Assembly (NCBI RefSeq): GCF_014084105.1
Contig: NZ_CP048289.1
Span: forward strand, 5,527,922-5,591,921
Source of the DNA: Streptacidiphilus sp. P02-A3a
GTDB lineage: Bacteria; Actinomycetota; Actinomycetes; Streptomycetales; Streptomycetaceae
Length of the DNA stretch: 64,000 bases
Reading direction: 5' to 3'
A model generated the notes under the pieces. The model ran no database searches and had not been told where the DNA came from. It saw only the letters and a program-made list of their open reading frames with translations. The translations under genes were made by a program, and so were the position numbers. Shown here one piece after another: positions 1 through 64,000 of this stretch (positions are counted from its first letter, which is position 1; every line of letters starts with the position of its first letter).

Positions 1-442
1 GAGCAGCAGCAACTCCGCCCAGCTGAACAGCGACGCGTCCTCGGCCGCGCAGAACGCCTACAACTCGGCGACCGCCAACAGCGGCAGCAGCTCCTCCTCC
101 ACCGCGAGCACCGGCTCCACCGCGTCCAGCTCCGCTGTCGCCTCGGCCGCCGCCTCCGGCTCTCCGCAGGCGATCGCCGCCGCGATCGTCCCGGCCGACC
201 AGCTGGCCTCCTTCGACGAGATCATCTCGCACGAGAGCGGCTGGAACGTCACCGCCGTCAACCCGTCCTCCGGCGCCTACGGCCTGCCCCAGGCCCTGCC
301 CGGCGACAAGATGGCCTCGGTCGGCGCCGACTGGCAGACCGACGCCACCACCCAGATCACCTGGGCCCTGCAGTACATGGACTCCACCTACGGCAGCCCG
401 AACCAGGCCTGGGCCTTCTGGCAGGCCAACAACTGGTACTGA
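1..442 (+). CDS. Secreted transglycosylase-like protein, C-terminal part
   Basis: This is the 3' end of a gene that begins outside the window; the frame starts at base 2 and stops at 440-442, leaving 146 codons. The first ~70 residues are a Ser/Ala/Thr-rich linker. The last ~75 residues form a compact domain with an SHESGWNV motif and a Trp-rich end (WALQYM, WAFWQANNWY). This matches the lytic-transglycosylase/Rpf-like C-terminal domain common in secreted streptomycete proteins annotated as aggregation-promoting factors. The Glu in HESGW would be the candidate catalytic acid for cleaving peptidoglycan glycan strands. The signal peptide is not visible because the N-terminus is missing. A strong hairpin follows the stop, so transcription probably ends there. 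The fold call is confident; enzyme activity is inferred. Confidence 0.8.
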   Translation, partial: SSSNSAQLNSDASSAAQNAYNSATANSGSSSSSTASTGSTASSSAVASAAASGSPQAIAAAIVPADQLASFDEIISHESGWNVTAVNPSSGAYGLPQALPGDKMASVGADWQTDATTQITWALQYMDSTYGSPNQAWAFWQANNWY

Positions 443-503
443 GCCACCCGAACCACCCCTGCGGCGCCCAGGCACCGGACAGGGGTCCTGCGGCGAGCAC
501 CCC

Positions 504-538
504 CAGGGGCCCGGCACACATCGTGTGCCGGGCCCCTG
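504..538. terminator. Bidirectional hairpin terminator
   Basis: A perfect inverted repeat with 16-base arms around a 3-base loop (ATC) lies between two convergent genes, the transglycosylase-like gene and the exported-protein gene ending at 621. There is no long T-run, as is usual in streptomycetes. Confidence 0.8.
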
Positions 539-620
539 CTCGTTGCCCCGCTGCCACTCCCACCCTCGGCAGTCGGTCCTGATGGTGCGTCAACTCGGTT
601 ACCGCGCGGGCCGACTGGCG

Positions 621-1187
621 TCAGCTGGCCGCGGTCCCGGCGCGGCGGCGGCGCATCATCCACACCGCACTGGCGCTGGCGCCCGCGAGCAGCAGCGCAC
701 CGGCCGCGGTCTCCATCGGGTCACTGGTGAGGACGGACCCACCGACACCGGTGGCCACCGCGCCGGTCGGCGTCGCCGAGGTGGCGGTGGTCGAGGTGCC
801 GGTGGAGGTGCTGGTGGAAGTACTGGTGGAAGTGCTGGCGGCGGAGATGGTCAACGGCGTGGTGCCGGACTCGGTCCCGCAGGTGAAGGTGACGTTCTGG
901 GTGCCCGGCGTGGCACTGGCGCTGACCGTGGTGGTACCGGTCTGCGAGGTGCTGTTGCCGGAGAGGGTAACCGTGTTGAACACAGAGGCCGCCGCCGTAG
1001 CGGTGGAGGAGCAGCCGGTCGCCGCGAAGGCCACCGTACCGCCGGGCGCCACGGTCGTCGGGAAGACGCTGAACCCGAACGAAGTGACGTTACTGCTGGT
1101 CCCGCCCTGGGCGAAGGCAGCGGGGGTGGAGAGACCCACGACCGCGGCCGCCGCGACGAGAGGCACGGCTATCGAGGTACGTCGCAT
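621..1187 (-). CDS. Exported Thr/Ser-rich protein with C-terminal membrane anchor
   Basis: The product has 188 residues. It opens MRRTSIAVPL, followed by a hydrophobic stretch and a signal-peptidase-like site near AFAQG. The mature part is a small beta-rich domain with two Cys (GCSS and FTCGT) that could form a disulfide. A low-complexity Ser-Thr repeat linker follows, then a C-terminal hydrophobic helix of about 20 residues ending in RRRR. This is the streptomycete cell-surface layout in which the tail stays in the membrane; no LAETG/LPXTG sortase motif is present. I chose the ATG at 1187 because the signal peptide starts there and AAGGGA lies upstream; an in-frame ATG at 1205 would overlap that ribosome site. 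Function is unknown, perhaps a surface or adhesion protein. Confidence 0.75.
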   Translation of the reverse strand: MRRTSIAVPLVAAAAVVGLSTPAAFAQGGTSSNVTSFGFSVFPTTVAPGGTVAFAATGCSSTATAAASVFNTVTLSGNSTSQTGTTTVSASATPGTQNVTFTCGTESGTTPLTISAASTSTSTSTSTSTGTSTTATSATPTGAVATGVGGSVLTSDPMETAAGALLLAGASASAVWMMRRRRAGTAAS

Positions 1188-1431
1188 GGAGGAAATCCCT
1201 TCCATCGGTTCCGGCGGAACATCGCGTGTCCGATCGGACACTGAAAGCGATGTTTCGCCCTTGTTGGTGACGCTAAGCCGAGCCGGGGGCGACGGCGAGC
1301 CGGGAGCCCCCCAGCGGCCCCGCTGTTGCTCCGAACGGGAACCGGCCCAGTCCCCGGCAGGCCCCGTGGCGAGCGGCCCGGTCGGTTGCGGGCCCGGTCG
1401 GGGCCGGGCCCGGGCCCGTGGCGGGCAAGGC

Positions 1432-1467
1432 GAAGGGCCACCGCGGTTCCGGCCGCGATGGCCCTTC
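1432..1467. terminator. Hairpin terminator
   Basis: An inverted repeat with 15-base arms (one mismatch) around TTCCGG lies just beyond the stop of the minus-strand gene at 1487. The rest of 1188-1486 is very GC-rich with further GGGCCC repeats and no gene that I can support. Confidence 0.65.
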
Positions 1468-1486
1468 ACGTCCTCGTCCGGTGTGG

Positions 1487-1711
1487 TCAGGTGGCTGCCG
1501 ACTGCAGGGCACGTCGATAGATCGACAGGCACAGCTGGCACTGCTGCTCCTGCTGGGCGAGGCCCTGCTGAAGCGGGGGAACGGCCACCCCCGTGTAGAG
1601 CGAACGGCCGCAGAGCATGTCGGAACCGGCGTCCTTGGCGATGTGCCACAGGTAGACGGGCTGGGTGGTGCCCGCGAGCGAATTGGTGATCTCAGGTCGC
1701 ATCTGGTGCAT
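1487..1711 (-). CDS. Small Cys-containing conserved protein
   Basis: This is a 74-residue protein starting MHQMRPE at the ATG at 1711, with AGAGGA about 6 bases upstream; a longer version from 1741 is possible but lacks a good ribosome site. It contains VYLWHI, a single Cys in SDMLCGR, and a CQLC pair near the C-terminus. This resembles a family of short streptomycete proteins with a WH motif plus C...CxxC that may bind a metal. I do not recognise a defined function. Coding is supported by the Cys spacing and ribosome site rather than by length. Confidence 0.55.
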   Translation of the reverse strand: MHQMRPEITNSLAGTTQPVYLWHIAKDAGSDMLCGRSLYTGVAVPPLQQGLAQQEQQCQLCLSIYRRALQSAAT

Positions 1712-1777
1712 GTTGGTCCTCTGTCCCAGGGGCCTCGCCACTTGCCGGCGATGGTCCGGTCAGGATGCAGGAAGGTC

Positions 1778-2778
1778 TCAATTCTTATACGAATGGCACG
1801 TGTTGAGCGCGGCAGCGCCCGGGCCGCTACCGCCGAACGGGGGACAGCAGGCGGCGGCGGGCAGGTCCAGCTGCCCGACCGCGTAGTCCCTGGGCCGCTG
1901 CCGGACGCCGCTCGGCAGCGGACGGCCGGTCAGGTCCAGGTGCAGCGCCCGCACCACGTCCACCCCGTCCACGGTCTCGAACAGCCGGAACCCGGCGCCG
2001 GTCCGGGGGTTGAAGTCGACCAGCTTGTACCGGCCGTCGCGCGGGTCGAGCCGCCAGTCCAGGTCCGCCGCGCCCCGGTAGCCCAGGCGGCGGCAGAACC
2101 CGGCGGCCTGCTCCGCCAGGTCCGGGTTGTCCAGCGCCCGTACCCGGGTGGCCGCCCCCGCGCCGGGCGGCCAGCAGCGGACCTTGACGCCGGTGAACGC
2201 CAGCGGGGGCGCGCCGTCGGCCGGGCAGTAGAGCTCGGTGATCCAGTCCCCGGCCGGTCCGGCCGGAAGGTACTCCTGGACCAGTACCGAGGGCGCCGGG
2301 CCCGGCGGACAGGCGGCGCGCAGTTCGCGCTCGTCCCGGACCAGGGTGGTGCGGCCGACCACCGGCGCGCGCAGCCGGGTCCACGCCGCCAGGTTCTTCA
2401 GCACCAGCGGATAGCCCCACTCCCGCCCGGTCGCCAGCAGCGCGGCGTGGTCGGCCGGACGAAGCGGCGGGCGGTGTAGCGGGAGAGCGCGGCCGGGGTG
2501 AACCGGTCCTCGACCATGGCGTGCACGGTGACGCCGCGCCGTCCCAGGGTGCGCAGCACGCCGACGCCGCCGGGGTGCTGCGGATAGCCGCCGATCTATC
2601 TGTTCGAACACCCACGGGATGTTGCGGGCCTCGTCGCGGGCCGGGACGACCAGGCTGACGGTCCGTCGGTCGGACGCCGAAGCGTCGACTGAGCTCAACT
2701 GGCGAATGTACTTCCGCGTTAGTGACCAATGCGGTGCCAGGGCCCCATCATTGCTGGGATCGTCACCCACAGTCAAGA
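1778..2778 (-). pseudogene. Broken chimera: GT2 N-terminus joined to ATP-grasp remnant
   Basis: Reading from 2778 downwards, the first ~50 codons (GTG at 2778 is a possible start) contain VSLVVPARDEARNIP, the nucleotide-binding beginning of a family 2 glycosyltransferase. At about 2590-2605 this ends abruptly. A different frame then carries the pre-ATP-grasp part of an ATP-grasp protein (GGVGVLRTLGRRG, then VEDRFTPAALSRY). At about 2455-2465 the frame changes again into the ATP-binding half (GYPLVLKNLAAW, VLVQEYLP, KLVDFNPRTGAGFRLFE), which runs to the stop at 1778. The first ATP-grasp segment is preceded in its own frame by TAG. The piece between RRFV and the ATP-binding half looks too short for the family, so a segment is probably deleted. 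No intact product is expected. A single long reading frame covers the GT2 start and the ATP-grasp end, but its middle is out of frame with the conserved sequence. Confidence 0.75.
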
Positions 2779-2838
2779 CAATTCGGTGACTTTTCTCATA
2801 TAAGCCGCAGATTGCCCGATCTGAGTGACCGATCGTCG

Positions 2839-4974
2839 CTATCGGTGCTCCGCCGCCCCGGCGATCCGGCGGGAGATCTCCCCCGGCCGGGCCGGGCGGC
2901 CGAAGTGCCACCCCTGTGCCCAGTCGCACCCCATCTGCCGCAGCCGCTCCGCGTGCTCCGGCGTCTCCACCTCCTCGGCGGTCACCGTGAGCCCGAGGGT
3001 GTGCGCCAGCGAGACCACCGCGCCGACGATCCGCCAACCGAGCGACTCGTCCCGGCTCGGGTCGTGCAGGTCGGCGACGAAGGAGCCGGCGATCTTCAGT
3101 CCGGACACCGGCAGGTCCCGCAGGTAGGCGAGGTTGGACCAGCCGGTACCGAAGTCGTCCACGGCCAGCGAGACGCCCATGTCCACCAGCGAGTGCAGCA
3201 CCTGCATCGACTCGTCGTCCCGGCCGACCACCGCGCTCTCGGTGATCTCCAGCTGGAGCAGCCCCGGGTCGAGGCCGGTGGACCGCAGGATCCGCTGGAC
3301 GTCCGACACCAGCCCGGCGTTGCGGGTCTGCCGCACCGCCAGGTTGACGTTGACCTGCGGCGCGAACCGGCCGAAGCGGCGCGACCACTCGGCCGCCTGG
3401 CCGCAGGCCTGCTCCAGCACCCAGCGGCCGAGCGGCATGATCAGCCCGGTCTCCTCGGCGGTGGCCACGAACTCGTCCGGTCCGAGCACCCCCAACTGCG
3501 GGTGCCGCCAGCGCACCAGGGCCTCCACCGCCACCAGCGAACCGTCGGCCAGCGCGCACAGCGGCTGGTAGTCGACGAAGAACTCGCCCCGGTCCAGGGC
3601 CACCGGCATCCGCACCGACACGGCGTAGCGGCTGACCTCGCGGGCGTTGTGCCTGGGGTCGTACAGCGTCCACCGGCCGCGCCCCTGCTCCTTCGCCCGG
3701 TACAGGGTGAGGTCCGCCGCCCGGACCGCCGCCATCGGCGTGGTGGTGGCCACCGTCCGCTCCAGCACCCCGACGCTGGCCCCGACCGACAGCCGGTGGT
3801 CGCCGACGGTCACCGGCCGGGACAGGGCGCCGAGCACGGTCTTGGCGACGGCCACCGCCTCCTGCTCGCCGCTGGTGTCGGCCAGCAGCACCACGAACTC
3901 GTCACCGCCGAGCCGGGCCACCAGATGGCCCATCGGGGTGAGCGCGGCCGACAGCCGCCCGGCCACGGCGGTCAGCAGCTGGTCCCCGGTCTCGTGGCCC
4001 AGACTGTCGTTGATGATCTTGAACCCGTCCAGGTCGACGTAGCAGAGCGCGAACCTGGCGTCCGGATCCGGCGCGGCGAAGACCTCCTCCAGCCGCTCGA
4101 AGAAGGCCGCCCGGTTCGGCAGCCCGGTCAGCGGGTCGTGCGTGGCCTGGTGCCGCAGCCGTTCCTGCAGCCGGTAGCGGTCGGTGATGTCCTCCAGCAT
4201 CGCCACCTGGTACTGCGGAGTGCCGTCGGCGTCCCTGATCAGCGAGACGGTCAGGTGCGTCCAGACCACCCCGCCGTCGCGCCGGTAGTACGGCTTGTCG
4301 AACTGGAAGTAGTCCCGCTTGCCGCTGATCAGCTCCCCGTACGCCTCCCAGACCCCGGGCGTGTCCTCCGGGTGCACCAGGTCGTCCACCCGCTGCCCCT
4401 CCAGGTCCTCCGGGCGCGCGCCGAAGAGCTCCATCAGCGCCGGGTTCACCTCCAGGATGGTGCCCTCGACGTCGCCGATGCCGATGCCGATCGCCGCGCT
4501 CTCGAACAGCGCCCGGAACCGCGCCTCGGATGCCTGTAGCGCCCGCTCGGCGTCCCGGCGGGCGGTGTCCGCCGCCAGCCGGATCGACTCCTGCTCGCGC
4601 AGCGTCCGCTCGCGCAGCGCCACCGCCCAGCCCGCCGCGAAGGCCCCGGCCAGCGCCGGTCCCCGGTCGTCGCTCAGCGGCCGCTCCTGGAGCAGCTCCA
4701 CCACCCGGGCCAGCAGCGCCGGGTCGGTGTAGTGGGCGTGCACCAGCATCGCCCCGGCCTCGGCCGCCGGGGCGGTGTCGAACGGCTCCTCGGTCCGGGC
4801 CCGGTTCAGCAGCGAGGTGGTGCGGCTGACCAGCCGCCGCCGGGTGCCCGGGGTCAGTGTGCCGCCGTGCCCGGAGTGCAGCAGCTCGCCCCAGGCGTCC
4901 CGGAACCGGGCCGCCGGGTCCTCCTCCTCCCGCGCGTCCTCACGCCTGCCGCCCATCGGCGGTGAGGCGTTCAC
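2839..4974 (-). CDS. PAS-GGDEF-EAL cyclic-di-GMP turnover protein
   Basis: The 711-residue protein makes and/or degrades c-di-GMP, the second messenger controlling streptomycete development. Numbered from the GTG start, the order is: an N-terminal alpha-helical region (1-150), a PAS domain with PAC (~150-265; FRALFESAAIG to MLEDITDRY), GGDEF (~275-435; RLGGDEFVVLL intact near 358) and EAL (~445-700; VEALVRW intact near 485, plus QLEITES, AVDDFGTG, QGWHFGRP). Two oddities are visible. No RxxD inhibitory site lies before GGDEF. The EAL metal-site motif usually written KID reads KIA (LKIAGSFV). The GTG at 4974 shares four bases with the upstream methyltransferase stop, which indicates translational coupling. 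An upstream start at 5052 would overlap that gene by 80 bases. The architecture resembles streptomycete RmdA-type proteins, but I do not claim orthology. Confidence 0.9.
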   Translation of the reverse strand: MNASPPMGGRREDAREEEDPAARFRDAWGELLHSGHGGTLTPGTRRRLVSRTTSLLNRARTEEPFDTAPAAEAGAMLVHAHYTDPALLARVVELLQERPLSDDRGPALAGAFAAGWAVALRERTLREQESIRLAADTARRDAERALQASEARFRALFESAAIGIGIGDVEGTILEVNPALMELFGARPEDLEGQRVDDLVHPEDTPGVWEAYGELISGKRDYFQFDKPYYRRDGGVVWTHLTVSLIRDADGTPQYQVAMLEDITDRYRLQERLRHQATHDPLTGLPNRAAFFERLEEVFAAPDPDARFALCYVDLDGFKIINDSLGHETGDQLLTAVAGRLSAALTPMGHLVARLGGDEFVVLLADTSGEQEAVAVAKTVLGALSRPVTVGDHRLSVGASVGVLERTVATTTPMAAVRAADLTLYRAKEQGRGRWTLYDPRHNAREVSRYAVSVRMPVALDRGEFFVDYQPLCALADGSLVAVEALVRWRHPQLGVLGPDEFVATAEETGLIMPLGRWVLEQACGQAAEWSRRFGRFAPQVNVNLAVRQTRNAGLVSDVQRILRSTGLDPGLLQLEITESAVVGRDDESMQVLHSLVDMGVSLAVDDFGTGWSNLAYLRDLPVSGLKIAGSFVADLHDPSRDESLGWRIVGAVVSLAHTLGLTVTAEEVETPEHAERLRQMGCDWAQGWHFGRPARPGEISRRIAGAAEHR

Positions 4975-5777
4975 GTCCGGCGCCCCACCCCTGCCATACC
5001 GGTCATCCGCTCCGGGTGCGGACCGACCGAGCCGGGGGTCTCCGGGTTCCACTCGGAGAGGTACACCACCCCGGGCTCGACCAGCTCGAAGCCGTCGAAG
5101 AAGCCGGTGATCTGCTCCCGGTTGCGCATGGTGAGCGGGGTCGGCGTGCGCCGGTACAGGTCCTGGTGCGGACCGGCCTGGTCCGGTCGGCCCTCCAGCG
5201 AGGCGTGCGAGAGCACCAGGTAGCTGCCCGGCGGCAGCGCGTCCCGCAACTGGCCGACCACGCGCTCCGGCTGCTCCTCGTCGCTGATGAAGTGCAGCAT
5301 CGCCACCAGCAGCACCGCGACCGGCTCACCGGGGCGCAGCAGTTCCTCCGCCGCGGGCTGGGCCAGCAGCGCCGCCGGGTCGCGCAGGTCCGCCTCGACC
5401 ACCTCGCTCAGCGGGTCGTCGGCCAGCAGCAGCCGGCTGTGCGCCACCGCCACCGGATCCCGGTCCACGTAGACCACCCGGGCCCGGGGTTCCACCTCGC
5501 GGGCGATCTCGTGCACCGCGCCGAAGGTCGGGATGCCGGAGCCGATGTCCAGGAACCGGGTGACGCCCTGCTCGGCGATGTACTGGACGGCGCGGCGCAG
5601 GAAGGCCCGGTTGGCCCGCATGATCAGCGGAAGTTCCGGCCACAGCTCGATGGCCTTGCGGGCCATCCGCCGGTCCGCCTCGAAGTTGTGCGAACCGCCG
5701 AGGTAGTAGTCGTAGACCCGGGCGGCGTTCGGCGTCTCGGGATCCGTTCCGGCAGGCACCCATGTCGGTCGCGTCAT
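4971..5777 (-). CDS. DUF574-family SAM-dependent methyltransferase
   Basis: This 268-residue protein begins MTRPTWVPAG at 5777, with AAAGGG upstream. It has the actinobacterial DUF574/methyltransferase 56 signature: ARVYDYYLGGSHNFEADR, then the SAM-binding loop FLDIGSGIPTFG, then VYVDRDPVAVAHS. A Rossmann-type methyltransferase fold is therefore expected; the substrate is unknown for this family. Its last four bases overlap the start of the PAS-GGDEF-EAL gene, so the two are probably co-translated. A paralogue lies at 10797-11639 in the same orientation. The 95 bases to the upstream transporter gene may hold its own promoter. Confidence 0.88.
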   Translation of the reverse strand: MTRPTWVPAGTDPETPNAARVYDYYLGGSHNFEADRRMARKAIELWPELPLIMRANRAFLRRAVQYIAEQGVTRFLDIGSGIPTFGAVHEIAREVEPRARVVYVDRDPVAVAHSRLLLADDPLSEVVEADLRDPAALLAQPAAEELLRPGEPVAVLLVAMLHFISDEEQPERVVGQLRDALPPGSYLVLSHASLEGRPDQAGPHQDLYRRTPTPLTMRNREQITGFFDGFELVEPGVVYLSEWNPETPGSVGPHPERMTGMAGVGRRT

Positions 5778-5872
5778 GCCGCACCCTTTCGCCGGACAGA
5801 GATGGGAAAACGGACAACAGACACCAAAAGCGTCCGCCCGATCCCCTCCCGGCGCAACCGCTTCCGCCCGGA

Positions 5873-7432
5873 TCAGCGGGGGTCCTCCCGCTCCGACGGG
5901 ACCGGCACGGCGGACTCCTCCGGTTCCTCCTGGCGACCGCGCTCCAGGCCGAACAGCGCCACCACCGCCGCCACCGCCATGATCCCGGCCATCGCGTAGA
6001 AGACCGCGCGGGTGGCGTAGGCGAAGTCGAGCCGGATGAAGTCCGGGATGTCCGCGGTGCCGCCGGTGCCGCCCTGCGACTGCGAGATGCCGGAGGCCTC
6101 CGCCGAGGCCTGCCCGGCGGGCATGCCCCGGGCGATCAGCGAGGCGGTCACCCGGGAGCGGAACTGCGACACCAGCACCGTCCCGAGGATCGCCAGGCCC
6201 AGGCTGGCCGCGTAGTTCCGCACCGTCTGGGTGATCCCGGTGGCCTCGCCGTACGACAGCCGGGACGCCCGGCTCACCGCGTCGGTGCTGGCCGGGCTGA
6301 GCATGAAGCCCATGCCCGCCCCGGCCAGCACCACGTACCAGATCTGGGAGTTGAAGTTCAGCTGGGTGACCTTGCCCGCCCACAGCGCGAAGCCGACGGC
6401 GCACAGGGCGCAGCCGAGGGTCACCGGGCGCTTGGCGCCGCCCCGGTCCAGCATCCGGCCGCCGAGCTGCGAGGCGACCACGAAGCCGAGGAAGAAGTAG
6501 AGCAGGTAGAGCCCCGCCTGCGAGGCCGTCTTCCCGAGCGCGATCTGCGCGTACTCGCTGGCGAAGAAGAACACCGGGATGAACACCAGCATGGCGATGC
6601 CCAGCACCAGGTTCTCCACCGCGAACGCCCGGATCCGGAAGATGTCCACCTTGATCAGCGGCGACGCGGTCCGCCGCTCGACCAGCACGAAGGCCACCAG
6701 CAGCAGCAGTCCGGCGGCGATGCACAGACCGATCCCGGGGTTGCGCCAGCCCCAGATCTGCGACTGCTGGAAGCCGAACACGCTCAGCCCTACCCCGGAC
6801 GCGATCAGGGCCAGCCCCCGGTAGTCCATCGGGGCGGGCCGGTGCTCGGTCACCGGCTTGGCCAGCGCGATCAGCACCAGCGCGACCACCGCCACCGGGA
6901 TGTTCACCCAGAAGATGGCCCGCCAGGTCCACTGGGTGAGGTATCCGCCGAGGATCGGGCCGATCGCGGTCAGGCCCCCGGCGATGCCGAAGAACACCGC
7001 CAGCGCCCGGCCGCGCTCGCGCAGCGCGAAGGTCTGCACCACGATCCCCAGCGCCGCCGGGAACATGATCGCCCCGCCAGCCCCCTGGACCACCCGGAAC
7101 AGCACGATCCAGGCCTCGGCCAGGCTCCCCTTGGGCGTCAGCCCGCACATCGCCGACGCCCCGGCGAAGACCAGCACCCCGAGCACCACCATCTTCCGGT
7201 GCCCGACGGTGTCGGCCAGCCGCCCGCCGAAGGCGAACAGCGCCGCCAGCGCCATCAGGTAGGCGTTCACCGCCCACTGCACCCCGGTCGCGCTCAGCCC
7301 CAGCTCCCGCTGGATCTCCGGCACCGCGATGGAGACGATGGTCTGGTCGATGAAGGTCATCGCGACCGCGAAGATCATCGCAGCGAGCACGAGATTCCTC
7401 GGTCGGCCCCCGGACCCTGCGCTGACGCTCAT
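5873..7432 (-). CDS. DHA2-family MFS drug exporter (14 TM)
   Basis: The 519-residue membrane protein resembles EmrB/QacA H+-antiporters. TM1 contains AVAMTFIDQTIVSIAVPEIQ, the motif typical of 14-TM DHA2 exporters. The loop FGGRLADTVGHRK is MFS motif A, and GLTAIGPILGGYLT is motif C, found in antiporters. The C-terminus is charged and cytoplasmic. I chose the ATG at 7432 because GGAG sits five bases upstream; the in-frame GTG two codons earlier would leave no spacing. Its likely role is proton-driven efflux of a hydrophobic drug or metabolite. No regulator is directly adjacent; the nearest TetR gene is at 8622. Confidence 0.9.
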   Translation of the reverse strand: MSVSAGSGGRPRNLVLAAMIFAVAMTFIDQTIVSIAVPEIQRELGLSATGVQWAVNAYLMALAALFAFGGRLADTVGHRKMVVLGVLVFAGASAMCGLTPKGSLAEAWIVLFRVVQGAGGAIMFPAALGIVVQTFALRERGRALAVFFGIAGGLTAIGPILGGYLTQWTWRAIFWVNIPVAVVALVLIALAKPVTEHRPAPMDYRGLALIASGVGLSVFGFQQSQIWGWRNPGIGLCIAAGLLLLVAFVLVERRTASPLIKVDIFRIRAFAVENLVLGIAMLVFIPVFFFASEYAQIALGKTASQAGLYLLYFFLGFVVASQLGGRMLDRGGAKRPVTLGCALCAVGFALWAGKVTQLNFNSQIWYVVLAGAGMGFMLSPASTDAVSRASRLSYGEATGITQTVRNYAASLGLAILGTVLVSQFRSRVTASLIARGMPAGQASAEASGISQSQGGTGGTADIPDFIRLDFAYATRAVFYAMAGIMAVAAVVALFGLERGRQEEPEESAVPVPSEREDPR

Positions 7433-7645
7433 GTCCACTCCTCGGCTGCTCCGTCGGCCGCTGCCGGCCCGCTGCCCGACTGCGCGTGTCCCGGCGTGCC
7501 GGTGTGTCCCCGGTCACAGTCACGCTCTCCCACACTCGGTCAAGCAGCGCGTCCCTGCCACCCACCGGACCAGGTTGGCGGCACCCCACCGCCGGATCGG
7601 GGCCCCGAATCCACCGAAGCCGGGGCACATCGGCATGATGGGTTC

Positions 7646-7999
7646 ATGACGATCTCGACTGGCTCCGCCTCCGATCCCACCAGCGCGAGGGACCGCAGCG
7701 CCCTCGAACAGATCCTCGGATGCCCCGTGTCAGGGGAATGGCCGACCGGCGCGGCGCCGGCCGGCAGCAGGGTGCGGGTGGTCCACGACACCGAGTGGGA
7801 GGGGCCCTGGCGGAACGAGTTCCTGGGCACCGTGGACGACCTGGTCGCCCCCGCCCCGGTCGACCACCCGCAGGCCCACGACGGGGAGTTGGCCTACTGG
7901 GTGCGCTTCGACGAGTCGCAGTACGACTGCGCGGGCGACGGCCCGTACCTCAAGGCCCTGATCTGGGCCCGGTACCTGCGCTTCGATCCCGGGCGGTAG
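7646..7999 (+). CDS. Conserved small actinobacterial protein
   Basis: This is a 117-residue soluble protein starting MTISTGSASD at 7646. The core includes ILGCPVSGEWPTG, RVRVVHDTEWEGPW, ELAYWVRFDESQYD and ALIWARYLRF. I recognise this as a conserved streptomycete protein often labelled ferrous iron transport protein A in automatic annotation, but I see no iron-binding motif that justifies the name. The gene is transcribed away from the exporter gene, with 213 bases between them, and ends 24 bases before the convergent Rieske gene. Function is unknown. Confidence 0.75.
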   Translation: MTISTGSASDPTSARDRSALEQILGCPVSGEWPTGAAPAGSRVRVVHDTEWEGPWRNEFLGTVDDLVAPAPVDHPQAHDGELAYWVRFDESQYDCAGDGPYLKALIWARYLRFDPGR

Positions 8000-8023
8000 C
8001 CCCCGTCCCGGCCCTCCCGCCGG

Positions 8024-8527
8024 TCACCGGGCGAGCGAGATCTCACCGTCGCTGACGGTGATGGCCTGCGCGGCCAGGGCGGTGGGGGCCGGGCCGCGCG
8101 CCACCGAGCCGTCGGCGACGCGGTACTGGCTGCCGTGGCAGGGACAGGTGATCAGGCCGTCGGCGACACTGCCGACGATGCAGCCCTGGTGGGTGCAGAC
8201 GGCGGTGAAGCACTTGAACTCGCCCGGGGTCGGCTGGGTGACCACGACCTTCTGCGCCTTGAACACCAGGCCGCCGCCGACCGGGACGGCACTGGTCGCG
8301 GTGAGCCCCTGCGGCGCGGCGGCGCTCCCGCTCGCGCCGCCGCCGGGCTCCGCCGTGGTGCCGGTGCCCCCGGCGCTGCTCCCGGCGCTGCTCCCGGCGC
8401 CGCTGCCGGAGCCGCTGCCGCCTCCGGCTCCGCAGGCGGTGAGCAGCGCGGCGGCGGCGACCACCCCGGTCCCCGCGAGGACGGTACGCCGGGCCGGGGC
8501 CTGCTCGTGCGGCTGGTCGATCTGCAT
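8024..8527 (-). CDS. Tat-exported Rieske [2Fe-2S] lipoprotein
   Basis: The 167-residue protein has an N-terminal twin-arginine motif (ARRTVLAG), a hydrophobic segment and a lipobox LTAC with the lipid-attachment Cys at residue 32. A long Gly/Ser linker follows, then a Rieske domain with CTHQGC and CPCHGS, the two Cys-His pairs that bind a 2Fe-2S cluster. Export of a folded cluster protein through Tat and anchoring on the outer membrane face are expected. Such stand-alone Rieske proteins are common in streptomycetes; the electron partner is not known. The gene is followed convergently by the small conserved gene. The TetR gene lies upstream on the same strand. Confidence 0.9.
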   Translation of the reverse strand: MQIDQPHEQAPARRTVLAGTGVVAAAALLTACGAGGGSGSGSGAGSSAGSSAGGTGTTAEPGGGASGSAAAPQGLTATSAVPVGGGLVFKAQKVVVTQPTPGEFKCFTAVCTHQGCIVGSVADGLITCPCHGSQYRVADGSVARGPAPTALAAQAITVSDGEISLAR

Positions 8528-8621
8528 CGGGTGCTCCTGCTGGTCGGGGACTGCCGTCGCCGACTCCTACGCGCCGCCCGCCGCCCCGGTTCAACCGATC
8601 CCGCGCGCCCGTCGCGCCGCG

Positions 8622-9332
8622 TCAACCCACCCCCGCGGCGCCCAGTTCCGCGTCCGCCGCGACCAACAGCAGCTCCAGCGCGTCCGGGTAGGCACTCAGG
8701 TTCATCCGCTCCACCAGCAGCTCCGCGCTGGCCGCGATATGAGGGTGCGTCACCTGCGGGAGCCGGGCGTAGGTCGCCTGCCAGACCTCCTCGTCGACCC
8801 GCTGGGCCGGCACCGGCATCGCGATCGAGGCCGCGTCGAGGGCGGCGAAGGCGAGGCTCTGGTCGATGAAGACGTGGTAGATCCGGACAGCGGCGCGGTC
8901 GGTGAAGCCCGCCGTGCGCAGCGTCGCCAGGATCGCCTCGTCGGCGGCCACCTCGTGCGGACGCCCGCTCACCCGGTTGGCGGTCAGCACGGCCGCCTGC
9001 GGATGGGCGAGGTAGGCGGCGTGGATCCGCAGCCCGAGGTCGCGCAGGTCGGCCCGCCAGTCGCCGCCGGGCCGCCAGTGCTCCATCGCCCGGCTCATCA
9101 GCTCGTCCGCGATCGCCAGGACCAGGTCGTCCATGCCGTTGAAGTACCGGTAGACCGCGCTGGCGTCGGCCCCGAGACCCAGACCGAGCCGTCGCGCGGT
9201 GAGCCCCTCGGCGCCGTGCTCGCCGAGCATCCGCAGCGCGGTCTCCACGATCAGCTCATGGCTGAGCACCTGGCCCTGCTTCGTCCGCCGCCGCCGCTGC
9301 CGGGCTTCCCCCGGCACCACTGTCTTCGCCAT
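8622..9332 (-). CDS. TetR-family regulator
   Basis: The 236-residue protein has a basic N-terminus and a TetR DNA-binding helix-turn-helix (ALRMLGEHGAEGLTARRLG followed by DASAVYRYF), then an all-helical ligand-binding C-terminal domain of TetR_C type. It is transcribed divergently from the saccharopine-dehydrogenase-like gene at 9445, 112 bases away, so that enzyme gene is its most likely target along with itself. It could also affect the downstream Rieske gene. The ligand is unknown. Confidence 0.88.
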   Translation of the reverse strand: MAKTVVPGEARQRRRRTKQGQVLSHELIVETALRMLGEHGAEGLTARRLGLGLGADASAVYRYFNGMDDLVLAIADELMSRAMEHWRPGGDWRADLRDLGLRIHAAYLAHPQAAVLTANRVSGRPHEVAADEAILATLRTAGFTDRAAVRIYHVFIDQSLAFAALDAASIAMPVPAQRVDEEVWQATYARLPQVTHPHIAASAELLVERMNLSAYPDALELLLVAADAELGAAGVG

Positions 9333-9356
9333 GGTGCCCAGCCTACGGGCTTATGC

Positions 9357-9374
9357 CAACGCCATTGACGTTTG
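9357..9374. promoter_or_regulatory. Possible operator in tetR / dehydrogenase gap
   Basis: AACG and CGTT arms flank CCATTGA within CAACGCCATTGACGTTTG in the 112-base divergent gap. The arms are short, so this is only a candidate TetR site. Confidence 0.3.
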
Positions 9375-9444
9375 TCCGGCCCCGGCGTTTGATCGTTTGA
9401 GGGCGCGAAACCGCCCCAGCCCTCGGAAATGAACGGATGTCGTC

Positions 9445-10674
9445 ATGCGCGTACTGCTTGTGGGAGCCGGCGGCGTGGGAACCGCGATCACCCGGATCGC
9501 CGCCCGCCGGTCCTTCTTCGACCACCTGGTGGTCGCCGACTACGACCTCTCCCGGGCCGAGGCGGCCGTGGCGGCCCTGGTCGAGCGCGATCCGCAGGAG
9601 AGCCGCTTCAGCGCCGCCCGGATCGATGCCTCCGACCAGGACGCGGTCGCCGCGCTGCTGACCGCCGAGCGCTGCGACGTGCTGATGAACGCGACCGACC
9701 CGCGCTTCGTGCTGCCGCTGTTCGAGGCCGCGCTCGCGGCGGACGCGCACTACCTGGACATGGCCATGTCCCTGTCGCATCCGCACCCGGAGCAGCCGTA
9801 CCGGCTGTGCGGGGTCAAGCTCGGCGACGGGCAGTTCGAGCGGGCCGACGCGTGGGAGAAGTCCGGGCGGCTGGCCCTGGTCGGCATGGGCGTGGAGCCC
9901 GGCCTGTCGGACGTCTTCGCCCGCTACGCGGCGGACGAGCTGTTCGACGAGATCGAGGAGATCGGCATCCGCGACGGCGCCAACCTGACCGTCGAGGGCT
10001 ACGACTTCGCGCCGTCGTTCAGCATCTGGACCACCATCGAGGAGTGCCTGAACCCGCCGGTGGTCTACGAGGCCGACCGGGGCTGGTTCACCACCGCGCC
10101 GTTCAGCGAGCCGGAGGTGTTCGACTTCCCCGAGGGCATCGGGCCGGTGGAGTGCGTCAACGTGGAGCACGAGGAGGTGCTGCTGGTGCCGCGCTGGGTG
10201 GACGCCAAGCGGGTCACCTTCAAGTACGGGCTCGGCGACGACTTCATCGAGAAGCTGAAGACCCTGCACACCCTGGGACTGGACCGGACCACCCCGCTGA
10301 CCGTGCCCAGCGCGGGCGGGCCGGTCCAGGTCTCGCCGAGGGACGTGGTGGCGGCGGCGCTGCCCGACCCGGCCGGGCTGGGCGACCGGATGCACGGCAA
10401 GACCTGCGCGGGCACCTGGGTCAAGGGCGTCAAGGACGGCGACCCGCGCGAGGTGTACCTCTACCACGTGGTGGACAACCAGTGGTCGATGCGGGAGTAC
10501 GGCTCGCAGGCGGTGGTCTGGCAGACCGCGATCAACCCGGTGATCGCGCTGGAGCTGCTGGCCACCGGTGTCTGGTCCGGTGCGGGCGTGCTCGGTCCGG
10601 AGGCGCTGCCGCCGAAGCCCTTCCTTGACCTGCTCGTCGCCTACGGCTCGCCCTGGGGCCAGCGCGAGCAGTAA
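9445..10674 (+). CDS. Saccharopine dehydrogenase-like NAD(P) oxidoreductase
   Basis: The 409-residue protein starts MRVLLVGAGGVGTAI at 9445, a dinucleotide-binding GxGxxG loop, followed by VVADYDLSRAE with the acidic residue that ends the second strand. DVLMNATDPRFVLPLFEA and YLDMAMS belong to the saccharopine-dehydrogenase Rossmann fold. The C-terminal half holds the family's dimerisation and catalytic domain (GMGVEPGLSDVFARY). The family includes lysine-pathway enzymes and many of unknown substrate. Divergence from a TetR gene suggests substrate-induced expression. A strong terminator lies directly after the stop. The reaction is inferred only as NAD(P)-dependent. Confidence 0.85.
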   Translation: MRVLLVGAGGVGTAITRIAARRSFFDHLVVADYDLSRAEAAVAALVERDPQESRFSAARIDASDQDAVAALLTAERCDVLMNATDPRFVLPLFEAALAADAHYLDMAMSLSHPHPEQPYRLCGVKLGDGQFERADAWEKSGRLALVGMGVEPGLSDVFARYAADELFDEIEEIGIRDGANLTVEGYDFAPSFSIWTTIEECLNPPVVYEADRGWFTTAPFSEPEVFDFPEGIGPVECVNVEHEEVLLVPRWVDAKRVTFKYGLGDDFIEKLKTLHTLGLDRTTPLTVPSAGGPVQVSPRDVVAAALPDPAGLGDRMHGKTCAGTWVKGVKDGDPREVYLYHVVDNQWSMREYGSQAVVWQTAINPVIALELLATGVWSGAGVLGPEALPPKPFLDLLVAYGSPWGQREQ

Positions 10675-10681
10675 CCACGAA

Positions 10682-10740
10682 CGAGAGCACTGCTCGCGCC
10701 CGCAAGCGATCACCGCTCACGGGCGAGAGCAGTGCTCTCG
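10682..10740. terminator. Long hairpin terminator between convergent genes
   Basis: Nearly perfect 21-base inverted arms at 10682-10702 and 10720-10740 lie between the convergent dehydrogenase and methyltransferase genes. Confidence 0.8.
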
Positions 10741-10796
10741 ATGATGGCTGGTGCCCTCTGGCTGTCCTCGTGACTCCCCTGAGGTTGCCCCGAGGC

Positions 10797-11639
10797 TCAG
10801 CCCAGCTTCCGGGCCAGACCGCCGTGCATGTGCACATGCGCGTCCGGGGTCGCCGCGGCCTCGGCGTCCGGGTGCCACCGGTGCACCAGGCACACGCCGG
10901 GCTCGACCAGCTCCAGCCCCCGGAACAGCAGCTCCACCTCGGACCGGTCACGGATCCGCTCCGGGATGCCGCGCGCCGCGTAGGCGGCGATGCCCTTGGT
11001 GACCTCCTCCGGCGCGCTGTCGGCGGTGACCGTCGACAGCGCCAGGAAGCTGCCCGGAGCCAGCTCCGACATCAGCCCGTCGATGATCGCGTGCGCCGCG
11101 TCCTCGTCGGTCACGAACTGCAGCACCGCGATCAGGCTCAGCGCGACCGGCTGCTCCAGGTCGAGCGTGGCCCGCAGCGCGGGCGCGTCGAGGATCGCCC
11201 GGGCGTCGTGCAGGTCGGCGTCGATGTAGGTGGTCCGCCCCTCCGGCGTACTGGTCAGCAGCGCCCGGGCGTGCACCAGCACCATGGGGTCGTTGTCCAC
11301 GTAGGCGACGCGCGCGGTCGGGTCCACCGCCTGCGCCACCTCGTGCAGGTTCGGCGAGGTCGGCAGGCCGGTCCCGATGTCCAGGAACTGGCGGATGCCC
11401 TCCTTCGCCGCGAGGTGGTGGGTCATCCGGCGCATGAAGCTGCGGTTGGCCCGCATCGAGTTCGGCAGATTGGGCCAGACGGCGGCGATCTCGGCGGACG
11501 CCTCACGGTCGGCCGGGAAGTTGTCCTTGCCGCCGAGCAGATAGTCGTAAATGCGCGCCGAGTGCGGCACGTCCGTCCGCAGTTCCACCGACGGCTTGTC
11601 GTTCTCGTTCGGCTTCATCCAGTCCAACCCGTCAGCCAC
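10797..11639 (-). CDS. DUF574-family SAM-dependent methyltransferase
   Basis: The 280-residue protein is a paralogue of the product at 4971-5777. It shares ARIYDYLLGGKDNFPADRE, RQFLDIGTGLPTSPN and AYVDNDPMVLVHA, and a similar C-terminal LELVEPGVCLVHRW. The SAM-binding fold is clear; the substrate is unknown. I chose the GTG at 11639, which has AAGGG about nine bases upstream; the internal ATG at 11618 lacks a ribosome site. No partner gene is coupled to it, unlike the first copy. The upstream 745 bases contain no gene I can support. Confidence 0.87.
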   Translation of the reverse strand: MADGLDWMKPNENDKPSVELRTDVPHSARIYDYLLGGKDNFPADREASAEIAAVWPNLPNSMRANRSFMRRMTHHLAAKEGIRQFLDIGTGLPTSPNLHEVAQAVDPTARVAYVDNDPMVLVHARALLTSTPEGRTTYIDADLHDARAILDAPALRATLDLEQPVALSLIAVLQFVTDEDAAHAIIDGLMSELAPGSFLALSTVTADSAPEEVTKGIAAYAARGIPERIRDRSEVELLFRGLELVEPGVCLVHRWHPDAEAAATPDAHVHMHGGLARKLG

Positions 11640-12384
11640 GGTGCCACGCCCTTGCCACTCGAACGCCAATCCAGTGATTCCCCGCACACTTTAACCCCCA
11701 GAACAGAGCTGATCCCCCGTCATCCACGCCGCTCCGGCGCCGATCACCACTGGTAATCACCCGACCACGCGCCCGTACCGTCCGCGCGTCCACCCGGCCC
11801 GAATACCCCGGGCATTCGGGGCGCACTCATTCACATTCACGTACCTGTACGAATCATCAGCCCCCGATCGCCCGGTTTCCGGCTCACTGACGGGCCTGGT
11901 CCAGCCGCCGCCACCGCAGCGCCCGGCAGTCGGTGGCCGTGCTCGGATCGCGGTCGACCGTCCTGGCACGAATCACGTCCGCGGGCGCGGCACGGTCGAC
12001 ACGTCCGGCGGAAACCCCTATTCGAGGCCCTCGCCCGGCACCGGACCGACCGCTCCGGTCACCGCCCGCGCTCCCGCGCCGCATTCAACTCGCCCATCCG
12101 CGACCATAGTTCATCCGCACGACTGGCCGGATGCGACCGCGCGCACGGGACCTGCCACGCGCAACCGCCCCCGGGCGGACCCGCATCGCGTACCGCTATC
12201 CCAGTGCCATGTATCCCAGTGCCATGACCCGCCCCACCCGACCACTCCCCCTGTCGTACGCCAACTCCCCCACCGTGGGGGCTTATCCATCGACATTGCT
12301 GACGTAAGTCCGTTCAATTCCCCGCGGACATCACCAGATCCACCCCCGGATTCGACTGACGCGACTACCGGAGTTCCCGCCCGG
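11640..12384. other. Gene-poor intergenic stretch
   Basis: No convincing coding region lies here. Short open frames at 11757-11969, 11884-12084 and 12111-12542 lack conserved motifs and ribosome sites. Visible structure is a 15-base perfect tandem duplication (12197-12211 and 12212-12226) and a small hairpin with 6-base arms at 12267-12281. Confidence 0.6.
12197..12226. repeat. 15-base tandem duplication
   Basis: TATCCCAGTGCCATG occurs twice, head to tail, without mismatch in the gene-poor stretch. Its function is not apparent; it could be a replication-slippage product. Confidence 0.85.
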
Positions 12385-13110
12385 TCAGCCCGGCAGGTCC
12401 GCCAGCAGCTTTTCGGTGATCGCGTGCAGGCGGGCGGCGTCGGCCGGGGCGAAGCCGGCCGTGTCCGTCGGCACCCGGCGGCCCTCCCGTACCGCGGTGA
12501 GTCGCACCGGACGGTCGGCGTACATCCCGGCGAACCGGACACCGAGCGGGTCGCAGAGCGCTCCGCCGTGGCCGAGGGCGCCGGTCCCCGGGTAGTCGCG
12601 CCGCAGTTGCAGATCGTGCCAGCGGACCGGGCCGGTCAGTCCGGTCCCGCCGAAGTTGAGCACGACCGCGTTCCCGGACCGGCCGAGCTGGTCGATCAGG
12701 CCGTGGCTGAGCAGGTAGCGGCTGAGGTAGTAGAGAGCGAAGGTGCTCTCGCAAGCCGTCCGCGGTCTCCACCCGGGTCGACCGGTGGTAGCGGGCCCCC
12801 AGCACCAGCACGTCGACGGCCGGGTAGGCCTCGGCCACCAGGTCGACCACGCGGCGGTTCTCGGACACCAGGCCCAGGTCGGCCCGCACGAACCGGGCGC
12901 GGGCGCCGACCCCGTGGCGGGCGGCGGCGTCCAGGAACGCCCGGCCCTTCTCCGCGCTGGCGCCCACGATCAGCACCTCGTGCCCCCGCTGGAGGGATGT
13001 CGCAGCCCGAGCGACGCACCACCTCCGCCCGGGTCCGCTTGCTTTCGCTCCAGCGCACCACGGCCGACAGCGCCGTCTCCAGCCGTCCCAGCTCCGCGGG
13101 GGGGCGGAAC
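12385..13110 (-). pseudogene. Broken chimera: MarR fragment joined to frameshifted SDR
   Basis: Reading from 13110 downwards, the first ~35 codons match the N-terminal helices of a MarR regulator (LGRLETALSAVVRW, TRAEVVRRSGCD). No start codon is visible. At about 12990-12997 this switches frame into a short-chain dehydrogenase that lacks its glycine-rich NAD loop (LQRGHEVLIVGASAEKG, FVRADLGLVSENRRVV). A second frameshift at 12750-12755 (one extra base in GGCTTGCGAGAG) moves the sequence into ALYYLSRYLLSHG, then VVLNFGGTGLTGP, ending at the stop at 12385. The C-terminus also looks shortened between GMYADRPVR and EGRRVPTDT. No functional product is expected unless the frameshift is a sequencing error, and even then the missing cofactor loop would disable the enzyme. 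Confidence 0.75.
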
Positions 13111-13131
13111 CGGCGGCAGCCGCAGCCGGGC

Positions 13132-13677
13132 TCAGCTGAGCACGAAGTCCACCGGTTCGGACTTCCGCAGCGCTCGGCGCGCGCTCCAGGTCGCGGTCGG
13201 CGGGGCCACGGTGAGCACCGGGCAGACCACCCGGGCCAGCACCCGGCGGCGGACCGACCCGCCCAGCAGGCCGGTGAGCCGCCCGCGTCCGCCACCGCCG
13301 AGGACCAGCAGGTCCTCCGGCTCCGCCGCCAGCAGCGGCAGCGCGTACCAGGCGGGAGCCCGCGCCACCAGCGGCTCGACCCGCAGGCCGGAGGTCCCGA
13401 CGGTCGGCGGCTCCAGCACTCCCGCGCCCGGGCGCGGCTCGACCCCGAGCACCTCCGTCAGGACCTCCGCCAGCCGCTGCTGAGCCCGCCGCTGCCACAG
13501 CGCCGCCAGCGGTGGCGAGGGCGCGCGGGCGTAGGCGAGCTCGCCCTCCGGCGGCTCCCAGGTGTGCACCGGGACCAGCACCCGCCCACTGCGCCAGGCC
13601 TCCTGCACGCCCCGGCGCAGCGCCGCCACACTGCTCGGCGACATGCTCACGCCCACCACCACGCGCCCACCGCTCAT
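13132..13677 (-). CDS. Universal stress protein (UspA family)
   Basis: This 181-residue protein starts MSGGRVVVGVSMSPSS at 13677 with GGAGG seven bases upstream. The N-terminal strand VVVGV and the C-terminal ATP-binding motif G-2x-G-9x-G(S/T), seen as GGGGRGRLTGLLGGSV, identify a nucleotide-binding Usp domain. These proteins respond to stress or dormancy, but specific roles vary. The gene is divergent from the GlxA-type regulator gene with about 165 bases between starts, and its 3' end abuts the broken MarR/SDR locus. Confidence 0.85.
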   Translation of the reverse strand: MSGGRVVVGVSMSPSSVAALRRGVQEAWRSGRVLVPVHTWEPPEGELAYARAPSPPLAALWQRRAQQRLAEVLTEVLGVEPRPGAGVLEPPTVGTSGLRVEPLVARAPAWYALPLLAAEPEDLLVLGGGGRGRLTGLLGGSVRRRVLARVVCPVLTVAPPTATWSARRALRKSEPVDFVLS

Positions 13678-13841
13678 GACCGCACCTCCGATCCGCTGGT
13701 CACGGTGGTGCTGGGGATCAGGTGGGGGTCGGGGCGACTGGAGGGGCGGCTGCCGGTCTGCGTCATGGCAGTAACTATGCTTTGGGCAAAATACCGCCAC
13801 CAGTGGCACTTATGCCCTTGTCCGACAAGATCCTGCCATCT

Positions 13842-14822
13842 ATGCTCCGCCACATGCTGAAAACCATCGCAGCTGTGCTGATCGAGGGCTTCGCGCCGTT
13901 TGAGTTCGGCGTGCTCTGCGAGGCGTTCGGGATCGACCGGACCGAGGACGGGGTACCCGCGTTCGACTTCCGGGTCTGCGGCGAGCGTCCCGGCGAGCCG
14001 CTGGCCTCCAACATCGGCTTCGAGCTGATCCCGCCGAACGGGCTGGACGCGCTGGCCGACGCCGACCTGGTGGGTGTCGCGGCCGCCTCCATCATCGACG
14101 ACTACCCGCCCGCCGTACTGGAGGCGCTGCGCGCGGCGGCCGAGCGCGGCGCGACACTGCTGTCGGTGTGCAGCGGGGCGTTCCTGCTGGGCGCGGCGGG
14201 CCTGTTGGACGGCCGCACCTGCACCACCCACTGGCGCCATGTCGACGAGCTCGCGGAGCGCTTCCCGCTGGCGAAGGTCGACCCGGACGTGCTGTTCGTC
14301 GACGACGGGGCGGTGATCACCAGCGCGGGCACCGCCGCCGGGATCGACGCCTGCCTGTACCTGGTCCGCCGGGAGCTGGGTTCGGCGCCCGCGAACGCGA
14401 TCGCCCGGCGGATGGTGGTGCCGCCGCAGCGCGACGGCGGCCAGAAGCAGTACATCCAGGCACCCATGCCGGAGTGCACCGGCAGCCTGCAGGCGCTGCT
14501 CGCCTGGGCGCTGGAGAACCTGGGCGCCGACCACAGCGTGGCCACCCTGGCCCGCCGGGCCCGGATGTCGGAACGCACCTTCGCCCGCCGCTTCAGCGAC
14601 GAGACCGGCACCACCCCGCACAAGTGGCTCACCCAGCAGCGGATCCTGCGCGCCCAGCACCTCCTGGAGGACACCGAGCTCAGCATCGAGGAGATCGCCA
14701 CCAGTACCGGCATGGGCACCGGCGCGCTGCTGCGCCACCACTTCCGGCGGATCGTCGGCGTCACCCCGAAGGAGTACCGGAGCAACTTCGCCGGACGCCC
14801 CGCCCTCGCTCAGTCGAGCTGA
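13842..14822 (+). CDS. GlxA-type regulator (DJ-1/PfpI + AraC HTH)
   Basis: The protein has about 326 residues. The N-terminal half is a DJ-1/PfpI-like domain (AAVLIEGFAPFEFGVLCEAFG, then SVCSGAFLLGAAGLLDG with the nucleophile-elbow Cys, then TTHW). The C-terminal ~100 residues hold two AraC helix-turn-helix motifs (SVATLARRARMSERTFARRF and SIEEIATSTGMGTGALLRHHFRRIVG). The start is uncertain: ATGs at 13812, 13842 and 13854 are in frame, and I chose 13842. The family includes AdpA, but this protein is shorter and I do not equate them. The gene ends 13 bases inside the convergent HutD gene. Confidence 0.87.
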   Translation: MLRHMLKTIAAVLIEGFAPFEFGVLCEAFGIDRTEDGVPAFDFRVCGERPGEPLASNIGFELIPPNGLDALADADLVGVAAASIIDDYPPAVLEALRAAAERGATLLSVCSGAFLLGAAGLLDGRTCTTHWRHVDELAERFPLAKVDPDVLFVDDGAVITSAGTAAGIDACLYLVRRELGSAPANAIARRMVVPPQRDGGQKQYIQAPMPECTGSLQALLAWALENLGADHSVATLARRARMSERTFARRFSDETGTTPHKWLTQQRILRAQHLLEDTELSIEEIATSTGMGTGALLRHHFRRIVGVTPKEYRSNFAGRPALAQSS

Positions 14823-15391
14823 CGGAACGTCACCACAGCGGCCCGGCCGCGTACGTCGAGCGTCGCCGACTCGGTTCCGGTGAGCAGTACGGCGTCCAGC
14901 GGGCCCAGCGCCACCGCGCCGGTGTCGTCGTCGCTGCCGCGCAGTTCCGCGCCGCCCTCCAACACCATTGCCAGCAGCGTGACTTCGGCCTCACCGCGCA
15001 ACGGCACCGACCCGTCGACGACGTCGACCCGGGCGCTGACCCTTTCCCGACGGGTCATCACATTGAAGTCCACCAGCGGACCTTCGAGCAGTCGGCAGCC
15101 GGTGTCCGCGTCGCCGGAGAAGGCGAACGGCTGGTAGGGCGTGTCCACCCGCCGCTCGACCCCGTCCACGGTGAGCAGCATCCCGGCGCCCCGGACGACG
15201 GTGATCACCCGGTCCACTCCGGGGAAGACCGAGAACGGACCGCCCCGCGCCACGTCGGCCAGGCTCACCCGCCAGTGGAACTCCGCCAGGCCGGAGCCCT
15301 CCGGGAAGGCCGCGACCTCCCGGGTGACCCCACCGCCGTTCTTCCACGCGGACGCGCTCCGCTCCGCCGCCCGCAGCACCCGTGCCGCCAT
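14810..15391 (-). CDS. HutD/Ves-family cupin protein
   Basis: The 193-residue protein contains SASAWKNGGGVTREVA and FHWRVSLADVARGGPFSVFPGVDRV, the signature of the HutD/Ves bicupin family often found near histidine-use genes. No hut genes lie here. The ATG at 15391 has GGAG upstream; an in-frame ATG at 15424 lies seven bases after the upstream TetR stop and would make the pair tightly coupled. The gene probably forms a two-gene unit with that TetR gene. The HutD function is poorly defined. Confidence 0.82.
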   Translation of the reverse strand: MAARVLRAAERSASAWKNGGGVTREVAAFPEGSGLAEFHWRVSLADVARGGPFSVFPGVDRVITVVRGAGMLLTVDGVERRVDTPYQPFAFSGDADTGCRLLEGPLVDFNVMTRRERVSARVDVVDGSVPLRGEAEVTLLAMVLEGGAELRGSDDDTGAVALGPLDAVLLTGTESATLDVRGRAAVVTFRQLD

Positions 15392-15433
15392 CACCGTTCT
15401 CCGTTCCGAATTGGGACGTTTCATGACATTCCA

Positions 15434-16222
15434 TCAGTTCCCGGAGCGGGCACGGATGGAGTCGATCAGCAGGTCGACCGCGAGCTCGAAGTTGTCCGCC
15501 GAGTCCAGCGGCGGGATCTCGTCGAGCAGCGCCGCGAGGTTGGGGAAGCGGTCGGCCGGGAGCGCCCGGTACTCCACCTCCCAGGAGCGCAGGTCCGCCT
15601 CCCGGGTCGGCGCGTCCAGCGCGTGCAGGGTGGCCTCCATGCTGGCGTAGGCCAGCACCGCGTCGGCGAAGACCCGGTAGCAGCGGGCCGCGTCCCGGTC
15701 GGACAGGCCCGCGCGGCGCATGCAGCCGAGGATGTACTCGACCACCTCGAACTCGTGCTGGCGGCGGGCGGTGCGGGCGGCCACCAGCTGGCCGACCTGC
15801 GGGTGGGCCATGAACGCGCCCCGGATCCGGTGGGCCACGGCGCGCAGGTCCCGTGCCCAGTCGTCGGTGACCGGCAGCCCCCCGGCGGTCGCCTGGGCGT
15901 GCAGCGCGTCGGTGAGCGCCAGCAGCAGCTCGTCCTTGTCGCGGAAGTGCCGGTAGATCGCGGTCGGATGGGCGTCCAGCTCGCGGCCGAGGGCGTCGAA
16001 GGTCAGCGCGTCGATCCCGGCCCGGTCGCAGATCCGCAGCGCGGCCTCGGTGATCACCTGCTGGTTCAGGCTGCCCCGGGGGCGGCGCGGGCGCCTGGCA
16101 CGCGGCGCGGCGGACGGTGCGGCGGGCGCGGGAACGGCGGGTGCGGGCGGTGCGGCGGGGTCGGCCGTACCGGTCGGGCCGTCCGGCTCCGGCTGGTGCG
16201 TACTCCTACGGGTGGCCGCCAT
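15434..16222 (-). CDS. TetR-family regulator
   Basis: The 262-residue protein has an unusually long Pro/Ala-rich disordered N-terminus (~50 residues), then the TetR helix-turn-helix (ALRICDRAGIDALTFDALG, ...HPTAIYRHF) and a TetR_C-type ligand domain similar in style to that of the product of 8622-9332. It is divergent from the permease-amidohydrolase pair, making that pair its likely target. HutD is downstream on the same strand. The ligand is probably the permease substrate or a breakdown product. Confidence 0.87.
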   Translation of the reverse strand: MAATRRSTHQPEPDGPTGTADPAAPPAPAVPAPAAPSAAPRARRPRRPRGSLNQQVITEAALRICDRAGIDALTFDALGRELDAHPTAIYRHFRDKDELLLALTDALHAQATAGGLPVTDDWARDLRAVAHRIRGAFMAHPQVGQLVAARTARRQHEFEVVEYILGCMRRAGLSDRDAARCYRVFADAVLAYASMEATLHALDAPTREADLRSWEVEYRALPADRFPNLAALLDEIPPLDSADNFELAVDLLIDSIRARSGN

Positions 16223-16353
16223 CCTGTCCCGCTCCCTCGTGTCGTCGCGCTGCGCCGCTGTATGGATGCTATCCGCTACGCCCTTCCCGCCCGCCCCAGG
16301 CCCGCTGCCTGCGGGAACGTGACCGAACCGAGTTAGTAGATGTCATTGACTAT

Positions 16354-16368
16354 GAGATTGATTATCTC
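16354..16368. promoter_or_regulatory. Candidate TetR operator upstream of permease
   Basis: GAGAT-TGATT-ATCTC is a perfect 5-base inverted repeat inside the only AT-rich part of the 200-base divergent gap. It sits 55 bases upstream of the permease start. Confidence 0.45.
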
Positions 16369-16422
16369 CCAGACTGTCGCTCCGACGGGCAGCCGGTCCG
16401 TCCACCGTCCGGAGGAGCCCCC

Positions 16423-17889
16423 ATGAACGCCCCCTCCCGCACGTCCTCCCCCGCACCGCCCGCACCCGTTCCGGCCGAGTCCGGCGTCGAGATCCACTCC
16501 GTGGACTGGATCCCGGACGCCGAGCGCCACGGCACCCCACGCCACCTCGGCGCCCTGTGGTTCGTCAGCAACATCAACCTGACCGCCATGGCCACCGGCG
16601 TCACCGCGCTCAGCATCGGCGCCGGACTGATGTGGACGCTGATCGCCACCGTCACCGGGTCGCTCTTCGGCACCTTCTTCATGGCCTTCCACTCGGCCCA
16701 GGGACCGCAGCTCGGTCTGCCGCAACTGGTCCAGTCCAGAGCCCAGTTCGGCTACATCGGCGCGGCGCTGACCATCTGGGTCTTCGCCCTGGTGAACTAC
16801 ATCGCCTACAACACCTCGGACGCGATCCTGTCCGGCGACGCCATGCACACGCTGTTCCACCTGGGCCCCAACTTCGGGTACTTCGTGGCCGCCGCCGTCG
16901 CCGCCCTGATCGCCCTCTTCGGCTACCACTGGATCCACCGGGTGAGCCGCTGGCTGACCTGGCCGCTGATCGCGCTGATGGTGCTGCTGACCGCCGCCGC
17001 CTTCGGTGACTCCGGGCTGCCCAGGCACGCGTTCACCCTCGGGGCCTTCCACCCGGGCCCGTTCATGACCGTGTTCGTCATCGTCGGCGGCTTCCAGCTG
17101 GGCTGGGCGCCCTACGTCTCGGACTACTCGCGCTACCTCCCGGCGCGGGTGGGCGTGCGCTCCTCCTTCTGGTGGACGTACCTGTCCAGCGGCCTGTCGG
17201 CGATCTGGGTCTTCGCCATCGGCGCGGTGATGTCGGCGGCCCACCCGGACGCCACCCCGGTCGAGGCGTTCAAGGAGGCGGCGGACAACCTCTTCGGCGG
17301 CCTCGGCTGGCTGGTCGTGCTCGGACTGCTGGTCGGCCTGCTCTCGGTGATGGCGATCAACCAGTACGGCGGCATGATGTCCATGATCTCCATCAAGGAC
17401 TCGTTCTCACCGGTCAAACCCACCCGCCGGATCCGCGCCGTCTGCATCGGCATCATGTTCGTCCTGGTCTGGGGTGTCGCCCAGTTCGTCGGCGTGGACC
17501 GCTTCAACTCCTTCTACGGCAACGTACTGATCTTCCTGGCCTACGCGTTCACCCCGTGGACCGCGATCAACCTGGTGGACTTCTTCTATGTCCGCCGGGG
17601 CCGGTACTCCATCAAGGAGATCTTCAACCCGACCGGGATCTACGGACGTTGGGGCTGGCGTGGCAACCTCGCCTATCTGCTCGGCATCCTGGTGATGGTC
17701 CCGTTCATGGTCTCCGGACCGTTCACCGGATCGATCGCCCGGCTCCTCGGCGACGCCGACTACTCGATGTTCGTCGGGCTGCCGGTCTCCGGCCTGCTCT
17801 ACCTGTTCTTCTGCCGCAGTCTCGACCTTGAGACCGAACGGCGCATTGTCACCGAAGAAGGATTGCTCACCCATGCAGACCAGCACTGA
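16423..17889 (+). CDS. NCS1-family nucleobase/allantoin-type permease
   Basis: The 488-residue membrane protein starts at 16423 after a strong GGAGGAG. After a polar N-terminus with HSVDWIPDAERHG it has about 12 TM segments. The NCS1 features include WFVSNINLTAM, GTFFMAFHSAQGPQLGLPQ, LGWAPYVSDYSRYLP and FTPWTAINLVDFFYVRRG. The family imports purines, cytosine, hydantoin, allantoin or thiamine with Na+ or H+. Its last 17 bases overlap the start of an amidohydrolase gene, so the imported compound is likely its substrate. Expression is probably controlled by the divergent TetR. Confidence 0.9.
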   Translation: MNAPSRTSSPAPPAPVPAESGVEIHSVDWIPDAERHGTPRHLGALWFVSNINLTAMATGVTALSIGAGLMWTLIATVTGSLFGTFFMAFHSAQGPQLGLPQLVQSRAQFGYIGAALTIWVFALVNYIAYNTSDAILSGDAMHTLFHLGPNFGYFVAAAVAALIALFGYHWIHRVSRWLTWPLIALMVLLTAAAFGDSGLPRHAFTLGAFHPGPFMTVFVIVGGFQLGWAPYVSDYSRYLPARVGVRSSFWWTYLSSGLSAIWVFAIGAVMSAAHPDATPVEAFKEAADNLFGGLGWLVVLGLLVGLLSVMAINQYGGMMSMISIKDSFSPVKPTRRIRAVCIGIMFVLVWGVAQFVGVDRFNSFYGNVLIFLAYAFTPWTAINLVDFFYVRRGRYSIKEIFNPTGIYGRWGWRGNLAYLLGILVMVPFMVSGPFTGSIARLLGDADYSMFVGLPVSGLLYLFFCRSLDLETERRIVTEEGLLTHADQH

Positions 17890-19534
17890 CCGTCCCGCCG
17901 ACCTGCTGATCACCGGCGCCCGGGCGCGCCTGGCCCCGGGCCGCTTCGCGACCGCCGTGGCCGTGCGCGACGGCCGGATCGCGGCCGTCGGCACCGAGGC
18001 CGAGCTCGCGGGCCTGGCCGGAGCCGCCACCCGCGTCGTGCACGCCCCCGGCGGGCTGCTGCTGCCCGGCTTCCAGGACGCCCACATCCACCCGCCGTTC
18101 GCCGGACGCAACCGGCTGCGGCTGTGGCTGAACGACCTGGAGGGGCGGCACGCCTACCTGGACGCCATCGCCGCCTACGCCGACGCCCACCCCGAGGAGC
18201 CCTGGATCCTCGGCGGCGGCTGGGCCATGGAGTACTTCCCCGGCGGCACGCCGCGCAAGGAGGACCTGGACGCGATCGTCCCCGACCGCCCGGTGTTCCT
18301 GTTCAACCGCGACGTGCACGGCGCCTGGGTGAACTCCCGCGCGCTGGAGGCCGCCGGGATCGACCGGGACACCCCGGACCCGGCCGACGGCCGGATCGAG
18401 CGCGACCCGGACGGCGAGGCCGGCGGCACCCTGCACGAGGGCGCCGCCTACCGGGTCAACGACCACGTCGTCCCCGAGCCGGACAGCGCCGAGTGGCAGG
18501 CGGCGATCCTGGAGGCGCAGCGCTACCTGCACGCGCTGGGCATCACCGGCTGGCAGGACGCCTGGGTGACCCCGGGCACCCAGGCCGCCTACGAGGCGCT
18601 GACCGCCGACGGGCGGCTCACCGCCCGGGTGGTGGGCGCGCTGTGGTGGGAGCGCAGCCGGGGCCTGGAGCAGATCGCGGAGCTGGTCGAACGCCGGGCG
18701 CGCGGACGTGAGGTGCGCGCCCCGGGCGCGGCGCTGGGCTCGGGCTTCCACCCGACCACCGTCAAGATCATGACCGACGGGGTGCTGGAGAACCACACCG
18801 GCGCGCTGCTGGAGCCCTACTGCGACGGCTGCGGCGGGCACAGCGACAACCTGGGCCTGAGCTATGTCCCCTACGAGCTGCTGTGCGAGGCGGTGACCGA
18901 ACTCGACGCCCATGGCTTCCAGGTGCACCTGCACGCCATCGGCGACCGCGCGGTGCGCAACTCGCTGGACGCGATCGCCGCCGCCCGCGCCGCCAACGGC
19001 GGCGGCGACCAGCGCCACCACATCGCCCACGTCCAGCTGATCGATCTTCAGGACCTGCCCCGCTTCGCGGAGTTGGGGGTGATCGTGAACTGCCAGGCGT
19101 ACTGGGCGCAGAGCGAGCCGCAGATGGACGAGCTCACCGTCCCCTTCATCGGCGCCGAGCGGGCCGCGTTGCAGTACCCGTTCGCCGAACTGCTGGCCTC
19201 CGGCGCGCGGTTGGCCATGGGCAGCGACTGGGCGGTGACCACCGCCGACCCGCTGGAGCAGATCGAGGTCGCGGTCACCCGGGTCGACCCGGAGAACCGG
19301 GACAACGCGCCGTTCCTGCCGCAGCAGCGGCTGACCCTGGACCAGGCCGTGGACGCCTTCACCGCCGGATCCGCCCATGTCAACCACGACGAGCAGGCGG
19401 GCGTGATCGAGGTCGGCCGCCGGGCTGACCTGGCGCTGCTGGACACCGACCTGTTCGCGACCGGCGCCCCGCCGGTGGCCGACGCCAGGGTCGCGCTGAC
19501 GGTGGCGGCGGGCGCGGTGGTCTACGAGCGCTGA
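17873..19534 (+). CDS. YtcJ-like amidohydrolase (amidohydrolase 3)
   Basis: The 553-residue cytosolic metalloenzyme starts MQTSTDRPADLLITGARA at 17873 after GAAGGA. The metal-binding motif DAHIHPPF, a later HLHAIGDRAV, HHIAHVQL and the catalytic GSDWAVT are in place for the YtcJ/AepA-type amidohydrolase-3 family, which hydrolyses formamide-like or cyclic amide bonds. Translational coupling to the NCS1 permease suggests that it opens or deformylates the imported ring compound. The exact substrate is not predictable from sequence. Confidence 0.88.
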   Translation: MQTSTDRPADLLITGARARLAPGRFATAVAVRDGRIAAVGTEAELAGLAGAATRVVHAPGGLLLPGFQDAHIHPPFAGRNRLRLWLNDLEGRHAYLDAIAAYADAHPEEPWILGGGWAMEYFPGGTPRKEDLDAIVPDRPVFLFNRDVHGAWVNSRALEAAGIDRDTPDPADGRIERDPDGEAGGTLHEGAAYRVNDHVVPEPDSAEWQAAILEAQRYLHALGITGWQDAWVTPGTQAAYEALTADGRLTARVVGALWWERSRGLEQIAELVERRARGREVRAPGAALGSGFHPTTVKIMTDGVLENHTGALLEPYCDGCGGHSDNLGLSYVPYELLCEAVTELDAHGFQVHLHAIGDRAVRNSLDAIAAARAANGGGDQRHHIAHVQLIDLQDLPRFAELGVIVNCQAYWAQSEPQMDELTVPFIGAERAALQYPFAELLASGARLAMGSDWAVTTADPLEQIEVAVTRVDPENRDNAPFLPQQRLTLDQAVDAFTAGSAHVNHDEQAGVIEVGRRADLALLDTDLFATGAPPVADARVALTVAAGAVVYER

Positions 19535-19731
19535 CCGCACAGCGGACCGCGACCCGGGCGGGAAGCGGCGGGAAAGGGCGGGAGCGGGGAACATTCGGCA
19601 TCCTCCGGATGAACACTTCCGCACCCGCCCGGGCGGCGGACGGCTCCGGCGGTAGCGGGCGTGCTGGGCGGTACCGGCGGGTAGGTAGGGTGCCCGCATT
19701 CCTCTTTCGCACGAGTAGAACGGATTCCGCC

Positions 19732-20610
19732 GTGTCCAGCATCTGGCCCGCCGGCCCGCTCCGGGTCCTGGTCGTCGGCATCGACGGCGTACGCCTCGAC
19801 CTGCTGCCCGAACTGGAGACCCCGAACCTGGACGCCGTCGCCGCGGCCGGGTTCCTGGCACCGGTCGAGGTGGACGAGGCCACCCCGACCATGTCCGGGC
19901 CCTGCTGGGCGACCATCTGCACCGGCGTCGGGGTGGCCAAGCACGGCGTCCTCGGCAACCACTTCGGCGGCAACCGGCTGGACGTCTTCGCCGACTTCAC
20001 CACCCGTCTCGCGGCCGTGCACCGCCGCCGCACCTTCGCCGCCGGGGGCTGGGAGCCGCTGTTCCTGGCCCGCCAGGGCGGCCCGCTGTTCGGCGCGCCC
20101 GGACGCCTGTCGTACGTGGCGCCGGTGGAGGACACGCCCGAGGCCTGGGAGGAGTGCGACGAGCGGGTGACCGCCGAGGCCGCGTACGTGCTGGGCGGCG
20201 GCGACGACCCGCAGGCGTCCTTCGTGTACCTGGGCGCGGTCGACGAGACCGCCCACTTCCTCGGCTGCGGCGAGCGGTACCGGCGCTCGGTGGAGGCCGC
20301 CGACCGGCGGCTGGGCCGCCTGCTCGACGCGGTCCGCGCCCGCCCCGGCTACCCGGACGAGCGGTGGACGGTCATCGTGGTCACCGACCACGGCCACCTC
20401 GACCAGGGCGGCCACGGCGGGCGCAGCGTCCTGGAGCGCACCGCCTGGGTGGCGGCCTGCGGCCCCGGCCTGGCGCCCGGCGCCCCGGTCGAGCCGGTAC
20501 GCCACGTGGACGTCGCCGCGCACGTGTACGCGGCGCTGGAGATAACCCCGGACCCGCACTGGACCCTGGACGGCCGCCCGTTCACCCCGGCGACCCAGCG
20601 CGTTTCCTGA
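19732..20610 (+). CDS. Type I phosphodiesterase / alkaline-phosphatase-superfamily hydrolase
   Basis: The 292-residue protein contains VVGIDGVRLDLL (first metal Asp), TPTMSGPCWATICTG (Thr in the nucleophile position), and VTDHGHLDQGGHGG (Asp-His plus His metal ligands). These define the nucleotide pyrophosphatase/phosphodiesterase branch of the alkaline phosphatase superfamily. I chose the GTG at 19732, directly before the conserved core; an ATG at 19609 would add a low-complexity N-terminus. There is no signal peptide with this start, so the protein should be cytosolic. The gene ends 22 bases before the convergent trpS stop. Confidence 0.83.
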   Translation: MSSIWPAGPLRVLVVGIDGVRLDLLPELETPNLDAVAAAGFLAPVEVDEATPTMSGPCWATICTGVGVAKHGVLGNHFGGNRLDVFADFTTRLAAVHRRRTFAAGGWEPLFLARQGGPLFGAPGRLSYVAPVEDTPEAWEECDERVTAEAAYVLGGGDDPQASFVYLGAVDETAHFLGCGERYRRSVEAADRRLGRLLDAVRARPGYPDERWTVIVVTDHGHLDQGGHGGRSVLERTAWVAACGPGLAPGAPVEPVRHVDVAAHVYAALEITPDPHWTLDGRPFTPATQRVS

Positions 20611-20632
20611 CTGTCCATCAGATGACGGCTAC

Positions 20633-21748
20633 TCAGAAGACGGTCCCCATGGCCGCCCGCACCTGGTCGAGGGTACTCTCGGCGACGGCGCGGGCGCGCT
20701 CGTTCCCGGCGCGCAGGATCCGCCGCAACTCACCCCGGTCGCCGCTGAGTTCGGCGCGGCGGGCGCGGAGCGGCGCCAGGTACCCGTTGACCGCCTCGGT
20801 GACCGTCCGCTTGAGCGCGGCGGCCCCGCCGTCGCCGATCTCGGCGGCGACCTGGTGCGGATCCCGGTCCTGGCAGAGCGCGGCCAGCAGCACCAGGCTG
20901 GAGACCTCCGGGCGGGCGGCCGGGTCGTAGCTGATCCGCCGGTCGGCGTCGGTCTTCGCGCCCCGGATCAGTTGGGCGGTCTCGTCGGCGTCGGCGGCCA
21001 GCGCGATCGCGTTGCCCCGGCTCTTGCTCATCTTGCCGCCGTCGGTGCCGAGCAGCAGCGGCGCGGCCGACAGCAGCGCCTCGGGTTCGGGGAACAGCGG
21101 CCGGTCGGCGGCGTAGCGGTCGTTGAAGCGCCGGGCGATGGTGCGGGTGAGCTCGATGTGCGGCAGCTGGTCCCGGCCGACCGGGACCAGGTTCGCCCGG
21201 CAGAACAGGATGTCCGCCGCCTGGTGCACCGGGTAGGTGAACATCAGGCCGCTGACGGCGGACTGCCGCGAGTGCGCGATCTCGTCCTTGACCGTGGGGT
21301 TGCGGCCGAGTTCCGCGACCGAGACCAGGCTCAGGAACGGCAGCAGCAGCTGGTTGAGCTCGGGGACGGCGCTGTGGTTGAAGATCACCGCCTGCTCCGG
21401 GTCCACCCCGGCCGCGAGGTAGTCCAGCAGCAGGCCCTCGACGTGCTCGCTGAGCCGTTCGGCGACGTCCCGGTCGGTGAGTACCTGGTAGTCGGGGATG
21501 ATCAGGAACAGTTCCACGCCCAGCCGCTGCAACCGGACCCGGTTCTGCAGCGTGCCGAAGTAGTGGCCGAGGTGCAGTCGCCCGGTCGGCCGGTCCCCGG
21601 TGAGTACCCGGAACCGGCCGGGTTCGCGGCGGATCAGCTCCTCCAGCTCGGCACCGCGGCGCTCGGCGGCGGCAGTGGGACCGGCGGGCGTGGGATCGGC
21701 GGGCGGCGGGTCGGCGACGGCGGCGGGTGCGACGAGCGCGGTGCTCAT
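20633..21748 (-). CDS. trpS: Tryptophanyl-tRNA synthetase
   Basis: The 371-residue class Ic synthetase charges tRNA-Trp. It carries the HIGH-type motif as HLGHYFG and the KMSKS loop intact in GGKMSKSRGN. GDRPTGRLHLGHY and the RNPTVKDE and FTYPVHQAADIL stretches are typical. The N-terminal ~35 residues are an Ala/Pro-rich extension. Start at 21748 follows AGGAGAAGTCC. A short leader frame with two adjacent Trp codons and a hairpin lie 90-180 bases upstream, so expression probably rises when charged tRNA-Trp falls. Streptomycetes often carry two trpS genes, with the attenuation-controlled copy linked to indolmycin resistance; that parallel is inference. Confidence 0.92.
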   Translation of the reverse strand: MSTALVAPAAVADPPPADPTPAGPTAAAERRGAELEELIRREPGRFRVLTGDRPTGRLHLGHYFGTLQNRVRLQRLGVELFLIIPDYQVLTDRDVAERLSEHVEGLLLDYLAAGVDPEQAVIFNHSAVPELNQLLLPFLSLVSVAELGRNPTVKDEIAHSRQSAVSGLMFTYPVHQAADILFCRANLVPVGRDQLPHIELTRTIARRFNDRYAADRPLFPEPEALLSAAPLLLGTDGGKMSKSRGNAIALAADADETAQLIRGAKTDADRRISYDPAARPEVSSLVLLAALCQDRDPHQVAAEIGDGGAAALKRTVTEAVNGYLAPLRARRAELSGDRGELRRILRAGNERARAVAESTLDQVRAAMGTVF

Positions 21749-21836
21749 GGACTTCTCCTGACAGGCGGGATCGGGCGGAAGGGCGCGGCCGGAGCGGTCC
21801 GGACGGCAGTCCACGCGGTGCCAGGGGGCGTGCGGC

Positions 21837-21860
21837 GGGGCCGTCCGAAAGAACGGCCCA
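21837..21860 (-). terminator. Candidate attenuator hairpin in trpS leader
   Basis: A 7-base perfect stem (GGGCCGT with ACGGCCC) around an 8-base loop lies between the Trp leader frame and trpS. An upstream GGAGCGG could pair with CCGCTCC further down as an antiterminator. Confidence 0.5.
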
Positions 21861-21885
21861 GGTCATGCGGGGAGAGTGGCCGCTC

Positions 21886-21927
21886 CTAGGAGGAGCGCCA
21901 CCAGCAGAGACACGTCACAGCATGCAC
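21886..21927 (-). CDS. Trp-codon leader peptide of trpS
   Basis: The frame GTG CAT GCT GTG ACG TGT CTC TGC TGG TGG CGC TCC TCC TAG encodes a 13-residue peptide with two adjacent Trp and two Cys residues. It starts 31 bases after the pentapeptide gene stop and ends 137 bases before the trpS start. A shorter version from the second GTG is also possible. Tandem Trp codons followed by a hairpin are the hallmark of ribosome-mediated attenuation. The ribosome site is weak (GAAG). Confidence 0.6.
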   Translation of the reverse strand: MHAVTCLCWWRSS

Positions 21928-21958
21928 GTCTTCACAGTAGCGCACGCCGTCGGCGCGG

Positions 21959-22801
21959 TCAGCTGTGCTGCCGCACCGGCCAGTGCCCGGGGCGGCTGAA
22001 GCCGGGCGGGAGCCGGGTGGCGGCGTCGCCCTTGGCGGCCTCCAGCTGCGGCTGGGTCAGGAAGACGCTGCCGGTGAGGTCCGCCCGGGACAGGTTCGCG
22101 CCGCGCAGGTCGGCGCCGATCAGGTCCGCGCCGCGCAGGTCCGCGCCGGTGAGGTCGGCGCCGATCAGGTAGGCCCCGCGCAGGTTCGCTCCGGCCAGGT
22201 CGGCCCCCGCCAGCCTGGCCCCGACCAGGTCGGCGCCCCGGCGCTGCTTCTTCCGGTCGGCCAGGGTGTCCGCCCGGACCAGTTCGCTGGTGCGCAGCAG
22301 CAGCTCGTTGACGGCCTGCCAGTGCGCGTTCGCGTCCAGCGCCAGCAGTTCCTCCGGGCTGCCGAGGGTCAGCCGCTCGGTCCGCTCGCGGAGCAGCGCC
22401 AGCTCCGGGTGCAGCGGTTCGGCCTGCGGCAGGGCCAGCGCCTGGGTCAGGTACCAGAGCAGTTCCTGGAGGTCCCGGACCACCGGGAACACCTCGAACA
22501 TCCGCCGCGCGGTGCGCGGGGCGCCGCGCCAGTCCTGGCCGCCGAAGGTGACCTGGGAGACCTTCTGCCCGGCGCCGAAGCAGTCGTAGACGGTGCAGCC
22601 CGGGTAGCCGGAGCCGCGCAGCCGGGTGTGGATGCCGCAGCGGAAGTCGGCGGACAGGTTGCCGCAGGGCTTCCCGGCGGGCTTGGTCGCGGCGAAGTCG
22701 GCCGAGGCGGTGAAGGCGGGGGCGACGCAGCACAGCGCGAAGCAGCTGCCGCAGTCCGCGCGCAGGTCGGCCGGGAGCTGCGGCTCACGGTGCTCGGACA
22801 T
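21959..22801 (-). CDS. Pentapeptide-repeat protein with Cys-rich N-terminus
   Basis: The 280-residue protein has two parts. The first ~100 residues are Cys-rich ([34 protein letters not shown]) and could bind a metal. Residues ~185-250 are a run of A(D/N)LxG pentapeptide repeats ([28 protein letters not shown]) that would form a right-handed quadrilateral helix. Pentapeptide proteins include DNA-gyrase protectants, but many have no known role. The gene lies just upstream of the trpS leader on the same strand and may read into it. A hairpin separates it from the amidohydrolase gene. Confidence 0.85.
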
Positions 22802-22850
22802 GCTGCGGGCTCCCCCGGTCAGGACTGGTCGGGACCGGCTCCAAGGCCGG

Positions 22851-22875
22851 TCGGGCCGGGTCGAGCCCGGCCCGA
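22851..22875. terminator. Hairpin terminator after M20 gene
   Basis: A perfect 10-base inverted repeat (TCGGGCCGGG / CCCGGCCCGA) with a 5-base loop lies directly after the last gene of the sulfur operon. Confidence 0.7.
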
Positions 22876-22881
22876 GCCAGC

Positions 22882-24117
22882 CTACCGGCCGGTCCGCGGC
22901 CGCAGTCGCCGCAGCGCCAGCTCCGCGTACAGGGCCGCGCCGTCGGGCACCGCGGCGTCGTCGAAGACCGCGTGCGGGGAGTGGTTGCCCGCGGCCCGCT
23001 CGGGGTCGAGCCCGGGCGGGCAGGCCCCGACGCCGGTCATCACGCCGGGGACCCGCGCCAGCACCCGTCCGATGTCGTCGGAGACCAGTCCCGGCCGCCG
23101 GTCGCGGACGAACGCCGCCGGGCCGTGCAGTTCGGTGACCACGTCGGCGACGAACTCCGCCTCCGCCGGGTCGTTGACGGTGACCGGGTAGCCGGGGACG
23201 AACTCCAGGTCCGCGTCCAGGCCGTGGGCGGCGGCGATCCCGGTCACGGTGCGCCGGGCGCCCTCGGCCAGCCGGGCCAGGGTGTCGTCGCCGAAGGCCC
23301 GCAGCGTGGCCTCGAACCGGGCCCGGTCGGGGACGATGTTGGCGGCCGTCCCGGCGTGCACGGTGCCGACGCCGAGCAGCACCGGGTCCAGCGCGTCGAA
23401 GCCGCGGGTGACCAGGGACTGGAGCGCGGTGATCATCTCGGCGGTGGCCGGGATCGGGTCCCGGGCGTGGTGCGGCCAGGCCGAGTGCCCGCCCGCGCCG
23501 CGCACGGTCACCGCCAGCGTCCCGGAGGCGGCGAGCGCCGGTCCGGGCCGGTTGCCGTGGACGCCGAGCGCGGTGGTCGCCGAGACGTGCAGCGCGTAGG
23601 CGGCCACCGGCCTGCTGCCACTGGCGTCCAGCAGCCCCTCGGCCAGCATCAGCCGCGCGCCGTCGTGCCCCTCCTCCCCCGGCTGGAACATCAGCACGAC
23701 GTCCCCGGCCAGCTGCTCGCGCCGGGCGGCGAGCAGCCGGGCCGCGCCGACCAGCATGGCGGTGTGCAGGTCGTGCCCGCAGGCGTGCATGGCTCCGGGT
23801 ACCGCCGAGGCGTGTTCCCAGGCCACCGCCTCGTCCAGCGGCAGCGCGTCCATGTCGGCGCGCAGCAGGACGCTGGGACGCGGGCCGGCCTCGTCCGCCG
23901 CCGGGCCGGTCCCCCGGACCACGGCGACGACCGAGGACAGCGCGCTGCCGGTGCGGATCTCCAGGCCCAGGCCGTCCAGGGCGGCCAGGACCGCCTCCTG
24001 GGTGTGCGGCAGGTGCAGCCCGGTCTCCGGTCGGCGGTGCAGCGCCCGGCGCAGCCCCACCAGCTCGGGCCCCGCCGCCCGGGCGTCGGCGAGCAGCGCG
24101 GTCGCGGAGGTGCTCAC
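22882..24117 (-). CDS. M20-family amidohydrolase/deacylase
   Basis: The 411-residue enzyme is an M20D-type metal-dependent amidohydrolase (IAA-amino-acid hydrolase/N-acyl-amino-acid deacylase group). Motifs are [44 protein letters not shown] and [10 protein letters not shown]. The GTG at 24117 shares four bases (GTGA) with the upstream monooxygenase stop. As the last gene of the organosulfur operon it may release the amino group or acyl part of an S-containing conjugate, as the YxeP/YtnL deacylases do in Bacillus S-alkylcysteine pathways. The substrate is inferred from neighbours only. Confidence 0.87.
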
Positions 24118-25202
24118 CCCGCGTCGCCCCGCAGCGCGGGCAGGATCGTCTCGGCGACCCGGTAGGCCTCCTCCAGCAGCGGGTTTCCGGACAGGATGAA
24201 GGTGTCCACGCCCAGCGCCTGGTACTCCCGCAGCCGCTCCAGCACCTGCTCGGTGCTGCCGACCACGGCGGTGCCCGGGCCGGGCCGGAACAGGCTCATG
24301 CCGGGCCACAGGTTCGGGTGCGTCTCCAACTCGCGGGCGTGCGCCGGGACCCGGCCGCCGTGCTGGCGGAACTGCCGCTGCCAGCCGACGCCGTCCTCAC
24401 CCGAGCGCTCGCCCAGCTGCCGGGCGTAGGTGGCCTCGCTGGTGACGTCGAGCAGCCGGTCGGCGGCCGCCCAGGCCTGCTCCTCGGTGTCGCGCACGAT
24501 CAGGTGCAGCCGCAGCCCGAGCCGCAGCGTCCGGCCGTGGGCGGCGGCCCGCTCGCGGACCCGCTCCAGCTTCTCCTTGAGCAGGTGCGGCGGCTCGCCC
24601 CAGGTGAGGTAGACGTCGACGTGCTCGGCGGCCATCTCGATCCCGGCGGGCGAGGAGCCGCCGAACCACAGCGGCGTGTGCGCGCCGCCCTGTGCCGCGG
24701 TGAGCTCGCGCAGTGAGGCGCCGGCGTCCTTGAGGTCGTAGAACTTGCCCTTGTGGTCGAAGACCTCGCCCGCGGTGAGCCGCTTGACGATGGACCAGTA
24801 CTCGCCGCTCAGTTCGTAGCGCTCGTCGTGCTCCAGGTGCAGTCCGGCCTGCCGCAGCTGCTCGGTGGAGCCGTTGACCACGTTGAAGCGCAGCCGGTCG
24901 CCGAACAGGTTGGTGAAGCTGAGCGCCATCTTGGCCAGCACGGTCGGGGAGACCAGCCCCGGGTGGACCGCGAGCAGCGGCTTGAAGGCGGGGCTGGTGG
25001 CGGCGGCGAGGGCGCTGCCGAGCGGCCAGACGTCGTACAGGTCGGTGGCCAGCAGCGCGCCGCTGAAGCCGAGCCGTTCGACGCTCTGGGCCAGGCCCTG
25101 GAGGTAGCCGAGGTCGACCGGCCGTCGACCGGCGGGCTCCCAGGGGTAGGCGCCTTCGCGCGGGATGATGTACCAGAGGACTTCGGGGGCGCTGGTGCTC
25201 AT
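24114..25202 (-). CDS. ssuD: SsuD-like FMNH2-dependent alkanesulfonate monooxygenase
   Basis: The 362-residue LLM-class flavoenzyme starts [17 protein letters not shown] at 25202. [56 protein letters not shown] and [16 protein letters not shown] match alkanesulfonate monooxygenases, which cleave a C-S bond to give sulfite and an aldehyde using FMNH2 and O2. The start lies only two bases after the upstream stop. No flavin reductase sits in this operon; one is found at 33116 in the neighbouring LLM pair. Its real substrate could be another sulfonate or thioether. Confidence 0.88.
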
Positions 25203-25204
25203 CT

Positions 25205-26098
25205 TCAGCCTTCCAGGGCGGCGCGCACGGCCGGGGCGAGGGCGGTCAGTCGGGCGTCGGCGACGGTGATCCGGCGGGGCAGGTAGCCGCCGTCGGCGAG
25301 GATGTCGGCGGCCTCCTGCTGCTCGGCGACGAACGCGTCGGAGACCGGCTCCAGCCGCCACGGCAGCACCGCCAGCGCCTCGCGCCAGTCCTCGACGCTG
25401 CCGCCCTGGTCCTCGGCGGCGATGGTGGCCGCCTCGGTCAGGTGCCCGGCGGCCCAGTCGTCGGCCCGCTGGAGCGCGGTGGTGATCACCGCGACCAGCT
25501 CCGGACGCTGCTCGGCGAAGTCGCGGCGGGTGAAGAACACCGACCGGTCGGTGATCACGTCTCCGGCTTCCAGCAGCGTGCGCACCCCGCCCTCGCGGCG
25601 GGCGGCGGCGAGCTCCGCGCCCTGGGCGACCCAGCCCGCGATCTCGCCGGAGCGCAGCCGGGCGGCGTTGTCCTGCCCGGGCTGCGGACGCTCGGCGGTG
25701 ATGTCGCGGTAGGAGAGCCCGGCCCCGGCCAGCGCCTTGGCGCTGAAGTGGGTCTGCCAGGAGCCGACGGCCAGGACCACGGTGCCGCCCTTGAGGTCGG
25801 CCACCTCGGCGACCGGCCCGTCGGCGGCCACCAGCAGCGCGCCGTGTCCGGGACGCGGGGCGGAGACAGCGGTGTAGACCAGGTCGTACCCGGCGGCCTG
25901 GGACGACAGCGGCGGGGTGGAGCCGGTGCCGCCGAAGTCGATGGTGCCGTCGGCGAGCGCCTCGCCGGTGCTGGTGCCGCCGACCGGGAGCCAGCTGACG
26001 CTCTCGCCGAGCGGCTCCAGCAGCTCCTCCAGGATGCCCAGCCGGGAGAGGTGGTACAGGGACGGGTTGGCGCCGTGGACACCAATGGTGATGCTCAT
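25205..26098 (-). CDS. Signal-less sulfonate/nitrate-type binding-protein-like protein
   Basis: The 297-residue protein has the NMT1/SsuA-like periplasmic-binding fold (GVHGANPSLYHLSRLGILEELLE, ADGTIDFGGTGSTPPL, VADLKGGTVVLAVGSWQTHF, AEDQGGSVEDW) but begins MSITIGVHGAN with no signal peptide or lipobox. It is therefore probably cytosolic unless co-exported. It lacks the CPVP active-site motif of DszB-type desulfinases that is present in the first gene of this operon. Its ATG overlaps the ATPase stop (ATGA). It could be a substrate sensor, a chaperone for the operon's compound, or an enzyme that has repurposed the binding fold. Confidence 0.8.
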   Translation of the reverse strand: MSITIGVHGANPSLYHLSRLGILEELLEPLGESVSWLPVGGTSTGEALADGTIDFGGTGSTPPLSSQAAGYDLVYTAVSAPRPGHGALLVAADGPVAEVADLKGGTVVLAVGSWQTHFSAKALAGAGLSYRDITAERPQPGQDNAARLRSGEIAGWVAQGAELAAARREGGVRTLLEAGDVITDRSVFFTRRDFAEQRPELVAVITTALQRADDWAAGHLTEAATIAAEDQGGSVEDWREALAVLPWRLEPVSDAFVAEQQEAADILADGGYLPRRITVADARLTALAPAVRAALEG

Positions 26099-26862
26099 TC
26101 AGCTGACTCCTTGTCAGTGGTGGTTGTCGTCGTGACTCCGAGGTCGGCGAGCAGGCGGCGGCGCAGCTCGGCGAAGGCCGGGTCGGCGGGGTCGCGCGGG
26201 TGGTCGATGCCGATCCGCTCGTCGGTGACCAACTGCCCGTCGCGCAGCACCGCGACCCGGTCGGCGAGCCGTACCGCCTCGTCCACGTCGTGGGTGACCA
26301 GCAGCACGGCCGGGCGGTGCCGTCGGCACAACTCGCCGACGAGGTCCTGCATCCGCAGCCGGGTGAGCGCGTCCAGCGCCGCGAACGGCTCGTCCAGCAG
26401 CAGCAGTTCCGGCTCGCGGACCAACGCCCGTGCCAGCGCCACGCGTTGCGCCTCGCCGCCGGACAGGGTGGCCGGCCAGGCGTCGGCGTGGCGTTCCAGG
26501 CCGACCTCGGTCAGCGCCCGCAGCCCGGTGGCCCGGGTCCGTTCGCCCCGGGGCAGCGCCACGGTGACGTTGGCCAGGACCTTCTTGGACGGGACCAGCC
26601 GGGGCTCCTGGAACACGATCGTCCGGGCCTCGGGCACCAGCACGGTGCCCGCGTCGTGCCGGTCGAGCGCGCCCAGGATCCGCAGCAGCGTGGTCTTGCC
26701 GGTGCCGCTGGCCCCGAGCAGGGCCAGGAACTCGCCCCGGGCGATGTCCAGGTCGAGGCCGTCCAGGACGTTGCGTTCGCCGAAGGTCCGGCGCAGGCCG
26801 CGGATGTGCACGGCGGTACCGGTCGTCGCGGCGGCGGTGTCGGCGGTGGCGGTGTCGGTCAT
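26095..26862 (-). CDS. ssuB: Sulfonate-type ABC transporter ATPase
   Basis: The 255-residue ATPase has Walker A GASGTGKTT, the Q-loop in VFQEPRLVPSK, the signature LSGGEAQRVALARAL, Walker B LLLLDEP and the switch VTHDVDEA. The C-terminus is Thr-rich. Start and stop each overlap a neighbour by four bases (ATGA). It should pair with the permease at 26859 and the lipoprotein at 27710 to import a sulfonate-like anion. Confidence 0.92.
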   Translation of the reverse strand: MTDTATADTAAATTGTAVHIRGLRRTFGERNVLDGLDLDIARGEFLALLGASGTGKTTLLRILGALDRHDAGTVLVPEARTIVFQEPRLVPSKKVLANVTVALPRGERTRATGLRALTEVGLERHADAWPATLSGGEAQRVALARALVREPELLLLDEPFAALDALTRLRMQDLVGELCRRHRPAVLLVTHDVDEAVRLADRVAVLRDGQLVTDERIGIDHPRDPADPAFAELRRRLLADLGVTTTTTTDKESAE

Positions 26863-27713
26863 CGGCGGGCTCCCTGGGTGCGCCACGGCATCAGCACCCG
26901 TTCCAGCACCCGGACCACCGCGTCGGCGAGCAGCCCGAGCAGGGCGTAGGTGAGGATGCAGACGGTGAGGATGTCGGTACGGGAGTACTCCTGCGCGGTG
27001 GTCATCAGGTAGCCGATGCCGGAGGTGGAGTTGATCTCCTCGGCGGCGATCAGCGCGATCACGCTCAGCGTCATCGACAGCCGCAGCCCGGACAGCAGCG
27101 CGGGCAGCGCGCCGGGGAGCACCACCTCGCGGATCACCGCGAGCCGTCCCATGCCGAAGCTGCGCATCGCCTCGACCAGCTTGCGGTCGGTGTTGCGGAC
27201 CCCGCCGGAGGCGGACACGTACATCGGGAACGCGGTGGCCACGGCGATCAGGATCACCCGGGCCGACTCGCCGATGCCGAACCACACCATGAACAGCGGC
27301 ACCAGCGACAGGAACGGGATGGTGCGCAGCAGCTGCACGGTGGAGTCGAGCAGCTCCTCGCCGAGCCGGGAGAAGCCGGTGACCACGCCGAGGGTGAGGC
27401 CGACCAGCAGTCCGAAGCAGAGCCCGAGCCCGGCCCGGGTCAGCGACACCGACAGCGCCGAGGTGTACTGCCCGCTGTCCCAGAGTTCCCGCAGGGCGCT
27501 GAGCACCGCGCCGGGCGAGGCCAGCAGGTCGGGGCTGAGCGCGCCGGAGGCGGAGGCCCAGGCCCAGCCGATGAGCAGGGCGAGCGGGCCGATGGTCCGC
27601 AGGCCCAGGCTGAGCGCGCGCGGGCGCGGCCTCGGCAGCTGCGGCCGGGGGGCGACCAGTCCGGCGGGCGCGTCGGGGGTGTCCGGCGCGCGGGTGGCGG
27701 CGGTGGCGCTCAT
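26859..27713 (-). CDS. ssuC: Sulfonate-type ABC transporter permease
   Basis: The 284-residue protein has six predicted TM segments and the coupling motif (EAMRSFGMGRLAVIREVVLPGALP) typical of SsuC/TauC permeases. The N-terminal ~30 residues are Pro/Arg-rich. It is translationally coupled at both ends: ATGA with the upstream lipoprotein gene and with the downstream ATPase gene. Confidence 0.9.
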   Translation of the reverse strand: MSATAATRAPDTPDAPAGLVAPRPQLPRPRPRALSLGLRTIGPLALLIGWAWASASGALSPDLLASPGAVLSALRELWDSGQYTSALSVSLTRAGLGLCFGLLVGLTLGVVTGFSRLGEELLDSTVQLLRTIPFLSLVPLFMVWFGIGESARVILIAVATAFPMYVSASGGVRNTDRKLVEAMRSFGMGRLAVIREVVLPGALPALLSGLRLSMTLSVIALIAAEEINSTSGIGYLMTTAQEYSRTDILTVCILTYALLGLLADAVVRVLERVLMPWRTQGARR

Positions 27714-28738
27714 CCGGCGCCGCCCGGCAGCGAGGAGATGTCCAGGATGTACGGCTTGACGTCGAAGAAGCCCTTGGTGATGCCCTGGTCGGCGAAGAAC
27801 TGGGCGACGGCGTGGAAGCGGGTCAGGTCGTCGCCGGTGATCGGCAGCGCGGTGCCGTCGGCGGCGTCGATCGGCAGTTCCACCGCCTTCTGCGCCGGGC
27901 TGATCGCCTCGGGTCCGGCGTCGGTGAAGACGTTGATGTAGCCGGCCGGGTTCTGCTCCTGCTTGAGGCCGTTGTCGTGCAGGTACTGGTAGAGCGCCTG
28001 GACCACGGCCGGGTGCTGCTTGGCGAAGGCGGTGCGGACCGCCCAGACCGCGTAGTTGTCGGAGCCGACCTGGCCGCCGGTGGTCAGGAAGTGGGTCTGG
28101 GCGTTGGCGATCTCCGGGATGGAGTAGGTGGCCCAGGTCGACCAGGCGTCCACCTGGCCGGAGTTGAACACCGGCGCGGCCTGGTTCGGCTCCAGGTAGA
28201 CCCGGGTGACCTTGTCCGCCGGGATGTGGTTCTGCTGAAGCGCCTTCAGCAGCAGGTACTCGCTGGTGCCGCCGTGCCATACCGCGATCTTCTTGCCGAC
28301 CAGGTCCTGGATGCTGTGGATCGAGGAGCCGTTCTTCACCAGGATGCCCTCACCGAGCTTGTCCGGGGCGACGGCGGCGAACAGCTCGAACCCGGGGCTC
28401 TGCGCCAGCGCGGTGGTCGCGGAGGTGATCGAGCCCTCCGCGACGTCCAGCTCGTTGGCGTCCAACTCCTGCGCGGCGGGGGCGAACGCGCCCGCGCTAC
28501 CGGTCCACACCACCTTGGCGTGGACGGCGGCCAGGGCTCTCGCGAGCGAGCCGTCCTTCTTCCCGAGGGCGAGCACCCCCGAGTTGCCGTTGTCGGGTAT
28601 CCGGATCACCGTCTCCTGGCTGCTGCTGCCCCCCGAACCGGCGGCGCTGGTGTTCGCGCTGGTGGACGAGGAGCAGGCAGCCAGCCCCAGCAGCGAGCCG
28701 AGAGCGGTGGCGATGACGGCGAACTGACGGACCTTCAT
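27710..28738 (-). CDS. ssuA: Lipoprotein sulfonate-binding protein
   Basis: The 342-residue protein starts MKVRQFAVIATALGS at 28738 after GAAGGAGAA. A lipobox LAAC anchors it after signal cleavage, followed by a Ser-rich linker and an SsuA/NMT1 binding domain (IRIPDNGNSGVLALGKKDG, VVWTGSAGAFAPAAQELDANELD, IAVWHGGTSEYLLLKAL, DAWSTWATY). It captures the substrate for the permease and ATPase encoded downstream. The gene lies 50 bases after the DszB-like gene. Confidence 0.92.
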   Translation of the reverse strand: MKVRQFAVIATALGSLLGLAACSSSTSANTSAAGSGGSSSQETVIRIPDNGNSGVLALGKKDGSLARALAAVHAKVVWTGSAGAFAPAAQELDANELDVAEGSITSATTALAQSPGFELFAAVAPDKLGEGILVKNGSSIHSIQDLVGKKIAVWHGGTSEYLLLKALQQNHIPADKVTRVYLEPNQAAPVFNSGQVDAWSTWATYSIPEIANAQTHFLTTGGQVGSDNYAVWAVRTAFAKQHPAVVQALYQYLHDNGLKQEQNPAGYINVFTDAGPEAISPAQKAVELPIDAADGTALPITGDDLTRFHAVAQFFADQGITKGFFDVKPYILDISSLPGGAG

Positions 28739-28788
28739 GGAAATTCTCCTTCTTGCTGACGATGAATCAATTACTGACTGACTGGTAC

Positions 28789-29778
28789 TCAGACTCTGGC
28801 GGCGCGGCGCTCGGCGAGCAGCGCCCGGGCCTGCCGCAGCGGCTCGTGGTCGGCCCAGCCGCGGACGTCCACCGGCTCGGGCAGGAAACCCTGGCCGTGG
28901 AGGAAGCGCTCCTGCCGCTCCAGCAGCCCCAGCCGCTCCTCGGACAGGTCCAGCCGCAGGTTGTGGCCGGTGTCCGGGCGGTAGGCCCCGGCCACACCGG
29001 CCGAGCCCGCACCGGTCTCCGCGCTGAGGATCCGGGCCAGGTCCGCGGGGTGCTCCCGGGCCCAGTCGGCGGCCTCCAGCAGTACCGCCAGGAAGCGGGC
29101 GACCAGCTCGGGGTGGTCCTCCAACAGGCTCTGGTGCACGGTGATCGGGCGCGGCGTGCCGTTGTTCACCCGGGCCCGCCGGTCCTCGGCGGCGTCCAGG
29201 TCGATGGCGACCACCGCGCCGAACCGCTGCGCCGCCTCCACCGCCAGTGCGCCCTTGACGTACACCGCGTCGACCAAGCCGTCGCGCAGCGCCGCGAGTT
29301 CGCCCTCCCACTGGCCGTCGGGCGAGCCCGGCACCGGGACCAGCCGGGCGTCGTCCAGGCCGAGCCCGGCCAGGGACAGCGCCCCGGCGAAGCCGTGCAG
29401 CGCCATCGCCCGCCAGAAGTCGATACCGATGGGGTGCACCGGCACCGCCAGCCTGCGCCCACGCAGCTGCTCCGGCGAACGCACGTCGCTGTCCGCGCGG
29501 ACCAGGATCGACTGCCGCTCCTCGATCCAGGTGAGCGCGATCAGCCGGGTCGCCTCACCGCGCGACCGGGCCCACAGCGCCGGGACGTTGCCACCCTCGC
29601 GGAACAGCCCGCCCAGGGCGTGGGTGTAGTGGTGGTCGGCCGCGACGTCCGCCGGCGCGTCCTGCAACGAGCGGACGGTGATGCCGTCCGCCGCGAACTC
29701 CTCGGCCAGCCAGCCTCGGTCGGCGGCGATTCCGGTCGCGGTGGGCACGGGGCAACGGGTGAACCAGAGCTCGTCCAT
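28789..29778 (-). CDS. DszB-like sulfinate desulfinase / binding-fold enzyme
   Basis: The 329-residue protein starts MDELWFTRCPVPTATG at 29778. It has the periplasmic-binding fold but no signal peptide. It matches 2'-hydroxybiphenyl-2-sulfinate desulfinase (DszB) at its known catalytic points: Cys in the CPVP motif (residue 9), and a His/Arg pair ten residues apart (H50 in DHHYTH, R60 in FREGGN), the same spacing as His60 and Arg70 of DszB. The C-terminal LLERQERFLHGQGFLPEPVDV also resembles DszB. It would split a C-S bond to release sulfite. Only family resemblance is claimed; the substrate is unknown. It is the first structural gene after a Cys-type leader peptide. An upstream in-frame ATG at 29853 is possible but lacks a ribosome site. 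Confidence 0.72.
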   Translation of the reverse strand: MDELWFTRCPVPTATGIAADRGWLAEEFAADGITVRSLQDAPADVAADHHYTHALGGLFREGGNVPALWARSRGEATRLIALTWIEERQSILVRADSDVRSPEQLRGRRLAVPVHPIGIDFWRAMALHGFAGALSLAGLGLDDARLVPVPGSPDGQWEGELAALRDGLVDAVYVKGALAVEAAQRFGAVVAIDLDAAEDRRARVNNGTPRPITVHQSLLEDHPELVARFLAVLLEAADWAREHPADLARILSAETGAGSAGVAGAYRPDTGHNLRLDLSEERLGLLERQERFLHGQGFLPEPVDVRGWADHEPLRQARALLAERRAARV

Positions 29779-29920
29779 GGAAAAACAGACTCCCCAGAGT
29801 GGGTGGATCAGGGCGCGCGGAGAGGCCGGCGGCGCGGGCAGCGTGGCGCGCACGAACGGTGCGGGTCACGCCGGTGGCGCGGGCGAGTCACAACGCGGGA
29901 AAGTGGGCGGCGTCGGGCGG

Positions 29921-30016
29921 TCAGCGACAGCTGGTGCTGAAGACGCGGGCCAGGTCGATGTGACGACGGGTCACCAGAGCTGGCACAACCGGGGTGAGCA
30001 GCCGAGTCGTCGTCAT
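29921..30016 (-). CDS. Cys-type leader peptide of the organosulfur operon
   Basis: A 31-residue frame starts MTTTRLLTPVVP at 30016 after GGAG and ends with the sequence RRHIDLARVFSTSCR before the stop. The R(R)HIDLARV...(S)xLC/SC ending is the known signature of actinobacterial putative leader peptides that precede sulfur-metabolism genes and carry a Cys codon at the end. The 142 bases to the DszB-like gene would hold the control structure. It is expected to sense charged tRNA-Cys so that low cysteine raises operon expression. Confidence 0.8.
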   Translation of the reverse strand: MTTTRLLTPVVPALVTRRHIDLARVFSTSCR

Positions 30017-30090
30017 CGTGCTGCTCCTTCCAGGTGGGCTGTGGTGGTGAGAGGAGGTTTCCACGACTCCGATCGGATAAGCAATTCTTT

Positions 30091-30101
30091 CCACATTGTG
30101 G
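30091..30101. promoter_or_regulatory. Candidate IclR operator
   Basis: CCACATTGTGG is a perfect palindrome (5-base arms, one central base) midway in the divergent gap between the leader peptide and the IclR gene, in locally AT-rich DNA. A further GTGG half-site lies nine bases downstream. Confidence 0.5.
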
Positions 30102-30261
30102 GATCTGTCTGTGGACCGACTCTTCATCCTGGGAAACCCCGACTTCACGCCCCCGCAACATTTGCCAGATCGTGCGCCGCAAACCATTCTTGGACTGCCC
30201 CGCCGCACCGTGGCGCGGCTCGGCGGCACAGTGGGCACAGTCAGACAGGGGGGCACTGACC

Positions 30262-31053
30262 ATGGCGGACACGACCGTTGCCAAGTCGCCGACGGGAGCC
30301 CAGGCGGTCACCCGGGCCCTCGGCGTACTGCACTGCTTCCGGGACAACGCGGGCGACCTCAGCGCCTCCGACATCGCCCGCAGGATGGAGTTGTCGGTCT
30401 CCACCGCGCACCGTCTGGCCAGGACCCTGGTGGTGGCCGGGTTCCTGGAGCAGGACGACCACACCGCCCGCTACCGGCTCGGCCCCTCGGTCGCCGAGCT
30501 GGGCCAACTCTCGCTGCACCAGCGCGGGTTGCACCGGGCCGTGCCCGAGCTCAGCGAACTCGCCAAGGCCACCTCGGCGACCGCGGACCTGGCCATCCGC
30601 GGCGGCGTGCACGCGGTGATCCTGGTCGGCGGCTCGGTCGAGCCCAGCACCGGCCTGGGCCTGCGCCGCCCGCTGCACTCCACCGCGCTGGGCAAGGTGC
30701 TGCTCGCCTGGGCCCGCCCGGGCGAGGACGACCTGTCCGCGCTGCCACCGCTGCAACCGCACACCGATCGCACCATCGTCGACCTGGACGACCTGCGGGC
30801 CGAGCTCGACCGGGTGCGCAAGGCCGGGTACGCGCTGAACGACGGCGAGTCCGCGTTCGACATCCGCACCCTGGCGGTACCGGTGCTGGACGCCTCCGGG
30901 CACGTCCACTGCGCGCTGGCGGTGCGGTCCACCCCGCGGGTGCTCACCGACGCGCGGCTGCCGTGGTTCCTGAGCCGCGCCCGGGCCTGTGCGGCGGCGC
31001 TGGAGGTGCTGCTGCTGCCGCCGGGCCAGCGGCACCGGCCGCTGCCCGGCTGA
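30262..31053 (+). CDS. IclR-family regulator of the organosulfur operon
   Basis: The 263-residue protein starts MADTTVAKSPTGAQAV at 30262 after AGGGGGG. It has an N-terminal winged helix (ALGVLHCFRDNAGDLSASDIARRM, ELSVSTAHRLARTLV) and the IclR effector domain (LHSTALGKVLLAWA, FDIRTLAVPVLD). It is divergent from the leader peptide and sulfur operon, which makes that operon its likely target. The effector could be the imported compound or a breakdown product. Confidence 0.88.
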   Translation: MADTTVAKSPTGAQAVTRALGVLHCFRDNAGDLSASDIARRMELSVSTAHRLARTLVVAGFLEQDDHTARYRLGPSVAELGQLSLHQRGLHRAVPELSELAKATSATADLAIRGGVHAVILVGGSVEPSTGLGLRRPLHSTALGKVLLAWARPGEDDLSALPPLQPHTDRTIVDLDDLRAELDRVRKAGYALNDGESAFDIRTLAVPVLDASGHVHCALAVRSTPRVLTDARLPWFLSRARACAAALEVLLLPPGQRHRPLPG

Positions 31054-31116
31054 GCGGTCCGGCCACACTCCCCGTCCGCCCCGCCCGAGCGGCCTTTCTG
31101 TTGCAGAATCGTCCGC

Positions 31117-31851
31117 ATGATCAAACCCCTGCACGACGCCTGGACCACCCTCGCCCCCCGCCCGGACGACCGGCACGGTCCGCTGCCGCCGCTGCTGATC
31201 GGGCTGACCCTGGTCACCGGGCTGGTCGACGCCTTCAGCTACCTGGTGCTCGGCCACGTCTTCGTCGCCAACATGACCGGCAACGTGGTGTTCATGGCCT
31301 TCGCCCTGGCCGGGGCGAAGGGGTTCTCGCTGTCCGCCTCGGCGCTGGCGCTGCTGGCCTTCGCCGCCGGGGCGGCCCTGGGCGGACGACTGGCCAACCG
31401 GTTCGCCGCCCACCGGGGCCGCCTGCTGCTCGCGGTCGCGGTCGCCGAGGGGGTCCTGGTCCTGGCCTCCTACGCCTGTAGTGCGGTGGCCGCCGACTCG
31501 GGCCGGGGCTGGGCCCGGTACCTGCTGATCGTCCTGCTGGGCCTGGCCATGGGCGCGCAGAACGGCGTGGTGCGCAAGCTGGCCGTCCCCGATCTGACCA
31601 CGACCGTGCTCACGCTGACCATCACCGGCGCCGCCGCCGACAGCAGGGTCGCCGGCGGCACCGACGGCAAGGTCGGACGGCGGCTGCTGTCGGCCGTCAC
31701 CATGTTCCTCGGCGCCTACGCCGGGGCGCTGCTCGCCCTGCACGTCTCCGCCGCGCTGCCGCTGCTGGTCTGCGGCGTGGTCCTGGCCGCCGAGGCCGCG
31801 GCGCTGTCCCGGCACACCCGCTCGGACGCCCCCTGGACGCTGCCGACCTGA
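31117..31851 (+). CDS. YoaK/DUF1275 membrane protein
   Basis: The 244-residue protein has six likely TM segments and the DUF1275 motifs TGLVDAFSYLVLGHVFVANMTGN and GLAMGAQNGVVRKL. The family is widespread but its function is not defined. It follows the IclR gene by 63 bases on the same strand; whether the two are cotranscribed is unclear. Confidence 0.87.
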   Translation: MIKPLHDAWTTLAPRPDDRHGPLPPLLIGLTLVTGLVDAFSYLVLGHVFVANMTGNVVFMAFALAGAKGFSLSASALALLAFAAGAALGGRLANRFAAHRGRLLLAVAVAEGVLVLASYACSAVAADSGRGWARYLLIVLLGLAMGAQNGVVRKLAVPDLTTTVLTLTITGAAADSRVAGGTDGKVGRRLLSAVTMFLGAYAGALLALHVSAALPLLVCGVVLAAEAAALSRHTRSDAPWTLPT

Positions 31852-31932
31852 GCTCCTCGCTGGAATCCCGAGCACGACCGGGTGGGCGTCCACCAGGGAA
31901 TAGCGCGCGGGGGGTGATCGTTCGAGGGTATA

Positions 31933-31946
31933 GTTGAACATTCAAC
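31933..31946. promoter_or_regulatory. Palindromic operator before LLM oxidoreductase
   Basis: GTTGAACATTCAAC is a perfect inverted repeat (6-base arms) 22 bases upstream of the LLM gene start, overlapping the likely promoter region. The sequence resembles MarR-type operators. No MarR gene lies adjacent. Confidence 0.65.
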
Positions 31947-31967
31947 GAGCACAGGAGGGCAGACCCC

Positions 31968-33062
31968 ATGCAGTTCGGGATCTTCACCGTCGGCGACGTC
32001 ACCACCGACCCCACCACCGGCCGCACCCCGAGCGAGCACGAGCGGATCAAGGCGATGACCACCATCGCGCTCAAGGCCGAGGAGGTCGGCCTGGACGTCT
32101 TCGCCACCGGCGAGCACCACAACCCGCCGTTCGTGCCCTCCTCCCCCACCACCATGCTCGGCTGGATCGCCGCCCGCACCGAGCACCTGATCCTGTCCAC
32201 CGCCACCACGCTGATCACCACCAACGACCCGGTGAAGATCGCCGAGGACTACGCGATGCTGCAACACCTGGCCGACGGCCGGGTCGACCTGGTCATGGGC
32301 CGCGGCAACACCGGCCCGGTCTACCCCTGGTTCGGCAAGGACATCCGCCAGGGGATCCCGCTCGCCGTGGAGAACTACGCGCTGCTGCACGAGCTGTGGC
32401 GCAAGGACGTGGTGGACTGGCAGGGCCGCTTCCGCACCCCGCTGCAGTCCTTCACCGCCACCCCGCGTCCGCTCGACGGCGTCCCGCCGTTCGTCTGGCA
32501 CGGCTCCATCCGCAGCCCCGAGATCGCCGAGCAGGCCGCCTACTACGGCGACGGCTTCTTCGCCAACAACATCTTCTGGCCCAAGGAGCACTACCAGAAG
32601 CTGATCAGCCTGTACCGGCAGCGCTACGCCCACTACGGCCACGGCACCCCGGAGCAGGCCATCGTCGGGCTCGGCGGCCAGGTCTTCATGCGCGCCAACT
32701 CCCAGGACGCGGTGCGCGAGTTCCGCCCGTACTTCGACAACGCCCCGGTCTACGGCCACGGCCCCTCGCTGGAGGAGTTCAGCGCCGAGACCCCGCTCAC
32801 CGTCGGCAGCCCGCAGCAGGTCATCGAACGCACCCTGGCCTTCCGCGACTACTTCGGCGACTACCAGCGGCAGCTGTTCCTGATGGACCACGCCGGACTG
32901 CCGCTGAAGACCGTGCTGGAACAGCTCGACATCCTCGGCGAGGAGGTCGTCCCGGTGCTGCGCAAGGAGTTCGCCATCGGCCGCCCCGCCGACGTCCCGG
33001 ACGCCCCCACCCACGCCGCCCGCGTCGCCCGGCGCGATGCCCAGGCCACCGCCGGGGCCTGA
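31968..33062 (+). CDS. LLM-class flavin-dependent oxidoreductase (CE1758 type)
   Basis: The 364-residue luciferase-like enzyme starts [15 protein letters not shown]. It contains [43 protein letters not shown] and a C-terminal [14 protein letters not shown], the pattern of a family found next to an NADPH-dependent FMN reductase. That reductase gene follows by 53 bases, so the two form a two-component monooxygenase. A palindromic operator sits at its promoter. The substrate is unknown; a role in redox or electrophile stress is plausible because of the MarR-like site. Confidence 0.88.
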
Positions 33063-33070
33063 GGCACCCC

Positions 33071-33102
33071 GCACCGCACCCGCACCCGCACCCGCACCCG
33101 CC
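33071..33102 (+). repeat. CGCACC hexamer tract
   Basis: About five copies of a CGCACC/CCGCAC unit fill the gap between the LLM and FMN reductase genes. Slippage here could change gene spacing but not a reading frame. Confidence 0.7.
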
Positions 33103-33115
33103 CAGGGAGGACCAC

Positions 33116-33754
33116 GTGACCGCCGCCGCCCCCGTCAACCTCGCCGTGATATCCGCCGGACTCGGCCGGCCCTCGTCCACCCGGCTGCTCGCCGACCGCC
33201 TCGCCGAGGCGGTCCGGCAGGACCTGGCCGGGCGCGACCGGGAGGTGCTGACCCGCGTCGTCGAGCTGCGCGAGCTGGCCCACCCGATCGCCGACAACCT
33301 GGTCACCGGGTTCCCGCCGAGCGCGCTGCGCGAGGCCGTGGACGCGGTCACCGGCGCGGACGCGGTGATCGCGGTCACCCCCGTGTTCAGCGCCTCCTAC
33401 AGCGGCCTGTTCAAGTCCTTCCTGGACGTCCTCGACCACACCGCGCTCACCGGCATGCCGGTGCTGATCGGCGCCACCGGCGGCACCGCCCGCCACTCCC
33501 TGGTCCTCGACCACGCGCTGCGCCCGCTGTTCTCCTACCTGCGCGCGGTCGTGCTCCCGACCGGCGTCTACGCCGCCACCGAGGACTGGGGCACCGCCGC
33601 CACCGACGGTGGGAGCAGCCTGCCGACCCGCATCGCCCGAGCCGCCGACGAGCTCGCCGACCTGGTGGACGGCCGTCCCGCCCGGGCCCGGGCCGGCACC
33701 GAGGAGTTCCTCCCCTTCGAGCAGCAACTCGCGGCGCTGCGGCCGCAGTTCTGA
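33116..33754 (+). CDS. NADPH-dependent FMN reductase (CE1759 type)
   Basis: The 212-residue flavodoxin-fold protein begins at GTG 33116 after [27 protein letters not shown] is the flavin phosphate loop, and [22 protein letters not shown] is the flavin-binding region. It should supply reduced FMN to the LLM oxidoreductase encoded just upstream and possibly to the SsuD-like enzyme. A short CGCACC-type repeat tract lies in the gap before it. Confidence 0.88.
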
Positions 33755-33819
33755 CCCCTGGTATCCCCGCCGCGCATGATCGGTTGCCTGCGCCGATCAT
33801 GCCGGGGGATAGTGCGTCC

Positions 33820-34602
33820 ATGACCTTTTCCGTCGCGCACCTCAGCGATCCGCACATCAGCACCGGCCCGCTGGCCGGGTCTCCGGCCCTGGCCCTGAGC
33901 CGGGCGCTGGGCCGGGTACTGACCCTGGACCCGAAGCCGGACTGCGTGGTGATCACCGGCGACCTGGTCGACCTGGGCCGCCCCGAGGAGTACACCGCCC
34001 TGCGCGAGGTGATCGGCCGGTTCCCGCTGCCGCTGCACCTGGTCGCGGGCAACCACGACGACCCCGGGCAGCTGCTGAAGGCCTTCGGCGGAACCGGCTT
34101 CCTCGGCGGCACCGAACAGACCCGCTACCGGGTCGACTACTCCGGCTTCAGCCTGGTGGTAATGGACTCCAACGTCCCCGGCTCCGGCGGCGGAGACCTC
34201 GGGCAGGAGCAGCTCGACTGGCTCGACCAGGAACTCGCCCGCAGGCCGGACACCCCGGCGCTGGTCTGCCTGCACCACCCGCCGATCCCGGTCGGCATCC
34301 CGTTCCTGGACGGAATGCGCCTGGCCGACGGCGACGCGCTGGCCGAGGTGGTCGCCCGCCACCGCAACGTCGCCCGGGTCCTGGTCGGCCACATCCACCG
34401 CCCGATCACCGCCGCCTTCGCGGGCAGCACCCTGGCCGTCGCGCCGAGCACCCACCTGCAGAGCGGCCTGGCGATGCGCGACGGTCTGCCGAACTACGTC
34501 CCGGAGCCGACGTCCTTCCTGCTCCACCTGCACACCGGCACCGACTGGGTCACCCATGTCGTCCCGGTCAGCCACGCCGCGGCGCCCGTCGCGGGCTTCT
34601 GA
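33820..34602 (+). CDS. CpdA-type metallophosphoesterase
   Basis: The 260-residue protein carries the calcineurin-like metal set: [36 protein letters not shown] and VLVGHIHRP. Its length and motifs match the class III cyclic nucleotide phosphodiesterases (CpdA) that hydrolyse 3',5'-cAMP. An upstream in-frame ATG at 33799 is possible. The gene is on its own, 65 bases after the FMN reductase. Confidence 0.87.
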
Positions 34603-34788
34603 GGGGGCGCACTCGCTGCGGCCCCCGGAGCGCGAATCCACGGTCGCGCCGGTACTGAGCTGCACTCATGCCGCTCTCAGGTACCTCCCACGTGCTTCTC
34701 AGCCCCTGGGGCCACCATCGTCAGTGGCACTGACGCGGCGCTTTTCGGGGTAGGGGTCGGTGCGATCGCCGAGCAGAGGAGCACTTGT

Positions 34789-35820
34789 ATGGGGACGGCC
34801 GAGCCGGAGAGCCGCACCGAGCGCCTACGTGCCGCCCGCCGCAGACGGCGCCGTACCGCGCTCGTGCTGACCACCGGCCTCGTCCTGGGCATGGGTGCGC
34901 TCGCGACGACCAGCAGCAGCGCCGACACCAAGCTGCTGCACATCCTGAACGTCGCCAAGAGCGAACCCGTGTCCGCCGCCAGGTCCGCGGCCAAGTCCGC
35001 CACCCGGGCCCGGACCGGCGCGAAGAGCGGCCGGAAGCCCTCGGCGTCCGCCTCCGCATCGGCCGGGCCCACGCCGAAGCCGACCCAGAAGGCCGCCCCC
35101 AGCGCCTCGCCCACGGCCGCGGCCACCCCCGTCGCGGCCCCGCCGACCACCGCCATAGGCCAGTCCGAGGTACTCACCCAGGCTCAGCAACCGGCCCAGG
35201 TCGGCGCGTTGTTCTCGGGCGGGCTGGACGGCACCCACCACTGCACCGCCAGCGTGGTGGACAGCCCCGCGGGCGACATCATCGTCACCGCCGGACACTG
35301 CCTCACCACCGGCTCCACCACCAGCGACGTCTTCATCCCCGGCTACCGGGACGGCACCGCGCCCCACGGCGTCTGGCAGATCTCCAGCGTGGTCGAGGCC
35401 GACGCCTGGACCAGCGGCGGGGACGTCGACGACGACGTGGCCTTCGCCGTGGTCGAGCCGCTGAACGGCCGCAGCATCGAGTCCGTGGTCGGCTCCTACA
35501 CCCTGGGCACCGACGCGGTCAGCAGCGCGCAGGTCCAGCTGACCGGCTACCCCTCGGCCAGCAACGAGCCGATCAGCTGCACCGGCGACGGCAGCGCCTT
35601 CACCGCCGACCAGCTCCAGATCTACTGCACCGCCTACACCAACGGCACCAGCGGCAGCGGCTGGATCTCCGGCTACGACCCGGCCACCGGCACGGGCACC
35701 CTGATCGGCGTCATCGGCGGCTACGAGACCGGCGGCGACACCCCCGACGTCTCCTACAGCCCGCTGTTCGGCAGCAGCGTCCGCGCCCTCTACGACCAGG
35801 CGCTCAGCCAGGCCGGGTGA
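34789..35820 (+). CDS. Secreted trypsin-like serine protease
   Basis: The 343-residue protein begins with a long basic N-terminus (RLRAARRRRRRTALVL) followed by a hydrophobic signal segment. A ~70-residue Ala/Pro/Ser linker precedes the protease domain. The catalytic triad is visible as TAGHC (His), DDDVAF (Asp) and TSGSGW (Ser). Two Cys pairs may form disulfides. This is the extracellular or surface protease class common in streptomycetes. A strong bidirectional terminator follows. Confidence 0.87.
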   Translation: MGTAEPESRTERLRAARRRRRRTALVLTTGLVLGMGALATTSSSADTKLLHILNVAKSEPVSAARSAAKSATRARTGAKSGRKPSASASASAGPTPKPTQKAAPSASPTAAATPVAAPPTTAIGQSEVLTQAQQPAQVGALFSGGLDGTHHCTASVVDSPAGDIIVTAGHCLTTGSTTSDVFIPGYRDGTAPHGVWQISSVVEADAWTSGGDVDDDVAFAVVEPLNGRSIESVVGSYTLGTDAVSSAQVQLTGYPSASNEPISCTGDGSAFTADQLQIYCTAYTNGTSGSGWISGYDPATGTGTLIGVIGGYETGGDTPDVSYSPLFGSSVRALYDQALSQAG

Positions 35821-35871
35821 CCCGCCCGCACCGCAACCGCCCGCACCGCACCGCCGCCCGCGGCACACGAC

Positions 35872-35905
35872 GAGGCGCCCGCCGGACGAGTCCGGCGGGC
35901 GCCTC
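35872..35905. terminator. Bidirectional terminator, protease / glnII
   Basis: A perfect 15-base inverted repeat around CGAG lies between the convergent protease and glutamine synthetase genes. Confidence 0.85.
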
Positions 35906-35921
35906 GGTCAGCTGGGGCGGA

Positions 35922-36944
35922 TCAGACCTGCTCGGCCTTCTCCAGCGCCGCGCAGCAGGTGTTGACCAGCAGCCGGGTCACCACGTACGGGTCGACGTTG
36001 GCGTTCGGGCGACGGTCCTCGATGTAGCCCTTCTTCTCGACCTCGACCTGCCACGGGATGCGCACCGAGGCGCCGCGGTCGGAGACGCCGTAGCTGTAGA
36101 CGTCCCACGGGGCCGTCTCGTGCAGGCCGGTGAGGCGGTCCTGGATGCCGAAGCCGTACTGCTTGACGTGCTCCAGCACCTTCTCCTGGTCGGCGCCCAG
36201 CGACTCGCAGGCGGTGATGATGGCGTCGTAGCCCTCACGCATGGCCTTGGTGGAGAAGTTGGTGTGCGCGCCGGCACCGTTCCAGTCACCCTTGACGGGC
36301 TTGGCGTCGAGCGTCGCCGAGATGTCGAACTCCTCGGCGGTGCGGTAGAGCAGCCAGCGGGCGATCCACAGGTGGTCGGAGACGGTCAGCGCGTCCACGG
36401 GGCCGATCTGGAACTCCCACTGACCGGGCATGACCTCGGCGTTGATGCCGCAGATGGCCAGACCGGCCTCGATGCAGCGGTCGAGGTGCAGCTCGACGAC
36501 GTCGCGGCCGAAGACCTCGTCCGCGCCGACACCGCAGTAGTACCCACCCTGCGCGGCGGGGAAGCCGCCGACCGGGAAACCGAGCGGACGCTCGCCCTTG
36601 AAGAAGGTGTACTCCTGCTCGATGCCGAAGATGCCCTCCTGCGCCGCGTAACGCTCGGCGATGGGACGGAGCAGCGCGCGGGTGTTGGTCTCGTGCGCGG
36701 TGCCGTCGGTGTTGAACACCTCACACAGCACCAGGACGTTGTCGCCGCCGCGGATCGGGTCGGGGCAGGAGAACACCGGCTTGAGCACGCGGTCCGACGC
36801 GTGACCCTCGGCCTGGTTCGTGCTGGAGCCGTCGAAGCCCCAGGTGGGCAGCTCGGCGCCGTCAGCCAGCACGCGGGTCTTCGAACGAAGCTTGGCGGTC
36901 GGCTCGGTGCCGTCGATCCAGATGTACTCAGCCTTGTAGCTCAC
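35922..36944 (-). CDS. glnII: Type II glutamine synthetase
   Basis: The 340-residue enzyme makes glutamine from glutamate and ammonium with ATP. It is the short eukaryote-like GSII form: SYKAEYIWIDGTEPTAKLRSKTR, WGFDGSSTNQAEGHASD, GIFGIEQEYTFF, INAEVMPGQWEFQIGP and GAGAHTNFSTKAMR. I chose the GTG at 36944, nine bases after GAGGA; the ATG three codons upstream leaves no spacing. A series of 5-base motifs spaced by six bases at 37050-37087 resembles a GlnR box, so nitrogen control is likely. Confidence 0.95.
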   Translation of the reverse strand: MSYKAEYIWIDGTEPTAKLRSKTRVLADGAELPTWGFDGSSTNQAEGHASDRVLKPVFSCPDPIRGGDNVLVLCEVFNTDGTAHETNTRALLRPIAERYAAQEGIFGIEQEYTFFKGERPLGFPVGGFPAAQGGYYCGVGADEVFGRDVVELHLDRCIEAGLAICGINAEVMPGQWEFQIGPVDALTVSDHLWIARWLLYRTAEEFDISATLDAKPVKGDWNGAGAHTNFSTKAMREGYDAIITACESLGADQEKVLEHVKQYGFGIQDRLTGLHETAPWDVYSYGVSDRGASVRIPWQVEVEKKGYIEDRRPNANVDPYVVTRLLVNTCCAALEKAEQV

Positions 36945-37049
36945 GGGCGGCATTCCTCGCGGTGGGTGGGATGAGCGGTGACGTGGCGCGGTGCTCCGCG
37001 TCACTGGGGAGGTCCGCTGTCCTGATGGCCTAGAGGATCACAGCCCGCA

Positions 37050-37087
37050 ATTTCCCGGCTGTTGCCCGTTTGTGAACACGAGGTTAA
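37050..37087 (-). promoter_or_regulatory. GlnR-like box upstream of glnII
   Basis: On the minus strand, TTAAC, TTCAC, GCAAC and GAAAT each follow the last by exactly six bases, close to the gTnAC-n6-GaAAC GlnR consensus. TTCAC-n6-GCAAC is the best pair. It lies about 105-140 bases before the glnII start. Confidence 0.6.
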
Positions 37088-37130
37088 CCGGGCTCGTTAG
37101 TGCTACACGTCACATGATCCGAACCGCAGG

Positions 37131-38351
37131 TCAGGCCCGGGTGAACACCAGGCTGACATTGTGTCCGCCGAAGCCGAACGAGTTGGCCAGAGCCGCGTCC
37201 CAACTGCCACCGCGCGGTGCGCCGCGGACCAGGTCCAGCTTCACCTCGGGGTCGGGTCGCTCCAGGTTGCGGATCGCCGGTACCCGGCCGTCGCGCAGCG
37301 CCAGCAGCGCGGCGGCGGCGCCGAGCGCACCGGCCGCGCCGAGCAGGTGCCCGGTCATCGACTTGGTCGCGGTGACCACCGGATGGCTGCCGATCCCGGC
37401 GGCGACGGCCTCCGCCTCGACCAGGTCACCCGAGGGCGTGGAGGTCGCGTGGGCGTGCACGTGCCCGATGTCCAGCCCGCTGAGCCCGCTGTCGGCCAGC
37501 GCCTGCCCCATCGCCCGCAGCTGCCCGTGCGCGTCCGAGCCGGTGATGTGGACCGCGCTGGAGGTGATGCCCGCACCTGCCAGGTAGCCGTGCACCCGCG
37601 CCGACCGTGCCCGGGCCAGGTCCGCCCGCTCCAGCACCAGCAGCGTCGCGCCCTCCCCCAGCACGAAGCCGTCGCGGTCCCGGTCGAACGGCCGGGACGC
37701 GGCGTCGGGGTCGTCGTTGCGGGTGGACAGCGCCGTCATCTGGGCGAAGGCCGCGATCGGCAGCGGCGCGACACAGGCCTCGGTACCGCCCGCGACCACC
37801 ACGTCCGCCCGCCCCAGCCGGATCAGGTCCAGCCCCATGGCGATCGCCTCCGCTCCCGACGAACAGGCGCTCACCGGCGTCCGCGCCCCGCCGAGCGCCC
37901 CGAGCTCCATGCTCACCCAGGCGGCCGGGCCGTTGGCCATCATCATCGGCACCGTGTACGGCGAGACCTTCCGCGCCCCGGACGCCTCCAGGGCGTCGTC
38001 CTGCGCCAGCAGCGACCGCACGCCCCCGGTGCCCGTGCCGATGACCACCGCCAGCCGCTCCGGATCGACCTCCGGACGCCCGGCCTGCGCCCAGGCCTCC
38101 CGGGCACAGACGAGGGCCAGCTGCTCGCAGCGGTCCAGCCGCCGCGCCTCCACCCGGCCCAGCACCTCCGTCGGCTCCACCGCGAGCTGCGCGGCGATCC
38201 GCACCGGCAGGGACGCGGCCCAGTCCTCGGCGATGACCGAGACCCCGGAACGGCCCGCGAGCATGGCCGCCCAGGTGGCCTCCATATCGCCGCCGAGCGG
38301 GGTGCTCGCTCCCAGACCCGTGACCGCGACCTCGACCATCCCGTGCGCCAT
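37131..38351 (-). CDS. Stand-alone beta-ketoacyl-ACP synthase (FabF type)
   Basis: The 406-residue condensing enzyme has VAVTGLGASTPLGGD, the active-site Cys in VSACSSGAEAIA, and the two His in HAHATSTPSGD and TGHLLGAAGAL. It is complete as a KAS II. The ATG at 38351 follows GGAGAG. No acyl carrier protein, ketoreductase or chain-length factor lies nearby, so it is not part of an evident polyketide cluster. It may serve fatty-acid or lipid tailoring as a second FabF. Confidence 0.88.
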   Translation of the reverse strand: MAHGMVEVAVTGLGASTPLGGDMEATWAAMLAGRSGVSVIAEDWAASLPVRIAAQLAVEPTEVLGRVEARRLDRCEQLALVCAREAWAQAGRPEVDPERLAVVIGTGTGGVRSLLAQDDALEASGARKVSPYTVPMMMANGPAAWVSMELGALGGARTPVSACSSGAEAIAMGLDLIRLGRADVVVAGGTEACVAPLPIAAFAQMTALSTRNDDPDAASRPFDRDRDGFVLGEGATLLVLERADLARARSARVHGYLAGAGITSSAVHITGSDAHGQLRAMGQALADSGLSGLDIGHVHAHATSTPSGDLVEAEAVAAGIGSHPVVTATKSMTGHLLGAAGALGAAAALLALRDGRVPAIRNLERPDPEVKLDLVRGAPRGGSWDAALANSFGFGGHNVSLVFTRA

Positions 38352-38508
38352 GACTGCTCTCCAGAACCAGAGGGATCCAACGAAGCGGAGCGACGGCAGC
38401 AATTCGCCGCCTCACCCATGACATCAATCCTCACACGGGACTTCAGCCCGAGACGATCACCGCAGCACACCGATCGCCCCATGCCACCTTGTATGAACCC
38501 CACAGTTC

Positions 38509-39159
38509 CTATCGCGACGGAACAACATCCACCCGGTCGGTACCACTGCGCTCCGCCTCGGCCGAACCGGCACTCGCCGCCGCCAGCCACGCCTCGAAGG
38601 CGGCCACCCCCGCCTCCGGCACGCCCACGTCGAAACGCACCCCCGACGCCGTGTAGCCGACGTCCCGGACGACGTGGCCGGCCGCCCGCAGATCGTTCTC
38701 CAGGCGTCCGGCCCGGGTGTGGTCGGTGGTGACCGTGAACACCACCACCAGCTGCCGTTCCACCACCACCGCCCGGTCCAGCGCAGCCGACACCGCCCCG
38801 CCGTAGGCCCGCACCAGACCACCGGCCCCCAGCAGCACGCCGCCGAAGTAGCGGGTGACCACGGCCACCGTGTCGGTCAGCCCCCGACGCCGCAGCACCT
38901 CCAGCATCGGCGCCCCGGCTGTCCCCGCCGGTTCGGCGTCGTCATTGGACCGCTCCCGGCGCGGCTGCTCGCCGACCACGTACGCGGTGCAGTTGTGCCG
39001 CGCGTCCCAGTACCGCTTGCGCACCGAGGCGATGAACGCCTGCGCCTGCTCCTCGTCCTCGACCCGGGCGACCGAGCAGAGGAACCGGGACTTCTTCACC
39101 TCGGTCTCGTGCTCGACCGGGCCTTTGACGGTCAGGTAGGGAAGCCGCGCCGACGTCAT
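38509..39159 (-). CDS. YigZ/IMPACT-family protein
   Basis: The 216-residue protein has KKSRFLCSVARV, DARHNCTAYVVGE and the PAGTAGAPMLEVL plus TRYFGGVLLGAGGLVRAYG blocks of the IMPACT/YigZ family. The C-terminal ferredoxin-like domain (DUF1949) follows. The family may act with translation factors, but its role in bacteria is not settled. It is a single gene divergent from the frameshifted SnoaL-like gene. Confidence 0.9.
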   Translation of the reverse strand: MTSARLPYLTVKGPVEHETEVKKSRFLCSVARVEDEEQAQAFIASVRKRYWDARHNCTAYVVGEQPRRERSNDDAEPAGTAGAPMLEVLRRRGLTDTVAVVTRYFGGVLLGAGGLVRAYGGAVSAALDRAVVVERQLVVVFTVTTDHTRAGRLENDLRAAGHVVRDVGYTASGVRFDVGVPEAGVAAFEAWLAAASAGSAEAERSGTDRVDVVPSR

Positions 39160-39201
39160 TGCCCGGTGCTCCGTCCGTTTCACTTGCTAGGGTCTCGCCC
39201 C

Positions 39202-39569
39202 ATGGATCTTGAGGAAGCCACGGCATACGCGGCCACCTGGGCCGATGACTGGAACTCGCACGACCTGGAACGTATTCTCGCGCACTACGCCGACGACGTG
39301 GTCTGGAGCTCCCCGGGCATCGCGCGGTTCACCAACGACCCGAGCGGCCGGCTCCGGGCACAGCCGCGCTCCGCGCCTACTTCGCCGCCGGGCTGCGACA
39401 GCTGCCGGACCTGCACTTCACCGTCGAGGACGTGCGGGTCAGCGTCGACGCGATCGTCATCGGCTACCGCAACGAGCGCGGCCAGGCCGTGAGCGAGGTG
39501 CTGACCTTCCGCGACGGCCTGGTCTGCCAGGGCTTCGGCGCCTACGGCCCCGAGCCGACCGGGCGGTGA
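39202..39569 (+). pseudogene. Frameshifted SnoaL/NTF2-like gene
   Basis: Starting at ATG 39202, MDLEEATAYAATWADDWNSHDLERIL and HYADDVVWSSPG are clear SnoaL-like polyketide-cyclase-fold sequence. At 39354-39358 (CCGGG) the frame is lost; in the next frame ALRAYFAAGLRQLPDL, VSVDAIVIGYRNERGQ and LTFRDGLVC continue the same domain to the stop at 39567-39569. One missing G would explain it. The uninterrupted remainder of the domain suggests either a recent mutation or a sequencing error in a homopolymer-like run. Confidence 0.8.
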
Positions 39570-39771
39570 CGCGGCACTGGGCGGCTCGGGTGACGGCCGC
39601 AGCCACCACCTGGCCAACGGACATGAAGCGCGGCCCCAGGGGTCGAGACCGTGTCGGGCCGCCTCCGGGAGTAAGTGAAGTTGCCCTGGAGTCCACTCGA
39701 AGGTGTTAGCTGGTGGGAGAGCCGGCGCGACGTGCTGACTGTACGGATGACGAGTTCTTGAGGAGCACACC

Positions 39772-40596
39772 ATGACGCAGAAGATCTGGTTCATCACCGG
39801 TGCCTCACGCGGCTTCGGCAGGGAGTGGACCATCGCCGCCCTCGAACGCGGCGATTCGGTGGCCGCCACCGCGCGCGACCTCTCCACGCTGAGTGACCTT
39901 CACGAGAAGTACGGGGAAAGGCTGCTGCCCCTGCGTCTCGACGTGACGGACCGTGACGCCGACTTCGCCGCCGTGCAGCAGGCGCACGAGCGGTTCGGGC
40001 GCCTCGACGTGGTGGTCAACAACGCCGGCTACGGCCACTTCGGCCTGGTCGAGGAACTCACCGAGGCCGAGGCGCGCGCGCAACTGGAGACCAACCTGTT
40101 CGGCGCCCTGTGGATCACGCAGGCGGCCCTGCCGTTCCTGCGTGCGCAGGGCAGCGGCCACATCCTCCAGGTCTCCTCCATCGGAGGCATCAGCGCCTTC
40201 CCCCTGGTCGGGATCTACCACGCGTCGAAGTGGGCGCTCGAAGGCCTGAGCCAGGCACTGGCCCAGGAAGTGGCGCCGTTCGGCATCAAGGTCACGCTGA
40301 TCGAGCCCGGTGGGTTCGCCACCGACTGGGCGGGTTCCTCGTCGAGCACGTCCGAGCCGTTGCCCGCGTACGCCGACTTCCACAACGAGGTGCAGGAGCA
40401 GCGGCGCAAGCGCGTCGGCACGCCGGGTGATCCGACCGCGTCCGCCGCGGCCGTGCTGAAGATCGTCGACGCCGACGAGCCGCCGCTGCGCTGCTTCCTC
40501 GGTTCGGCGCCGCTGGGCATCGCCAAGGCCGACTACGAGCAGCGTCTCGCGGTGTGGGACAAGTGGCAGCCCGTGGCGGAGCTGGCACAGGGCTGA
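39772..40596 (+). CDS. Short-chain dehydrogenase/reductase
   Basis: The 274-residue classical SDR has the NAD(P) loop TGASRGFG, NNAGYGHFG, catalytic Ser in VSSIGG and the YHASK motif. It starts after AGGAG at ATG 39772. EPGGFATDWAGSS is typical of a subfamily annotated as oxidoreductases acting on small carbonyls. A TetR gene lies convergent downstream. The substrate is unknown. Confidence 0.9.
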   Translation: MTQKIWFITGASRGFGREWTIAALERGDSVAATARDLSTLSDLHEKYGERLLPLRLDVTDRDADFAAVQQAHERFGRLDVVVNNAGYGHFGLVEELTEAEARAQLETNLFGALWITQAALPFLRAQGSGHILQVSSIGGISAFPLVGIYHASKWALEGLSQALAQEVAPFGIKVTLIEPGGFATDWAGSSSSTSEPLPAYADFHNEVQEQRRKRVGTPGDPTASAAAVLKIVDADEPPLRCFLGSAPLGIAKADYEQRLAVWDKWQPVAELAQG

Positions 40597-40655
40597 GCCG
40601 AGCCCTTCCACACCCATGCGTGCGGCGCAGCCGTTGTCGGCGCGCAAGCCGGTCC

Positions 40656-41294
40656 CTAGTGCGCGAGGTGGGCCTCGATGTGGTCGAGCATCACGTCGAG
40701 GCCCACTTCCAGCGCGGTGGTGTCGCGCCGGATCTGGGTCAGCAGCAGGCCGCCCTGGAGCGTGGCGAGCAGGGCCAGCCCCAGGCGGTCGGGGTCCGCG
40801 TCGGCGCGCAGTTCGCCGCGCTCCCGCATGGCGCGCAGGCCCGCGCAGATGGCCTGTTCCCAGCGGGCGAAGCCCTCGGCGACCTCCTGGCGCGCCTCGG
40901 CGTCGGTCTCGGCGAGCTGACTGCCCATGGTGCCGATGGGGCAGCCGCCGACGCAGTCGAGGGACTGCTCCAGGCCGACCGCGAAGTCCCGCCAGGCCCG
41001 TAGCGCCTCCATGCTGTCCAGGCGTCCATAACGCGGTTCGACGCTGCCGAACGCCCCGAGGACCTGCTCCGTCTGGACCGCGATGACGGCCCTGACCAGG
41101 TCCCGCTTGTCCTTGAAGTAGTAGTACACCTGCGAGGGGTTCACCCCTGCCGCGGCCTGCACGTCCTCGATGCTCGTCGCGGCGACGCCGCGTTCGAACA
41201 TCAGGTTCGAGGCCGCGAGCGCGATCCGGTCGCGCGTCGCCCGCCCCTTGCGCGTCAGCCGCGGGACCGCGGCGGCGACCTCATCAGTGGACAT
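40656..41294 (-). CDS. TetR-family regulator
   Basis: The 212-residue protein has the TetR HTH (ASNLMFERGVAATSIEDVQ, NPSQVYYYFKDKRDLV) and a TetR_C domain with CVGGCPIGTMGSQLAE, similar to regulators of thiol or aldehyde stress enzymes with paired Cys. It is divergent from the peroxiredoxin gene, with inverted repeats in the gap, suggesting redox-linked control of that gene and itself. The Cys pair could sense oxidation, but that is inference. Confidence 0.87.
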   Translation of the reverse strand: MSTDEVAAAVPRLTRKGRATRDRIALAASNLMFERGVAATSIEDVQAAAGVNPSQVYYYFKDKRDLVRAVIAVQTEQVLGAFGSVEPRYGRLDSMEALRAWRDFAVGLEQSLDCVGGCPIGTMGSQLAETDAEARQEVAEGFARWEQAICAGLRAMRERGELRADADPDRLGLALLATLQGGLLLTQIRRDTTALEVGLDVMLDHIEAHLAH

Positions 41295-41307
41295 GCCATG
41301 AGGATAG

Positions 41308-41325
41308 ACGTTTTGGAGTAAACGT
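41308..41325. promoter_or_regulatory. TetR operator candidate
   Basis: ACGTTT-TGGAGT-AAACGT is a perfect 6-base inverted repeat 14 bases upstream of the TetR start. TTTTGGAG here recurs inverted as CTCCAAAA at 41386-41393, nearer the peroxiredoxin. Confidence 0.6.
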
Positions 41326-41479
41326 TACAAACGCCAGTACACCCCACCCGCGACCGGCATTCCGCCGCTGATTCTGTAGTGCGTGCTCCAAAAACTGCGC
41401 TAGTGTTATGGAGCAGGGACTCCAGAAATATGGAGCTGTGCTGCCCGTCCCCTCACGTCTCTTCCGGAAAGGCCCCGCC

Positions 41480-42148
41480 ATGACCACCAGCACCCAGCCC
41501 ATCGCCGAGCAGGTCGCCGCACTCAACGCCGTCGTCGCCGAGCGGCTGCCCGCCGACGTCCTCGCCGACTTCGGGGAGGAGCAGGCCGCGCTCGACGCGG
41601 CCGGCGTGCCCTCCGGCGCCGCGCGCCCCGGGGCCGCCATGCCCGACGGCGACCTGCTCGACCTCCACGGCGCTCCCACCACCCTGGCGGCCGCCCGCGG
41701 CGACGCCCCCTCCGTGGTCGTGCTCTACCGGGGTGCGTGGTGCCCCTTCTGCAACATCGCCCTGCGCACCTACCAGGCCGACCTGGTCCCCGCGCTCGCG
41801 GACCGCGGGGTGCGGCTGATCGCCGTCAGCCCGCAGCGGCCCGACGGTTCCCTGACTGCGCAGCAGAGCAACGAGCTGACCTTCACCGTGCTGTCCGACC
41901 CCGGCAACCAGCTCGCCGGCGGCCTGGGCGTACTCACCCGCGGGACCGACGCCGTCCGTGAGGCCCAGGCCAGGATCGGCCTCGATGTCGCGGCCGGAAA
42001 CGCGGACGGCACCCCGGAGCTGCCGATGCCCACCACGGTCCTGGTGGACGCCGACGGCACCATCCGCTGGATCGACGTCCACCCCAACTACACCACCCGC
42101 ACCGAGCCGCAGCGGATCATCCACGCCATCGACTCCCTGCTCGACTGA
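41480..42148 (+). CDS. AhpC/TSA-family peroxiredoxin-like protein
   Basis: The 222-residue thioredoxin-fold protein has YRGAWCPFCNIALRTYQ, a CxxC-type redox site rather than the PxxxTxxC of typical 2-Cys peroxiredoxins. The N-terminal ~50 residues are helical (DFGEEQAALDAAGVP). TVLSDPGNQLAGGLGV supports the AhpC/TSA family. The ATG at 41480 follows GGAAAGG. Control by the divergent TetR fits a role in peroxide or electrophile defence. Confidence 0.85.
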   Translation: MTTSTQPIAEQVAALNAVVAERLPADVLADFGEEQAALDAAGVPSGAARPGAAMPDGDLLDLHGAPTTLAAARGDAPSVVVLYRGAWCPFCNIALRTYQADLVPALADRGVRLIAVSPQRPDGSLTAQQSNELTFTVLSDPGNQLAGGLGVLTRGTDAVREAQARIGLDVAAGNADGTPELPMPTTVLVDADGTIRWIDVHPNYTTRTEPQRIIHAIDSLLD

Positions 42149-42337
42149 CCAACCGACACAGGCCCCCCGGGGTCCGGCCCCGCGGAAACCGACGGCGGGC
42201 GGCCGGTATGACGGAATATCACCGTGCTTCAGGACATCGTTCACCGCGGGCCGTGGGGCCGGCCGCAGGGCCCGGAAGAGGCTGCTCGGCGGCCCCGTAG
42301 GGTGGCCTCCACAGGAGCCGACCGAGGGGAACACGGC

Positions 42338-44086
42338 GTGAGCACATCGAAGGGCTTGACTGACCCGACCCGGCGCCGGGCACTGCTCACAGGAGCGGTC
42401 ACCGGCGTGGTGGCAGGGATCGCGGGGACAGTCACGGCAGCGACGCCGGCGGCGGCAGCGGCCGCGGCCGACCCGCTGGACTGGTACGACGTGAAGCTCG
42501 CCGGCGCGGCCGGAGACGGCGCCACGGACGACACCAGCGCCATCAGGGCGGCGATAGCGGCCTGCCCTCCGGGCGGAACGGTCTACTTTCCGGTCGGGGT
42601 CTACCTGATCTCGGCGCAGCTGACGCTGCCGCCGCGGATCACGCTCAGGGGCGGGTACGCGCCGCACTGGCCGCAGTACGCCAAGGACTCGCCGGAGATC
42701 TCCGCCTGCGTGAAGGCGATGAGCGGGTTCTCCGACCCGGCGATGGTGCGGGTCCTCGACAAGAGCCAGGGAGGCTGGACGCAGGAATACATGTCCTCCG
42801 CCCGCATCACCGACCTGACCCTGGACGGCGGCAACGAGGGCACCCTCGTGGCCGGGATCTACGCCACGGGCCAGGTGGTCGACCTGGCCCTGAGCAACGT
42901 GTGCATCAACAACATGTCCGGGCACGGCCTGTACACCGACAGCTACGGCGGGAACCAGCCCAAGGGCTGGCAGATGCACCACGTCGCCGTGCAGTCGTGC
43001 GGGGGCGCCGGTTTCTACCACGCCAACACCGGCTCGGCGGGCTTCGCCGTCACCGACATGACCTACGAGGCCTGCTGGGCCGGGGCCAACGGCTCCGACG
43101 GCTGGCACATAGCCTCGGCCATCTCGGTCGACCTGATCGGCTGCCGCAGCGAGTTCAACGCCGGGTACGGCTACTACGCGGCCGGGAGCAGCCGGATCCG
43201 CTGGGTCGACTGCGACACCGACCGAAGCACGATGTCCGGGTGGCGGCTGGAGTGCCAGGGCGGCGGTTCACGATCGATCATCCTGTCGGGGTGCCTCGCC
43301 AACCGCGACGGCGCCAACAACGACATCACCCCGGCCGGGTACGCGGGGATCGACATCGTGGGGACCAGCACCGCACCGCACAATCCGGTGACGATCAGCG
43401 GCTGCGTGATCAACGTCAACGACAACGACTCGGGAGAGGGCATCTTCTGCCCCGACTACGGGCTGAAGACGACGTACGCGCCGCAGGTCAGTGTCAGCGG
43501 CACGCTGCTCAACGGCACCGTGGCAGCCCTGCTGGACACCCAGAACCAGGTCGTCTACGACAGCACCACCCGGTTCAACGCCACCAGCGCGACCACGGGT
43601 GCGACCACCCTGGAGGCGGCCAACTCGATGCGCATCATCGGGGCCGCCGGAACCAACCGGGACGCGCAGTGGTGGACGGCCGCCTCCGGCAAGCGGTGGG
43701 CGCTGCGCGCGTCCTCCACCGCCGAGGCGGGGTCCAACGCGGGCTCGAACTTCGACGTCGTGCGCTACGACGACACCGGCACCGTCATCGACACCCCGGT
43801 CACCGTCGATCGCCAGACCGGCGTCACCACCCTCAACGGCCTCGCCATCAACGAGGGCGTCACCGGCCCCCGCATGGGCACCGCGACTCTGGCCGCGGGC
43901 AAGGCAACCGTCGCCAACACCAGCGTGTCGGCCACGACCCGGATCTTCCTCACCGCTCAGTCCGTGTCCGGCACGGCCGGTGCGCTGACCGTCTCCGCCC
44001 GCACCGCCGGAACCAGTTTCACCATCGGCTCCACCTCCGCCACGGACGCGTCCGTCGTCGCCTGGATGCTCGTGGACCCGCTGTAG
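42338..44086 (+). CDS. Tat-exported right-handed beta-helix protein with phage-tail-like end
   Basis: The 582-residue protein starts at GTG 42338 after GAGGGGA. A twin-arginine signal (TRRRALLTG, hydrophobic stretch, TPAAAAAA) directs export. Residues ~45-100 match pectate-lyase-superfamily N-termini (GAAGDGATDDTSAIRAAI, PPGGTVYFPVGVYLI). The middle is a right-handed beta-helix of repeated coils. The last ~90 residues (GPRMGTATLAAGKATVANTSV..., WMLVDPL) match the C-terminal trimerisation-like ends of phage tail spikes. This mix suggests a secreted polysaccharide lyase or binder that acquired a phage tail-spike end. The stop lies inside a tandem repeat. Confidence 0.78.
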   Translation: MSTSKGLTDPTRRRALLTGAVTGVVAGIAGTVTAATPAAAAAAADPLDWYDVKLAGAAGDGATDDTSAIRAAIAACPPGGTVYFPVGVYLISAQLTLPPRITLRGGYAPHWPQYAKDSPEISACVKAMSGFSDPAMVRVLDKSQGGWTQEYMSSARITDLTLDGGNEGTLVAGIYATGQVVDLALSNVCINNMSGHGLYTDSYGGNQPKGWQMHHVAVQSCGGAGFYHANTGSAGFAVTDMTYEACWAGANGSDGWHIASAISVDLIGCRSEFNAGYGYYAAGSSRIRWVDCDTDRSTMSGWRLECQGGGSRSIILSGCLANRDGANNDITPAGYAGIDIVGTSTAPHNPVTISGCVINVNDNDSGEGIFCPDYGLKTTYAPQVSVSGTLLNGTVAALLDTQNQVVYDSTTRFNATSATTGATTLEAANSMRIIGAAGTNRDAQWWTAASGKRWALRASSTAEAGSNAGSNFDVVRYDDTGTVIDTPVTVDRQTGVTTLNGLAINEGVTGPRMGTATLAAGKATVANTSVSATTRIFLTAQSVSGTAGALTVSARTAGTSFTIGSTSATDASVVAWMLVDPL

Positions 44087-44127
44087 TCTCACGGACCCGC
44101 TGTAGTCTCGTGGACCCGCTGTCGTAG
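44072..44127 (+). repeat. 19-base tandem repeat across the stop codon
   Basis: Three copies of (G/A)(T/C)GGACCCGCTGT(A/C)GT(C/A) lie head to tail at 44072-44090, 44091-44109 and 44110-44127. The first copy codes the last residues and stop of the beta-helix gene. It looks like a slippage duplication. Confidence 0.8.
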
Positions 44128-44224
44128 GGGCCGGGCCCAGGTCCGCTCGACAGCGTGCTGCCCCGGGAGGCCGGACTCGCGGTGGTGCGCATCCGCAGTG
44201 GTGCGCACCGGCGCGGTCACCGCC

Positions 44225-45127
44225 TCATCCCTGGGGGAACGTCACCCCGGTGAGTTCCTCGGAGACGGTCCACAGGCGCTGCTGAACGGCCTGGTCGTGA
44301 GAGGCCCGGCTGGAGGTGACCAGCTTCGGATAGCCGCGGAACTCACCCCGGCCGCCGGGACCGTAGTACTGGCCGCCGCGGACCGCCGGATCGGTGGCGG
44401 CGCGCAGCGTGGGCAGGGCCCCCATCTCGGCCTTCTGGGTGAGCAGCGGCCCGAGCCAGGCGACCGGCACCCGGAACGCGGCGGGCGTGTTGCGGGCGAG
44501 TTCGGTGTTGGACGCGCCGGGATGGGCGGCCACCGCGACCGTGGTGCCGTGCGCCGCGAGCCGGCGCTGCAGTTCGTACGTGAACATCAGGTTGGCGAGT
44601 TTGGCCTGGCCGTAGGCGGCGACACGGCTGTACGAGCGCTCCCACTGCAGGTCGTCGAAGTGGATGGCGGCCCGGATGCGGTGGCCGACGCTGCTGACCG
44701 TCACGACGCGGGAGCCGGGGACGGGCAGGAGCCGGTCCAGCAGCAGGCCGGTGAGGGCGAAGTGGCCGAGGTGGTTGGTCCCGAACTGCAACTCGAAGCC
44801 GTCGGCGGTGGTCTGCCGCGGCGTGTACATCACGCCCGCGTTGTTGACCAGCAGGTCGATCCGCGGGTGGGCTGCGCGCAGGTCGGCCGCCGCGGCCCGG
44901 ATCGAGTCCAGGGAGGTCAGGTCGAGGGCCTGGACGCTGACGTCGCCGGTGATGCGGGCGGCTGCCCGCTTGCCCTTCCCGACGTCGCGGACGGCCAGGA
45001 CCACCGCCGCTCCGCGCCCGGCGAGCATCCGGGCGGTCTCGAAGCCCAGCCCGGTGTTGGCGCCGGTCACGATCGCCACCCGGCCGTGTTGATCGGGGAT
45101 GTGCTGCTCGGTCCAGTTACCGTTCAT
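44225..45127 (-). CDS. Short-chain dehydrogenase (retinol-dehydrogenase-like)
   Basis: The 300-residue SDR has VTGANTGLGFETARMLAG, NNAGVMYTP, VSSVGHRI and the catalytic YGQAK. The long substrate-binding segment and HPGASNTELARNTP fit the retinol dehydrogenase-like/WWOX-like group of bacterial SDRs. It is divergent from a TetR gene through a gap with several AGACCG half-sites. Substrate unknown. Confidence 0.9.
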   Translation of the reverse strand: MNGNWTEQHIPDQHGRVAIVTGANTGLGFETARMLAGRGAAVVLAVRDVGKGKRAAARITGDVSVQALDLTSLDSIRAAAADLRAAHPRIDLLVNNAGVMYTPRQTTADGFELQFGTNHLGHFALTGLLLDRLLPVPGSRVVTVSSVGHRIRAAIHFDDLQWERSYSRVAAYGQAKLANLMFTYELQRRLAAHGTTVAVAAHPGASNTELARNTPAAFRVPVAWLGPLLTQKAEMGALPTLRAATDPAVRGGQYYGPGGRGEFRGYPKLVTSSRASHDQAVQQRLWTVSEELTGVTFPQG

Positions 45128-45173
45128 GGCGCACTCCTAAAAAACCAACGGTCTGTTATGACTACCAACGTAA

Positions 45174-45212
45174 AAGACCGCCGGTCTTCTGTCAAGGAAC
45201 CGGCGGTCTTTA
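45174..45212. promoter_or_regulatory. Strong operator pair in SDR/TetR gap
   Basis: AAAGACCGCCGG (45174-45185) and CCGGCGGTCTTT (45201-45212) form a perfect 12-base inverted repeat, and the first arm is also part of the near-palindrome AGACCGCCGGTCT. A third ACGGTCT half-site is at 45149. It overlaps the likely TetR promoter. Confidence 0.75.
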
Positions 45213-45227
45213 AGCTAGGCTGAGGGT

Positions 45228-45893
45228 GTGACATTCCAGCGGGCGCGAAGCGAGGAGCAGCGGGAGATCCGCCGCCGGGCGATCCTGGACACGGCGGCGG
45301 CGATGCTCAACGAGATGCCCGTGGCCGACGTGAGCCTCAACGAGCTCAGTCGGCGCGTGGGCCTGGCAAAGTCGAACGTGCTGCGGTATTTCGAGTCACG
45401 CGAGGCGGTGCTGCTCGAACTGCTGGACGACGCGATGGGAAGCTGGCTCGCCGAGCTGGCGCAGCAGCTGGCCGCGGGCATCGAGCCGCACGCGGCACCG
45501 GAGGTGCGCGCGGGCCAGCTGGCCGAGATCCTCAGCCGGTCGCTGGCGGGCCGGCTGGTGCTGTGCGACCTGTTCGGCGCACAGGGCGGCGTCCTTGAGC
45601 ACAACGTGTCGGTCGAGGTGGTCAAACGGCACAAGCGCTCCTCCCTGACCCGGCTCACGGCCATGGCCGAGCTCGTGTGCCACCACCTGCCCGAGCTCGG
45701 CGACGGCGCGCAACTGTTCTGCCTGATGAGCCTCGTCTCGGCGGGCGCCCTGTCGGCGTACGTCCCGCCGCCGCCCAGCCTCCTCGCCGCCTACGCGGAC
45801 GATCCCGCCCTCAGCGCGCTCCACCTGGACCTGCATGACGCCCTGCGGATCTCCTTCACCTCGACGCTCCTGGGCGTGCTGCCACGCGCCTGA
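45228..45893 (+). CDS. TetR-family regulator
   Basis: The 221-residue regulator starts at GTG 45228. The HTH is seen as AAAMLNEMPVADVSLNELSRRVGLAKSNVLRYFESRE, and the C-terminal domain contains SRSLAGRLVLCDLFGAQGGVLEHNVS, typical of the TetR_C_33-like group. It is divergent from the SDR and very probably controls it through the operator pair between them. Confidence 0.88.
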   Translation: MTFQRARSEEQREIRRRAILDTAAAMLNEMPVADVSLNELSRRVGLAKSNVLRYFESREAVLLELLDDAMGSWLAELAQQLAAGIEPHAAPEVRAGQLAEILSRSLAGRLVLCDLFGAQGGVLEHNVSVEVVKRHKRSSLTRLTAMAELVCHHLPELGDGAQLFCLMSLVSAGALSAYVPPPPSLLAAYADDPALSALHLDLHDALRISFTSTLLGVLPRA

Positions 45894-45980
45894 ACCGCAA
45901 GGTGAAGGTAGGCTCAATTTCACCGTCCCCAACGTGCCCACGACACGATGGATTCCTCAACTCAGGGAGAGGCGAGCACT

Positions 45981-46577
45981 GTGCCCGAGGCACCCCAACG
46001 GCCGCCGCTGCGCGCCGACGCCCGCCGCAACGTCGAGAAGCTGCGCCAGGCCGCGGCGGACGCCTTCTCCGAGCACGGGCTCGACACGCCGCTGGAGACG
46101 ATCGCGAAGCTGGCGGGGGTGAGTGTCGGCACGATCTACAACCGCTTCGGCAGTCGCGACGCGCTGCTGGACCAGGTCGTCAACGAACTCGCCGACCGGC
46201 AGGTGCGCGCGGCGATGGCCATCGCGGACGGCACCGTGGGCAGTGCGTGGGAGCGGCTGCTGGCCTACGTCGGGGCCATCTGCCAGGCGCAGGCCGACGA
46301 CCCGGCGTTCAACGACGCGTTCTCCCGCCGCTACCCCAACGCCCCCGCCCTCAAGGCGGTCTGCGACCAGTCCCTGGCTTTCGCCGCCGAGTTGGCCGTC
46401 GGCGCCCGCTCCGAGGGGGCCCTGCGCGAGGACGTCCGGATGGACGACATCGCCAGCTTCTTCCAGGTCAACGGCGACCTCGTGCGCGCCGGGGACGACG
46501 CCGCCCGCCGCCGCGTCCTCGCCCTGCTCTTCGAGGGCCTGCGCGCCCGCCCCGGCAGTCTCCCGCTGCCCGACTGA
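45981..46577 (+). CDS. TetR-family regulator
   Basis: This 198-residue regulator starts at GTG 45981 after GGGAGAGG; a longer form from ATG 45948 lacks a ribosome site. The HTH is AADAFSEHGLDTPLETIAKLAGVSVGTIYNRF, followed by a TetR_C helical domain. It is on the same strand as the TetR gene ending at 45893, 87 bases upstream. Its convergent neighbour is azoR, so a target is not obvious from layout. Confidence 0.86.
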   Translation: MPEAPQRPPLRADARRNVEKLRQAAADAFSEHGLDTPLETIAKLAGVSVGTIYNRFGSRDALLDQVVNELADRQVRAAMAIADGTVGSAWERLLAYVGAICQAQADDPAFNDAFSRRYPNAPALKAVCDQSLAFAAELAVGARSEGALREDVRMDDIASFFQVNGDLVRAGDDAARRRVLALLFEGLRARPGSLPLPD

Positions 46578-46590
46578 GCCCGGCCATGAA

Positions 46591-46636
46591 CGACGACGGT
46601 GCCGACCCCGCCGAAGCGGGACCGGCACCGTCGTCG
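46591..46636. terminator. Bidirectional terminator, tetR / azoR
   Basis: Perfect 14-base arms at 46591-46604 and 46623-46636 enclose a shorter internal stem between convergent genes. Confidence 0.8.
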
Positions 46637-46643
46637 CGCGCGA

Positions 46644-47279
46644 CTACGCGGCGCGGGCCGCCTTCGCGGCGGCCTCGAACGCGTCGGCCCGCGACTGCTC
46701 GCCGAGCGGGACCAGGTGCTCCATGCCCGGGATGTGCGCGGCCAGCGTCAGGTCCGCGACGATGAAGGTCGCCTCCATCTCGAAGATCACCGACAGCACC
46801 GACTCCAGGTAGTTCAGCACGTGCTCGTGCGGTGCCCGGGGCGTGCCGGGGGCGTAGGAGCCGCCGCGGCTGGTCACCACCGTCACCGGCGTGCCCTTCA
46901 CCTTCGACCCCGGCGAGCCGGCGGTGCGGCCCACCAGGATCACCTGGTCCAGCCACGCCTTGAGGCTGGAGGGCACCGAGAAGTTGTACATCGGCGCGCC
47001 GATGACCACCGCGTCGGCCGCCTCCAGCTCCGCTATCAGGGCCAGGCGCTCGGCGAAGGCCCGAGCCTGCTCCTCGGTGTGCTCCGCCGGGTCGAGCGAC
47101 CCGGCGATGTGGGCGTCCGCGGTGATGTGCGGGACCGGCTCCGCGCCCAGGTCCCGGTAGATCACCTCGCCACCCGGGTGCTCCTCCAGCCACGTACGGC
47201 GGAAGGCCTCGGTGACGGCCCGAGAGGTGGACGCCTGGCCCGTGAACGCGGACGAGTCGATGTGCAGCAGTGTCGCCAT
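46644..47279 (-). CDS. azoR: FMN-dependent NADH-azoreductase
   Basis: The 211-residue flavodoxin-fold enzyme starts MATLLHIDSSAFTGQASTSR. The FMN-binding blocks APMYNFSVPSSLKAWLDQ and SRGGSYAPGTP are those of AzoR-type quinone/azo reductases, which reduce quinones and azo dyes with NADH. A perfect 22-base inverted repeat lies about 70 bases upstream. A regulator is not adjacent, so the operator may be read by a distant HxlR or MarR protein. Confidence 0.92.
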   Translation of the reverse strand: MATLLHIDSSAFTGQASTSRAVTEAFRRTWLEEHPGGEVIYRDLGAEPVPHITADAHIAGSLDPAEHTEEQARAFAERLALIAELEAADAVVIGAPMYNFSVPSSLKAWLDQVILVGRTAGSPGSKVKGTPVTVVTSRGGSYAPGTPRAPHEHVLNYLESVLSVIFEMEATFIVADLTLAAHIPGMEHLVPLGEQSRADAFEAAAKAARAA

Positions 47280-47349
47280 GGTGCAACTCCGAACGGGGAG
47301 AGGGCGTGCGTACCCTCCCGCCGCAGGCGGTGGGAGGGTCGCAGCAGAT

Positions 47350-47398
47350 AACTTGAACCTGTCCTCAACTTGCCACAAGTTGAGGACAGGTTCAAGTT
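47350..47398. promoter_or_regulatory. 22-base perfect inverted repeat upstream of azoR
   Basis: The arms 47350-47371 and 47377-47398 are perfect complements separated by GCCAC. Each arm contains an imperfect direct/inverted pair of ACTTGA and TCAACTT, so it could hold two regulator dimers. Lacking a T-run and sitting upstream of azoR, it reads as an operator rather than a terminator. Confidence 0.7.
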
Positions 47399-47476
47399 GC
47401 CATCGATACCCACGCTGATGTTCTCCGCGTGATGTCGTGTCCCCGGTCCCGCTACAGGTTGGAGTGCAGAAATGCC

Positions 47477-47511
47477 TGTAGGCCCCCTGACGTGATGTCA
47501 GGGGGCCTACA
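47477..47511 (-). terminator. rRNA operon terminator
   Basis: A perfect 15-base hairpin with a 5-base loop lies ten bases beyond the 3' end of 5S rRNA. Confidence 0.85.
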
Positions 47512-47520
47512 GTAAAGGTT

Positions 47521-47639
47521 GTTCGGCGGCGTCCTACTCTCCCACAGGGTCCCCCCTGCAGTACCATCGGCGCTATGAGGCTTAGCTTCCGGGTTCGGGA
47601 TGTAACCGGGCGTTTCCCTCACGCTATGACCACCGAAAC
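47521..47639 (-). rRNA. rrf: 5S ribosomal RNA
   Basis: About 119 bases on the minus strand, beginning GTTTCGGTGGTCATAGCG and ending GACGCCGCCGAAC, as in streptomycete 5S. It is the last gene of the 16S-23S-5S operon. Confidence 0.95.
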
Positions 47640-47720
47640 ACTATGAAGTTGACCGCACACCACTCCTCACGGAGCGGGGGTCGTTCCTTCAGAACAACAC
47701 AGTGGACGCGTAGCAACTAT

Positions 47721-52662
<4,942 letters not shown>

Positions 52663-53203
52663 ATGATTACCCGTAATCGGGTCACCACACGCGTTGAGCG
52701 GCACAGCAACCGACGGAATAGCCGATCCCGTGCACTGCGTCCTCGCTAGTGTTTTGTGCATCAAAGGAACCTCGTCCGATCAACGGACGGGGTATCAACA
52801 TATCTGGCGTTGACTTTTGGCACGCTGTTGAGTTCTCAAGGAACGGACGCTTCCTTCAAGACCCTTTCACCGGTCTCTCCAGGCGCTTCGTTCTTCTCGC
52901 TGTACCGAGCTTAGCAGACCTTTTCAGTGGTCCATTCCGGTTCGGTTTCCGGCTGCCATTCACCGGATGGAACTCATGATCTGGCGCGATTCTCATCGAG
53001 CTGGAAATGTGGGTTCCATCGGCATGCGTCAACCGTCTCGGGTTGTCGCGGGCAGATGTCCAACGTTACAGCTCGGTCGACCCACGGGCAAATCCGCCGC
53101 GCCCGGGTGCTCGTCAGGGTGCGGCGCCCGCCTCACCTGGCGCCGTGGCCCGGTTTGGCTAGATTTGTTCTGACCGACCCAACGACCCTGAGGAGCACCG
53201 GGT
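52663..53203. promoter_or_regulatory. rRNA operon promoter and leader region
   Basis: No gene lies here. Minus-strand leader elements include TTGAGAACTCAACAGCGTGCC, the conserved actinobacterial pre-16S antitermination-like block at 52810-52840. A TGGACC...TAAGCT pair (15-base spacer) at about 52910-52935 is a candidate rrn promoter. The part near 53203 should hold the crr promoter on the plus strand; I see no clear DasR dre site there. Confidence 0.5.
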
Positions 53204-53653
53204 ATGACGAGAGTGACCTCCCCGCTGGCCGGACACGCCATCGGACTCGCCGCTGTGCCCGACCCGGTCTTCTCCGGGGCGATGGTGGGCCCCGGTACCG
53301 CGATCGACCCGGAGCGGAAGCCCGGGGAGGCGGTCTCGCCGTTGGACGGGGTGATCGTGTCGATGCACCCGCATGCCTTCGTGGTGGTCGACGGCGACGG
53401 GCACGGCGTCCTCACGCATCTCGGCATCGACACCGTTCAGCTCAACGGTGCCGGGTTCGACCTGCTGGTGGCCAAGGGCGACACGGTGCGGCGCGGGCAG
53501 CCGGTGGTCCGCTGGAACCCGGTCGAGGTGGAGGCCGCCGGCAAGTCGCCGATCTGCCCGGTGGTGGCCCTGGAGGCGACCGCCGGCCAGCTCTCGGACA
53601 TCCAGGAGCACGGCCAGGTGACCCCCGACAGCACCTTGTTCAGCTGGACCTGA
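53204..53653 (+). CDS. crr: Glucose-type PTS enzyme IIA
   Basis: The 149-residue protein is EIIA-Crr. It contains SPLDGVIVSMHPHAF, active-site His in VLTHLGIDTVQLNG and a GDTVRRGQPVVRW barrel end. In streptomycetes it accepts phosphate from HPr and passes it to sugar-specific EIIB domains, chiefly for N-acetylglucosamine. It starts after GAGGAG at 53204, 91 bases before ptsI, and forms the crr-ptsI pair. Confidence 0.93.
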   Translation: MTRVTSPLAGHAIGLAAVPDPVFSGAMVGPGTAIDPERKPGEAVSPLDGVIVSMHPHAFVVVDGDGHGVLTHLGIDTVQLNGAGFDLLVAKGDTVRRGQPVVRWNPVEVEAAGKSPICPVVALEATAGQLSDIQEHGQVTPDSTLFSWT

Positions 53654-53744
53654 CGGCGTCAGCCGGACACGCGGGGCGGCCCGCGTGGTACGACGGAATC
53701 CTACGGTCGGCGACGGCCGTGTCCCGAGCGGAGACGGGTGACAG

Positions 53745-55430
53745 ATGGCAGAGACGCTGCGCGGCGTTGGCGTGAGCCACGGGGTCGCGATCGGACAGAT
53801 CCGGCACATGGGCACGGCGGTGCTGGAGCCCCCGGCGCAGCAGGCGCCGACCGAGGGCGCGCCGCGTGAGCAGGCGCGGGCGCGGCAGGCCGTCGAGGCC
53901 GTCGCCGCCGACCTGCAGGCGCGCGGCAACCTGGCCGGGGGCGAGGCGCAGGCCGTGCTGGAGGCGCAGTCGCTGATGGCGCTGGACCCGGAGCTGCTGG
54001 CGGACGTGGAGCGGCGGATCACCGTCGGGAGCACCGCCGAGCGCGCGGTCTACGACGCCTTCGCCTCCTACCGGGCGCTGTTGGCGAACGCCGGGGAGTA
54101 CCTGGCGGGCCGGGTCGCCGACCTGGACGACGTGCGCAACCGGATCGTGGCCCGGCTGATGGGGGTGCCGATGCCCGGCGTCCCCGACAGCGACGAGCCG
54201 TATGTGCTGGTCGCCCGGGATCTGGCGCCGGCGGACACCGCGCTGCTCGACCCGGCGCTGGTGCTCGGGTTCGTGACCGAGGAGGGCGGGCCGACCAGCC
54301 ACAGCGCGATCCTGGCCCGGGCGCTGGGCGTCCCGGCGGTGGTCGCCTTCACCGGGGCGACCGGGCTGCCGGAGGGCGCCGTGGTGGCGGTCGACGGCAG
54401 CACCGGCGAGGTGCTGCTCGACCCGTCCGAGGAGCGGCAGGCGGAGCTGCGGCGGGTTGCCGCCGAGCGCAGGGCGGCGCTGGCCTCCGCCTCCGGTCCC
54501 GGGCGGACCTCGGACGGCCATCCGGTGCCGCTGCTGGCCAACATCGGCGGTCCGGCGGACGTGACGGCGGCGCTTGAGGCGGGGGCGGAGGGCGTCGGCC
54601 TGTTCCGGACCGAGTTCCTGTTCCTGGACAACCCGAGCCCGGAGGACTCGCAGCGGGCGCCCTCGGAGGACGCGCAGGTGGTGGCGTACCGGGCGGTGCT
54701 GGAGGCGTTCCCGGAGAGCCGGGTGGTGGTCCGGGTCCTGGACGCCGGGGCCGACAAGCCGCTGGACTTCCTGACGCCGGGCGAGGAGCCGAACCCCGCC
54801 CTCGGCGTGCGCGGCCTGCGGAGCCTGCTGGAGCACCCGGACGTGCTGCGCACCCAGTTGCGGGCGCTGGCCAGGGCTGCCGAGGGGCTGCCGGTCTACC
54901 TGGAGGTGATGGCGCCGATGGTCGCGGACCGGATCGACGCCAAGGCGTTCGCGGACGCCTGCCGTGAGGCCGGGCTGCGGGCGAAGTACGGGGCGATGGT
55001 GGAGATCCCCTCGGCGGCGCTGCGGGCCCGGTCGGTGCTCCAGGAGGTCGAGTTCATCTCGCTGGGTACCAACGACCTGGCCCAGTACACCTTCGCGGCG
55101 GACCGGCAGCTGGGTTCGGTCGCCCGGCTGCAGGACCCGTGGCAGCCCGCGCTGCTCGACCTGGTGGCGCTGGCGGCGGAGGCGGCCCGGGCCACCGGGA
55201 AGAGCTGCGGGGTCTGCGGCGAGGCGGCGGCCGATCCGGAGCTGGCCTGTGTGCTGACCGGTCTGGGCGTCACCAGCCTGTCCATGGGCGCGGCGTCGAT
55301 CCCCTATGTGCGGGCGCGGCTGGCCAAGCACACGCTCGCGCAGTGCGAGCGGGCGGCCGCCGCCGCCCGGGCCACCGACACGGCGGAGCAGGCCCGGGCG
55401 GCGGCCAACCAAGTGCTGTCCGGCGAGTAG
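53745..55430 (+). CDS. ptsI: PTS enzyme I (phosphoenolpyruvate-protein phosphotransferase)
   Basis: The 561-residue protein starts MAETLRGVGVSHGVAIG. The phospho-His domain has GGPTSHSAILARALG; the PEP-binding C-terminal domain has GAEGVGLFRTEFLFLD, EVMAPMVADR, EFISLGTNDLAQYTFAADR and CGVCGEAAADP. It transfers phosphate from PEP to HPr. The neighbour crr and the complete motif set support a functional general PTS. Confidence 0.95.
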   Translation: MAETLRGVGVSHGVAIGQIRHMGTAVLEPPAQQAPTEGAPREQARARQAVEAVAADLQARGNLAGGEAQAVLEAQSLMALDPELLADVERRITVGSTAERAVYDAFASYRALLANAGEYLAGRVADLDDVRNRIVARLMGVPMPGVPDSDEPYVLVARDLAPADTALLDPALVLGFVTEEGGPTSHSAILARALGVPAVVAFTGATGLPEGAVVAVDGSTGEVLLDPSEERQAELRRVAAERRAALASASGPGRTSDGHPVPLLANIGGPADVTAALEAGAEGVGLFRTEFLFLDNPSPEDSQRAPSEDAQVVAYRAVLEAFPESRVVVRVLDAGADKPLDFLTPGEEPNPALGVRGLRSLLEHPDVLRTQLRALARAAEGLPVYLEVMAPMVADRIDAKAFADACREAGLRAKYGAMVEIPSAALRARSVLQEVEFISLGTNDLAQYTFAADRQLGSVARLQDPWQPALLDLVALAAEAARATGKSCGVCGEAAADPELACVLTGLGVTSLSMGAASIPYVRARLAKHTLAQCERAAAAARATDTAEQARAAANQVLSGE

Positions 55431-55444
55431 GCGCGCGGCCCCGG

Positions 55445-57439
55445 TCAGGGCCTGCGTTCGGCGGCGAGCTCGACGAAGGGGGTCAGCGCCGCCGGGTTGT
55501 CCAGCGAGCCCGGGTTGACCGCCCGGGCGAGCGGGGTGCCCGAGAGGATCCGCTTGATCGGGACCTCCAGCCGCTTGCCGGTGAGCGTGTGCGGCAGCAC
55601 CGGGACGGCGATCACCTCGTCCGGCACGTGCCGGGGCGAGAGCTGGGCGCGGATCGCGTCGCGGATCGCGGCGCGCAGCGCGTCGTCCAGGGCGGCGCCC
55701 TCGGCGAGGACCACGAACAGCGGCATCCAGTAGCCGCCGTCGGGCTGCTCGATGCCGACGACCAGGGATTCGCGGATCTGCGGCAGCCGCTCGACCACCT
55801 CGTAGATGTCGGCGGAGCCCATCCGGACGCCCTGCCGGTTCAGGGTGGAGTCGGAGCGGCCGTGGATGACCACGCTGCCGCGCTCGGTGACGGTGATCCA
55901 GTCGCCGTGGCGCCAGACGCCGGGGTAGGTCTCGAAGTAGCTCTCCCGGTAGCGGGCGCCGTCCGGGTCGTTCCAGAAGCCGAGTGGCATCGAGGGCATC
56001 GGCCGGGTCACCACGAGTTCGCCGACCTCGCCGGTGAGCGGCTTGCCCTGGGCGTCCCAGGACTCGACGGCGACGCCCAGGCAGGGGGCCTGGATCTCGC
56101 CGAGGTACACCGGCAGGGTCGGCACGCCGCCGACGAAGCAGCTGCACACGTCGGTGCCGCCGCTGACCGAGGCGAGCCAGATGTCGGGGCTGATCTCCCC
56201 GTAGATCCAGCGGAAGCCGTCCGGCGGGAGCGGCGAGCCGGTGGTCCCGACCGCGCGCAGCCGGGACAGGTCGAGGTCGCGGCCGGGGTGGACGTCGGCC
56301 TTGGCGCAGGCGGTGACGTAGGCGGCCGAGGTGCCGAAGACGGTGGCCCCGGCGCGAGCGGCGATCCGCCACTGGGCGTCGGTGGCCGGGTAGCCGGGGC
56401 TGCCGTCGTAGCTGATGACGGTGGCGCCGACCAGCAGTCCGGCCACCAGGATGTTCCACATCATCCAGCCGGTGGAGGTGTACCAGAAGAAACGGTCCTG
56501 CGGGCCGAGGTCGAGGTGCAGCGCGACCTGCTTCAGGTGCTCGACCACGATGCCGCCGTGGCCCTGGACGATGGCCTTGGGCAGGCCGGTGGTGCCGGAG
56601 GAGTAGAGCACCCACAGCGGGTGGTCGAACGGCACCTGCTCGAAGACCGGCTCCTGGCCGAGAGCGGTGAGCGCGTCCCAGTCGAGCGCGCCCTCCGGGG
56701 CCGGGGTTCCCAGCAGCGGGATGTGCACCACCTGCCGCAGCGAGGGCAGCTCCCGGCGCAGCTCGGCGACGACCGCGCCGCGGTCGTGCTCCTTGCCGCC
56801 GTAGCGGTAGCCGTCGACGGCGAACAGCAGCACGGGTTCGAGCTGCTGGAACCGGTCGAGGACGCTGCGGGCGCCGAAGTCGGGCGCGCAGGAGGTCCAC
56901 ACCGCGCCCACCGCGGCGGTGGCCAGCAGCGCGACGGCGGCCTGCGGGATGTTGGGGACGTAGGCGCCGACCCGGTCGCCGGGTCGGATCCCGAGCCGCC
57001 GCAGCTCGGCGGCCAGCGAGCCGACCTGTTGGCGCAGTGCGGCCCAGCTGAGGACCAGCGGGTCGGCGCCGCTCTCGTCGAGGTGCAGGATCGCCGGGCG
57101 GTCGGCCTCGGCCGGGTCCTCGCCGTGGCGCAGGGCGTGTTCGGCGTAGTTGAGGCGGGCACCGGGGAACCAGACCGCGCCGGGCATGGCGGGGTCGGCC
57201 AGGGCGGTCCGCGGCGGGGTGGTGAAGCGGACGTCGAACCACTCGCTGACGGCGGTCCAGAAGCGGTCCAGGTCGTCGGTGGACCAGCGGTGCAGGTCCG
57301 CGTAGTCGCCTTCGGGGGCGCCGTGGTGCCGCGCGGCCCAGCGCTGGAACTGGACGAGCCGGGTGTCCTCGGCAGCGGCCGGGTCGGGCCGCCACAGCGG
57401 GGTCGGCTGCTCGGTGGGCTGCGGGGCGGGGCTGCTCAT
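55445..57439 (-). CDS. aacS: Acetoacetyl-CoA synthetase
   Basis: The 664-residue adenylate-forming enzyme activates acetoacetate to acetoacetyl-CoA with ATP. An N-terminal block (PLWRPDPAAAEDTRLVQFQRW) is specific to acetoacetate-CoA ligases, followed by the AMP-binding core with YSSGTTGLPKAIVQGHGG, WYTSTGWMMWN, and a C-terminal GRSDSTLNRQGVRMGSADIY and TLTGKRLEVPIKRI with the catalytic Lys. The ATG at 57439 follows GGGAG. It ends 14 bases after the convergent ptsI stop. Confidence 0.92.
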   Translation of the reverse strand: MSSPAPQPTEQPTPLWRPDPAAAEDTRLVQFQRWAARHHGAPEGDYADLHRWSTDDLDRFWTAVSEWFDVRFTTPPRTALADPAMPGAVWFPGARLNYAEHALRHGEDPAEADRPAILHLDESGADPLVLSWAALRQQVGSLAAELRRLGIRPGDRVGAYVPNIPQAAVALLATAAVGAVWTSCAPDFGARSVLDRFQQLEPVLLFAVDGYRYGGKEHDRGAVVAELRRELPSLRQVVHIPLLGTPAPEGALDWDALTALGQEPVFEQVPFDHPLWVLYSSGTTGLPKAIVQGHGGIVVEHLKQVALHLDLGPQDRFFWYTSTGWMMWNILVAGLLVGATVISYDGSPGYPATDAQWRIAARAGATVFGTSAAYVTACAKADVHPGRDLDLSRLRAVGTTGSPLPPDGFRWIYGEISPDIWLASVSGGTDVCSCFVGGVPTLPVYLGEIQAPCLGVAVESWDAQGKPLTGEVGELVVTRPMPSMPLGFWNDPDGARYRESYFETYPGVWRHGDWITVTERGSVVIHGRSDSTLNRQGVRMGSADIYEVVERLPQIRESLVVGIEQPDGGYWMPLFVVLAEGAALDDALRAAIRDAIRAQLSPRHVPDEVIAVPVLPHTLTGKRLEVPIKRILSGTPLARAVNPGSLDNPAALTPFVELAAERRP

Positions 57440-57521
57440 CTTCGGGCTCCCATGGTCCGGGGTCGCGGCGCGGGCGGAGTGGGCGGACGCGCCGGACAGA
57501 AATCTGCCATGTGAACGCTGG

Positions 57522-58445
57522 TTAATCCAGAGGCCGCTCAGCCGCGTCCTCCCGGTCGCCCGGGCGCAGCAGGGCCGGATGGAGGGTTCTGGCCCCGCCG
57601 GCGCGGTAGAGCCGGGCGCGCGGGCCGCCCTTGCTGCCGCCGCGGGTGGTGGTGCGGCCGGTGCTGACCACGAAGCCGGGGACGGAGAGGACCTTGCGGT
57701 GGAAGTTCCCGGCGTGCAGCGGTTCGCCCCAGATCTCCTCGTAGACGGCGCGCAGTTCGGGGATGGTGAACTCGGGTTCGAGGAAGGCGGTGGCCAGCGG
57801 GGTGTACTCGACCTTGGAGCGGGCCCGGTCGAGGGCGTCGGCGAGTATCCCGGCGTGGTCGAAGGCCAGCGCCTGGGCCAGTGCCTCGCCGAGCAGCGGG
57901 CGGGCGGGGGCGTCCGGGCCCGTGGCATCCGGGTTGGGGGCGTCCGGGCCTGGGGCGTCCGGGCCGGGCGGTGTTGCCCGGTCGCCGGACCCACCCCCGC
58001 GAGGTCCGGCGACCGGAGTCCAGGCTGCCGAGGCAGCGTCGCCGCCGGCCCGGGGGTCGGGCAGGTCCGGGGCGAAGGCGAGGTAGGCGACCGAGACGAC
58101 GTGCATCCTCGGGTCGCGTGCGGGCGATCCGTAGCTTCCCAGCTGTTCCAGGTGGACCCGGCTGAGCAGGGTCGGGTCCACCCCGGTCTCCTCGGCGAGC
58201 TCGCGGGCGGCGGCCTGGGCGAGGCCTTCCCGACCGGCGCGGACGAAGCCGCCGGGGAGAGCCAGGCACCCTCGGTAGGGCGGGCCCGCGCGTTCCACCA
58301 GGAGGACGTGCAAGCGGCTGTGGCGCATCGTCAGGACGACGATGTCCACGGTGACGGCGACCGGGGCGAAAGCGTGGGGGTCGTAGGCGGCGAGCCACTC
58401 CCGCTCGCCCGCGCGGGCGGGCGGCAGATCGGGCTGCGCTGCCAT
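57522..58445 (-). CDS. nrtR: Nudix-domain NrtR-like regulator
   Basis: The 307-residue protein couples an N-terminal Nudix domain to a C-terminal winged helix (ALAFDHAGILADALDRARSKVEY, FTIPELRAVYEEIWGEPLHAGNFHRKV). That is the NrtR architecture, in which the Nudix part binds NAD derivatives and the HTH represses NAD-related genes. The Nudix box has an intact RELAEETG core, but the leading Gly-Glu spacing is one residue too long (GGFVRAGREGLAQ), so hydrolase activity is doubtful. A low-complexity linker of repeated (G/N)PDA sits between the domains. The gene follows in line with no overlap. Confidence 0.72.
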   Translation of the reverse strand: MAAQPDLPPARAGEREWLAAYDPHAFAPVAVTVDIVVLTMRHSRLHVLLVERAGPPYRGCLALPGGFVRAGREGLAQAAARELAEETGVDPTLLSRVHLEQLGSYGSPARDPRMHVVSVAYLAFAPDLPDPRAGGDAASAAWTPVAGPRGGGSGDRATPPGPDAPGPDAPNPDATGPDAPARPLLGEALAQALAFDHAGILADALDRARSKVEYTPLATAFLEPEFTIPELRAVYEEIWGEPLHAGNFHRKVLSVPGFVVSTGRTTTRGGSKGGPRARLYRAGGARTLHPALLRPGDREDAAERPLD

Positions 58446-58509
58446 CGATCCCCCGGCGTGCTTGTCGTCGTTCGGCCGTCGCGCCACTGCGGTCCGGCTG
58501 CGGTTGTTC

Positions 58510-59136
58510 TCAGTTGGAGTCCTTCTTGCTCTGAGAAGAACGTAGCGCGCCGGGCTCCCGGACGCCAGCGGTTTTGCTCAGCAGTTCGATCGCCGTCAGC
58601 ATCTCCACCGTCAACTCCGGCCCGACCCGGGAGTGTTCGTTCATCAGCCGGTACCACATGGCGCCGAAGACCATGTCCACGATGGTGTCCACCGGGACCT
58701 GCCACTGCCGGCCGCAGCGCTCCAGCAGGCCGCGCAGCATGGCCCGGCGGCCCGCGATGTAGCCGCGCCGCAGCGCGGACAGCTCCGGGTCGGCCACGGC
58801 GTCGGCGGTGACCCCCAGCAGCACCACGCCCACCACCGGCCGCGTCCCGGCCAGGGCGAACGTGCTGTCCAGGAAGGTACGCAGGTCGGCCCAGGGGTCG
58901 GCGGTGGGCTCGGGCAGGCCGTGGGCCGCGCCGACCTCGGCCAGCGCCTCCATCATCACCGCCCCGCGCGTGGGCCACCAGCGGTAGACGGTCTGCCGGC
59001 CGACCCCGGCGGTCTGGGCGATGCCCTTGATGGTGACGGCGGTGTAGCCGTCACGGACGGCCAGGGCCATGGCGGCGTCGAGTACGGCGCGGCGGGCGGC
59101 GTCGCTGCGCGGCCTGCCGATCGGGAGTCCGGTCAT
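58510..59136 (-). CDS. TetR-family regulator
   Basis: The 208-residue regulator starts MTGLPIGRPRSDAARR at 59136. The HTH is AMALAVRDGYTAVTIKGIAQTAGVGRQTVYRWW, followed by TetR_C_11-like helices. It is divergent from the SDR at 59238 with a long inverted repeat between them, which is its likely operator. Confidence 0.9.
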   Translation of the reverse strand: MTGLPIGRPRSDAARRAVLDAAMALAVRDGYTAVTIKGIAQTAGVGRQTVYRWWPTRGAVMMEALAEVGAAHGLPEPTADPWADLRTFLDSTFALAGTRPVVGVVLLGVTADAVADPELSALRRGYIAGRRAMLRGLLERCGRQWQVPVDTIVDMVFGAMWYRLMNEHSRVGPELTVEMLTAIELLSKTAGVREPGALRSSQSKKDSN

Positions 59137-59160
59137 GCCCGCACCCTACAAGCTTTACAA

Positions 59161-59197
59161 GTCACCGTGTCTCGATACATAATCGAGGCACAGTGAC
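59161..59197. promoter_or_regulatory. TetR operator in TetR/SDR gap
   Basis: Sixteen-base arms at 59161-59176 and 59182-59197 (two mismatches) surround ACATA. This is the typical spacing of a TetR operator and covers both divergent promoters. Confidence 0.75.
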
Positions 59198-59237
59198 TCG
59201 AAAGAGGGTCACCGGAACGAATCTGGTGGGGAAAGAG

Positions 59238-59996
59238 ATGTCCGAACACAGCGAGCGCGTCGTCGTCATCGGCGGGACCTCCGGCATCGGGCTGGCCACG
59301 GCGGAGCTGCTGCTGGCGCGGGGGTACCAGGTGGTCGTGGCCGGGCGCGACCCGCAGCGACTGGAGTCCGCGCTCAAGCGGCTGAACGAGGGGGCGGCTG
59401 AGGGGGCGGCCGAGGGCGCGGTCTCCGGGCTGACCCTGGACGCGGCCGACGAGGAGCAGCTGGCCGGGTTCTTCGCGCAGGTGGGGCCGTTCGACCACCT
59501 GGTGATCACGCTCACCGCCAACGGCGGGGTGACCGCGCTGACCGAGCTCACCGCGGCGGAGCTGCGGCGGCACAGCGAGGGGAAGCTGATCCCGCACCTG
59601 CTGACGGTGAAGGCCGCCCTGGGGACGCTCCGGGCGGACGGTTCGGTGACGCTGCTGGGGGCCGTCAGCTCCCAGCTGAGCGCGCCGGGACTGGTGGTGC
59701 TCGGGTCGTCCAACGCGGCGGTGGAGACGGCGGCCCGGATCCTGGCCGCCGAGCTGGCGCCGCGCCGGGTGAACGCGGTCTCCCCCGGCATCATCGACAC
59801 TCCGTGGTGGGACTGGGTGCCGAGCGAGGCCCGCGCGGGGGCGCTCAGCTCCAGCACCGCGACCACCGCGATCGGGCGTCCGGGCAGGCCGGAGGAGGTG
59901 GCGCACGCGGTCGCGTTCCTGGTGGAGAACACCTTCACCACCGGCGTGGTGCTGCCGGTCGACGGCGGCGCGCGACTGGGCCCGATCGGCGGCTGA
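59238..59996 (+). CDS. SDR-fold protein lacking the YxxxK motif
   Basis: The 252-residue protein starts MSEHSERVVVIGGTSGIGLATAELL at 59238 after GGGGAAAGAG. The NAD(P) loop GGTSGIG and the C-terminal GRPGRPEEVAHAVAFLVENTFTTG are classical. Where YxxxK is expected it reads LGSSN (SAPGLVVLGSSNAAVETAARIL), so the catalytic Tyr and Lys are absent. It may act as a binding or regulatory SDR rather than a normal oxidoreductase. Divergent TetR control suggests that the fold is used in a ligand-induced pathway. A strong terminator follows. Confidence 0.85.
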   Translation: MSEHSERVVVIGGTSGIGLATAELLLARGYQVVVAGRDPQRLESALKRLNEGAAEGAAEGAVSGLTLDAADEEQLAGFFAQVGPFDHLVITLTANGGVTALTELTAAELRRHSEGKLIPHLLTVKAALGTLRADGSVTLLGAVSSQLSAPGLVVLGSSNAAVETAARILAAELAPRRVNAVSPGIIDTPWWDWVPSEARAGALSSSTATTAIGRPGRPEEVAHAVAFLVENTFTTGVVLPVDGGARLGPIGG

Positions 59997-60008
59997 CCAG
60001 CGAACGAG

Positions 60009-60048
60009 CGGAGCGGCCCGGCCCCGGGACAGGGGCCGGGCCGCTCCG
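60009..60048. terminator. Hairpin terminator after SDR
   Basis: A perfect 17-base inverted repeat with a 6-base loop directly follows the SDR stop. Confidence 0.85.
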
Positions 60049-60142
60049 TCGTGCGGGCCTGTGGTCTGATGTGCACAGGATTCACCCTCCTCGGCGATGG
60101 AGTAACAGCGCGTCACCTGGCAGACTCGGAGGTGAATGAATC

Positions 60143-60183
60143 GCGGTCGACATACCCATATGCTGTTCTGCATTGTCGACCGC
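60143..60183. promoter_or_regulatory. Spaced inverted repeat at gylR promoter
   Basis: GCGGTCGACA (60143-60152) and TGTCGACCGC (60174-60183) are perfect 10-base complements 21 bases apart, just before gylR. The GGTCGACA half is shared with the glpF promoter at 61124. Confidence 0.65.
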
Positions 60184-60203
60184 ATTCCCTGCGGAGGTGT
60201 GCG

Positions 60204-60968
60204 ATGCCCGGCCCGATCCAGTCCCTAGAGCGCGCGGCGGCCATCCTGCGGCTGCTCGCCGGCGGCGAGCGCCGCCTGGGGCTGACCGAGGTGTCCGCCT
60301 CCCTCGGGCTGGCCAAGGGCACCACCCACGGGATGCTGCGCACGCTCCAGCAGGAGGGCTTCGTCGAGCAGGACCCGGAGAGCGGCAAGTACCAGCTCGG
60401 CGCGGAGCTGCTGCGGCTCGGACAGAGCTATCTGGACGTGCACGAGCTCCGGGCCCGGGCGCTGGTCTGGGCGGACGACCTGGCCCGCGCCAGCGGCGAA
60501 ACCGTCTACCTCGGCGTGCTGCACCAGCACGGGGTGCTGATCGTGCACCATGTGTTCCGCCCGGACGACAGTCGGCAGGTGCTGGAGGTCGGCAGCATGC
60601 ACCCGCTGCACAGCACCGCCATGGGCAAGGTACTGCTGGCCCACGACCCGGTGGCCCGGGGCGAGTTGACCGACAATCCGCCGGAGTCCTTCACCATGCG
60701 GACGCTCACCGACCTGGCCGACATCGACGCCGAGTGCGCGCTGACCCGTGAGCGCGGCTGGAGTGCCGCCGTGGAGGAGACCTGGGAGGGCGTGGCCTCG
60801 ATCGGCGCGCTGATCCAGGACCGCAGGCGCAACCCGGTGGGCGCGGTGTGCGTCAGCGGCGCGGTCGAGCGGGTGTGCGAGGCCGGGGCGCCCCGGCCGG
60901 ACCTGGTGGTCGCCGTCCGCGAGGCCGCCCGGGCGATCTCCCGCGACCTCGGCGCCGCGCGCTTCTGA
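60204..60968 (+). CDS. gylR: IclR-family glycerol operon regulator
   Basis: The 254-residue regulator starts MPGPIQSLERAAAILRLLAGG at 60204 after GGAGG. It has the IclR winged helix (GLTEVSASLGLAKGTTHGMLRTL) and effector domain (HPLHSTAMGKVLLAHDP, TWEGVASIGALIQD). It lies directly upstream of glpF, glpK and glpD in the same order as Streptomyces gylR-gylCAB, where GylR represses glycerol use until glycerol or a derivative is present. Shared GGTCGACA elements occur at its own and the glpF promoter. Confidence 0.93.
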   Translation: MPGPIQSLERAAAILRLLAGGERRLGLTEVSASLGLAKGTTHGMLRTLQQEGFVEQDPESGKYQLGAELLRLGQSYLDVHELRARALVWADDLARASGETVYLGVLHQHGVLIVHHVFRPDDSRQVLEVGSMHPLHSTAMGKVLLAHDPVARGELTDNPPESFTMRTLTDLADIDAECALTRERGWSAAVEETWEGVASIGALIQDRRRNPVGAVCVSGAVERVCEAGAPRPDLVVAVREAARAISRDLGAARF

Positions 60969-60983
60969 CCCCGGCAGTCCCCC

Positions 60984-61017
60984 GACATAGCGCGACCCGA
61001 CCGGGTCGCGCTATGTC
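60984..61017. terminator. Terminator after gylR
   Basis: A perfect 15-base inverted repeat around GACC lies just after gylR, separating it from the glpF promoter. Confidence 0.85.
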
Positions 61018-61123
61018 GCTATAGGGGTGTTTTGTCAGCTTTTCTCTACTTCTGCCCGTCTCACCGGAAGTTCATATGCCGGTCTTGACGCAGGCCTGTT
61101 GAGCAGGAAAACTGCCGCATGGA

Positions 61124-61140
61124 GGTCGACAATGTCGAAC
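61124..61140. promoter_or_regulatory. GylR-like operator at glpF
   Basis: GGTCGACA-A-TGTCGAAC is palindromic (7 of 8 base pairs) about 75 bases upstream of glpF and repeats the half-site found at the gylR promoter. Confidence 0.6.
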
Positions 61141-61214
61141 AACGTTCATGACTATGCCGCTCGCCTCCACCCTCAGCTCCACCCACAGCAGGGACTTAGG
61201 ACGAAGGAGTCCAT

Positions 61215-61925
61215 GTGTCCAACCTCCACATCTTCTTTGGCGAGATACTCGGCACCGCACTGCTGATCCTGCTCGGCGGCGGCGTGTGCGCCGCCGTCAC
61301 GCTGAAGAAGTCCAAGGCCCAGGGAGCCGGCTGGACCGCCATCGCCTTCGGCTGGGGCTTCGCCGTGATGGTCGCGGCCTACGTGTCCAACTCCCTGTCC
61401 GGGGCCGAGCTCAACCCCGCGGTGACCCTGGCCATCGCCGTCAAGAGCGGCCAATGGGGGCATGTGCCGCTCTACTTCGCCGGACAGATGATCGGCGCCG
61501 TCATCGGCGCGGTCCTGGTGTGGCTGGCCTACCTGGGCCAGTTCCAGGCCAACGAGGAGCCCACGCTGGGGATCTTCGCCACCGGCCCGGAGATCGACCA
61601 CCCGGTGCAGAACCTGGTCACCGAGATCATCGGCACCTTCGTGCTGTGCATCCTGATCCTGGTGGACGGGCTCAACACGCAGCTGGCGCTGTCCGGCACC
61701 GGGATCCTCATCGTCGCCTTCACCGTGGTCGGCATCGGCTTCTCGCTCGGCGGGCCGACCGGGTACGCCATCAACCCGGCCCGCGACCTCGGCCCGCGGA
61801 TCGTGCACTCGCTGCTGCCGATACCCCACAAGGGCGGCTCCAACTGGCGCTACGCCTGGGTGCCGGTCGTCGGACCGCTCATCGGCGCGGCGCTTGCCGG
61901 ACTGCTCTACAAGGCGCTGTTCTGA
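61215..61925 (+). CDS. glpF: Glycerol uptake facilitator
   Basis: The 236-residue aquaglyceroporin starts at GTG 61215 after GAAGGAG. The pore motifs are [11 protein letters not shown] and [11 protein letters not shown], with six membrane spans. It lets glycerol diffuse into the cell for phosphorylation by GlpK encoded 67 bases downstream. In the Streptomyces gyl operon this gene is called gylC. Confidence 0.95.
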
Positions 61926-61992
61926 GAGCAGCCCCACCCGCCCGAGCGCAACAGAGAAACCCGTCCGCTCCCACCCCCTGAGGATTCCAGCC

Positions 61993-63537
61993 GTGACCAC
62001 CACACTGTCCAATGGCGGCCAGTACATCGCCGCGATCGACCAGGGCACCACCTCCAGCCGGTGCATCATCTTCGGCGCGGACGGCCGCATCGTCGCCGTC
62101 GACCAGCAGGAACACAGCCAGATCTTCCCGCAGCCCGGCTGGGTCGAGCACGACGGCGCCGAGATCTGGACCAGAGTCCAGTCGGTCATCGCCGGGGCTC
62201 TGGGCAAGGCCGACCTGACCAAGGACGACATCCGCGCGATCGGCATCACCAACCAGCGCGAGACCACCATCCTGTGGGACAGGCACACCGGCCGACCGGT
62301 GCACAACGCCATCGTCTGGCAGGACACCCGGACCGAGGCGCTGTGCAAGGAGCTCGGCCGCAACGTCGGCCAGGACCGCTTCCGCCGGGAGACCGGCCTG
62401 CCGCTGGCCAGCTACTTCGCCGGGCCGAAGATCCGCTGGCTGCTCGACAACGTGGACGGCCTGCGCGAGCGCGCCGAGGCCGGGGACATCCTGTTCGGCA
62501 CCATGGACAGCTGGGTCATCTGGAACCTCACCGGCGGCCCGGACGGCGGCGTCCACGTCACCGACGTCACCAACGCCTCGCGCACCATGCTGATGAACCT
62601 GCACACGCTGGAGTGGGACGCGAAGATCCTGGAGTCGATGCAGGTCCCGGCCCAGGTGCTGCCGGAGATCCGCTCCTCGGCCGAGGTGTACGGGCAGGCC
62701 GTGGGCGCGCTCGCCGGGGTGCCGGTGGCGTCCGCGCTGGGCGACCAGCAGGCCGCGCTGTTCGGCCAGACCTGCTTCAACGTCGGCGAGGCCAAGAGCA
62801 CCTACGGCACCGGCACCTTCCTGCTGCTGAACACCGGCGAGAAGGTGGTCAACTCGTACCACGGGCTGCTGACCACGGTCGGCTACCGGATCGGCGACCA
62901 GAAGCCGATCTACGCGCTGGAGGGCTCGATCGCGGTCACCGGCTCGCTGGTGCAGTGGCTGCGGGACCAGCTCGGCATCATCTCCACCGCCGCCGAGATC
63001 GAGACCCTGGCCTCGACCGTGCGGGACAACGGCGGCGCGTACATCGTGCCCGCCTTCTCCGGCCTGTTCGCGCCCTACTGGCGCTCCGACGCGCGCGGCG
63101 TGATCACCGGGCTGACCCGCTACGTGACCAAGGGCCACCTGGCCCGCGCGGTGCTGGAGGCCACCGCCTGGCAGACCCGCGAGGTGGTCGACGCCATGGC
63201 CAAGGACTCCGGGGTGACCCTGACCGCGCTCAAGGTCGACGGCGGGATGACCAGCAACAACCTGCTGATGCAGTACATCGCGGACGCGCTGGACGCCCCG
63301 GTCGAGCGGCCGTTCGTGGCCGAGACCACGGCGCTGGGCGCGGCCTACGCCGCCGGGCTCGCGGTCGGCTTCTGGCCGGACCTGGAGACCCTGCGGGCCA
63401 ACTGGCACCGCGCCGCCGAGTGGACCCCGCACATGGACGAGGACACCCGCGCCCGCGAGTACAAGAACTGGCTCAAGGCCGTCGAGCGGACCATGGGCTG
63501 GATCGACGAGGAAGAGGAGGCCGCGGCCACGGACTGA
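61993..63537 (+). CDS. glpK: Glycerol kinase
   Basis: The 514-residue FGGY-family kinase starts at GTG 61993 after AGGA. Motifs [55 protein letters not shown] and [13 protein letters not shown] identify glycerol kinase. It makes sn-glycerol 3-phosphate from the glycerol brought in by GlpF. In the gyl operon it corresponds to gylA. Confidence 0.96.
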
Positions 63538-63551
63538 CCCCGGACCGCGGC

Positions 63552-63582
63552 GGGCGGGGCGCCCCACCGGAGCGTCCCGCCC
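63552..63582 (+). other. Intercistronic hairpin glpK-glpD
   Basis: An 11-base stem with one G-T wobble lies between glpK and glpD. A second hairpin (63629-63650, CAGGCCG/CGGCCTG) sits between a GAGGAGAAGG and the glpD ATG. They may tune expression or mRNA stability. Confidence 0.5.
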
Positions 63583-63662
63583 GCACCACCCGCAGCACCA
63601 CCGAGACACCCCCCCCGAGAGGAGAAGGCAGGCCGCCCGAAAACGGCCTGTCGGACCATCAC

Positions 63663-64000
63663 ATGAACAGCATCCCGACCCTGGGCGCCAACCACACCGT
63701 CAACCGGGCGCAGACCCGGCAGCTGCTCAGCAGCGCCACCTACGACCTGCTGGTGATCGGCGGCGGCATCCTCGGCACCGCGGTCGCCTGGACCGCCGCC
63801 CAGTCCGGGCTGCGGGTCGCCATGGTGGACGCCGGGGACTTCGCCGGCGCCACCTCCAGCGCCTCCTCCAAGCTCGTCCACGGCGGGCTGCGCTACCTGC
63901 AGACCGGCGCGGTGAAGCTGGTCGCCGAGAACCACAAGGAGCGCCGGGCGCTGGCCACCGACGTCGCGCCGCACCTGGTCAACCCGCTGACCTTCTTCGT
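63663..64000 (+). CDS. glpD: Glycerol-3-phosphate dehydrogenase, partial
   Basis: The visible first 112 residues start MNSIPTLGANHTVNRA at 63663. The FAD-binding loop VIGGGILGTAVAW, then ATSSASSKLVHGGLRYLQTG, are those of the flavoprotein glycerol-3-phosphate dehydrogenase (GlpD/gylB). It would oxidise glycerol 3-phosphate to dihydroxyacetone phosphate with electrons going to quinones. The gene continues past the window end. The start lies 42 bases after a GAGGAGAAGG, with a hairpin between, so an alternative ribosome site is used or the hairpin brings it closer. Confidence 0.93.
   Translation, partial: MNSIPTLGANHTVNRAQTRQLLSSATYDLLVIGGGILGTAVAWTAAQSGLRVAMVDAGDFAGATSSASSKLVHGGLRYLQTGAVKLVAENHKERRALATDVAPHLVNPLTFF

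Follow-up and report, generated by a model that had tools for sequence, protein, structure and literature searches.

A DUF574 methyltransferase gene kept beside a probable rmdA ortholog in Streptacidiphilus sp. P02-A3a and its relatives suggests a paired signalling unit

The window analyzed here, a stretch of 64,000 nucleotides from the soil bacterium Streptacidiphilus sp. P02-A3a (contig NZ_CP048289.1, positions 5,527,922 to 5,591,921), carries on its minus strand a methyltransferase gene followed by a gene for a c-di-GMP enzyme (Table 1; all positions are those of the window). The methyltransferase open reading frame runs from 5777 to 4971 (ATG to TGA) and that of the enzyme from 4974 to 2839. 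The limits 2839-5777 given by an earlier note on this DNA match the gene pair exactly, and the four-base overlap that it described between the methyltransferase stop and the GTG of a PAS-GGDEF-EAL protein was recovered as GTGA on the minus strand. An alternative in-frame GTG for the enzyme lies upstream at 5052, making the start at 4974 a choice; this choice draws support from the 84 of 101 loci measured in the family (Streptomycetaceae) that likewise have a GTG or ATG at -4, in orthologs down to approximately 45-50% identity.

Table 1. Features of the methyltransferase/c-di-GMP enzyme gene pair and their positions in the window.
Feature	Position	Strand	Basis
DUF574 / Methyltransf_19 (PF04672) SAM-dependent methyltransferase, 268 aa	4971..5777	-	Pfam, AlphaFold model
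Probable RmdA ortholog, N-terminal helical domain-PAS-GGDEF-EAL, 711 aa, GTG start	2839..4974	-	Pfam; orthology predicted
GTGA start-stop overlap, methyltransferase/c-di-GMP enzyme	4971..4974	-	Read from minus strand
Putative G-rich Shine-Dalgarno-like stretch within methyltransferase 3' end	4983..4992	-	Read from sequence
Gap from upstream MFS gene (5873-7438) to methyltransferase start, presumed to hold the promoter for both genes	5778..5872	-	Gene order, conserved upstream words in relatives
N-terminal helical domain, ~130 residues (about 20-150), no Pfam family	4525..4917	-	
PAS domain, residues about 152-268	4171..4521	-	Pfam PAS_4, E 3.8e-14
GGDEF domain, GGDEF motif intact	3676..4146	-	Pfam, E 6.1e-40
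EAL domain	2893..3606	-	Pfam, E 3.8e-66
KIA, versus KLD/KID in most Streptomyces-type orthologs	3088..3096	-	Ortholog alignment

The 101 loci measured for the overlap include one (L054, genome G017) whose methyltransferase is a remnant only. A Shine-Dalgarno-like 4-base word lies, as a raw count, at -16 to -4 in 59 of 86 overlap loci. As a control, 10 of 59 other DUF574 genes end in RTGA, and in five of these the -4 frame stays open for 60 codons or more; L228, counted among those five, belongs to the same module, and L232 is also among the 59. The single translational unit proposed by the earlier note is made likely in the family by the overlap kept at 84 of 101 loci. The overlap is absent from 15 of the 101, mostly with gaps of 49-274 nt, and finds little counterpart outside the family, where GTGA with a long open frame occurred in just 2 of 21 co-directional loci.

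The methyltransferase matched PF04672 over residues 9-267 (E 1.9e-90; 303.5 bits against a cut-off of 26) and no other Pfam family at E <= 0.001, the LCMT family model being unmatched. Residues D77, G79, G81, P83, D105 and D130 are conserved, and we take them to form the SAM site, as in class I methyltransferases. The AlphaFold model (pLDDT 91.0) was closest to two solved DUF574 structures, 2qe6 (Tfu_2867; Z 36.3) and 3giw (SAV_2177, also 3go4; Z 34.9), which share its Pfam family and fold and, where aligned, are 43% and 39% identical to it; 2qe6 has GGKDNF where the P02-A3a protein has GGSHNF. DUF574 enzymes are numerous in Streptomyces and its relatives, with 13 loci in the P02-A3a genome, and no substrate, product or reaction of any DUF574 enzyme was found in the literature on DUF574, Methyltransf_19 or PF04672.

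For the c-di-GMP enzyme, the Pfam domains agree with the PAS-GGDEF-EAL assignment of the earlier note, which had seen neither the N-terminal helical domain (N-domain) nor the probable identity as RmdA. Across 45 aligned orthologs the EAL residues E484, N544, E576, D606, D607, K627, E670 and Q687 are invariant, as are GGDEF residues G357-F360, and G356 is kept in 43; the RxxD inhibitory site is absent from the GGDEF domain of the P02-A3a enzyme. The third position of the KxD motif is Ala in 24 of these orthologs, Asp in 19 and Ser in two. The P02-A3a enzyme has Ala, in contrast to the KLD or KID of most Streptomyces-type orthologs, a group approximately 45-53% identical to it; in this alignment the Ala/Asp alternation is a lineage difference within the group and was not treated as defining RmdA. 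The enzyme is cytosolic by hydropathy, its highest 19-residue mean being 1.46 against the usual membrane-helix threshold of 1.6.

Among the 25 of 37 families listed, no NCBIfam equivalog reached its cut-off for the enzyme. It is probably an RmdA ortholog, judged by architecture, methyltransferase neighbour and distribution rather than by alignment with a named RmdA. Like RmdA (SCO0928 / vnz33675 / ssfg_00725), it combines a PAS-GGDEF-EAL architecture with no transmembrane stretch, intact key residues in GGDEF and EAL, and an adjoining methyltransferase gene. RmdA is reported from 82 of 93 Streptomyces (PMC6205966), and 8 of the 150 family genomes lack the P02-A3a-type enzyme yet have a CdgA-like match; the distribution agrees with that of RmdA, both being missing from certain species in which other GGDEF-EAL proteins persist. 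CdgA (SCO2817 / ssfg_04551) is another PAS-GGDEF-EAL protein of the same architecture (PMC7911125). The putative CdgA-like matches are approximately 50% identical to the P02-A3a enzyme from residue 134 on, but lack the N-domain and have no DUF574 gene within 1.5-kb flanks. Identity with CdgA is disfavoured, given the adjoining methyltransferase gene, the pattern of presence and absence, and the chromosomal position in Streptomyces-type genomes, several near-complete examples of which (e.g. G076, G079, G121, G143) have the gene approximately 0.7-1.3 Mb from a contig end. SCO0928 presumably also lies near the chromosome end, judged from locus numbering; the P02-A3a gene, at 5.53 of 9.33 Mb, does not fit this position.

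Published work on RmdA is consistent with a methyltransferase neighbour. rmdA is said to appear operonic with vnz33670, which existing rmdA constructs include (PMC6205966), and SCO0929, whose number adjoins that of rmdA in S. coelicolor, is annotated as a SAM-dependent methyltransferase (PMC13170358), as in the P02-A3a pair; judging from the family loci examined and not from its own sequence, SCO0929 is presumably a DUF574 protein. PMC6205966 describes rmdA as the only one of bldD, cdgB, cdgC, rmdA and rmdB whose neighbourhood, taken as three genes to either side, is not highly conserved; our result concerns the single adjacent gene. Strains of S. venezuelae and S. coelicolor deleted for rmdA were delayed in development (PMC6205966). 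The S. ghanaensis RmdA is bifunctional with phosphodiesterase activity dominant, its deletion gave no visible developmental defect, and signals binding its PAS-PAC were suggested there (PMC7911125). No account of a wider methyltransferase/RmdA pairing was found in the literature on DUF574, rmdA, or c-di-GMP and methyltransferases.

The N-domain was present in all 109 family loci read and in 28 of 28 named loci, and occurred once per genome in the seven family genomes holding it among eight scanned. Nothing consistent was returned for it by Pfam at E <= 1, and its model gave no Foldseek match at E <= 0.001. The helical arrangement bears a weak resemblance to the RsbR N-terminal domain 2bnl (Z 7.7) and the stressosome protein 3zta (Z 9.4). 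These best Z values lie below the ~13 advised for helical models and come with no Pfam sequence match, so that no clear likeness to RsbR-type or globin-like sensors emerges. Across 27 aligned rows only M1, W28, L88, A113 and A138 are invariant.

These properties bear on the possibility that the methyltransferase acts on a protein, either RmdA or some other member of the c-di-GMP network, comparable to the carboxyl methyltransferases of chemotaxis and protein phosphatase 2A. The closest solved folds outside the DUF574 family are the leucine carboxyl methyltransferases Ppm1 and LCMT-1 (Z 18.9-20.3 in the best rows, identity 10-13%), and the helical N-domain would be an obvious substrate or dock. 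However, small-molecule enzymes are also alike in fold (EgtD, Z 16.8; AzeJ, Z 16.6; SgvM, Z 16.3), 3giw is reported to bind a phenylalanine-like ligand of unknown identity (PMC2954221), and the few conserved N-domain positions leave no acceptor side chain evident, so that we consider protein modification unlikely.

Conservation of the pair, which the earlier note had proposed to check, is pronounced. The enzyme occurs in 142 of 150 family genomes and a methyltransferase gene lies directly upstream in 133 of the 142 (apparently full length in 131, fragmented in one and reduced to a remnant in one); the neighbours, whose separation in most relatives the note had named as counter-evidence, are separate in nine. 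The tally of 133 combines the direct reading of 109 family loci, which gave 101 (100 with a methyltransferase of at least 220 model positions, and the remnant), 31 of 31 further genomes in which the coordinates of enzyme and methyltransferase matches were compared by hand, and G070, with genes in pieces over several frames, assigned through its twin locus L119. RmdA adjoins the methyltransferase in G043, G090, G120 and G135 too, the last with RmdA in two frames, and in both G087 and G111 the pair is present as two diverged copies, every methyltransferase beside its own RmdA. The genomes with RmdA and no adjoining methyltransferase are G003, G004, G010, G015, G018, G020, G031, G038 and G140, four of them from one genus (g4); at the G015 locus (L285, N-domain present) the view reaches 1.5 kb beyond the match. 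In G017 a decayed 95-codon methyltransferase remnant precedes an intact RmdA with the GTGA junction retained. These nine genomes and the remnant indicate that RmdA can do without the methyltransferase. Enzyme and methyltransferase co-occur (Fisher p 4.6e-9, ignoring relatedness); the methyltransferase cut of E <= 1e-80 missed true neighbours in G099 and G134, and absence in the eight genomes without RmdA is not firm.

Outside the family, a DUF574 neighbour was found at 28 of 41 N-domain loci, co-directional and upstream at 21, divergent at three and convergent at four, the last including a broken methyltransferase (L346) absent from the tree below; the remaining 13 have no DUF574 gene in view. 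The enzymes at these paired loci include some missing PAS (L300, L301, L321), GGDEF or EAL, and the DUF574 genes L228 and L232 each have an N-domain-GGDEF-EAL enzyme next, downstream. By comparison, none of 28 GGDEF/EAL loci without the N-domain had such a neighbour (Fisher p 1.2e-9, ignoring relatedness), with flanks viewed to 1.5 kb beyond the match for these controls and to about 3 kb for the N-domain loci; L285 and L286, which both hold the N-domain, were dropped from an original 30. Chance adjacency is ruled out, as approximately 0.3% of loci would be flanked by a DUF574 gene by chance, versus the 28/41 and 133/142 observed. On these comparisons, what the DUF574 gene is constantly paired with seems to be the unannotated N-domain.

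A DUF574 tree contained a split, with support 100/98, that placed all 58 sampled N-domain-neighbour methyltransferases and four others (L234, L212 (P02-A3a genome), L238 and L267) apart from 52 other DUF574 proteins. The tree leaves out L228 and L232 (the genes of L300 and L301) and L268 (the fifth DUF574 of G109). Genomes G005 and G109, which lack RmdA, have their tree-placed DUF574 genes (four and four) on the other side. Residues typical of the subfamily are H30 (54/58) and A110 (58/58), compared with D (42/52) and V (51/52) in the remaining DUF574. An exclusive clade of the 58 was rejected (p-AU 0.001) because the four others sit among them; in this tree the paired methyltransferases are set apart by a supported split that has four exceptions, and they do not make up a clade of their own. 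The notion that any DUF574 will do is likewise rejected, the paired methyltransferases lying on one side of the split. The linkage is conserved and specific to one DUF574 subfamily and the N-domain, in three orientations and with different catalytic parts.

In the 140 nt that precede the methyltransferase, GATCAGTAG occurred in 24 of 39 Streptomyces-type loci versus 0.0 in shuffles, and TAGGA[AG] lies upstream in 23 of 51 Streptacidiphilus/Kitasatospora-type loci versus 2.0 in shuffles; these counts cover 90 of the 101 loci, the others having no clear methyltransferase start or falling between identity groups. Another account of the pairing is co-regulation only, with a shared promoter and a developmental stage at which both genes are needed but no biochemical link. 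SCO0929 is listed for S. lividans among the probable direct targets of AdpA (Fc 0.419; PMC4021200) and as a possible AtrA target (PMC13170358), and the junction of G017 outlasted its decayed methyltransferase, as if it served expression. Co-regulation alone is nevertheless rather unlikely, since the divergent and convergent loci adjoin without a co-directional operon, two genomes each carry the pair twice, and methyltransferase subfamily and N-domain travel together.

We consider it very probable that the methyltransferase and RmdA are one functional unit, and the tie between methylation and c-di-GMP signalling suggested by the earlier note is made likely, at the level of gene linkage, by its recurrence outside the family in three arrangements of the genes. 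In the mechanism that we propose, rmdA and its own dedicated DUF574 methyltransferase would be a conserved two-gene signalling module. Gene order suggests that transcription begins upstream of the methyltransferase and that the same message would yield RmdA via the start-stop overlap. A methyl group would pass from SAM to an acceptor, for which a small molecule bearing a carboxylate or an amine is the likeliest candidate, and the N-domain, as putative reader, would recognize the acceptor, the methylated acceptor or the methyltransferase itself. This reading would set the strength of c-di-GMP degradation (or synthesis) by RmdA and, through it, developmental timing. As a whole, from dedicated methyltransferase through N-domain reading and RmdA output to development, we rate this mechanism as plausible, at slightly under an even chance.

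The presumed direction is from methylation to RmdA. Conversely, RmdA could control methylation as the output, through the local c-di-GMP or pGpG level or by binding the methyltransferase; gene pairing alone carries no direction, and S. venezuelae RmdB is reported to act in part by contacting a target protein directly (PMC13232838). Pfam, however, sees the methyltransferase domain alone in the methyltransferase. In RmdA it is the N-domain that stays constant while GGDEF and EAL do not, a pattern more in keeping with an input than with an output. The reverse direction is accordingly improbable. A broader version of the direction from methylation to RmdA, which we hold only tentatively, is that the DUF574 subfamily makes or erases a methylated signal and that the N-terminal sensor feeds PAS-GGDEF-EAL, GGDEF-EAL, PAS-GGDEF and PAS-EAL enzymes in several actinobacterial families, serving as the RmdA input in Streptomyces.

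The timing of sporulation and antibiotic production in Streptomyces and relatives is decided in part by c-di-GMP. That relatives keep both genes together suggests that the two proteins work as one signalling unit, and the pairing gives each partner a concrete hypothesis, with the methyltransferase as candidate source of the RmdA signal. The place to look for that input would be the N-terminal domain rather than PAS, and rmdA constructs may differ depending on whether the methyltransferase is carried along. If the sensor reading is true, a methylated signal would supply the input so far missing for RmdA in Streptomyces.

The overlap of a methyltransferase gene with a gene for a c-di-GMP enzyme, from which the earlier note had argued that the two are coupled, is real, both genes and their junction having been read. 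The final four bases of the methyltransferase gene, GTGA, hold the start codon of the PAS-GGDEF-EAL gene. The window sits within a 9.33-Mb contig, and the nearest named matches came from Streptacidiphilus (locus L119, 90% over the best segment; locus L121, 81%) and Kitasatospora. The genome contained 7 GGDEF matches and 13 DUF574 (PF04672) loci, the latter from 16 matches, of which two were halves of one gene and two fell below the cut-off. Beyond the pair, one frame begins like a glycosyltransferase by eye (SLVVPARDEARNI) and continues into a stretch resembling ATP-grasp (CPSase_L_D2, E 1.9e-4); from its sequence it looks like two truncated genes joined.

Features of the window discussed in the text
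Feature	Position	Strand	Size
DUF574 methyltransferase gene	5777->4971	-	268 aa
PAS-GGDEF-EAL gene	4974->2839	-	711 aa
N-terminal helical domain of the enzyme	4525-4917	-	residues about 20-150
Variable EAL site	3088-3096		
Second DUF574 methyltransferase gene	10806-11594		
Frame of apparently joined genes	about 1778-2720	-	

Five GGDEF-EAL proteins are described in S. venezuelae (PMC13232838). RmdA is reported as a cytosolic PAS-PAC-GGDEF-EAL protein (PMC6205966), and S. ghanaensis CdgA, tabulated likewise as PAS-GGDEF-EAL (PMC7911125), shares this architecture and is the rival assignment for the window protein. SCO0929, numbered beside rmdA (SCO0928), is annotated as a SAM-dependent methyltransferase (PMC13170358). 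The window protein is probably RmdA, because it has a comparable methyltransferase neighbor, because genomes without it keep a CdgA-like protein, and because of its gene position in several near-complete genomes. For Streptomyces RmdA, phosphodiesterase activity is reported together with a residual cyclase activity (PMC13232838, PMC7911125). All 45 aligned orthologs share the catalytic residues of the GGDEF and EAL domains (residue G356: 43/45), and no RxxD inhibitory site was found, the scripted reading of the GGDEF motif covering 141 of 144 loci. One EAL site reads KIA in the window protein and KLD or KID in most Streptomyces-type orthologs, its third residue varying by lineage (Ala 24, Asp 19, and Ser 2 among the 45).

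Conservation of the pair was examined in 150 genomes drawn from the family of the window's genome. The enzyme was present in 142, while in the remaining eight (G005, G007, G013, G022, G026, G035, G037, and G109) the best matches began at residue 138 or later. In 133 of the 142 genomes the gene immediately upstream, in the same orientation, was the methyltransferase gene (101 among 109 loci that were read directly, all 31 judged from coordinates, and G070, whose genes are in pieces, via its twin L119). The outcome that the earlier note named as refuting it, separate neighbors in most relatives, is thus itself contradicted. The 133 include G017, in which most of the methyltransferase gene is gone and the GTGA junction is kept; at this locus (L054, about 2189-2477) the short remnant has no SAM motif, and its terminal GTGA still marks the beginning of an intact RmdA gene. 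The upstream frame stopped with TGA in all 101 pairs read, 84 of them having GTG or ATG as start codon at -4 (86 counting TTG or -1 overlaps) and 15 having no overlap. Two genomes, G087 and G111, each carry two diverged and complete copies of the pair. A methyltransferase match at E <= 1e-80 was found in none of the eight genomes lacking RmdA, a cut that also missed true neighbors in G099 and G134. The wider rmdA context, three genes on each side, is reported as not highly conserved (PMC6205966), which is compatible with a kept pair if the adjacent gene alone is retained. A Kitasatospora-like version of the whole pair occurs in a few Streptomyces-group genomes (loci L053, L113, and L114; identity to the window pair 68-70% for RmdA and 71-78% for the methyltransferase), and this sequence pattern suggests transfer of the pair as one unit.

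The N-terminal domain of the enzyme matched no Pfam family. AlphaFold predicted a confident helical domain (pLDDT 90.5), whose nearest solved folds were the stressosome protein 3zta (Z 9.4), the RsbR N-terminal domain 2bnl (Z 7.7), and globin-coupled sensors (Z about 6), values too weak to claim kinship in a helical model. All 109 family loci and all 28 named loci carried the domain, and 25 of the named ones have a DUF574 gene upstream (exceptions L108, at a contig edge, L115, and L123). A profile search across 394 genomes of the class recovered the domain in 70. Among 41 loci read outside the family (sets of seven, two, two, and thirty), DUF574 was upstream and co-directional in 21, divergent in 3 (L331, L333, and L340), convergent in 4 (L344, L346, L347, and L348; the L346 copy is broken), and not seen in 13. 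The attached enzymes varied, including PAS-GGDEF-EAL, GGDEF-EAL without PAS (L300, L301, and L321), GGDEF without a same-frame EAL, and PAS-EAL without GGDEF (e.g. L337 and L344). Genome G239 has three such genes (L198, L300, and L301), each with DUF574 upstream, and G377 also has three, with DUF574 upstream of L319 and not of L200 or L320. By comparison, DUF574 was absent from the 1.5-kb flanks of all 28 GGDEF/EAL loci that lack the domain (6 from this genome, 22 from others). The N-terminal domain therefore predicts the methyltransferase better than the catalytic domains do. At L344, L347, and L348, PAS-EAL enzymes with the domain and no GGDEF match have the DUF574 gene tail-to-tail at the 3' end, and the three methyltransferases group in a separate clade.

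When 114 DUF574 proteins were placed in a maximum-likelihood tree, 58 neighbors of the N-terminal domain plus 4 others were separated from 52 others (support 100/98); a quick tree built earlier from 170 rows likewise grouped the linked proteins. Residues 29-30 are S-H on the module side (S 51/58, H 54/58) and K-D in the rest (44/52, 42/52), and residue 110 is A in 58/58 versus V in 51/52. The second DUF574 gene of the window (PF04672, 2.3e-106) falls on the opposite side from the module. Another DUF574 gene of this genome, L212, lies on the module side; a single base separates it from the next gene, whose start resembles, by eye, glycerophosphodiester phosphodiesterase. The methyltransferase model best matched two solved DUF574 structures (Z 36.3 and 34.9), followed by leucine carboxyl methyltransferases (Z up to 20.3), then TYW4, EgtD, and small-molecule methyltransferases. 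The structure 3giw is described with a bound ligand of unclear identity resembling phenylalanine (PMC2954221). These matches and the ligand hint that the acceptor may be a small molecule, either carboxylate or amine, or else the carboxyl group of a protein.

Judging by position, SCO0929 and vnz33670 are probably DUF574 proteins. SCO0929 is reported as a possible AtrA target under negative regulation (PMC13170358), is given as a probable direct target of activation by AdpA (Fc 0.419, predicted site -201; PMC4021200), and shows slightly raised expression in MII mycelium (log2 ratio 0.53; PMC6135851). Lineage-specific conserved words occur within the 140 nt that precede the methyltransferase, namely GATCAGTAG in 24 of 39 Streptomyces-type loci and TAGGA[AG] in 23 of 51 Kitasatospora/Streptacidiphilus-type loci. 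The placement of GATCAGTAG fits one promoter before both genes.

The rmdA half of the pair has been described before, and brief mention has been made of the operon; the literature searched gave no account of the methyltransferase subfamily, the N-terminal domain, or their joint distribution. The pair is a conserved module, in which, by hypothesis, methylation chemistry would feed the N-terminal domain of the c-di-GMP enzyme.

Follow-up and report, generated by a model that had tools for sequence, protein, structure and literature searches.

Attenuation of genes coding for spare tryptophanyl-tRNA synthetases (TrpRS) has been described for a few Streptomyces species. For instance, a classical attenuator of trpS2 was predicted by sequence comparison in S. 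avermitilis in 2005 (PMC1262725); it is of the same classical type as the element presented below and is itself a prediction only. For S. coelicolor, the title of the report by Vecchione and Sello (2010, J Bacteriol 192:3565), as cited in PMC4787780, announces attenuation of an auxiliary, antibiotic-resistant trpS (SCO3334), so that the precedent mentioned in the initial annotation exists at least as a reference title. In S. lividans, a close relative of S. coelicolor, the trpS leader trpL2, whose peptide (MMTRTCTQLWRAA) contains one Trp, was mapped in 2021 (PMC8079986). The trpL2-trpS region of S. lividans TK24 comprises a leaderless leader of 13 codons and two hairpins, with no uridine-enriched stretch, and the trpS behind it is monocistronic (PMC8079986). 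The Streptomyces trpE leader trpL1 (MFAHSTRNWWWTAHPAAH) is also a leaderless Trp leader with competing hairpins (PMC8079986).

The element studied here and the trpS gene that it precedes are located on the minus strand of a 64-kb stretch of DNA, called the window (Table 1). This trpS is similar to SCO3334, known here from the title and its citation, in being an auxiliary gene beside a housekeeping copy, with ribosome-mediated attenuation predicted for it. However, SCO3334 belongs to the WblC regulon (PMC7157823), whereas the window trpS has no WblC box. With trpL2-trpS, the window locus shares a 13-codon and probably leaderless leader, two hairpins and the lack of a uridine-enriched stretch, but its peptide has a different sequence, in which a tandem Trp (WWRSS) replaces the single Trp of trpL2. 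The organization also recalls that of trpL1, although trpL1 controls tryptophan synthesis and the window leader would control tRNA charging, and the two peptides differ. From its sequence, the window element appears to work like the known Streptomyces attenuators, and it carries the defining features that were tested except for the U-tract. The features particular to this copy are a GTG start, the lack of a U-tract, a promoter that overlaps a non-conserved pentapeptide gene, and the lack of a WblC box.

Table 1. Features of the attenuator and trpS locus, in window coordinates and in the order of transcription.
Feature	Position	Strand	Basis
-35-like element CTGACC	21957..21962	-	read from sequence; overlaps the pentapeptide gene's stop codon
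-10 element TACTGT	21934..21939	-	6 nt before the leader GTG
Leader peptide gene, MHAVTCLCWWRSS and stop	21886..21927	-	13 codons, GTG start 21927, TAG stop ending 21886
Tandem Trp codons TGG TGG, proposed stall site	21898..21903	-	read from sequence and comparison
Hairpin 1:2 (anti-antiterminator), with the leader stop codon inside it	21875..21902	-	folding and compensatory changes
Antiterminator segment 2, AGGAGCGGCC	21878..21887	-	modelled pairing and covariation
Antiterminator segment 3, GGCCGTTCTT	21849..21858	-	same bases as the terminator 5' arm
Terminator hairpin 3:4, GGGCCGTTC-TTTC-GGACGGCCC, 9 bp, no U-tract	21838..21859	-	-16.5 kcal/mol
Shine-Dalgarno AGGAG of trpS	21755..21759	-	read from sequence; 6 nt before ATG 21748
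Auxiliary tryptophanyl-tRNA synthetase gene (trpS1 type)	20633..21748	-	TIGR00233 match, 231 bits (cut-off 176.75 bits)

Two trpS matches were found in the genome, which consists of one contig of 9.33 Mb. Since the second copy (G000:C1:8233660-8234643) has a better score and lies elsewhere, the window gene is regarded as the auxiliary one. Among solved structures, its product is closest in sequence to 1yi8 and to 2a4m, which is named tryptophanyl-tRNA synthetase II; many Streptomyces orthologues show about 70-78% identity. The window TrpRS has Gln (context DYQVLT) at the position of His43 in the B. stearothermophilus numbering. Gln is found there in all 92 readable copies of the auxiliary type, and His in all 15 readable copies of the housekeeping type. 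The change of His43 to Asn has been reported to confer indolmycin resistance (PMC4899734), and the auxiliary TrpRS of S. griseus has been reported to be indolmycin-resistant (PMC6804068). Because of this Gln and of both precedents, the window TrpRS is likely to be indolmycin-resistant.

A short frame with TGC TGG TGG had been noticed ahead of trpS. This frame was found again, with trpS downstream; its codons (GTG CAT GCT GTG ACG TGT CTC TGC TGG TGG CGC TCC TCC TAG) code for MHAVTCLCWWRSS, TGC TGG TGG occupying positions 21906-21898 of the minus strand. In L015 (MHRALCLSWWRSS), the nearest relative, an ATG stands at the aligned position of the GTG start. The -35-like and -10 elements are separated by 17 bp and the former fits nTGACn, the -35 consensus of S. 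lividans (PMC8079986); most relatives have a weak -35. A TAnnnT box is present before the leader start in all 80 loci with a strict leader (see below), at 6 nt in 68 of them and at 7 nt in 12, the background for such a box at that spacing before any ATG or GTG of the same loci being 0.6%. In S. lividans, transcription start sites lie on average 6.3 nt downstream of the -10 box, and trpL2 was mapped as leaderless (PMC8079986). Because of the constant position of the box and of these S. lividans data, the window transcript probably begins on the leader GTG or immediately beside it, giving a leaderless mRNA. The leader bears the marks of a translated frame and is predicted to be translated.

The pentapeptide-repeat gene located upstream (22801-21959, minus strand) ends 31 bases before the leader start, the distance given in the initial annotation. 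No relative of its product was found beside trpS in any other locus compared. For this reason, co-regulation with the pentapeptide gene was rejected, and the leader and trpS are considered a unit of their own with an incidental neighbor. The pentapeptide-repeat protein has a Cys-rich N-terminal part (CGSCFALCC), and it resembles Alr5209-type pentapeptide proteins, though with a score under the family cut-off.

Three mutually exclusive pairings can be formed after the leader codons: hairpin 1:2, the antiterminator 2:3 and the terminator 3:4. Hairpin 1:2, composed of GGTGGCGCTCCT/AGGAGC-g-GCCACT (21902-21875), overlaps the Trp and stop codons and is an addition to the one hairpin and the possible alternative pairing previously proposed. 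That alternative pairing corresponds to the antiterminator, in which AGGAGCGGCC (21887-21878) and GGCCGTTCTT (21858-21849) form 10 pairs, two of them G-U, and which shares a strand with the terminator. The hairpin had been presented as a stem of 7 bp; this 7-bp core is real, but the stem is better described as one of 9 bp, in which GGGCCGTTC (21859-21851) pairs with GGACGGCCC (21846-21838). The three pairings are placed in such a way that a stall at the Trp codons frees segment 2. The fold energy of the whole region (z = -0.92) is not unusual for such G+C-rich DNA; it was not significant and was dropped as evidence, so that the case is comparative rather than energetic. The pattern TGSTGGCGSTCCTCSTAGGAGCGGCC has a single match in the 9.33-Mb genome, at the window attenuator, and its reversed control has none.

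The competition between pairings was also calculated. In the window RNA ending before segment 4, the probability of 1:2 is about 0.91 and that of 2:3 about 0.01 when the RNA is free, whereas 2:3 reaches 0.99-1.00 when a ribosome, whose footprint in the folding model is an assumption, is placed on the first Trp codon. Over the 80 loci, the median probability of 2:3 is 0.001 in the free and 0.994 in the stalled model, and in the latter it exceeds 0.5 in 79 of them. In the complete RNA at equilibrium, the terminator 3:4 is favored in all states, including that with a stalled ribosome. Equilibrium folding with a blocked ribosome was therefore rejected as a test and replaced by the stepwise co-transcriptional calculation; for the same reason, the switch must be kinetic.

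It is thus very probable, function being deduced from sequence comparison, that this element is a ribosome-mediated transcription attenuator controlling the auxiliary trpS. This agrees with the initial annotation, whose verifiable points were all borne out. The RNA would start at or next to the leader GTG, the ribosome loading on its 5' end. With ample Trp-tRNA, the ribosome would reach the stop codon inside hairpin 1:2 and segment 2 would be either covered or held in 1:2, leaving segment 3 to pair with segment 4; once 3:4 is formed, RNA polymerase would halt before trpS. Trp-tRNA could become scarce if tryptophan ran short or if a drug, for instance indolmycin, inhibited the housekeeping TrpRS. 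In either case, the ribosome would stall on TGG TGG, covering segment 1, and the freed segment 2 would pair with segment 3 before segment 4 exists, allowing the transcription of trpS. The Gln-type TrpRS produced, probably less sensitive to indolmycin, would let translation recover. The elements of this scheme that we infer are the start site, the translation of the leader, termination in the cell, the response to Trp or indolmycin and the resistance of the enzyme.

The comparison covered 93 orthologous trpS loci, 13 from the same genus (the window locus included) and 80 from named genomes. A strict leader with tandem TGG precedes 80 of the 93 genes, the presence of both TGG in 80 of these 80 loci being a consequence of the search rule. 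The carriers include Streptomyces, Kitasatospora, Nonomuraea, Microbispora, Planotetraspora and Actinomadura and represent several actinomycete families. These leaders have 11-18 residues (13 in 58 of the 80 loci), and WW followed by RSx or PS and the stop is conserved across them, 65 ending in WWRSS or a close variant and 15 in WWPS. L059 and L097 fail the tandem rule, yet they keep the architecture with one Trp. L066 and L101, both truncated at a contig end, also fall outside the strict set. Several of the 93 orthologues, including three Micromonospora loci, lack such a leader. In a second sample of family genomes, leaders of this kind were found before nearly all of 31 loci; that of L130 has a single Trp, and no leader was found at L123 and L139. 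G001, the only congener in which this trpS is missing, shows no match to the leader pattern either. A TrpRS-like match with in-frame TAG codons in a congener (L029) was discarded, the match being on the strand opposite to the one translated. In L040, also outside the strict set, the later hairpins remain, but what appears to be the end of a transposase gene takes the place of the leader codons, a natural disruption.

Covariation supports two of the three pairings. The inner six pairs of 1:2 are formed in 479 of 480 cells of the 80-locus alignment. Double compensatory changes are seen in four of these pairs (G-C/C-G, C-G/G-C, T-A/C-G and C-G/T-A), a result reached by none of 1000 shuffles. The antiterminator 2:3 pairs in 98.0% of the cells, against 95.9% in shuffles, and again none of 1000 reaches it. 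One of its pairs switches from A-U to G-C, with a double change in 19 loci, and a further core pair becomes A-U by changes on both sides in L118, L136 and L143, from a sister genus. The shuffle tests take no account of the relatedness of the sequences; nevertheless, several distinct changes are seen, among them R-type versus P-type leaders and the CGCCTC, CGCCCC and CGACC variants. The stem of 3:4 is nearly invariant, with no compensatory double changes, and covariation says little about it. Since the change of Arg-Ser-Ser to Pro-Ser goes with a preserved hairpin, selection appears to act on RNA pairing rather than on the residues after Trp-Trp, and the alternation between WWRSS and WWPS constitutes a natural test of this point. 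Attenuation of a spare TrpRS, described for a few Streptomyces, would thus occur in several actinomycete families, backed by strong covariation of the RNA. The spread to Nonomuraea, Microbispora, Planotetraspora and Actinomadura and the covariation go beyond the texts cited here and may have been reported elsewhere.

One departure of the window copy concerns the terminator. Its 9-bp stem is present, as an intrinsic terminator requires, but it is followed by CGCCGCAC, and the 8 nt after the stem contain no T. Most relatives have a U-tract: at least three T (3-6) follow the stem in 70 of the 79 loci in which it could be measured, and 3-5 T in the other measured members of the genus. S. lividans trpL2 is likewise reported to have no uridine-enriched stretch (PMC8079986). 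In the window, either the hairpin alone suffices or termination is weakened; it may be weak, Rho-dependent or lost. This copy is thus a natural experiment on the requirements of an actinomycete terminator.

The lack of a U-tract bears on two other explanations. The window element could be the decayed homologue of a working attenuator, its trpS being now mostly constitutive. The loss of a tract still present in the other congeners measured and the replacement of ATG by GTG in the leader point in this direction, and decay does occur, as leaders without trpS behind them are found in G023 and G119. However, the leader frame, both TGG, 1:2, 2:3 and the 9-bp stem of 3:4 are all intact here and trpL2 is reported to share the same lack, making decay unlikely. 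It is more doubtful still that control is exerted through translation of trpS or through Rho instead of intrinsic termination. Such control would agree with a terminator without U-tract, but hairpin 3:4 ends about 80 nt before the Shine-Dalgarno of trpS, which it leaves uncovered, and the U-tracts of most relatives point to intrinsic termination as the ancestral state. The leaders of G023 (L147) and G119 (L148) belong to this type too and are not followed by a matching trpS; the hairpins and U-tract are kept in G119 and only the first hairpin in G023. They look like relics left after loss of the synthetase gene.

Other explanations concern the peptide and chance. The nascent peptide, for instance through its conserved Cys before Trp-Trp, might contribute to stalling. 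A Cys is present in 73 of the 80 leaders, usually 1-3 residues before WW, but it is missing from some complete leaders such as MKRFAGLNWWPS, RSS gives way to PS after WW in parallel with RNA pairing, and shared ancestry accounts for the remaining conservation of Cys. A contribution of the peptide is therefore very improbable. We give equally little credit to an extension of this idea, in which a conserved Cys-x-x-Trp-Trp nascent chain would also promote stalling, so that the element would directly sense a Trp-like drug or free tryptophan and would terminate without a U-tract here. A short frame and hairpins arising by chance in G+C-rich DNA would be compatible with the modest z-score, but conservation of the leader and pairings before about 80 of 93 orthologues, covariation and the single genomic occurrence refute this explanation, whose probability is practically nil. 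Attenuation by the translating ribosome remains the preferred reading.

A T-box riboswitch or another Rfam element was discarded, since rRNA was all that the window yielded when scanned against Rfam at gathering scores. With respect to WblC/WhiB7, the promoter criterion is a GAAAWY box 3 nt upstream of the -35. No GAAA was found within 70 nt upstream in the window copy and no such box in the genus, and WblC control of the window trpS was rejected for lack of it. S. coelicolor SCO3334 is listed as WblC-activated (PMC7157823). In 17 of 79 loci (L043, L044, L049, L051, L058, L061, L063, L065, L068, L070, L073, L075, L079, L081, L091, L099 and L100), GAAA forms a sharp cluster 43-46 nt ahead of the leader start, approximately the position of a WblC site expected from the S. 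coelicolor study (PMC7157823). This suggests that WblC activation and attenuation act together in some species, others relying on attenuation alone.
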